From a virus: 20,523 nucleotides of DNA. The stretch covers positions 1-20,523 of IMG/VR virus record IMGVR_UViG_3300027969_003013; one strand, given 5' to 3'. The notes below the pieces were generated by a model. It was not told the origin of the DNA. It was given only the letters and a program-made list of their open reading frames with translations, and made no database searches. Shown here in pieces: positions 1 to 20,523 of the stretch. A program made the position numbers and the translations under genes. Every line of letters starts with the position of its first letter. The stretch's first letter is position 1.

Positions 1-636
1 GAAACTTCGAGTTTGTTGACCTGAACCGTAGATAGTAATGTCTTTACCTTGTAGTGCTTGAACAATGAAATTACTAACAACTCTGCCATCATTTTGAGCC
101 ATTCTAGGACCATATGTGTTGAAAATACGCACAATTTTAGCCTTAACATCATGTGTGCGATAGTAGTCCATGAACAATGTTTCTGCGGCACGTTTGCCTT
201 CATCGTAGCAACTGCGGATGCCAATTGGATTTACATTGCCCCAATATGATTCTGGTTGTGGATGAACTGTAGGATCACCGTAGCACTCGCTAGTTGATGC
301 TTGTAGAATCTTAGCACCAGTGCGTTTTGCCAGTCCTAACATATTGTAAGAACCAATAACACTGGTCTTCATTGTTTGAATTGGGTCCCACTGATAGTAA
401 AATGGACTTGCTGGGCAAGCAAGATTGTAAATCTCATCTACTTCTACATACAGAGGCAAGCAGATATCCTGACGAATAACTTCAAAGTTCTTGTTATCTA
501 ACAAGTGTGCAATATTATTTTTACTGCCGGTAAAATAATTGTCTACACAAAGAACATGATGTCCTTCTTTGACTAACCGTTCGCAGAGATGACTTCCTAA
601 GAAACCTGCTCCGCCTGTGACTAATACTTTTTTCAT
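1..636 (-). CDS. NAD-dependent sugar epimerase/decarboxylase, UDP-glucuronate decarboxylase-like (partial, C-terminus off window)
   Basis: The frame is open from the ATG at 636 to base 1 (212 codons) with no stop, so the C-terminal third is missing. The N-terminus [17 protein letters not shown] carries the Rossmann GxxGxxG motif of extended short-chain dehydrogenases. The catalytic YxxxK appears as [11 protein letters not shown]. The stretch [10 protein letters not shown], then [13 protein letters not shown] and [11 protein letters not shown], closely follows UDP-glucuronate decarboxylases (UDP-xylose synthases), which convert UDP-glucuronate to UDP-xylose through a 4-keto intermediate; dTDP-glucose dehydratases are the main alternative. 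The start overlaps the stop of the RmlC-like gene by ATGA, so the two are translationally coupled. Family assignment is sure; the exact substrate is inferred. Confidence 0.9.
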
Positions 637-1094
637 TGTGAATCCTTTTCAGATAATATTGGGTTAAGAATAGGCCATTCTATTTTATAGTCATTCCATT
701 TAAAATTTTCTTCTTCTGCAGGGTTATATGGTCTATCAACTATATATTGTACAACCGCAGTGTCTGATAATACTAGATATCCGTGTGCATATTGTGGCGG
801 TATTAGAAGACCTTTATTTTCATCTAGTTCAATTCCAAACCATTCACCAGTTTCGGGTTGTAGCACTACATCAAATATTCTACCATACACTGGCATAACA
901 CATTTAAATTGATTTTGTCGGTGCATCCCTCTTAGAACATTTTTAGAGGATGTTGCTATGTTTAACTGTCGAAATGGCCATCCGTCTCGAACTGGACCAC
1001 GCATATCGTCGTTAGTAATCTTCCATAGTTCGCAGAAGTCCCCACGACTATCTTTGTGTTTCTTATGTTCAATAATTTGCAATCCGGGCAACAT
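633..1094 (-). CDS. dTDP-4-dehydrorhamnose 3,5-epimerase-like (RmlC family) sugar epimerase
   Basis: This 153-residue cupin matches the RmlC family, which epimerises C3/C5 of 4-keto sugars bound to nucleotides. Visible landmarks are [10 protein letters not shown] near residues 15-24, NVLRGMHRQ at 52-60 with the catalytic-base His58, [14 protein letters not shown] at 98-111, Tyr117 at the position of the family's catalytic Tyr, and a C-terminal NDYKIEWPI like the usual WND..I.WP. It is shorter than typical RmlC (about 180 residues). It sits between a cytidylyltransferase (2 bases upstream) and a decarboxylase-like epimerase (4-base overlap), so it probably works on a keto-sugar made in the same pathway. 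A 3-epimerase or isomerase with the same fold is possible. Confidence 0.85.
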
Positions 1095-1096
1095 AC

Positions 1097-1576
1097 TTAT
1101 TTTCTTTTTAATAACTCTGGACTGTATTGCGGTACTTCTGTTAAAGACTCTTCAGCTTTTTCAGTTTCTAATTTTGCTGTTCTTGCTCGCAATTCACTTG
1201 AACTATAGATATGTTGTCTTTTATGATAATGTAATTCAATGTTATTATTCATACACCATTGTTTGCCAGTAAAGTCTCTATTCAAATATTCATCGCTTAA
1301 GAAGCGAATATGAATAGTCTGTGTTTGTAGTAATTGCAGTAAATCAAATTCGGTTTCGTAGATTAAAATTTCATCTACATACTTGCAGGCCTGTAATTGT
1401 ACATACCGTTCATATGCACTTTGAACTGGTTTATTCTTAACTCCCGGCCTGTCGATAGTAGGATCGATCTGCAATGCAACTATTAGATAGTCGCAAAGTT
1501 GCTTTTCCATTTTAAGCATGGTGACATGCCCTGCATGGAGAAGATCAAATGAACTGCAATTAAATCCTATTTTCAT
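1097..1576 (-). CDS. Cytidylyltransferase-like nucleotidyltransferase (TagD/glycerol-3-phosphate type)
   Basis: The 159-residue protein has the hallmark HxGH motif as LLHAGHVTML (residues 12-21, His14 and His17) right after the first beta strand. A later YSSSELRAR (124-132) occupies the place of the family's IST..I..R signature. The closest well-known relatives are glycerol-3-phosphate cytidylyltransferase (TagD) and the adenylyltransferase domain of HldE; both transfer a nucleotide to a phosphorylated polyol or sugar with release of pyrophosphate. It lies 2 bases upstream of the RmlC-like gene and 1 base after the small membrane protein gene, so it is part of the nucleotide-sugar operon. The substrate (CTP or ATP, and which acceptor) cannot be read from sequence. 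Confidence 0.82.
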   Translation of the reverse strand: MKIGFNCSSFDLLHAGHVTMLKMEKQLCDYLIVALQIDPTIDRPGVKNKPVQSAYERYVQLQACKYVDEILIYETEFDLLQLLQTQTIHIRFLSDEYLNRDFTGKQWCMNNNIELHYHKRQHIYSSSELRARTAKLETEKAEESLTEVPQYSPELLKRK

Positions 1577-1577
1577 A

Positions 1578-1769
1578 TTACCAGTGTCTTATTGTATTTG
1601 CTATAATAAAGAAGCAGGTCACCGTATGAATTATAACCCAAAAGGTTTTTAAAAATAGTGCTACTCTGGCTTCTCGTAAAGTTAGAATAGGCACATCCGG
1701 ACGATCGTTATCCGTGTTCCCCATTAGATGACCTGTTGCCCGGGCCCAAATCTTTTCAATACTATTCAT
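1578..1769 (-). CDS. Small single-pass membrane protein, unknown function
   Basis: The product has 63 residues starting MNSIEKIWAR. A start 14 codons upstream is open, but the ATG at 1769 overlaps the QueD-like stop as TAATG, the junction used elsewhere in this window. The N-terminal half is polar (GNTDNDRPDVPILTLREA). The C-terminal half is one hydrophobic helix, about residues 36-60 (KTFWVIIHTVTCFFIIANTI), ending RHW. I do not recognise a family. Position suggests co-expression with the QueD-like and cytidylyltransferase genes, but no functional link can be claimed. Confidence 0.7.
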   Translation of the reverse strand: MNSIEKIWARATGHLMGNTDNDRPDVPILTLREARVALFLKTFWVIIHTVTCFFIIANTIRHW

Positions 1770-2218
1770 TATGCCTCGTATGTTGCTGAGTTGGCTCCGT
1801 GTTCTGCACACTCAACTCGTACACAATAACAACGACCGTCAGTCTTTTCACGGATCAGTGCGTCAGCAAATTTAAAAGCATGTTCGGCAAACTTCTCTGC
1901 ACCCACACCATCGAAGATACGTATCTCTGCTAGGCCCAGTTCTTCTAATTCTTGGAACTTGGCCAAGTATGGATCTTGTCGATCCAATGCTACCTTGTGA
2001 TCAAAGTGATCTTCTAGCCATGCTTTAAGTAGTTTGAGTCCACCAAAGTCCACTGCCCAATTCTTGTTGTCTAATGTATCACAGCCAAATGTAAATGTAA
2101 ACGCTAGACTGTAGCCATGGAGCAAATGACAGTGACTGTGATCTGCATTAGGCTGTCTAAATACAGCACTCAATCCAATGTTATGTCCGTAGTGTTTTGT
2201 TGAATAATATTTTGCCAT
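1769..2218 (-). CDS. queD: QueD-like 6-carboxytetrahydropterin synthase / 6-pyruvoyl-tetrahydropterin synthase family protein
   Basis: The 149-residue protein follows the PTPS/QueD fold, which turns dihydroneopterin triphosphate into 6-carboxytetrahydropterin in the preQ0 route, or into 6-pyruvoyl-tetrahydropterin. Catalytic residues are in place: Cys30 in HCHLLHG, Asp73-His74 in FDHKVALD, and Glu136 near the C-terminus. Two of the three usual zinc histidines are not: the FSAAH His aligns with Val19, and the second His of LHGH is Tyr36. Several extra histidines (9, 12, 27, 29, 31) cluster near Cys30. I recall a phage branch with the same LHGY form, so this is likely a subfamily rather than decay. 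It has its own promoter and an AGGAG ribosome site 7 bases before the ATG. FolE, the preceding enzyme of the pathway, is at 15082-15828. Confidence 0.8.
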   Translation of the reverse strand: MAKYYSTKHYGHNIGLSAVFRQPNADHSHCHLLHGYSLAFTFTFGCDTLDNKNWAVDFGGLKLLKAWLEDHFDHKVALDRQDPYLAKFQELEELGLAEIRIFDGVGAEKFAEHAFKFADALIREKTDGRCYCVRVECAEHGANSATYEA

Positions 2219-2224
2219 TGTATT

Positions 2225-2264
2225 CTCCTATGTTGATTATAGCATAGGCAGCAGAGTTTGTATA
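2225..2264 (-). promoter_or_regulatory. Sigma70-type promoter with extended -10 for the QueD-like gene, -10 inside a dyad
   Basis: On the minus strand, -35 TATACA (2259-2264) is followed by a 17-base spacer and TGC-TATAAT (-10 at 2236-2241), an extended -10. An inverted repeat CCTATG - 10 bases - CATAGG (2227-2232 and 2243-2248) is centred one base from the -10 centre. The predicted start near 2229 leaves a leader of about 11 bases that begins at the AGGAG ribosome site (2225-2229). Confidence 0.6.
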
Positions 2265-2342
2265 CCGGGATGAAAGCCGAAGACCGGTTATTGTTATTTA
2301 AGTTTATTGATCTCGTGTCTAACAATTTTTAGATTCTCTTGT

Positions 2343-2927
2343 TTATCGTTTGTCAACAATTTTATCACAGAGCCCATAGGCTAATGCTTCTTCTGCACTC
2401 ATAAATGTGTCACGATCCATGTCCTTTTCAAATTGCTCGTAGGTTTTACCTGCGGTATTATGTTTAACATACAGTTTAGTTAACATGTCTTTCATCTGTG
2501 TAATTTCTTTGTATTGGATAGCAATATCACTCTGCATACCACGAGCACCACCGCTAGGCTGATGTATCATGTGGCGAGCATGTGGGAGCATATAACGTTT
2601 GCCTGCTGTTCCGGCTTGTGCTAAAAAGCTACCCATTGAACAGGCCTGCCCCATGACGTAGGTACAAATATCTGGTTTGACAAACTGCATAACATCATAG
2701 ATAGCCATACCTGATGTGATAACACCCCCAGGACTATTAATGTAAAAGTGGATATCCTTTTCCGAATCGGCACTCTCTAAATGTAAGATCTGTGCTACAA
2801 TTAAATTACTACTGTAATCATCAACTCCGCCATTTAAAAACACAATGCGTTCATTGAGCAATCGGCTAAAAATATCAAAGGCTCGTTCGCCTTGTCCGGT
2901 CTTTTCGACCACCATTGGTACTAACAT
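2343..2927 (-). CDS. clpP: ATP-dependent Clp protease proteolytic subunit ClpP
   Basis: This is a near full-length ClpP serine peptidase, the barrel subunit that degrades proteins fed by a Clp ATPase; no ATPase gene is in the window, so it may pair with the host's. Numbered from the upstream ATG at 2939, the triad is Ser101 (GQACSMGS), His126 (MIHQPSGG) and Asp177 ([12 protein letters not shown]). The start opens [23 protein letters not shown], the usual ClpP N-terminus. I prefer the ATG at 2927 because the ribosome site (AAAGGA) touches the 2939 ATG with no spacing, whereas 2927 follows the upstream TAA by one base; 2939 remains possible. Phage ClpP may mature the virion or reshape host proteolysis, which is inference. 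Confidence 0.95.
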
Positions 2928-2928
2928 A

Positions 2929-3351
2929 TTAAAATTCATCCTTTAAAATTTTTGTAGATTTTGATAAGCCGGCAACAATTTGAAATTGTTCCCAGGCTTT
3001 TTTCACAGCAGGTCTACTTTCTAGTTCATCTGCTGGTAAACTTGCTTCAAGCCAATAATATGGCAAGCGACTAGGATGTGCCCCAAACTGACGTGGTTGA
3101 TGTAGCAGGCCTCTACTGTATAGTTCTTTACTTACATCACGGAACCGTTCTTCATCTTCGTCTGTGTAGTGACCCCACTCGGGATTACTCCAACCGCCTC
3201 TGTTATGATATCCGTGCCAGATACCGTCCCACTGTTCTTCAATGTTGGGATCAAAGTCAGTGCGAGCAACAATGACTAAGACATCGTTGATATCTACTTT
3301 GCCATCCACAATGTCTCTAACACAACGACTATAACTAAGACCTATCTTCAT
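2929..3351 (-). CDS. Conserved phage hypothetical protein, 140 residues
   Basis: I recognise this as a type of protein seen in large T4-like phages but know no function. It opens with [19 protein letters not shown] and [12 protein letters not shown], then an aromatic, charged centre ([21 protein letters not shown]) and a segment [25 protein letters not shown] before the C-terminal helix. No signal peptide or membrane segment is visible. AGGA lies 8 bases before the ATG. It overlaps the 89-residue gene upstream by 17 bases and ends 1 base before the preferred ClpP start, so it is in the same transcript as clpP. Confidence 0.8.
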
Positions 3352-3604
3352 TGCTTTTTCCTATGTCGTAATCTTTAACCATTTTATAAAGAGGATCGTA
3401 GGGCTCTCCTCTACGCTCTAAGATATCCGGTCGGCTTTCTGCTAGCATACTGAGATAGTATTCTTCTGGAAAATGTCTCAGCACACTGCGAGCTCGTTTT
3501 CTAATTATCTTTGGTATCCTAGGAGTTTTTTTAGGATCTAAAAGGTCTTCGCAAAGACTCCTAGCCAACAATATAGCGCGATAGCGTTCGTCAGGTAGCG
3601 TCAT
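3335..3604 (-). CDS. BPSL0761-family-like small protein
   Basis: The 89-residue product opens MTLPDERYRAILLARSLCEDLLDPKKTPRIPKIIRKRARSVLRHFPEEYYLSML. This arrangement (TLPDERYRA, then DPKKTPR.P, then RARSVLRHFP) is that of the short BPSL0761-type proteins of Burkholderiales and their phages, whose function is unknown. It ends in TAG. The start overlaps the stop of the upstream gene by 14 bases and no strong ribosome site is visible, so translation is probably coupled. The family is one of the better hints to a betaproteobacterial host. Confidence 0.78.
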   Translation of the reverse strand: MTLPDERYRAILLARSLCEDLLDPKKTPRIPKIIRKRARSVLRHFPEEYYLSMLAESRPDILERRGEPYDPLYKMVKDYDIGKSNEDRS

Positions 3605-4157
3605 GATCTTCTAGCCATTGTTGTGATTTAGCTCTAGTTGATGCTGGATTGTTTTTAAATTCTTTTATTAAGTTTAACAATGCTTCTTCTACAAATTCGT
3701 TAAATGTTAAATCACATTCGTGTGCTTTTTTCATTAGAGCCAACAGCACGTCATCTTCCAACTCTAATGGAACACTGATACGAGTATCGTAGTCTTCACC
3801 AGCTTCAATGGCCAGTGCTTTTTGAATCCAGTCATCATCTTCTTCTAAATCGACATAGTCAACGCCGTCCCATGCTTCGTTTAAGGCAACATTACGATCT
3901 GCGCTTTCAACATCTCGTTCAGATGCAAAATCAGGATTAACCAAGCGATATGCTCTCTGGGTTCTATAATCATGACTTTGAACTTCATAGACAACCTGTG
4001 TCTTAGTATCAAAAGTAATTGAAAAACTATGACCATCTTGGTCACCGTTCCAACTGTCTAGACTATAACTATCAGGACCATAACAGTCCCACATAAAATT
4101 ACTGCCCTCTGTGATGCGATAATTAACAACTTCCATCCATTCTTTTAAATTAATCAT
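3591..4157 (-). CDS. Hypothetical protein with a C-terminal ribbon-helix-helix-like segment
   Basis: The 188-residue product has an N-terminal region rich in aromatic and acidic residues (about 1-120) of no recognised family. Residues 124-165 follow: a short strand DTRISVPLELEDD, a helix VLLALMKKAHECD, a turn LTFNE and a helix FVEEALLNLIKEF. That is the layout of a ribbon-helix-helix DNA-binding domain (MetJ/Arc/CopG class), so a DNA-binding role is possible but unproven. The ATG overlaps the upstream stop as ATGA with no separate ribosome site, so it is coupled to the 404-residue gene and shares its strong promoter. Confidence 0.75.
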   Translation of the reverse strand: MINLKEWMEVVNYRITEGSNFMWDCYGPDSYSLDSWNGDQDGHSFSITFDTKTQVVYEVQSHDYRTQRAYRLVNPDFASERDVESADRNVALNEAWDGVDYVDLEEDDDWIQKALAIEAGEDYDTRISVPLELEDDVLLALMKKAHECDLTFNEFVEEALLNLIKEFKNNPASTRAKSQQWLEDHDAT

Positions 4158-5368
4158 TTGTATACTTTCAAAATAACTGTATCTTCGCTAAAACGTCCAT
4201 TGAGCGGTGTCTCTGTAGTTTTAACATTCTTAACAAACCAAGTTTCAAAACGCTTCTGTGTATTCTGCTCTTTGAACTCTTTGATCTGTTCTGGAGGCTT
4301 ACGCAGAGTTTTCTGTGTACTCTTTTCTGTAAACTCTGTAATGCTAGAATTTTTAACACTAAGACCTGCACTAGACTTGGCAATGTAATAACCAATCTTA
4401 CGTGTCTTTGTATTATAAACTGCAACACCTTGGGCACCAATAATAGTCGCTGGCGGAACACTGGTAATACCAAGTTTAGTATCACTCAACATGAATTTGA
4501 GCTTCTTAACAATCTCCTCTGCAGGCTTAACTTTGGCCGCACGTGGCTTCTTCAACACTTTAGCTTCTGCAGTAATCTGCTCACAGGCAGCCATAATGCT
4601 TTCGTAGAAATCAATTAACTTCTTAACATTCTTACGGCTATTATGTTTGTAGGCTTCACGCAACTGCTCGTCTGCCTGGCCACTAGCCAGTTCTTGTAAT
4701 TCCTCTAAACTTTTGATAAAGAAGCCTTTGATGTATCGAGCCTGTGCGGCCTTAGCACCTTTGCCTTTAAGCAAATTAACGATTTTAAATGCTTTAGGAT
4801 CAAAGGCTTCGGGATCCATAATCCAAGAATCAATAGCCGCATCAATTTCTTCACTCATATCGCCTGCCTGCTCACGGATCCGATCTTGAATGTTAAACAC
4901 TTGAGCAGGAGTTTTAACTACCTTAACTTCTTCTTCAGGTGCTTCATCCCACTTGCCGCTGTCTACAATCTTAGCAATCTCTGTCTTGAGCCATGTTGCT
5001 GTACTACGACCATCGTTAAATTCTGGATGCATGTCTGGCATACCTTTGATCAGACAAGCGGCAATGGCACCTACTGTCAACTCGCAACGTCCGTCACGGG
5101 TATCTTTAAATGCTTGAATGTCTTTTTTAGCATAGCCATTACGACCCATCCAGTCAATGACCTTGGGTTTAAGTTCTTTGCCACTAGACTCCATGCGGTA
5201 ATAACGCATAGCACCTTGGAAGTGACGCAGGAATTGCTCACCTGTCCAAGTTTCTGCACCATCCCATTTTGGGCTGTAGTCGCGTTTAGCATTCTCACGA
5301 ATGCTTATGCTGGTGACTTTTTCTTTTTTAACCTTGGGTTTTATCTTAATGCCTGCTACTGTTGCCAT
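4154..5368 (-). CDS. Large conserved phage protein of unknown function, Lys-rich, 404 residues
   Basis: I cannot name this protein; it resembles long lysine-rich hypothetical proteins of T4-like phages. The N-terminus MATVAGIKIKPKVKKEKV is basic. A globular part around 30-140 contains SPKWDGAETWTGEQFLRHF. The middle (about 160-290) is helical and charged. The C-terminus (about 300-404) contains TSVPPATIIGAQGVAVYNTK, GYYIAKSSAGLSVK and SITEFTEKSTQKTLRKPPEQ, suggesting a beta-rich domain. There is no signal peptide or membrane helix. AAGGAG sits 8 bases before the ATG and a perfect-consensus sigma70 promoter 32 bases upstream, so it should be strongly expressed early in infection (inference). 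Confidence 0.85.
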   Translation of the reverse strand: MATVAGIKIKPKVKKEKVTSISIRENAKRDYSPKWDGAETWTGEQFLRHFQGAMRYYRMESSGKELKPKVIDWMGRNGYAKKDIQAFKDTRDGRCELTVGAIAACLIKGMPDMHPEFNDGRSTATWLKTEIAKIVDSGKWDEAPEEEVKVVKTPAQVFNIQDRIREQAGDMSEEIDAAIDSWIMDPEAFDPKAFKIVNLLKGKGAKAAQARYIKGFFIKSLEELQELASGQADEQLREAYKHNSRKNVKKLIDFYESIMAACEQITAEAKVLKKPRAAKVKPAEEIVKKLKFMLSDTKLGITSVPPATIIGAQGVAVYNTKTRKIGYYIAKSSAGLSVKNSSITEFTEKSTQKTLRKPPEQIKEFKEQNTQKRFETWFVKNVKTTETPLNGRFSEDTVILKVYK

Positions 5369-5386
5369 TTTGCACTCCTTTTTACT

Positions 5387-5428
5387 AGTGTATGTATGTA
5401 TTATACACTGATTTTCACTCTATGTCAA
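5387..5428 (-). promoter_or_regulatory. Perfect-consensus sigma70 promoter for the 404-residue gene, with a dyad over -10/+1
   Basis: TTGACA (5423-5428), a 17-base spacer and TATAAT (5400-5405) are both perfect hexamers on the minus strand. The -35 lies inside the 3' end of the upstream gene. The predicted start near 5393 gives a 25-base leader with AAGGAG. An inverted repeat AGTGTAT - 9 bases - ATACACT (5387-5393, 5403-5409) spans from the -10 to the start site. Confidence 0.85.
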
Positions 5429-5711
5429 GAGAGGTTTTACCAATTATATCCGAATATTTGAGTAAAAACATAGTCCGTTTTGGCTCGTTATAAAAATCCA
5501 AATGTATTGTATATACACAATATTTGGTTCCGTAGCCAAAATCTCTGCTATCCACATTCCGATCTAACCATACTTCATGCCGCCTTACAGTAAAGCCCAA
5601 AACTTCTCGCATTTTGTGGCGAATTAACAACACACTGGGCGGATAATCTCGGGCAATTTGATTATAGAGGTTTGCCCATATTTTTTCGGATAGAACTATA
5701 GATTTGGACAT
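5415..5711 (-). CDS. Hypothetical protein, 98 residues, possibly leaderless
   Basis: The product starts MSKSIVLSEKIWANLYNQIARDYPPS and has no recognised family. The second half is strand-like (TVRRHEVWLD, TKYCVYTIHLDFY, RTMFLLKYSD), suggesting a small mixed alpha/beta protein. A start 32 codons upstream is open but would run deep into the methyltransferase gene. The ATG at 5711 sits 6 bases after a TGC-TACAAT box with TAGACC 17 bases upstream, so the mRNA might begin on the ATG; AGGA overlaps this spacing and is too close to act as a normal ribosome site. Its 3' end contains the -35 of the next promoter. Confidence 0.65.
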   Translation of the reverse strand: MSKSIVLSEKIWANLYNQIARDYPPSVLLIRHKMREVLGFTVRRHEVWLDRNVDSRDFGYGTKYCVYTIHLDFYNEPKRTMFLLKYSDIIGKTSLDIE

Positions 5712-5717
5712 AGTCCT

Positions 5718-5746
5718 ATTGTAGCACGTATTTTGGTTAAGGTCTA
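5718..5746 (-). promoter_or_regulatory. Possible extended -10 promoter placing +1 on the ATG of the 98-residue gene
   Basis: TAGACC (5741-5746), a 17-base spacer and TGC-TACAAT (-10 at 5718-5723) read on the minus strand. The predicted start, 7 bases past the -10, is base 5711, the A of the ATG. Each hexamer has one or two mismatches, and it lies inside the methyltransferase 3' end. Confidence 0.4.
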
Positions 5747-6270
5747 TGCCATTCGGCGTAGATACGATTCTTTGTGTCCCAAGAACATTCTGCCAGTCTA
5801 AATCCAAACTTGTCTGCTAATCGGACATGCTCCTCGATGCTCCATGGATAGAAAGGAATCAATTTACATTCTTCGTTTTTATGATCTTGTAATCCGGGAT
5901 TACAACGCCAGTAAATTCTAGCAGTGGGTTTTAGTAAGGTAATGACTTTGGCAATTTGTCTTTCAATATCTGTGACTTCTCCAAAGTTAATACTGCCTAA
6001 ACAAAATGCAACATCGAATGTTTGATCTGTTTGGTATTCGTCAATGCCACACTTTATGTCAGCTTGATCAAATGCTGGATCAATTCCGATTAGGTTTGGA
6101 ATACGTCCTTTAAATGGATTGGCGCCACAACCAACATCTATAACAGTTTCACCTGGTTTAATCTTTTCGATTAGGCTAAGTCCTGTTTTATCAAATTGTT
6201 GTAGGTCTCCGTTTTTGCGGTGCCAGATATTTCCGAAGTAGTAGTTTAAATAATTTTGGTCGACTGTCAT
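5737..6270 (-). CDS. Class I SAM-dependent methyltransferase
   Basis: The 177-residue product carries the SAM-binding motif I as TVIDVGCGANPF (42-53) and the acidic residue after strand 2 as IGIDPA (Asp64), then DVAFCLGSINF (motif IV region) and LLKPTARIYWRCNPG. The length and late motifs resemble UbiE/type-11 small-molecule methyltransferases rather than DNA methylases: there is no NPPY or DPPY. The substrate is unknown; a sugar, nucleotide or envelope metabolite would fit the genome context. It diverges from the plus-strand sulfotransferase-like gene across a 16-base palindrome. No clear ribosome site precedes the ATG. Confidence 0.85.
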   Translation of the reverse strand: MTVDQNYLNYYFGNIWHRKNGDLQQFDKTGLSLIEKIKPGETVIDVGCGANPFKGRIPNLIGIDPAFDQADIKCGIDEYQTDQTFDVAFCLGSINFGEVTDIERQIAKVITLLKPTARIYWRCNPGLQDHKNEECKLIPFYPWSIEEHVRLADKFGFRLAECSWDTKNRIYAEWHRP

Positions 6271-6277
6271 ATGTTCA

Positions 6278-6293
6278 TTAAATATATATTTAA
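6278..6293. promoter_or_regulatory. 16-base perfect AT palindrome between divergent genes
   Basis: TTAAATAT-ATATTTAA is fully self-complementary and occupies the only divergent junction in the window, between the methyltransferase start (6270) and the sulfotransferase-like start (6298). No consensus -35/-10 pair is evident nearby, so it could be a bidirectional promoter core or a regulator site; both are guesses. Confidence 0.35.
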
Positions 6294-6297
6294 TACT

Positions 6298-6873
6298 ATG
6301 CTACCTAATAGAATATTTTTCACAGGCGTGCCAGGAAGTCGTTGGAGTGGTATTGCTCAAACATTAGAATCTTTAGATGGATTTAATATCAGCGATCGAA
6401 CTCCTGCTAGGGCATATAATCACAATCAATACAGTGGACACAAAGGTGCCTACTTTGGCGCAGGAATGGAACTAGAAGCCTATCTTGATGACCGTTATAT
6501 TGACTATGCCTGGACTAAACAAGGCGGTACTAGAATAGTTAAAAGCCATGACTGGGCTTATAAGTTAGATTCAGTTAGGGAATGTTTCCCCGACGATTGG
6601 ATTATGTTAGTTTATAGACCAGACATGGCCAGTTATGCTTGGTGGCATGAAGCAGGCGGGTTTAACATCAAGTATCCTAGTTATGTGGCATACAAAGATA
6701 GTACAACTATGCTAGGCGAGATAGCTAAACAGAATAATAACATTTTGCAATTTGCAAGCAAACACAATCTAACTTGGAATTATTTCACACCCAAGTGGAT
6801 CAAACAAAATTTTGGACAAACTATGGAGATAAACAAACAATGGCCAGATATATTAGTTTCATTATTAAAGTAA
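6298..6873 (+). CDS. Sulfotransferase-like P-loop protein
   Basis: From the ATG at 6298 the protein (191 residues) opens MLPNRIFFTGVPGSRWSGIAQ. This is a strand followed by a GxPGSxWS loop of the kind sulfotransferases use to bind the phosphosulfate of PAPS. A second landmark, TRIVKSHDWAYKLD, resembles the strand carrying the KSH motif, and DDWIMLVYRPDMASYAWW matches the 3'-phosphate-binding strand (the usual VYRxP..A..S). The protein is short for the family. TTG/ATG starts at 6256 or 6271 are open but extend into the divergent promoter region. It is the first of two plus-strand genes in a minus-strand region, so the pair may be a transferred cassette. A nucleotide kinase-like P-loop role is the alternative. 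Confidence 0.7.
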   Translation: MLPNRIFFTGVPGSRWSGIAQTLESLDGFNISDRTPARAYNHNQYSGHKGAYFGAGMELEAYLDDRYIDYAWTKQGGTRIVKSHDWAYKLDSVRECFPDDWIMLVYRPDMASYAWWHEAGGFNIKYPSYVAYKDSTTMLGEIAKQNNNILQFASKHNLTWNYFTPKWIKQNFGQTMEINKQWPDILVSLLK

Positions 6874-7817
6874 TAGCAGTATCTCTAATTACTACACTGG
6901 CACACGCTTGGGAACCAAATAAGCCTATAACAGCAGTTATTGGGTTTGCCCCCGGCTCGGGCAACGAATTAAGTTTTAGAGGAATTAGTAGCATTATCGA
7001 AAAAGCTAATCCTAAGATTAATTTTATTGTAGAAAATCGTCCCGGCGGAGATGGCACCATAGGAATGAATCACTTTATTAAGTTGCCCAATGACGGCTAT
7101 CACATTTCTGTACCCAGTCATCAAGGAGTATGGGTCACTGCTGATTTTTCTAATCCAGAAAACAAAAAATATACATTAGATGATTTTGAATACGTTTTAA
7201 CTCTAGCAAAGAGTCCTCTTGCTATTATTGCCAATTCTGCCAGCGCCGTTAACACGCCTCGAGAGTTTTTAGATAGGGTTAAGAATACAGATAAGCCTAT
7301 TAATATTGCCGCCGGATCTGGAGCACATAAACTAGCCTATGAATATATGATGTATAATATCAAAGGCAATAGATCACTAGTTAAAACTATTCCTTATAAA
7401 GGCCCGGCACAGGCAGGTCAAGATGTAGCAGGTGGCCACGTAGAATTTGGCATCATTCCTGTAGCAGTTGCTAATACACTAACACAATCAGGCAAAATTA
7501 AAATTATTGCGTTATGTAGCGAATATAAAATCGATGCTATTAAGGATGTACCTTTAATGAAAGATCTAATTCCAGGGATGAATGTTTATGCCGCCTGGGG
7601 AATTATACTGCCTAAAAATACAGATAAAGAAATTAATGATTGGTATGTGACTAACTTTACCAATGCTATTCGTTCTAATGAAGGTCAACGATTTTTACGT
7701 GAAAATCTTATGTTTGCTGAACCTAAAGAACAAACATCTCAAGGGTTTAAAGCAAGTATGATGCAGTTAAGAGAAAAGTGGGTTCCAATTATTAAGGAAG
7801 TTGGTTGGAGCAATTAA
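6840..7817 (+). CDS. Periplasmic tripartite tricarboxylate transporter substrate-binding protein (Bug/TctC family)
   Basis: From the ATG at 6840 (GGAG 11 bases upstream) the 325-residue product begins with a signal peptide, MARYISFIIKVIAVSLITTLAHA, then WEPNKPITAVIGFAPGSGNE, VENRPGGDGTIG and LPNDGYHISV. These are the standard Bug/TctC landmarks (KPI..VV.FAPGG, VENRPGAGG.IG, PDGYTL). Later AAGSGAHKLAYEY, IPYKGPAQAGQDVAGGHVEF and AAWGIILPKNT also match. Bug proteins bind small carboxylates or similar ligands in the periplasm for a TctAB permease, and the family is greatly expanded in Burkholderiales. No permease gene is present here. It overlaps the upstream gene by 34 bases. It is likely a host-derived accessory gene; a phage copy is unusual. 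Confidence 0.93.
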   Translation: MARYISFIIKVIAVSLITTLAHAWEPNKPITAVIGFAPGSGNELSFRGISSIIEKANPKINFIVENRPGGDGTIGMNHFIKLPNDGYHISVPSHQGVWVTADFSNPENKKYTLDDFEYVLTLAKSPLAIIANSASAVNTPREFLDRVKNTDKPINIAAGSGAHKLAYEYMMYNIKGNRSLVKTIPYKGPAQAGQDVAGGHVEFGIIPVAVANTLTQSGKIKIIALCSEYKIDAIKDVPLMKDLIPGMNVYAAWGIILPKNTDKEINDWYVTNFTNAIRSNEGQRFLRENLMFAEPKEQTSQGFKASMMQLREKWVPIIKEVGWSN

Positions 7818-8362
7818 AATTTGTTGTTCTGATCTTCTACAACAATCCACCCTAATTGTTTTAGGTCTTCTTGTATTTCATCGGACACGTATCCTTCGGG
7901 TACATAACCTCTAGTGCCATCCACATCTCCGTTGCCAAGACCTTCGCCAATTCCGCTACAGTACCAATCAATGTAGTCACCTTCTTCACGCATGTCAGCA
8001 ATAATGCCCCCGGCACTTCTCCACGAGGCACTCCACCGTTGATCTCTAAGAATGGGCATGACATCTAATTTTTGAAACTCATTGTTGCACATGGCCGCAT
8101 ATAGATGTTGAGCATAGGTGTCACTGGCACGAACTTTTTCTAGCATAGATTTGCAGGTTCGGAGATCATACTCCATGTTATCTTTCTGCCAGTCTGTATT
8201 TGTTATCTGTTCTTCCTCCATTTCTCTCCAAGATTTGTACATCTCAATATAGTCGGGGTTAGGCAGTTTGCCTTGTTCTTCGCAACGTTTAATATACCCT
8301 TCTTTTTGAAAGGTGTGTCGATCTGGACTTTGAGAAATTTTAGTCATGTCGGAAACGGCCAT
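7814..8362 (-). CDS. Hypothetical acidic protein, 182 residues
   Basis: No family recognised. The first half is helical and charged (about residues 10-95, EMYKSWREMEEEQ, RTCKSMLEKVRASDTYAQHLYAAMCNNEF). The second half has RWSASWRSAGGIIADMREEGDYIDWYCSGIGEG and ends EDLKQLGWIVVEDQ. The start at 8362 has AGGTGG about 9 bases upstream; an internal ATG at 8347 overlaps the previous stop as ATGA and is the alternative. The stop overlaps the convergent Bug gene by 4 bases, leaving no room for a terminator between them. Confidence 0.72.
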   Translation of the reverse strand: MAVSDMTKISQSPDRHTFQKEGYIKRCEEQGKLPNPDYIEMYKSWREMEEEQITNTDWQKDNMEYDLRTCKSMLEKVRASDTYAQHLYAAMCNNEFQKLDVMPILRDQRWSASWRSAGGIIADMREEGDYIDWYCSGIGEGLGNGDVDGTRGYVPEGYVSDEIQEDLKQLGWIVVEDQNNKF

Positions 8363-8862
8363 GCATTACTGCCACCTGATACAGTAGGTCTGGGTTTTAG
8401 TTTAACATTTTCTTCGATAACCGTGCCGTCATCTTTGCATAAACTAACTTGATATGGAGCATCAATAACAAGGTAGTCGTCCTCAAACTGCCATTCGTGC
8501 TCGCCTTCATAGAGCCAAGCAGCCCCAGCACGTTCCCATTCTTCGTCACCGTCACCATCTAGGTAGCATTTTTTAATACGCTCTTGTTCTTCTTCAGCGA
8601 TATCGTCACTGAACTCAAACCAGCAAGAGTGTTGATCATCTAGTTCAGCACCCCATCCACAGTCTGTCTTGGCATGTGCCTGTACATCACCTTCCCAAGG
8701 GAGATTACAGTCCATATCTTCTTCAACAAACCCTTGCCCCCATCGATAGTGATCATCGATGTTAAACCAGCTGGTAGAACCGTCCGCATTATCACGGAAC
8801 ATTTCTATATGCCAGCAGATACTTTTTTTATGTAGAGGTTTGATGAGGTAAACTTTACTCAT
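8344..8862 (-). CDS. Hypothetical acidic, Trp-rich protein, 172 residues
   Basis: No known family. The protein is acidic and rich in Trp and Cys (CWHIEMFRDN, SWFNIDDHYRWGQGF, CGWGAELDDQHSCWFEF, EHEWQFEDDYLVIDAPYQVSLC), suggesting a compact beta-rich domain. A short Asp/Glu segment YLDGDGDEEWE lies near the centre. It has no signal peptide or membrane segment. The ATG overlaps the upstream stop as ATGA, so it is coupled to the 82-residue gene before it. Similar acidic phage proteins of unknown role flank it on the same transcript. Confidence 0.72.
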   Translation of the reverse strand: MSKVYLIKPLHKKSICWHIEMFRDNADGSTSWFNIDDHYRWGQGFVEEDMDCNLPWEGDVQAHAKTDCGWGAELDDQHSCWFEFSDDIAEEEQERIKKCYLDGDGDEEWERAGAAWLYEGEHEWQFEDDYLVIDAPYQVSLCKDDGTVIEENVKLKPRPTVSGGSNAWPFPT

Positions 8863-9107
8863 AGTTTTTCTTTTTTCTTACGTGTTAAGACTTTGGCTTT
8901 CACTGCAGGTTTCATATCAGCAAATTCTGCACCAGCAATAGCATCACGAACATCACGCATCAGTGCTTCGTCATCCCATTCTAATTTTTCAGGATAGCCA
9001 TTCTTATAGGTAATTGTTAAATGACTGCCTTTTATTACTTTTGTTTCCATCATTTCTGCAATATCAGCAGACATAATAACTTCTGTTTTCTTTTTACGAG
9101 TTGCCAT
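8859..9107 (-). CDS. Small basic hypothetical protein, 82 residues
   Basis: The likely start is MATRKKKTEVIMSADIAEMMETK at 9107, with GAGGA just upstream and the previous stop one base away; an ATG-like start 6 codons earlier would have no ribosome site. Both termini are lysine-rich (ATRKKK and LTRKKKEKL), with an acidic middle (LEWDDEALMRDVRDAIAGAEFAD). No family is recognised. It contrasts in charge with the acidic neighbours on both sides, which might allow them to bind one another, but that is only a guess. Confidence 0.7.
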   Translation of the reverse strand: MATRKKKTEVIMSADIAEMMETKVIKGSHLTITYKNGYPEKLEWDDEALMRDVRDAIAGAEFADMKPAVKAKVLTRKKKEKL

Positions 9108-9108
9108 T

Positions 9109-9612
9109 TTATTCCTCAAAATCAATTAAATTGCCATCTTCGTCTGCACAGATGATACGGATATTACCTTCTTCATCTTCAACTTCTAACGGACCCCATA
9201 CCCAACACTCGGTGTCGCTTAGGTACCAATCACCATCACCGTCATCTTCTAAGGCATAAGATCCATCTTCATTGATAAGATCTGTTAAGCGTTCAACTTC
9301 ATCCTCATCGTCGATGCCTTCGATTTCAATGTCGCCCCAGCATCCGCCGTCAAACATTTCAATAAGTTCAGTTTGTTCAACATTGTCGCCAAAGCAACTA
9401 AACAAATCGACGCTGTCTAAATCACTGCTACCACCTGGGCAATTAGTAAAATTAAATTCTGGAAACTTGTCGTCGTTAGTTTCTACACTAAACTCTGCAC
9501 TTCGATATCCATCTTTGATAATGATCTTTGCACCATCAATTTTACGGTTGTAAAAATATTCATGCTGTTCACATGATTTTTTGTAATATGTTCTAACGGT
9601 AAACATTGCCAT
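9109..9612 (-). CDS. Hypothetical highly acidic protein, 167 residues
   Basis: The protein starts MAMFTVRTYYKKSCEQHEYF with AGGTGA 7 bases before the ATG. After a strand-rich N-terminal part it becomes very acidic (DIEIEGIDDEDEVERLTDLINEDG, ALEDDGDGDWYL, EVEDEEGNIRIICADEDGNLIDFEE). Conserved-looking features are NFTNCPGGSSDLDSVDLF and DTECWVWGPLEVEDE. No function is known to me; strongly acidic phage proteins are sometimes DNA mimics that inhibit host nucleases, but nothing here proves that. Confidence 0.72.
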   Translation of the reverse strand: MAMFTVRTYYKKSCEQHEYFYNRKIDGAKIIIKDGYRSAEFSVETNDDKFPEFNFTNCPGGSSDLDSVDLFSCFGDNVEQTELIEMFDGGCWGDIEIEGIDDEDEVERLTDLINEDGSYALEDDGDGDWYLSDTECWVWGPLEVEDEEGNIRIICADEDGNLIDFEE

Positions 9613-9618
9613 TTTATT

Positions 9619-9960
9619 TCACCTTTTTTGTTTTCTAAATACTTCTACATCTGCTACAGCCTGTTGCAACGTGTTAGCATAATTTAGAGCTTGTTGTCGA
9701 GTCATAATAATATTAGCTTCATATTCAACATAGCCCTTGGTCAACAAGATCCAAATAGTTTGCCATCGATTCAGACTCCACCATTGGGATTTTTGTGTTG
9801 TATATGTAGTGATAGTGACATTGTGATTGTCTGCTTCTACCCAAACTCTGTGATCGTGATCGGGATCGGCACACTCACATACAACTTGATAAGTTATGGC
9901 ATCTCCCCAATCACTTCTTTTTAAAATGCCAACTGCTGGTGTTTGTACTTTTAGGTCCAT
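9619..9960 (-). CDS. Conserved phage hypothetical protein, 113 residues
   Basis: The sequence MDLKVQTPAVGILKRSDWGDAITYQVVCECADPDHDHRVWVEADN reads as a beta-rich start with a possible metal-binding cluster CECADPDHDH (Cys28, Cys30, His35, His37). It is followed by VTITTYTTQKSQWWSLNRWQTIWILLTKGYVEYEANIIMT and a C-terminal helix. I recall closely similar small proteins in T4-like phages, with no assigned function. The WQTIWILLTKGYV stretch is amphipathic and too short and charged to count as a membrane helix. It overlaps the upstream 278-residue gene by 10 bases. Confidence 0.78.
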   Translation of the reverse strand: MDLKVQTPAVGILKRSDWGDAITYQVVCECADPDHDHRVWVEADNHNVTITTYTTQKSQWWSLNRWQTIWILLTKGYVEYEANIIMTRQQALNYANTLQQAVADVEVFRKQKR

Positions 9961-10787
9961 AAGCTATCTCTAGCTTTAATAAGACGGATCATCATTTTTT
10001 CGTCTTCATCTGCATATTGTTTTTCAATTTTTTGAAGAAGTTTATGAGCCTTGTCGCTTTGCTTTTTAAGCACAGGATCTTTCTCACCACTGAAACTTAG
10101 TCGGCCACCATTTGCTTCACGTTGTGCTTCACAGTACGCACTCCAACCACTTGCTTCGTATGGATCGGGACGATTGGGATATACTGTAGTCCACCACATA
10201 TAAAGTTCTTTGATCTCTTTGGCACGGATAGCCTGACCAGTAGGTTTGTTATAATCAGGATGATCGGGTTCGCACCAATCACTATTGGTCAGTGTCATAG
10301 CCCAATTTAAATGGTCAAGGCCTGCCTCAGGGCAACGCCAAACACGCCAACGGAACCAACCACTAGCCCAAAAAGGAGCACGATACTTAACTCTTGCTTG
10401 ATCATCCCAAGCAATGTGGCTCCAGGCTTGTTCAATTTCAACAAAGTCCACGAGCTCGTTAAATAGACATGGAAGGAATCGATTGCCAACATCACACCAA
10501 TCACCAGGCTTAATATTACTAGGATGAGCGGTAAGAGAGTGAGTACGGCTAACCCAACGGTTATTGATGTAATACTTAACATCGTGAATCTTTCTAATAG
10601 GCCATGTGACAAAATCTTGGATATAGCCTAGGCCTTCTTCAGCGATCCAATAACGAACTCGATGACTGCGTTCAGCGGTCTTTTCCCATTCATCCCATCC
10701 GTCCGCAGTCTTAGGGCCGCCTTTTGTAGTACCACGTACCCAATCTGCAAAAGGAGTGCAACTCCAGTAATTTGTATGTTGTGCCAT
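9951..10787 (-). CDS. Trp-rich conserved phage protein, 278 residues, unknown function
   Basis: I count 20 tryptophans in 278 residues (about 7%), an extreme content. They recur through the first 220 residues (TNYWSCTPFADWVRG, APFWASGWFRWRVWRCPEAGLDHLNWAM, LYMWWTTVYPNRPDP), while the last 60 are a charged helix. The N-terminal half contains CTPFADWVRGT and IRKIHDVKYYINNRWVSRTH. No catalytic motif is evident. Related proteins occur in T4-like phages without known function. It starts on a TAATG overlap with the PGDYG gene. Confidence 0.78.
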   Translation of the reverse strand: MAQHTNYWSCTPFADWVRGTTKGGPKTADGWDEWEKTAERSHRVRYWIAEEGLGYIQDFVTWPIRKIHDVKYYINNRWVSRTHSLTAHPSNIKPGDWCDVGNRFLPCLFNELVDFVEIEQAWSHIAWDDQARVKYRAPFWASGWFRWRVWRCPEAGLDHLNWAMTLTNSDWCEPDHPDYNKPTGQAIRAKEIKELYMWWTTVYPNRPDPYEASGWSAYCEAQREANGGRLSFSGEKDPVLKKQSDKAHKLLQKIEKQYADEDEKMMIRLIKARDSLWT

Positions 10788-11215
10788 TATAGTTTCTCGT
10801 ATGTTTGTGCAAATATATCTTTTTTAACTACACCGTAGTCGTTTTCACCGTGACGAACAATAACATCTTCACCTGGATTATAGTGTAGCTTCTCTCCCCA
10901 GCTTGTGTCAACTGATCCAGAGTGGTCTGCAAGTTTAGCAATCTTGATAATTTTCTTTGGAGTGCAAACACCGCGGCCTAGATCGTCTTTAAGTTCTTTA
11001 AACTTTTCTGGGCTGATAGGATACTGTTCACCTTTTGGTCCAGTCATAATGTAGTAGCCTGCAGGGTACTTAACTGGACCTTCTAGTGTATCAATTGTAC
11101 CCGGCTCATTAGCAATCTCGTACTTTTCTTTAGCAGGTCGTTTGTAAGTTTTGAAACTGTCAGTCTTAAACCAAGTATCTGTGATACCTTCTACAATATT
11201 AATGTATTCACGCAT
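10787..11215 (-). CDS. PGDYG-domain-like protein
   Basis: The 142-residue product has two related halves. The first contains DTLEGPVKYPAGYYIMTGPKGEQYPISPEKF (about residues 42-72). The second contains HYNPGEDVIVRHGENDYGVVKKDIFAQTYEKL at the C-terminus, which matches the PGDYGxx..xFxxTYE signature. Proteins with this domain are frequent in phages and bacteria and have no established function. It lies between BI-1 and the Trp-rich gene, each junction a TAATG overlap, so all three are probably on one transcript from the BI-1 promoter. Confidence 0.75.
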   Translation of the reverse strand: MREYINIVEGITDTWFKTDSFKTYKRPAKEKYEIANEPGTIDTLEGPVKYPAGYYIMTGPKGEQYPISPEKFKELKDDLGRGVCTPKKIIKIAKLADHSGSVDTSWGEKLHYNPGEDVIVRHGENDYGVVKKDIFAQTYEKL

Positions 11216-11904
11216 TATTTTCTATCTCCAAACAATTGCAATAAGTTTATAAACAAGTTGATAAAGTCCATGTACAGAGTTAATGCTCCACGAACTTCTG
11301 CACTATCACTGGTTTCTATACTGAGTTCTTCTCGAATCTTCTGTGTGTCATAGGCAGTTAGGCCTAGAAAGATGATAATAGCCAATGCTGAAATAACCAT
11401 TTGCATAACTGTGCTACCAATAAAAATATTGACGATGCTGGCAATAACAATGGCAATCAGCCCTACGAACATAAACTTACCAAGACTATCCAAACTACGT
11501 TTTGTAAAATATCCATATCCACTCATGACCCCGAACAAGATTGCCGCACCCATAAATGCTGACACAATACTGCCCATAGTGAACACAGCAAATATTGTAG
11601 CAAAACTCAATCCCATCAGGGCCGCAAAGCCATGTAGGCATAACTGTGCTACAGATTTACTAGGATTAGTAGCCAATACCATACTAACACCAAAGATTGC
11701 CACCAGCGGTGAAAAGATTACAATCCACTTTAGCATGCCGGTAAAAAAGAATTCCAGCAACTCTGGACTGGTGCCTACAAAATAACTAACCATCATCGAT
11801 ACAATAACAGCAAGGCTCATATGTCCGTAAACACGGCCCATTGCTGAATTAATTTCGCTGGCAGAACGATATGACATTCCGCTTTCATAAGTTGTTTCAA
11901 ACAT
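11215..11904 (-). CDS. Bax inhibitor-1 / YccA family inner-membrane protein
   Basis: This 229-residue protein has a short polar N-terminus, then seven strongly hydrophobic segments (for example AVIVSMMVSYFVG, WIVIFSPLVAIFGVSMVL, ALMGLSFATIFAVF, FMFVGLIAIVIASIVNIFIG, MVISALAIIIFLGLTAYDTQ). It ends with the BI-1 signature AYDTQKI followed by GALTLYMDFINLFINLLQLFGDRK. Bacterial members (YccA, YbhL) sit in the inner membrane; some are pH-sensitive ion channels and YccA inhibits FtsH. A phage copy could protect or remodel the membrane or the host protease FtsH, which is inference. AGGAG lies upstream of the ATG, behind a perfect sigma70 promoter. Confidence 0.95.
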   Translation of the reverse strand: MFETTYESGMSYRSASEINSAMGRVYGHMSLAVIVSMMVSYFVGTSPELLEFFFTGMLKWIVIFSPLVAIFGVSMVLATNPSKSVAQLCLHGFAALMGLSFATIFAVFTMGSIVSAFMGAAILFGVMSGYGYFTKRSLDSLGKFMFVGLIAIVIASIVNIFIGSTVMQMVISALAIIIFLGLTAYDTQKIREELSIETSDSAEVRGALTLYMDFINLFINLLQLFGDRK

Positions 11905-11927
11905 AATAATCTCCTAAAATAAGTAAA

Positions 11928-11966
11928 AATCCTGTTTATGTATTTAATTATACATGAAACAGGATT
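11928..11966 (-). terminator. Rho-independent terminator overlapping a promoter
   Basis: On the minus strand a 16-pair stem (10 pairs AATCCTGTTT/AAACAGGATT, one bulged C, then ATGTAT/ATACAT) with a 6-base loop is followed by TTTTACTT. It lies directly after the MazG-like gene stop. The same bases hold the -10 of the BI-1 promoter, so upstream transcripts can end where new ones begin. Confidence 0.65.
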
Positions 11967-11975
11967 GCTTGTCAA
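11947..11975 (-). promoter_or_regulatory. Perfect-consensus sigma70 promoter for BI-1
   Basis: TTGACA (11970-11975), 17 bases, TATAAT (11947-11952), all perfect. The -35 starts on the base after the MazG-like stop codon. The -10 lies in the loop and arm of the hairpin at 11928-11966. The predicted start near 11940 gives a leader of about 36 bases with AGGAG. Confidence 0.85.
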
Positions 11976-12341
11976 TTATTTTTTAATAAATGGTTTTAAA
12001 TTTGGCGGAACCCAACCCACTGGTTTAAGTACCTTGCCATCTTCTCGTTTACGAACCATGCCTGTTTCTTTATCAATTTTGGCAAAGTTAGTTGACATGA
12101 CTTCTTTCCAAGCACCTTCCGCATCTGCACCCATACTATGAATAGCACCAATAGTCACAACTAGGATATCAATAAGAGCATCTAATTGCTCTACAGAATC
12201 TTCTGACAGTGTGGCTTCTAACAACTCTTGATGTTCTTCAGCAATAAGGTTAACGTACATACTATATTGTTTTTCGTTTAGACTATCAACGGTTTGTCCA
12301 CAGGCCCGCATAAATTTTTCTTGATCTTTAAATGGATTCAT
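11976..12341 (-). CDS. MazG-like nucleoside triphosphate pyrophosphohydrolase
   Basis: The 121-residue all-helical protein carries the metal-binding pattern of the MazG/PRA-PH superfamily: EEHQELLEA (Glu35, Glu36, Glu39), then EQLDALIDILVV (Glu51, Asp54, Asp58), then STNFAKID with Lys/Asp residues as in NxAK. These enzymes remove pyrophosphate from (d)NTPs or related nucleotides such as modified bases or ppGpp. In phages they are thought to alter nucleotide pools or host signalling. The tail KVLKPVGWVPPNLKPFIKK is typical of phage PRA-PH-like proteins. The start overlaps the DNA glycosylase stop by 14 bases, a hint of related roles. Confidence 0.85.
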   Translation of the reverse strand: MNPFKDQEKFMRACGQTVDSLNEKQYSMYVNLIAEEHQELLEATLSEDSVEQLDALIDILVVTIGAIHSMGADAEGAWKEVMSTNFAKIDKETGMVRKREDGKVLKPVGWVPPNLKPFIKK

Positions 12342-12741
12342 ATACTTCTTCTAGATATCTTTTTAATTCTTTGTCTGTGGGCTCTACTGAATAGTTCTGT
12401 TTGAAAAATATTTCATAACTGTCACTACCATATTTTCCAATACCATACAGCATTGTAGCATCTTCACCATCCCAGGTCAAGTAGTCTCGGCTCATTTGTA
12501 CAAGACGTTTGTAGCGTACATTCATCATACCCAATGGTGCTAGTATAGTTTTGACAAAATCTTCTTCAGCTTGTAGCAATGCCTGGGGAGTAGGAAACCA
12601 ATATAGAAATTCTGGCAAAGTCAGTTTGACTGGTTTGCGACCAGTTTGATTAAGCATGATAACGCCAACCATGTGTTCCCAACTGTTATTGATCTGTTGC
12701 TGTACCATTAAGTCGTCTCGTAGAGGCTCAAAGAATTTCAT
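12328..12741 (-). CDS. MBD4-like DNA glycosylase (HhH-GPD superfamily)
   Basis: From the ATG at 12741 (GAGG 6 bases upstream) the product has 137 residues and aligns along its length with the glycosylase domain of MBD4, which removes T or U opposite G. Matches are NSWEHMVGVIMLNQTGRKP (MBD4 LIATIFLNRTSGK), ILAPLGMMNVRYKRLVQMSRDYL ([23 protein letters not shown]), the helix-hairpin-helix LYGIGKYGSDSYEIF (98-112) and VEPTDKELKRYLEEVYES, in which Asp123 aligns with the catalytic Asp. There is no helix-hairpin lysine as in lyase-type enzymes and no iron-sulfur cysteines, so it would be monofunctional. There is no methyl-CpG-binding domain. Its target base in a phage is unknown. Confidence 0.82.
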   Translation of the reverse strand: MKFFEPLRDDLMVQQQINNSWEHMVGVIMLNQTGRKPVKLTLPEFLYWFPTPQALLQAEEDFVKTILAPLGMMNVRYKRLVQMSRDYLTWDGEDATMLYGIGKYGSDSYEIFFKQNYSVEPTDKELKRYLEEVYESI

Positions 12742-12742
12742 A

Positions 12743-12976
12743 CTAGCCTCGCCCTGTTGTTGTTTTATTAATTGAAGGACCTGCACTAGTAAAGTCAATT
12801 CCAGCCATACGACCTTCATACATCTTACCATTCCACGTCATGGGCAACTTCACACTTTTGTTTAGTACCACAGTTAAGTTCTGTCGTTCTTTAAACTCAT
12901 GCACTGCCGCCTCTACTGTTTTACTTGAGTTTGCCTGTTTAACGGTGCAGGTCTCACCGTATCTTACTACTTCCAT
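12743..12976 (-). CDS. Conserved phage hypothetical protein, 77 residues
   Basis: The product MEVVRYGETCTVKQANSSKTVEAAVHEFKERQ continues NLTVVLNKSVKLPMTWNGKMYEGRMAGIDFTSAGP and ends NKTTTGRG. The central part looks like a small beta fold. No function known. The start overlaps the upstream 107-residue gene by 23 bases; the stop TAG falls one base before the preferred glycosylase ATG, so the two are probably translated together. Confidence 0.72.
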   Translation of the reverse strand: MEVVRYGETCTVKQANSSKTVEAAVHEFKERQNLTVVLNKSVKLPMTWNGKMYEGRMAGIDFTSAGPSINKTTTGRG

Positions 12977-13277
12977 CTTTGCCCCATCTTAGATAAAATT
13001 CGCTTAGTTTCTTTGCTTCAAGTTCTGCTACTACAATATATAGGTGCCCGTAAGTATGTACATCTACTTGCCTGTGCCATACTGGAGATTCAATTGCATG
13101 TTCCATGACAAACTTACCCTGCTCACTCTCTTGCCATTTCCATAAAGGTTCTGCGGCATACAAATCAGGATCTTCGACGTCGCCCATGTTAAATTTATGT
13201 ACAACTACCTTGTGAATTTCTTTCACAAGTAGCTGACCATTTTCTTCAACTTCTTGAAATCTTACTTTACCGGACAT
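12954..13277 (-). CDS. Conserved phage hypothetical protein, 107 residues
   Basis: The sequence MSGKVRFQEVEENGQLLVKEIHKVVVHKFNMGDVEDPDLYAAEPLWKWQESEQGKFVM, then SPVWHRQVDVHTYGHLYIVVAELEAKKLSEFYLRWG, is of a kind seen in T4-like phages with no known function. Alternating strands and a C-terminal ELEAKKLSEFYLRW suggest a compact alpha/beta fold. No signal peptide, membrane segment or catalytic motif is seen. It overlaps the genes on both sides, by 16 and 23 bases. Confidence 0.75.
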   Translation of the reverse strand: MSGKVRFQEVEENGQLLVKEIHKVVVHKFNMGDVEDPDLYAAEPLWKWQESEQGKFVMEHAIESPVWHRQVDVHTYGHLYIVVAELEAKKLSEFYLRWGKDGSSKIR

Positions 13278-13573
13278 GATAGATGAAATAAAGTTATAAA
13301 CTTTTCAGCATCTTTGCAATGTTTAAAATCCCACATGTCCCAAGCCATACGTTTACAGTCAGGCCACTCTTGTAATTGTTCATCAACCCATCTCACCGAA
13401 TCATCTAAATTACTCGTAGGAAAATGATTGCCTGCATCATCAACAATTCCAAAATCTTCTATAAGTTGAAGACGATAACACTCCGGGGTTCTGCGATGTA
13501 ATGTAGGTTTAATCACAGACTGCTGATCTTTCCATTTAAATATTACTGATTGTAAATCGTCTAACGCACTCAC
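13262..13573 (-). CDS. Hypothetical protein, 103 residues, GTG start
   Basis: Translation likely starts at GTG (13573), which overlaps the upstream stop as GTGA, giving MSALDDLQSVIFKWKDQQSV. The rest (RTPECYRLQLIEDFGIVDDAGNHFP, VRWVDEQLQEWPDCKRMAWDMWDFKHCKDAEKFITLFHL) is mostly helical with a Trp/Asp-rich segment near residues 65-90. No family recognised. Confidence 0.7.
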   Translation of the reverse strand: MSALDDLQSVIFKWKDQQSVIKPTLHRRTPECYRLQLIEDFGIVDDAGNHFPTSNLDDSVRWVDEQLQEWPDCKRMAWDMWDFKHCKDAEKFITLFHLSCPVK

Positions 13574-14046
13574 GCCTTTTTCTTTCGGGGAAAATTTCTA
13601 CGCTTGGGTTTATTTTCTTTAAGAACTAACGGTCCATGACTAGAATCTAGTTGAGACTTTTCTAATGCGGCATGAATAGCATCTGAACTAACATCATCTT
13701 CATCAAACCCGCTGGCGCTATCTTCATCGTCATACTCATCGTCTTCGTCGTTGGAGATAATAGCCATACCAGTTCTAGACAACAAACGATGTGCCGCATC
13801 TGGATTTTCAAATGACTCGCGTAAACTACCCACATGTCCGTCAGCAGTTTGACTAATAGTTTGCCATGTTCGAATCTCAAGCAAAGGTTCTATTTCTGTA
13901 GGAATGGATACTACATAATGCATATCATTATATCCTTCGATATTAAATGATTTGATCACAGTACCTTGTGTGGATTTAATATTATCTTTACGAATACCGT
14001 AAATCCACACAAGATCTCCTACACTATATCTTTTTTTAACTGTCAT
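13570..14046 (-). CDS. SH3/KOW-like fold protein with acidic and basic tails, 158 residues
   Basis: The N-terminal ~60 residues (RYSVGDLVWIYGIRKDN, TQGTVIKSFNI, DMHYVVSIPTEIEPLLEIRTWQTI) read like a small beta-barrel of the SH3/KOW type, which often binds nucleic acid or partner proteins. A mid segment GHVGSLRESFENPDAAHRLLS is followed by an acidic linker (NDEDDEYDDEDSASGFDEDD) and a basic C-terminus KPKRRNFPRKKKA. The fold call is by eye only. It follows the 54-residue gene and precedes the GTG-start gene in a coupled run. Confidence 0.7.
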   Translation of the reverse strand: MTVKKRYSVGDLVWIYGIRKDNIKSTQGTVIKSFNIEGYNDMHYVVSIPTEIEPLLEIRTWQTISQTADGHVGSLRESFENPDAAHRLLSRTGMAIISNDEDDEYDDEDSASGFDEDDVSSDAIHAALEKSQLDSSHGPLVLKENKPKRRNFPRKKKA

Positions 14047-14052
14047 AGTTTA

Positions 14053-14217
14053 TCAAGCCGGAGCTTGCTCTTTGCTTTTAACTTCGAGAAGATCTTTGAC
14101 GAATTTTACTGCCTTGCGGTCAGTATCATAAACATACTCTTGATCTTCATCTTCGTCATTGCGCAAAGTCACGATAACACCGTTTTTAACTTTGCGAATT
14201 TCTATTGATTCGTACAT
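14053..14217 (-). CDS. Small conserved phage protein, 54 residues
   Basis: The start MYESIEIRKVKNGVIVTLRNDEDEDQEYVYDTDRKAVKFVKDLLEV is chosen at 14217, where AGGATGG lies 8 bases upstream; a start 9 codons earlier would fall against the end of the glycosyltransferase. The product is two strands plus a helix, acidic in the turn (NDEDEDQEY). I recall similar short proteins in T4-like phages; function unknown. Confidence 0.72.
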   Translation of the reverse strand: MYESIEIRKVKNGVIVTLRNDEDEDQEYVYDTDRKAVKFVKDLLEVKSKEQAPA

Positions 14218-14230
14218 ACTGTACCATCCT

Positions 14231-14971
14231 TTATTTTGGAACACTTAAATTATAGTTAAAGTGGAAAATACCAATATGAGCTGTTTCACGGCTCAGTTCT
14301 TGATCACACCACACTTCGAATCCTGCCTTTTGAGCTTGCTGACAGAAATAAATGTCTTCGCCAATTTCCAAGTTTAATGCAGGGATAAACTCTTGTAGGT
14401 AATGTGGCTGTGGAATCTTCTCATATACTCTACGAGTACACATAACCAATCCATGTGGCAATACATCAATCAGTTCCATTGCTGGACTATTGTCAGTGGT
14501 TTGGAATTCAGTGAATGTTCCAGCCTTACCACTCATACCTGTAAAGTTAGGATTTGGAAAACGTCTACGGCGATAGTTAGCACCTACAATATCTTTATTG
14601 CGTTCTAGCAATCTAATTGGTGCATCAATTGGAAATTTCATATCTGAGTCAACCCAGAAGATGTGTGTGAAGTCGCTTTTCAAAAAGATATCTACTAAGT
14701 TTCGACGAGCAATAGTAATAACTGAACCAATGTTAAAAGCACAATTAATTTTAATCCCAGCGGCAACCATATTAGCGGCAGCCATAGCAAGATGCTGTGC
14801 GAACTCAGCATTAACCATTTCCATCGCCGGAACAGCGATCATAACACTGGGCTTTTGCCCACCTGCCATAAAAGGAGATGCTCCGGGTTGGCCAGCAGGA
14901 CGTTGTTGTGCCGCGGCACGTTGCGCCATTTGTGGACGACTTGGAATATTGAGTTTACCTTTGTTTTTCAT
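14231..14971 (-). CDS. GT-A fold glycosyltransferase
   Basis: After a 40-residue Gln/Ala/Pro-rich, probably disordered N-terminus, the 246-residue protein has a GT-A layout: SVMIAVPAM (strand 1), NIGSVITIARRNLVDIFLKSDFTHIFWVDSDMKFP with the DxD metal site (Asp108-Ser-Asp110), VGANYRRRR, then DVLPHGLVMCTRRVYEKI and LEIGEDIYFCQQAQKAGFEVWCD, where Glu205-Asp206 is the likely catalytic ED pair. This pattern (GEDxxFCxxAxxxGxxxxxD) is common in phage-encoded transferases acting on sugars; the acceptor could be a virion protein, DNA or host glycan. Upstream is a TATAAT box (14992-14997) with a poor -35, and AAAGGA before the ATG. Confidence 0.85.
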   Translation of the reverse strand: MKNKGKLNIPSRPQMAQRAAAQQRPAGQPGASPFMAGGQKPSVMIAVPAMEMVNAEFAQHLAMAAANMVAAGIKINCAFNIGSVITIARRNLVDIFLKSDFTHIFWVDSDMKFPIDAPIRLLERNKDIVGANYRRRRFPNPNFTGMSGKAGTFTEFQTTDNSPAMELIDVLPHGLVMCTRRVYEKIPQPHYLQEFIPALNLEIGEDIYFCQQAQKAGFEVWCDQELSRETAHIGIFHFNYNLSVPK

Positions 14972-14991
14972 TATTATCCTTTAATGTGTAT

Positions 14992-15020
14992 ATTATAAAT
15001 GAAGATTTGGAATAAAGCAA
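14992..15020 (-). promoter_or_regulatory. Possible sigma70-type promoter for the glycosyltransferase
   Basis: TATAAT (14992-14997) is perfect; the -35 at 17-base spacing is TTGCTT (15015-15020), matching only TTG. The predicted start near 14985 gives a leader of about 14 bases carrying AAAGGA. No inverted repeat flanks this -10, unlike the stronger promoters. Confidence 0.4.
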
Positions 15021-15082
15021 CCTGATAGTTGCTCAAATTGTTTGTTAACTTTATTTAAAGATTCAGCTAGTGCTGGTACCAT
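14993..15082 (-). CDS. Possible 29-residue peptide coupled to FolE
   Basis: An ATG overlapping the FolE stop as TAATG opens a 29-codon frame, MVPALAESLNKVNKQFEQLS then GCFIPNLHL, ending TAA inside the next promoter. The junction type is the one used by genuine neighbouring genes, and the frame has no rare-looking codons. Against it, the frame is very short and contains a small hairpin (15016-15033). No family recognised. Confidence 0.35.
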   Translation of the reverse strand: MVPALAESLNKVNKQFEQLSGCFIPNLHL

Positions 15083-15828
15083 TATCTTGGTGCAAATTCT
15101 TGCTGGAGTTTAATATTATCAAAGAACTCTTTCTTTGTATGAGGGTCGTCTTTAAACGACCCTTTAAGTACTGTAGTCTGTGTCAAGGATGAGTGTGCCA
15201 TAATACCGCGATTTTCGCAACACCCATGAATCGCCTGCACATAAACTGCTACATTTTCGGAATCAGTAGCTTTGCTAATTTCTCTAGCAATGTCATTACA
15301 TAGTTCTTCTTGTAATGTACCACGACGAGCACACCACTGAGCAATACGAGTGTACTTGCTAAGGCCAATAAGTTTGTTGGCTGCAATGATGCCAATATAA
15401 GCAACACCAGATACAGGCTGGTGATGATGACTACACATACTTCGTAGCTCACTTCTAACCACCAGCATACCTTCGTATCGGTCGGCGCTATCATTTGGGA
15501 ACGCTGTTGCGTCTGGTGCTGGTTCATATCGTCCTACCATTATTTCGTTAAAATACATCTTAGCCAGTCGGCGAGCAGTACCCTTGCTATTGGGATCATT
15601 TTCTCGATCAATAAGCAACCGATCTAGCACTAGTTCAAATGCTTCTTCAGCTTCGTCGATTAGTTGCTCTATGTTATGGTCGTTGACATATTCACTGATG
15701 TTATCCCCTGCCCAGAAACGTTTGTTGTCACGTCTCATTTTAGAACGAAGATAGTTTCCTAGATATTTGTCTTCTTGGTATCCGCCATTGCCTGCCATTG
15801 CATCTAGGCCTGTTTGGTTTTCACTCAT
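15082..15828 (-). CDS. folE: GTP cyclohydrolase I
   Basis: The enzyme opens GTP to dihydroneopterin triphosphate, the entry step of folate, pterin and 7-deazaguanine (queuosine) pathways. Zinc ligands are visible: Cys132 and His135 in MCSHHHQPVSG (catalytic His134), and Cys203 in AIHGCCENRGI. Other marks are YIGIIAANKLIGLSKYTRIAQWCARR and QTTVLKGSFKDD, matching bacterial FolE. The 248 residues include an N-terminal extension of about 50 (RRDNKRFWAGDNISEYV) typical of phage FolE copies. Together with the QueD-like gene it supports a preQ0/7-deazaguanine DNA-modification or anti-restriction role; QueE and QueC are not in the window. GGAG precedes the ATG, and a promoter with an operator-like dyad lies upstream. 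Confidence 0.96.
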   Translation of the reverse strand: MSENQTGLDAMAGNGGYQEDKYLGNYLRSKMRRDNKRFWAGDNISEYVNDHNIEQLIDEAEEAFELVLDRLLIDRENDPNSKGTARRLAKMYFNEIMVGRYEPAPDATAFPNDSADRYEGMLVVRSELRSMCSHHHQPVSGVAYIGIIAANKLIGLSKYTRIAQWCARRGTLQEELCNDIAREISKATDSENVAVYVQAIHGCCENRGIMAHSSLTQTTVLKGSFKDDPHTKKEFFDNIKLQQEFAPR

Positions 15829-15868
15829 TTTATTATTCTCCGATGTTTAAAGGCAGAGGATTGCCTGC

Positions 15869-15904
15869 ATACTGTATAGTACAGTATTATTTAGGTTCTG
15901 TCAA
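15869..15904 (-). promoter_or_regulatory. folE promoter with an operator-like perfect dyad centred on the -10
   Basis: TTGACA (15899-15904), 17 bases, TACTAT (15876-15881) on the minus strand. A perfect inverted repeat ATACTGTA - CTA - TACAGTAT (15869-15887) is centred half a base from the -10 centre. It contains CTGT-5-ACAG, like a LexA box (CTGT-8-ACAG) but with shorter spacing. The -35 lies inside the upstream dehydrogenase gene. Confidence 0.6.
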
Positions 15905-16723
15905 CCTTAGTAATGTATTTTTCTTAACGGCTGCATCCAAAACATTAAGAGCAACGTTATGTTGTTCGGCAAACTTTAACATAGCGGTAGTGTCTTTAGG
16001 AAAACACGCACCACCAAATCCAAAGCTACCGTCTGGGCCTGGAACCTGTAAATGACTTGAGCCAATGCGACGATCCATTCTGATCATTCCGGCAACATTA
16101 TCATAATTCAAATTCATTGCCTTGGCCAATTGATACAACTCGTTCATAAAGACAACCTTGGTGCTCATAAATGAATTAATTGCATACTTGGCCAATGCGG
16201 CTTCTCCAATAGTACAATGGACTACATTGTCGCCGAGTCCTTGTTGACCTATTCGGATGAGTCTTTCTGCTTCGCGTTGATAAGCCCCTACTCGTCCACC
16301 AATCATGGCAAACTTACCATTGATGTAATCTTCCTTGGCCTTGGCCGCAGTTAAAAACTCTGGAGCATGAATCAAGTTAGGGTACTGCGCATTTAACTGT
16401 TCATAGATATCGGGGGGTGCTGTGCATTTACTAATAACCACACCTTGATAGTTAATTTTTGCTAGGTTGTCTAGTACATCTTCTAGTATACTTGTATCAC
16501 AGGTACCATCTTCGTCTTGCGGACTTGGCACACAGACAAATACACCATCGCAGTCTAGCAAATCTTTATATGTATTAGTAAAGCCTTTGGCAGGATCTAC
16601 TGCAACCACATCACAAAATCCTGGCGACATTGAATCAGCAATAGCACTGCCTACAAACCCCATTCCTATAATTCCGACTTTTGTTATCATCATTTGATTC
16701 TTAAAAAACATATTTAATGTCAT
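15887..16723 (-). CDS. UDP-glucose/GDP-mannose dehydrogenase family protein, short form
   Basis: The protein (278 residues) opens with a Rossmann fold KVGIIGMGFVGSAIADS and VFVCVPSP, has KCTAPPD in place of TPPGT, APEFLTAAKAKED, and the catalytic pieces AKYAINSFMSTKVVFMNE (Lys179, Asn183) and GGACFPKDTTAML with active-site Cys240. These enzymes oxidise UDP-glucose to UDP-glucuronate with two NAD. Full-length members have 390-440 residues; this one stops after the central helix and lacks the C-terminal UDP-binding domain, so its substrate is uncertain. The ATG at 16723 overlaps the upstream stop as ATGA, but an internal MMITKVG start at residues 11-12 fits the fold better. It could feed the UDP-glucuronate decarboxylase-like enzyme at 1-636. 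Confidence 0.88.
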   Translation of the reverse strand: MTLNMFFKNQMMITKVGIIGMGFVGSAIADSMSPGFCDVVAVDPAKGFTNTYKDLLDCDGVFVCVPSPQDEDGTCDTSILEDVLDNLAKINYQGVVISKCTAPPDIYEQLNAQYPNLIHAPEFLTAAKAKEDYINGKFAMIGGRVGAYQREAERLIRIGQQGLGDNVVHCTIGEAALAKYAINSFMSTKVVFMNELYQLAKAMNLNYDNVAGMIRMDRRIGSSHLQVPGPDGSFGFGGACFPKDTTAMLKFAEQHNVALNVLDAAVKKNTLLRLTEPK

Positions 16724-16947
16724 TTAGTGAGGCCTGCAAAAATAAGTTCACGCTCAGTGACGGAGGCCACAGGCTGTAGCCATCCATTTTTTATAGCTTC
16801 CATGATCATTGATTTATATTGTTTTGGACAGGTATTGCTAATTTCAAACCCTGCTCGAGGGGTAATAGTTAATCCGTCTTGAATTATAAAATTAGGATCT
16901 TCTTGCCTAATAGTGTGTACTCGGCTTTGGTAAAGGGTGTATGTCAT
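16720..16947 (-). CDS. Conserved small phage protein, 75 residues, predicted leaderless
   Basis: The product MTYTLYQSRVHTIRQEDPNF continues IIQDGLTITPRAGFEISNTCPKQYKSMIMEAIKNGWLQPVASVTERELIFAGLTK. I recall close relatives in T4-like phages with no function. There is no ribosome site before the ATG; the bases there are the -10 box itself, and the predicted transcription start is the A of the ATG. It shares an ATGA junction with the dehydrogenase gene, so the dehydrogenase would be translated from the same mRNA. Confidence 0.75.
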   Translation of the reverse strand: MTYTLYQSRVHTIRQEDPNFIIQDGLTITPRAGFEISNTCPKQYKSMIMEAIKNGWLQPVASVTERELIFAGLTK

Positions 16948-16982
16948 GCTACTATTATAGCATGAAATTTATGCTAGGTCAA
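16945..16982 (-). promoter_or_regulatory. Extended -10 sigma70 promoter within a 7-base-arm dyad; starts on an ATG
   Basis: TTGACC (16977-16982), 17 bases, TGC-TATAAT (16954-16959). Six bases separate the -10 from the ATG at 16947. An inverted repeat CATGCTA - 6 bases - TAGCATG (16945-16951, 16958-16964) is centred on the -10, and one arm contains the start codon. The -35 begins on the base after the metallopeptidase stop. Confidence 0.75.
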
Positions 16983-17714
16983 TTATCGACTTATCCAGTC
17001 TTTAGAGTGAAAAGGTTTAGATACCTGCGTACGGCTCAAATAGTAGATTGATCGTTTTTTGATACGTTTAATGATGCGATGATTTTGGTCCCACTCAAAT
17101 GCTTTAAGATAAGTGCGCCATACATTGTAATTTGTTTTCTTGCCTTTTTGTGGCTGATTTAGATAATCCACAATGCGACTCATGTCCCCTTTGAAGCGAT
17201 CATTTAATTCACAGGCCATGTTAAATGCATAAGCATCTATTTCATCGTTATCGCCTAGGTATTCTTGCTCTTGACGCTGTTTGGTAGACTCTGCTTTAGA
17301 ACTATATCCTGGAAGAGATTTAAAATTACGTTTACGAGCCTGGTGCATGTGTATGATTTCATGGAGTAAAACATCTGCAATGCGCCAGCACAACCGAGTA
17401 AATCTAAGACTAGTATAAGTTAGAGTAGTATCTGCCAAACTATAAGCCAGGCACAGCTCTACACTTTTTTCTTTTTTCTCATCATATTCGGTGTGATATA
17501 CACCTCCTGCCCAAACAAATCCCGGGTCGACTTGTAGTTCTTGACTCTTACGGCTTCGAATAGGCATATATTTTTTAATATGCTTGGTTAAAATACCATG
17601 GAATTTATCAATAGTGAGTGTTTGGCCCACAATAGACTCCTTGGACATACGAATCATTTTTACAATAGATTCTCTGTCCCATTCACTCCAATTGAACGAA
17701 GCTGACGTACTCAC
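16983..17714 (-). CDS. Putative HExxH zinc metallopeptidase, phage-type
   Basis: The 243-residue product contains DVLLHEIIHMHQARKRNF with His118-Glu119-x-x-His122, and later YLGDNDEIDAYAFNMACEL, where Glu158 (or Asp160) may be the third zinc ligand, as in SprT-like and related zincins. A basic C-terminus (NHRIIKRIKKRSIYYL) could bind nucleic acid or a scaffold. Phages carry such proteases with roles in capsid maturation or host-protein cleavage, but the role here is not known. Translation starts at GTG 17714 with GGGAGAATACC upstream. A T4-late-like TATAAATA box lies 20 bases upstream, so expression may be late. Confidence 0.78.
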   Translation of the reverse strand: MSTSASFNWSEWDRESIVKMIRMSKESIVGQTLTIDKFHGILTKHIKKYMPIRSRKSQELQVDPGFVWAGGVYHTEYDEKKEKSVELCLAYSLADTTLTYTSLRFTRLCWRIADVLLHEIIHMHQARKRNFKSLPGYSSKAESTKQRQEQEYLGDNDEIDAYAFNMACELNDRFKGDMSRIVDYLNQPQKGKKTNYNVWRTYLKAFEWDQNHRIIKRIKKRSIYYLSRTQVSKPFHSKDWISR

Positions 17715-17733
17715 GGTATTCTCCCTGATACTA

Positions 17734-17741
17734 TATTTATA
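17734..17741 (-). promoter_or_regulatory. T4-late-like promoter box TATAAATA
   Basis: TATAAATA on the minus strand is the T4 late consensus read by a gp55-type sigma factor. It sits about 20 bases upstream of the metallopeptidase GTG. It is the only exact copy I found in front of a gene here, so chance occurrence in AT-rich DNA is possible. Confidence 0.45.
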
Positions 17742-17784
17742 ATTATCCTATTACATGATTATTACAATTATATACCTACTTAAA

Positions 17785-17890
17785 TGGTGTGGTCGGTAGG
17801 GTTTGAACCTACAAAGGCTATGTCTAGGACTACGCCCCTTCCCCGCTGTTTTTAGAACTTTGGGAGCTTTGCCGATTTGCTCACGACCAC
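17785..17890 (-). tRNA. Unusual class-II-like tRNA with encoded CCA; anticodon uncertain (CUA by loop position)
   Basis: Read on the minus strand: acceptor GTGGTCG pairs perfectly with CGACCAC, discriminator A, encoded CCA. The T arm is GTAGG-TTCAAAC-CCTAC, perfect. The D arm is AGC-AAATCGGCAAA-GCT with A14, G18G19 and A21 in place and three D pairs, as in Leu/Ser tRNAs. The 51 bases between D and T arms do not fold normally. TTCTAAA looks like an anticodon loop with CUA (amber), but its flanks CAAAG/AACAG do not pair. Instead CCC-AAA-GTT-CTAAA-AAC-AGC-GGG and GGC-GTA-GTC-CTA-GAC-ATA-GCC form two interrupted hairpins. It may be a decayed, suppressor or tRNA-like element. Its promoter starts on base one. 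Confidence 0.7.
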
Positions 17891-17891
17891 A

Positions 17892-17925
17892 GTAAAATTT
17901 TACAGGGTTTTTTGAAAGTAGTCAA
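17892..17925 (-). promoter_or_regulatory. Promoter for the tRNA, -10 in a 12-base palindrome, +1 at tRNA base 1
   Basis: TTGACT (17920-17925), 17 bases, TAAAAT (17897-17902). The palindrome GTAAAA-TTTTAC (17892-17903) contains the -10. Seven bases past the -10 is 17890, the first base of the mature tRNA, so no 5' leader would need removal. Confidence 0.6.
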
Positions 17926-17928
17926 CCT

Positions 17929-18720
17929 TCATTTATCGTAAAGATCGCCGGTTGTTGAATAATATTTGGTTTCCGGATTGTATCTGGCAAACTGTTCATA
18001 CCCGGGATCTGTTGGAAGTACTCGTTGTCCCACAAACCATTCTCCTATATGTCGGATTAGATTTTTACCCTGACTATTTTTAACCAAACAATTAACCAGT
18101 CCTTGTTCTTCGACTAAGGCTTTACCAATATAGCCTTCGTTGAGTCTAGCATGGTGCAAGGTTGCTTCTTCTGGATACTTCTTTGTATACCACTCATTAT
18201 AATTAAATCGGGCTCGATCAATAGGATATAAACTAGCTATTGGGCTGAACAACACCCCGCCCCTCTCGTATCTAAAATTTCCAAAAATAGTGTCAGTGTC
18301 TAAAGGTTGTGATTCTGTTTCGTGAAAATACCAAGGTTGCCGTTTTAATATAATCTGCGATAAACCGGGATCTGCTTTTAATAGATCAATTAGCTCTACT
18401 ATTTTAATAGGCTCGGTAATTTCAACATCGTCTTCTTGGTGCCAAATATAATCATAATTTTGATCTTTAATTAAATTCCAAAAATTGGTCCACGTCACAC
18501 TAAGACCTTGGTTAACAGGATGTAGATCTAATTCTGTATAACCAAAAGATTGTACCAATGCCGACAGCATCATGTTATTTCTATCTTTGGGAAAGTCATC
18601 AATGAAAATACGATGAACTTCACATCCAGTAAAGTCCAAATTTCTTTGAGCCATTAAAGTTTTAGTTAGATATTCAATACGATTTGTGGAAAAGATAACC
18701 TGGCAAATTTTATAAGTCAT
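17929..18720 (-). CDS. Glycosyltransferase, GT-A/family-2-like
   Basis: The protein (263 residues) opens YKICQVIFSTNRIEYLTKTL, has EVHRIFIDDFPKDRNN (first acidic site), an NQGLSVTWTNFWNLI segment and DYIWHQEDDVEI with the EDD metal site at residues 96-98, then LIDLLKADPGLSQIIL. This is the order seen in family-2 GT-A enzymes (strand, donor Asp, GLS, DxD). A C-terminal region with IGKALVEEQGLVNCLVKN likely shapes the acceptor site. The start overlaps the upstream stop as TAATG. As part of the 17929-20523 block it probably builds a glycan with the aminotransferase and oxygenase. Confidence 0.82.
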   Translation of the reverse strand: MTYKICQVIFSTNRIEYLTKTLMAQRNLDFTGCEVHRIFIDDFPKDRNNMMLSALVQSFGYTELDLHPVNQGLSVTWTNFWNLIKDQNYDYIWHQEDDVEITEPIKIVELIDLLKADPGLSQIILKRQPWYFHETESQPLDTDTIFGNFRYERGGVLFSPIASLYPIDRARFNYNEWYTKKYPEEATLHHARLNEGYIGKALVEEQGLVNCLVKNSQGKNLIRHIGEWFVGQRVLPTDPGYEQFARYNPETKYYSTTGDLYDK

Positions 18721-19268
18721 TATAATCTTTCTGTATCAAAAAAGAATGTTTGGAATAAACGACCATTTTCGTAGTTGTCTCCAAAATAATCTAAACTGGC
18801 ATGGAACAGGTCACCTCTGTAGAGTATCAGTCTATTATATTTGTTGCCAATTCGGTCAAACAAATCATACTTGGTATAATCGTATCCTTCACGGTCTTGA
18901 GTTATCTTCGAATGTTCTCCGGTGGCTTTATGCCTAAACAAGCCAGTCCCGCCACTATGAGGTGCATCTGGTGTTAGATAGCAAACTCCGGCCCACATGT
19001 TGTGTGGATCACTGTGTATCCATGTTCGATCATTGGCTGTGGCTATTTGAAATGCACCAGTGTATCCAGAATGTTCAAAGGTATTTGTTATCTTACCAGC
19101 AAACTGCATATAGTGTTCAATGGCCTGTTTTACATCATCGGTAAAGAATGGTTTAGTTCTAGCTCCGGGATAATTTCCTTTAACTGAGAAATCTTGATTC
19201 AATGCAAACTTCCTAACTGCATCTGGATCAGAATAAAAGTCATCAACTATAATTAAATTTAATCTCAT
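18720..19268 (-). CDS. 2OG-Fe(II) oxygenase-like protein (DUF6445-like)
   Basis: The product (182 residues) starts MRLNLIIVDDFYSDPDAVRKFAL, a start shared by phage and bacterial prolyl-hydroxylase-like proteins. The iron-binding HxD is WIHSDPHNMWAGVCYL (His85, Asp87), with the distal His156 in RGDLFHASLDYFG and Arg170 in GRLFQTFFF as a 2-oxoglutarate anchor. SGGTGLFRHKATGE separates them. Family members hydroxylate sugars, lipids or proteins; in a glycan operon a sugar or glycan target fits. It starts one base after the upstream stop. Confidence 0.75.
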   Translation of the reverse strand: MRLNLIIVDDFYSDPDAVRKFALNQDFSVKGNYPGARTKPFFTDDVKQAIEHYMQFAGKITNTFEHSGYTGAFQIATANDRTWIHSDPHNMWAGVCYLTPDAPHSGGTGLFRHKATGEHSKITQDREGYDYTKYDLFDRIGNKYNRLILYRGDLFHASLDYFGDNYENGRLFQTFFFDTERL

Positions 19269-19269
19269 A

Positions 19270-20031
19270 TTAGTATCTCACAAATTGTCCGTTTATGCCC
19301 AACCATCCGTAGACTACCCAGTTAGTTTCTATAATGTCTTCGGCATAGGGCCTACTAAAATAATAACTTAGGGTTTCCACATCATAATGATACATACCTG
19401 GCTGTGATAACATTGCGGCAACGGTTGTAAACATATTGGTATATTTTTCAAGGTAAGGTTTACTCCACCCTACAATAACTGAAGAATATTGTCTCAACTT
19501 GTTATCAACTTGTGTATTTCTAAGGTCAACCATGCCATAGCCCCAAGTATCACTCCACTCCCATTCTAATGGTTTTTTATAAAATATTTTATTTTTATTT
19601 TCTTCATTGAACAGTGATATATCAAAACTCCTATCTAAAAGATATCTTCCGGACAGTTTGAACATAAAATCATATTGACTAAGTTCTTCTTTATACTTAC
19701 TCATGAACGACGATAGTATTAGGCATTCACAACGACTTTTTTGTGGATGAGTTCTAACATCATTGATTATTTCTGGGAATTCATCTTCTACACTGATATA
19801 CTTTAAATTCTTTTGATAAGAAAAAGTATTCTTGTAAGCCTGCCAATTATTACTACTATCTACAAGATAGATTGTTGTCTCGTCATCTGATGCCTGGTCA
19901 ACACTGGCTACGGTAGCAACAGTGTGTCTTAAGCGATCTTCGTTAGAAAAATGGCTACGACTTTTACTATAGGTCAGTGGATGGTCGTTGCTAGTTTCTA
20001 TGGAACTGGTTATAATAAATGCTTTTTTCAT
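19270..20031 (-). CDS. Possible glycosyltransferase, unknown family
   Basis: From the ATG at 20031 (one base after the aminotransferase TAA) the product has 253 residues, MKKAFIITSSIET then RSHFSNEDRLRHTVATVASVDQA and TTIYLVDSSNNW. This looks like a GT-A-style N-terminal half in which LVDSS marks a strand with an acidic residue. QYDFMFKLSGRYLLDRSFD resembles the KxSGRY strand found in several surface-polysaccharide transferases. The C-terminal third (YHYDVETLSYYFSRPY) is aromatic. I cannot name the family; its context, between an aminotransferase and an oxygenase, is the main support. A start 14 codons upstream is open but overlaps the aminotransferase. Confidence 0.55.
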   Translation of the reverse strand: MKKAFIITSSIETSNDHPLTYSKSRSHFSNEDRLRHTVATVASVDQASDDETTIYLVDSSNNWQAYKNTFSYQKNLKYISVEDEFPEIINDVRTHPQKSRCECLILSSFMSKYKEELSQYDFMFKLSGRYLLDRSFDISLFNEENKNKIFYKKPLEWEWSDTWGYGMVDLRNTQVDNKLRQYSSVIVGWSKPYLEKYTNMFTTVAAMLSQPGMYHYDVETLSYYFSRPYAEDIIETNWVVYGWLGINGQFVRY

Positions 20032-20032
20032 T

Positions 20033-20523
20033 TTATTTAAAAATTTCCATTTGTGTGAGGTCGGGCCAATCACTTACGGCCCATTGTTTGGGTTGTGTGC
20101 TGATCGCTTTATTAAATTTTTCTATTCCTAGCAAAGCCGTTTCTGGGGTCATGTAATAATGATAACCTACACAATCAATATTTTGATCTCTCCAAGGCGT
20201 GTTTGGCGATCTGCCATCATAAGACATTTTTTTTAAAACATAAGCTGCTTCTGAATTATCGGTAAGTATCATTCCGCCTCTTCCAAGTGATAAGTGTTTT
20301 TGATATTGAAAACTTATTGACATAAAGGTGTTTGAAATATAACTATTTTTTTTCCAAAGAACAGCAGCGTCAACAATGTTATCAGTTAAATAATAATAGT
20401 CTATCCAATTTTCATCTTTCCAGTTTAATGAAATATTTAATTTTTTAGCCAAAAAAGGAATTGATAAATAGGTTCTTTTGGGGCAATTTATATATTTAGC
20501 GTTTGTGTATCTTAAAGATATTT
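20033..20523 (-). CDS. DegT/DnrJ/EryC1-type sugar aminotransferase (partial, N-terminus off window)
   Basis: The frame stays open to the window edge (KRTYLSIPFLAKKLNISLNW reads through it), so an apparent TTG start at 20452 is not the real start. The PLP region SISFQYQKHLSLGRGGMILTD carries the Schiff-base lysine in QYQKHLSLGRGG, the DegT-family form of SF..xK....G.GG. After it come YDGRSPNTPWRDQNIDCVGYHYYMTPETALLGIEKF, matching the family's GxNxRxxxxxAAxGxxQ segment. These enzymes aminate keto-sugars on nucleotides. A keto-sugar made by enzymes like those at 1-1094 would be a fitting substrate, though the two blocks are 18 kb apart. Confidence 0.83.
   Translation of the reverse strand, partial: ISLRYTNAKYINCPKRTYLSIPFLAKKLNISLNWKDENWIDYYYLTDNIVDAAVLWKKNSYISNTFMSISFQYQKHLSLGRGGMILTDNSEAAYVLKKMSYDGRSPNTPWRDQNIDCVGYHYYMTPETALLGIEKFNKAISTQPKQWAVSDWPDLTQMEIFK

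Follow-up and report, generated by a model that had tools for sequence, protein, structure and literature searches.

The window analysed here is a stretch of 20,523 nucleotides, the IMG/VR virus record IMGVR_UViG_3300027969_003013. It carries three adjacent genes. The first, on the minus strand at 5737-6270, encodes a protein of 177 residues, designated MT, and is divergent from the second, designated ST, at 6298-6873 on the plus strand. ST is 191 residues long when read from the ATG at 6298; the longest open reading frame for it begins at TTG 6256. The 27-bp gap between the two divergent genes contains an 18-bp perfect AT palindrome, ATTAAATATATATTTAAT (6277-6294), a possible shared promoter or operator of MT and ST. 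The third gene, designated Bug, is an intact open reading frame spanning exactly 6840-7817 on the plus strand, starting with ATG and encoding 325 residues. It overlaps ST by 34 nt, and its likely ribosome-binding site, GGAG at 6825-6828 (plus strand), lies about 11 nt upstream of the ATG, inside the ST reading frame.

A second contig, IMGVR_UViG_3300010885_014528 (57,482 b), comes from the same virus population, with open reading frames of the window 100% identical where compared. It encodes a T4-type DNA polymerase along with tail-fibre and baseplate-related genes, and relatives of Bug are found on contigs of up to 374 kb, many of which have a gp23 capsid gene. The T4-type polymerase, the tail-fibre genes and the gp23 genes on the contigs of relatives rule out a bacterial contig or an assembly chimera; the initial annotation had placed the gene on a phage, and its flanks are indeed viral rather than part of a bacterial chromosome. 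The polymerase is closest to those of the jumbo phages Sinorhizobium Phosso (50%) and Agrobacterium Atu_ph07 (46%), and by this measure the carrier of the Bug gene is a phage related to jumbo myoviruses.

Several other genes of the window may be noted. A full ClpP-type protease is encoded at 2343-2939 on the minus strand (PF00574, E 4e-76), and a Bax-inhibitor-1/YccA-like membrane protein, unusual on a phage and with no PHROG match, at 11215-11904 on the same strand (PF01027, E 7e-54). Proteins of the latter type modulate the FtsH protease in bacteria. A QueD-like protein (1769-2218, minus strand) and a FolE-like GTP cyclohydrolase (15082-15828, minus strand, phrog_2197), both below NCBIfam cut-offs, make up a set that recalls, by analogy, the 7-deazaguanine pathways of phages. 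Sugar genes at 1-1094, 15887-16723 and 17929-20452 encode dTDP-4-dehydrorhamnose 3,5-epimerase-like and UDP-glucose dehydrogenase-like proteins and include open reading frames that appear by eye to be aminotransferase-like and glycosyltransferase-like; the set suggests glycan synthesis by the phage. A protein encoded at 4154-5368 on the minus strand matches phrog_11903, whose function is unassigned (E 9e-57), and a relative of it lies near two MT-like genes in loci L142-L145.

The Bug protein and its altered ligand pocket

The Bug gene is real, and its product is a predicted periplasmic solute-binding protein of the TctC/Bug type whose start resembles an export signal. The protein matches Pfam model PF03401 (TctC) across residues 62-322 with an E-value of 1e-26 and 94.5 bits (cut-off 27), and its sequence matches the solved BugD with an E-value of 3e-21. 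An AF2 model, for which the alignment input consisted of 33 phage relatives, has a mean pLDDT of 94.3. In structure comparison, residues 24-325 of the model superpose on AdpC (Z 38.5, rmsd 1.6), BugE (Z 38.4), the terephthalate binders, TphC (Z 37.4), BugD (Z 37.3) and MatC. All 11 TctC/Bug structures stand at the top of the ranking, at Z 27-38.5, and the next family follows at Z 17. Because AdpC, BugE, TBP, TphC and BugD are equally near, all at about Z 37-38, the nearest structures do not discriminate among ligands and yield no ligand prediction.

At the N-terminus, the sequence pattern is that of a signal peptide, predicted at about residues 1-23, with a hydrophobic helix at residues 2-19 and an AHA/W site; no lipobox Cys was found there. 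Helix and site are kept across the phage Bug family. Purifying selection on the gene is strong, with dN 0.038, dS 0.62 and dN/dS of about 0.06 relative to a 92% relative (L003), and this value, the intact reading frame and the conserved pocket signature described below rule out a pseudogene. The initial annotation had described a TctC-type binding protein on a phage, with a signal peptide and all family landmarks intact. The family assignment is borne out by the reading frame, the Pfam match and the predicted structure, and the conserved N-terminal pattern would suit a signal peptide; the claim about landmarks needs correcting at the ligand loop.

In bacterial Bug proteins, the beta1-alpha1 loop carries the motif P-F-x-A-G-G-x-x-D, near-ubiquitous if not absolute, and its Asp helps to hold two waters that bind the ligand carboxylate (PMC5812351). 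GFAPGSGNE takes the place of this motif in the phage protein (residues 35-43, encoded at 6942-6968 on the plus strand), with the Phe and first Gly kept, the second Gly changed to Ser, and the Asp changed to Glu. At the final position of the loop, 66 of 74 phage members have Glu and all 30 bacterial Bugs compared have Asp; position 164 is Lys or Arg in 63 of the 74 versus His in 26 of the 30. This conservation among phage members rules out a degraded ligand pocket, which the initial annotation had named as grounds for rejecting its own reading; the pocket appears changed rather than degraded, and its signature phage-specific. The stretch of TphC that aligns with the altered region touches a buried carboxylate, and the pockets of TphC, MatC and AdpC have been noted as being without positive charge (PMC8556258). 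Compared with these, the extra basic residue of the phage protein, Lys164, would fit a more strongly acidic ligand.

A receptor clade found in phages

Close searches with the Bug protein returned 15 virus contigs whose copies are 75-100% identical to it, along with two more distant contigs, and a search with a diverse alignment found the family encoded on 317 IMG/VR virus stretches. The sole match in INPHARED, MT836965 (24%), is an unverified faecal clone and was given no weight. The best match among 399 Burkholderiales genomes shows 30% identity, and none of the 83 Bugs matched in one Limnohabitans genome exceeds 30% identity to the phage protein. The clade motif G[SA]GNE[LIV][SGA]FR, scanned in 84,980 bacterial and archaeal species genomes (GTDB), occurs 43 times there and in no case in a Bug relative. 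In a maximum-likelihood tree that includes 30 bacterial Bugs, the phage Bugs separate from these as a single clade (support 97/92).

These results bear on the question of origin. The initial annotation had looked to Burkholderiales for the source of the gene, and the results do not bear this out in its usual sense: with a best identity of 30% in 399 genomes and a separate phage clade supported at 97/92, recent capture from a Burkholderiales host is not supported. Derivation from a host lineage, a criterion for auxiliary metabolic genes, was likewise not found for Bug, given the same best identity and the monophyly of the phage copies. Because the phage-only clade is deep, the best identity low, and the motif missing from bacterial Bugs, an origin in a host can be placed in the remote past only, and the family seems to have a history of existence and diversification within phages. 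By its sequence relationships, Bug is a new, phage-specific branch of the known TctC family. No PHROGs model matches Bug, ST or the phage TctA described below, and no NCBIfam model matches Bug or ST.

Linked enzymes and a permease in a sister lineage

MT contains a DVGCG motif and matches Pfam Methyltransf_31 with an E-value of 2.5e-4, under the Pfam cut-off, and it is conserved in 12 aligned phage copies. The motif and the sub-threshold match point to a class I SAM methyltransferase-like protein. For ST, profile comparisons with Pfam, PHROGs, NCBIfam and PDB gave no match to any sequence family; a Pfam sulfotransferase match is absent in 36 ST members, and a search of 398 Pseudomonadota genomes, weak because it had no positive control, returned no match. 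The AF2 model of ST (pLDDT 94.4) has as its seven best structure matches tyrosylprotein sulfotransferases, at Z 9.5-10.2 and rmsd 3.2-3.4 with 151-154 aligned, against Z 7-8 for other sulfotransferases and at most 8.3 for kinases. It is thus the predicted fold, at Z of about 10, and no sequence family, that marks ST as a sulfotransferase-like protein. The identity of those seven matches might be taken to mean that ST sulfates a protein, perhaps Bug itself or a virion protein; yet other sulfotransferases follow at Z 7-8, a fold alone is silent on substrate, and many ST/MT loci have no Bug, so that we regard sulfation of a protein as highly improbable.

The three genes are linked well beyond the window. 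ST lies within two genes of Bug in 69 of 82 phage Bug loci, and within six genes in 73; for MT the counts are 61 and 79. Relatedness among the phages inflates such raw counts, and several Bug loci missing ST or MT end at contig ends. The arrangement MT-/Bug+/ST+ (genes with their strands) is seen in 33 loci, and other orders of the trio include MT-/ST+/Bug+, MT+/ST+/Bug+ and ST+/MT+/Bug+. Upstream of a common DnaK-like neighbour (N21), locus L022 has MT-ST-Bug and locus L027 has ST-MT-Bug, which shows the trio kept while its order changes. It is kept as well where the Bug proteins share only about 40% identity, in differing surroundings.

Counting from ST gives another view. MT is present in 80 of the best 80 ST loci, within two genes in 79, and Bug is present in 32, with none nearby in the remaining 48. 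Since MT is constant and Bug is found in 32 of 80, ST/MT is an independent unit that has frequently gained the receptor, and the 48 loci without Bug mean that the pair must also serve a purpose in which Bug takes no part.

Further genes occur at or near these loci. In several contigs (L007 7759-7986, L009 1027-1257 and others), the gene directly between ST and Bug encodes a small membrane protein, DUF6552 (PF20189), which could be a partner of the Bug receptor in the membrane. ST/MT loci L086-L130, with no Bug nearby, instead have a ferritin-like protein, more sulfotransferase-like proteins, DUF6552, an amidotransferase and PhoH, and probably represent a second form of the ST/MT module. Contig G002 (L038 12969-13598, minus strand) has a second, divergent sulfotransferase-like copy elsewhere on the same contig.

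The remark in the initial annotation that no permease is near extends well past the window, as no TctA was found in it, on the 57-kb contig, or on 21 other contigs with the window type of Bug. Among the 26 contigs searched, TctA occurs on none of the 22 with that type, and all four contigs with TctA have another type of TctC. The ST/MT pair is accompanied by a phage TctA (PF01970, E 6e-87) in 11 loci, and the TctC-like family linked to this permease is divergent, forms a separate clade in the tree, and matches Pfam TctC below cut-off. Eleven genes run on one strand (L379, G801:C1:365000-380000) of the 383-kb phage contig G801, where a gp23 capsid gene is also present, in the order APS-kinase-like, TctA, TctC-like, sulfotransferase-like, MT, ST, 2OG-oxygenase-like, two ferritin-like, class I amidotransferase and radical SAM. 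Judged by its gene content, the run looks like a biosynthetic cluster with an importer.

For the proteins named 2OG-oxygenase-like and ferritin-like, and for the second sulfotransferase-like protein, no database match exceeds the cut-off. Profile searches that started from ST, MT and the proteins of the first two kinds turned up no solved structure convincingly related to them. All aligned members of the 2OG-oxygenase-like family retain H126-x-D128, H182 and R192, and all those of the ferritin-like family E50, E83xxH86, E143 and E173xxH176; in our own reading of the motifs, these residues are as would be expected of iron enzymes of the two kinds. An APS-kinase-like gene (PF01583) is present on 13 of the 26 contigs, and no match to the family occurs on the 57-kb contig of the window. 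APS kinase would make PAPS, the sulfate donor.

The contigs searched that carry Bug are without TctA, whereas the sister lineage has its own, which makes use of the host TctAB plausible, as the initial annotation had proposed; that proposal missed the ST and MT partners, the permease-bearing operon of the sister lineage and the pocket changes specific to phages. Its alternative, that the protein may mask a receptor, is neither favoured nor disfavoured by these results. In its plainest form, the phage would take up carboxylates through the host TctAB as a source of carbon or energy, with ST and MT as unrelated neighbours in an accessory-gene hot spot. The genes of TctC receptors often lie apart from that of their permease, and several receptors may share one permease (PMC5812351), and the lack of TctA on the Bug-carrying contigs searched fits this. 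A chance neighbourhood sits poorly, however, with a trio conserved at only about 40% Bug identity in different orders and contexts, and with the pairing of ST/MT with a second TctC-like family and TctA, and we judge plain uptake unlikely.

The same sister phages weigh on a reading in which a molecule on the host surface is the target of ST and MT and the periplasmic Bug acts as a binder or decoy, blocking superinfection or sensing the state of infection. Envelope modification is plausible in view of the sugar-nucleotide and RmlC-type genes in the window, and a part in signalling has been suggested for certain Bug proteins (PMC5812351). These sugar genes lie outside the conserved trio, however, and the association of TctA with a TctC-like protein and with the ST/MT pair argues for transport; we consider a role at the surface quite improbable.

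Proposed role and relation to known systems

The explanation that we favour, and hold to be probable by a modest measure, is that Bug is the receptor of a TTT-type uptake system, has become a phage gene family in its own right, and feeds tailoring by MT and ST. During infection, the protein would reach the periplasm by way of the host Sec system and would there close around a small acidic organic molecule and hand it to a TctA-type permease, assumed to be the host TctAB for the phage of the window and the phage TctA in the sister lineage. The compound taken up, or a derivative, would then be an intracellular substrate of the co-encoded MT and ST-like protein, whose near-constant presence suggests modification of the imported compound or of something made from it, and larger versions of the module would bring additional enzymes into play. 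More tentatively, the trio of the window may be the short form of an ancient phage module for uptake and tailoring, in which a TTT receptor, accompanied or not by a phage TctA, brings in a specific acidic metabolite that MT, sulfotransferases, oxygenases and a radical-SAM enzyme turn into a sulfated and methylated product for use during the infection; we give this broader proposal somewhat less than even credence.

Nutrient-uptake genes of phages are usually read as borrowed host genes. The Bug family instead has a pocket signature of its own, and this receptor family with fixed enzyme partners spans more than 300 virus contigs, some of up to about 374 kb. If the favoured explanation is true, it would describe an import pathway owned by phages and help to explain nameless enzymes in large phages. 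What the phage Bug holds is open to a simple binding test.

The Bug/ST/MT module is phage-encoded metabolism in a new variant, and each part has known counterparts. TctC/Bug receptors (BugD, BugE, AdpC, TphC, MatC) resemble the phage Bug over the whole mature fold, at Z 36-38 and rmsd 1.6-2.0 A, and share with it the Pfam TctC match, a signal-peptide-like start and a YKG motif; bacterial orphan Bugs also share the absence of a neighbouring permease. The phage protein differs from solved TctC/Bug proteins in its 18-24% identity in structural alignments, its GFAPGSGNE loop and its Lys/Arg in place of His, and from the bacterial proteins generally in being found only in phages and linked to ST and MT. 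PstS belongs to the phosphate ABC transporter class and not to TTT, whereas the phage Bug is of the TTT class, forms a deep phage-only clade and is tied to tailoring enzymes. As a periplasmic binding protein that phages carry without a full transporter, phage-encoded PstS is nevertheless a close parallel (PMC6359870).

The initial annotation knew of no such binding protein described as an auxiliary metabolic gene, and no description of a phage TctC turned up in the literature searched (most subscription papers and preprints lay outside its reach), where the only related case is a tctA domain, of unknown role, on a SUP05 single-cell viral contig (eLife 2014, PMC4164917; also PMC6359870). That case likewise places a TTT component on a virus-like contig; it differs in being a permease domain alone, with no TctC or enzyme partners mentioned in the portions of that report that concern it (PMC4164917). 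ST, for its part, is set apart from tyrosylprotein and other PAPS sulfotransferases by its length of only 191 residues and by the lack of sequence matches noted above. It resembles them in its predicted P-loop fold, and APS-kinase-like genes are present in many relatives.
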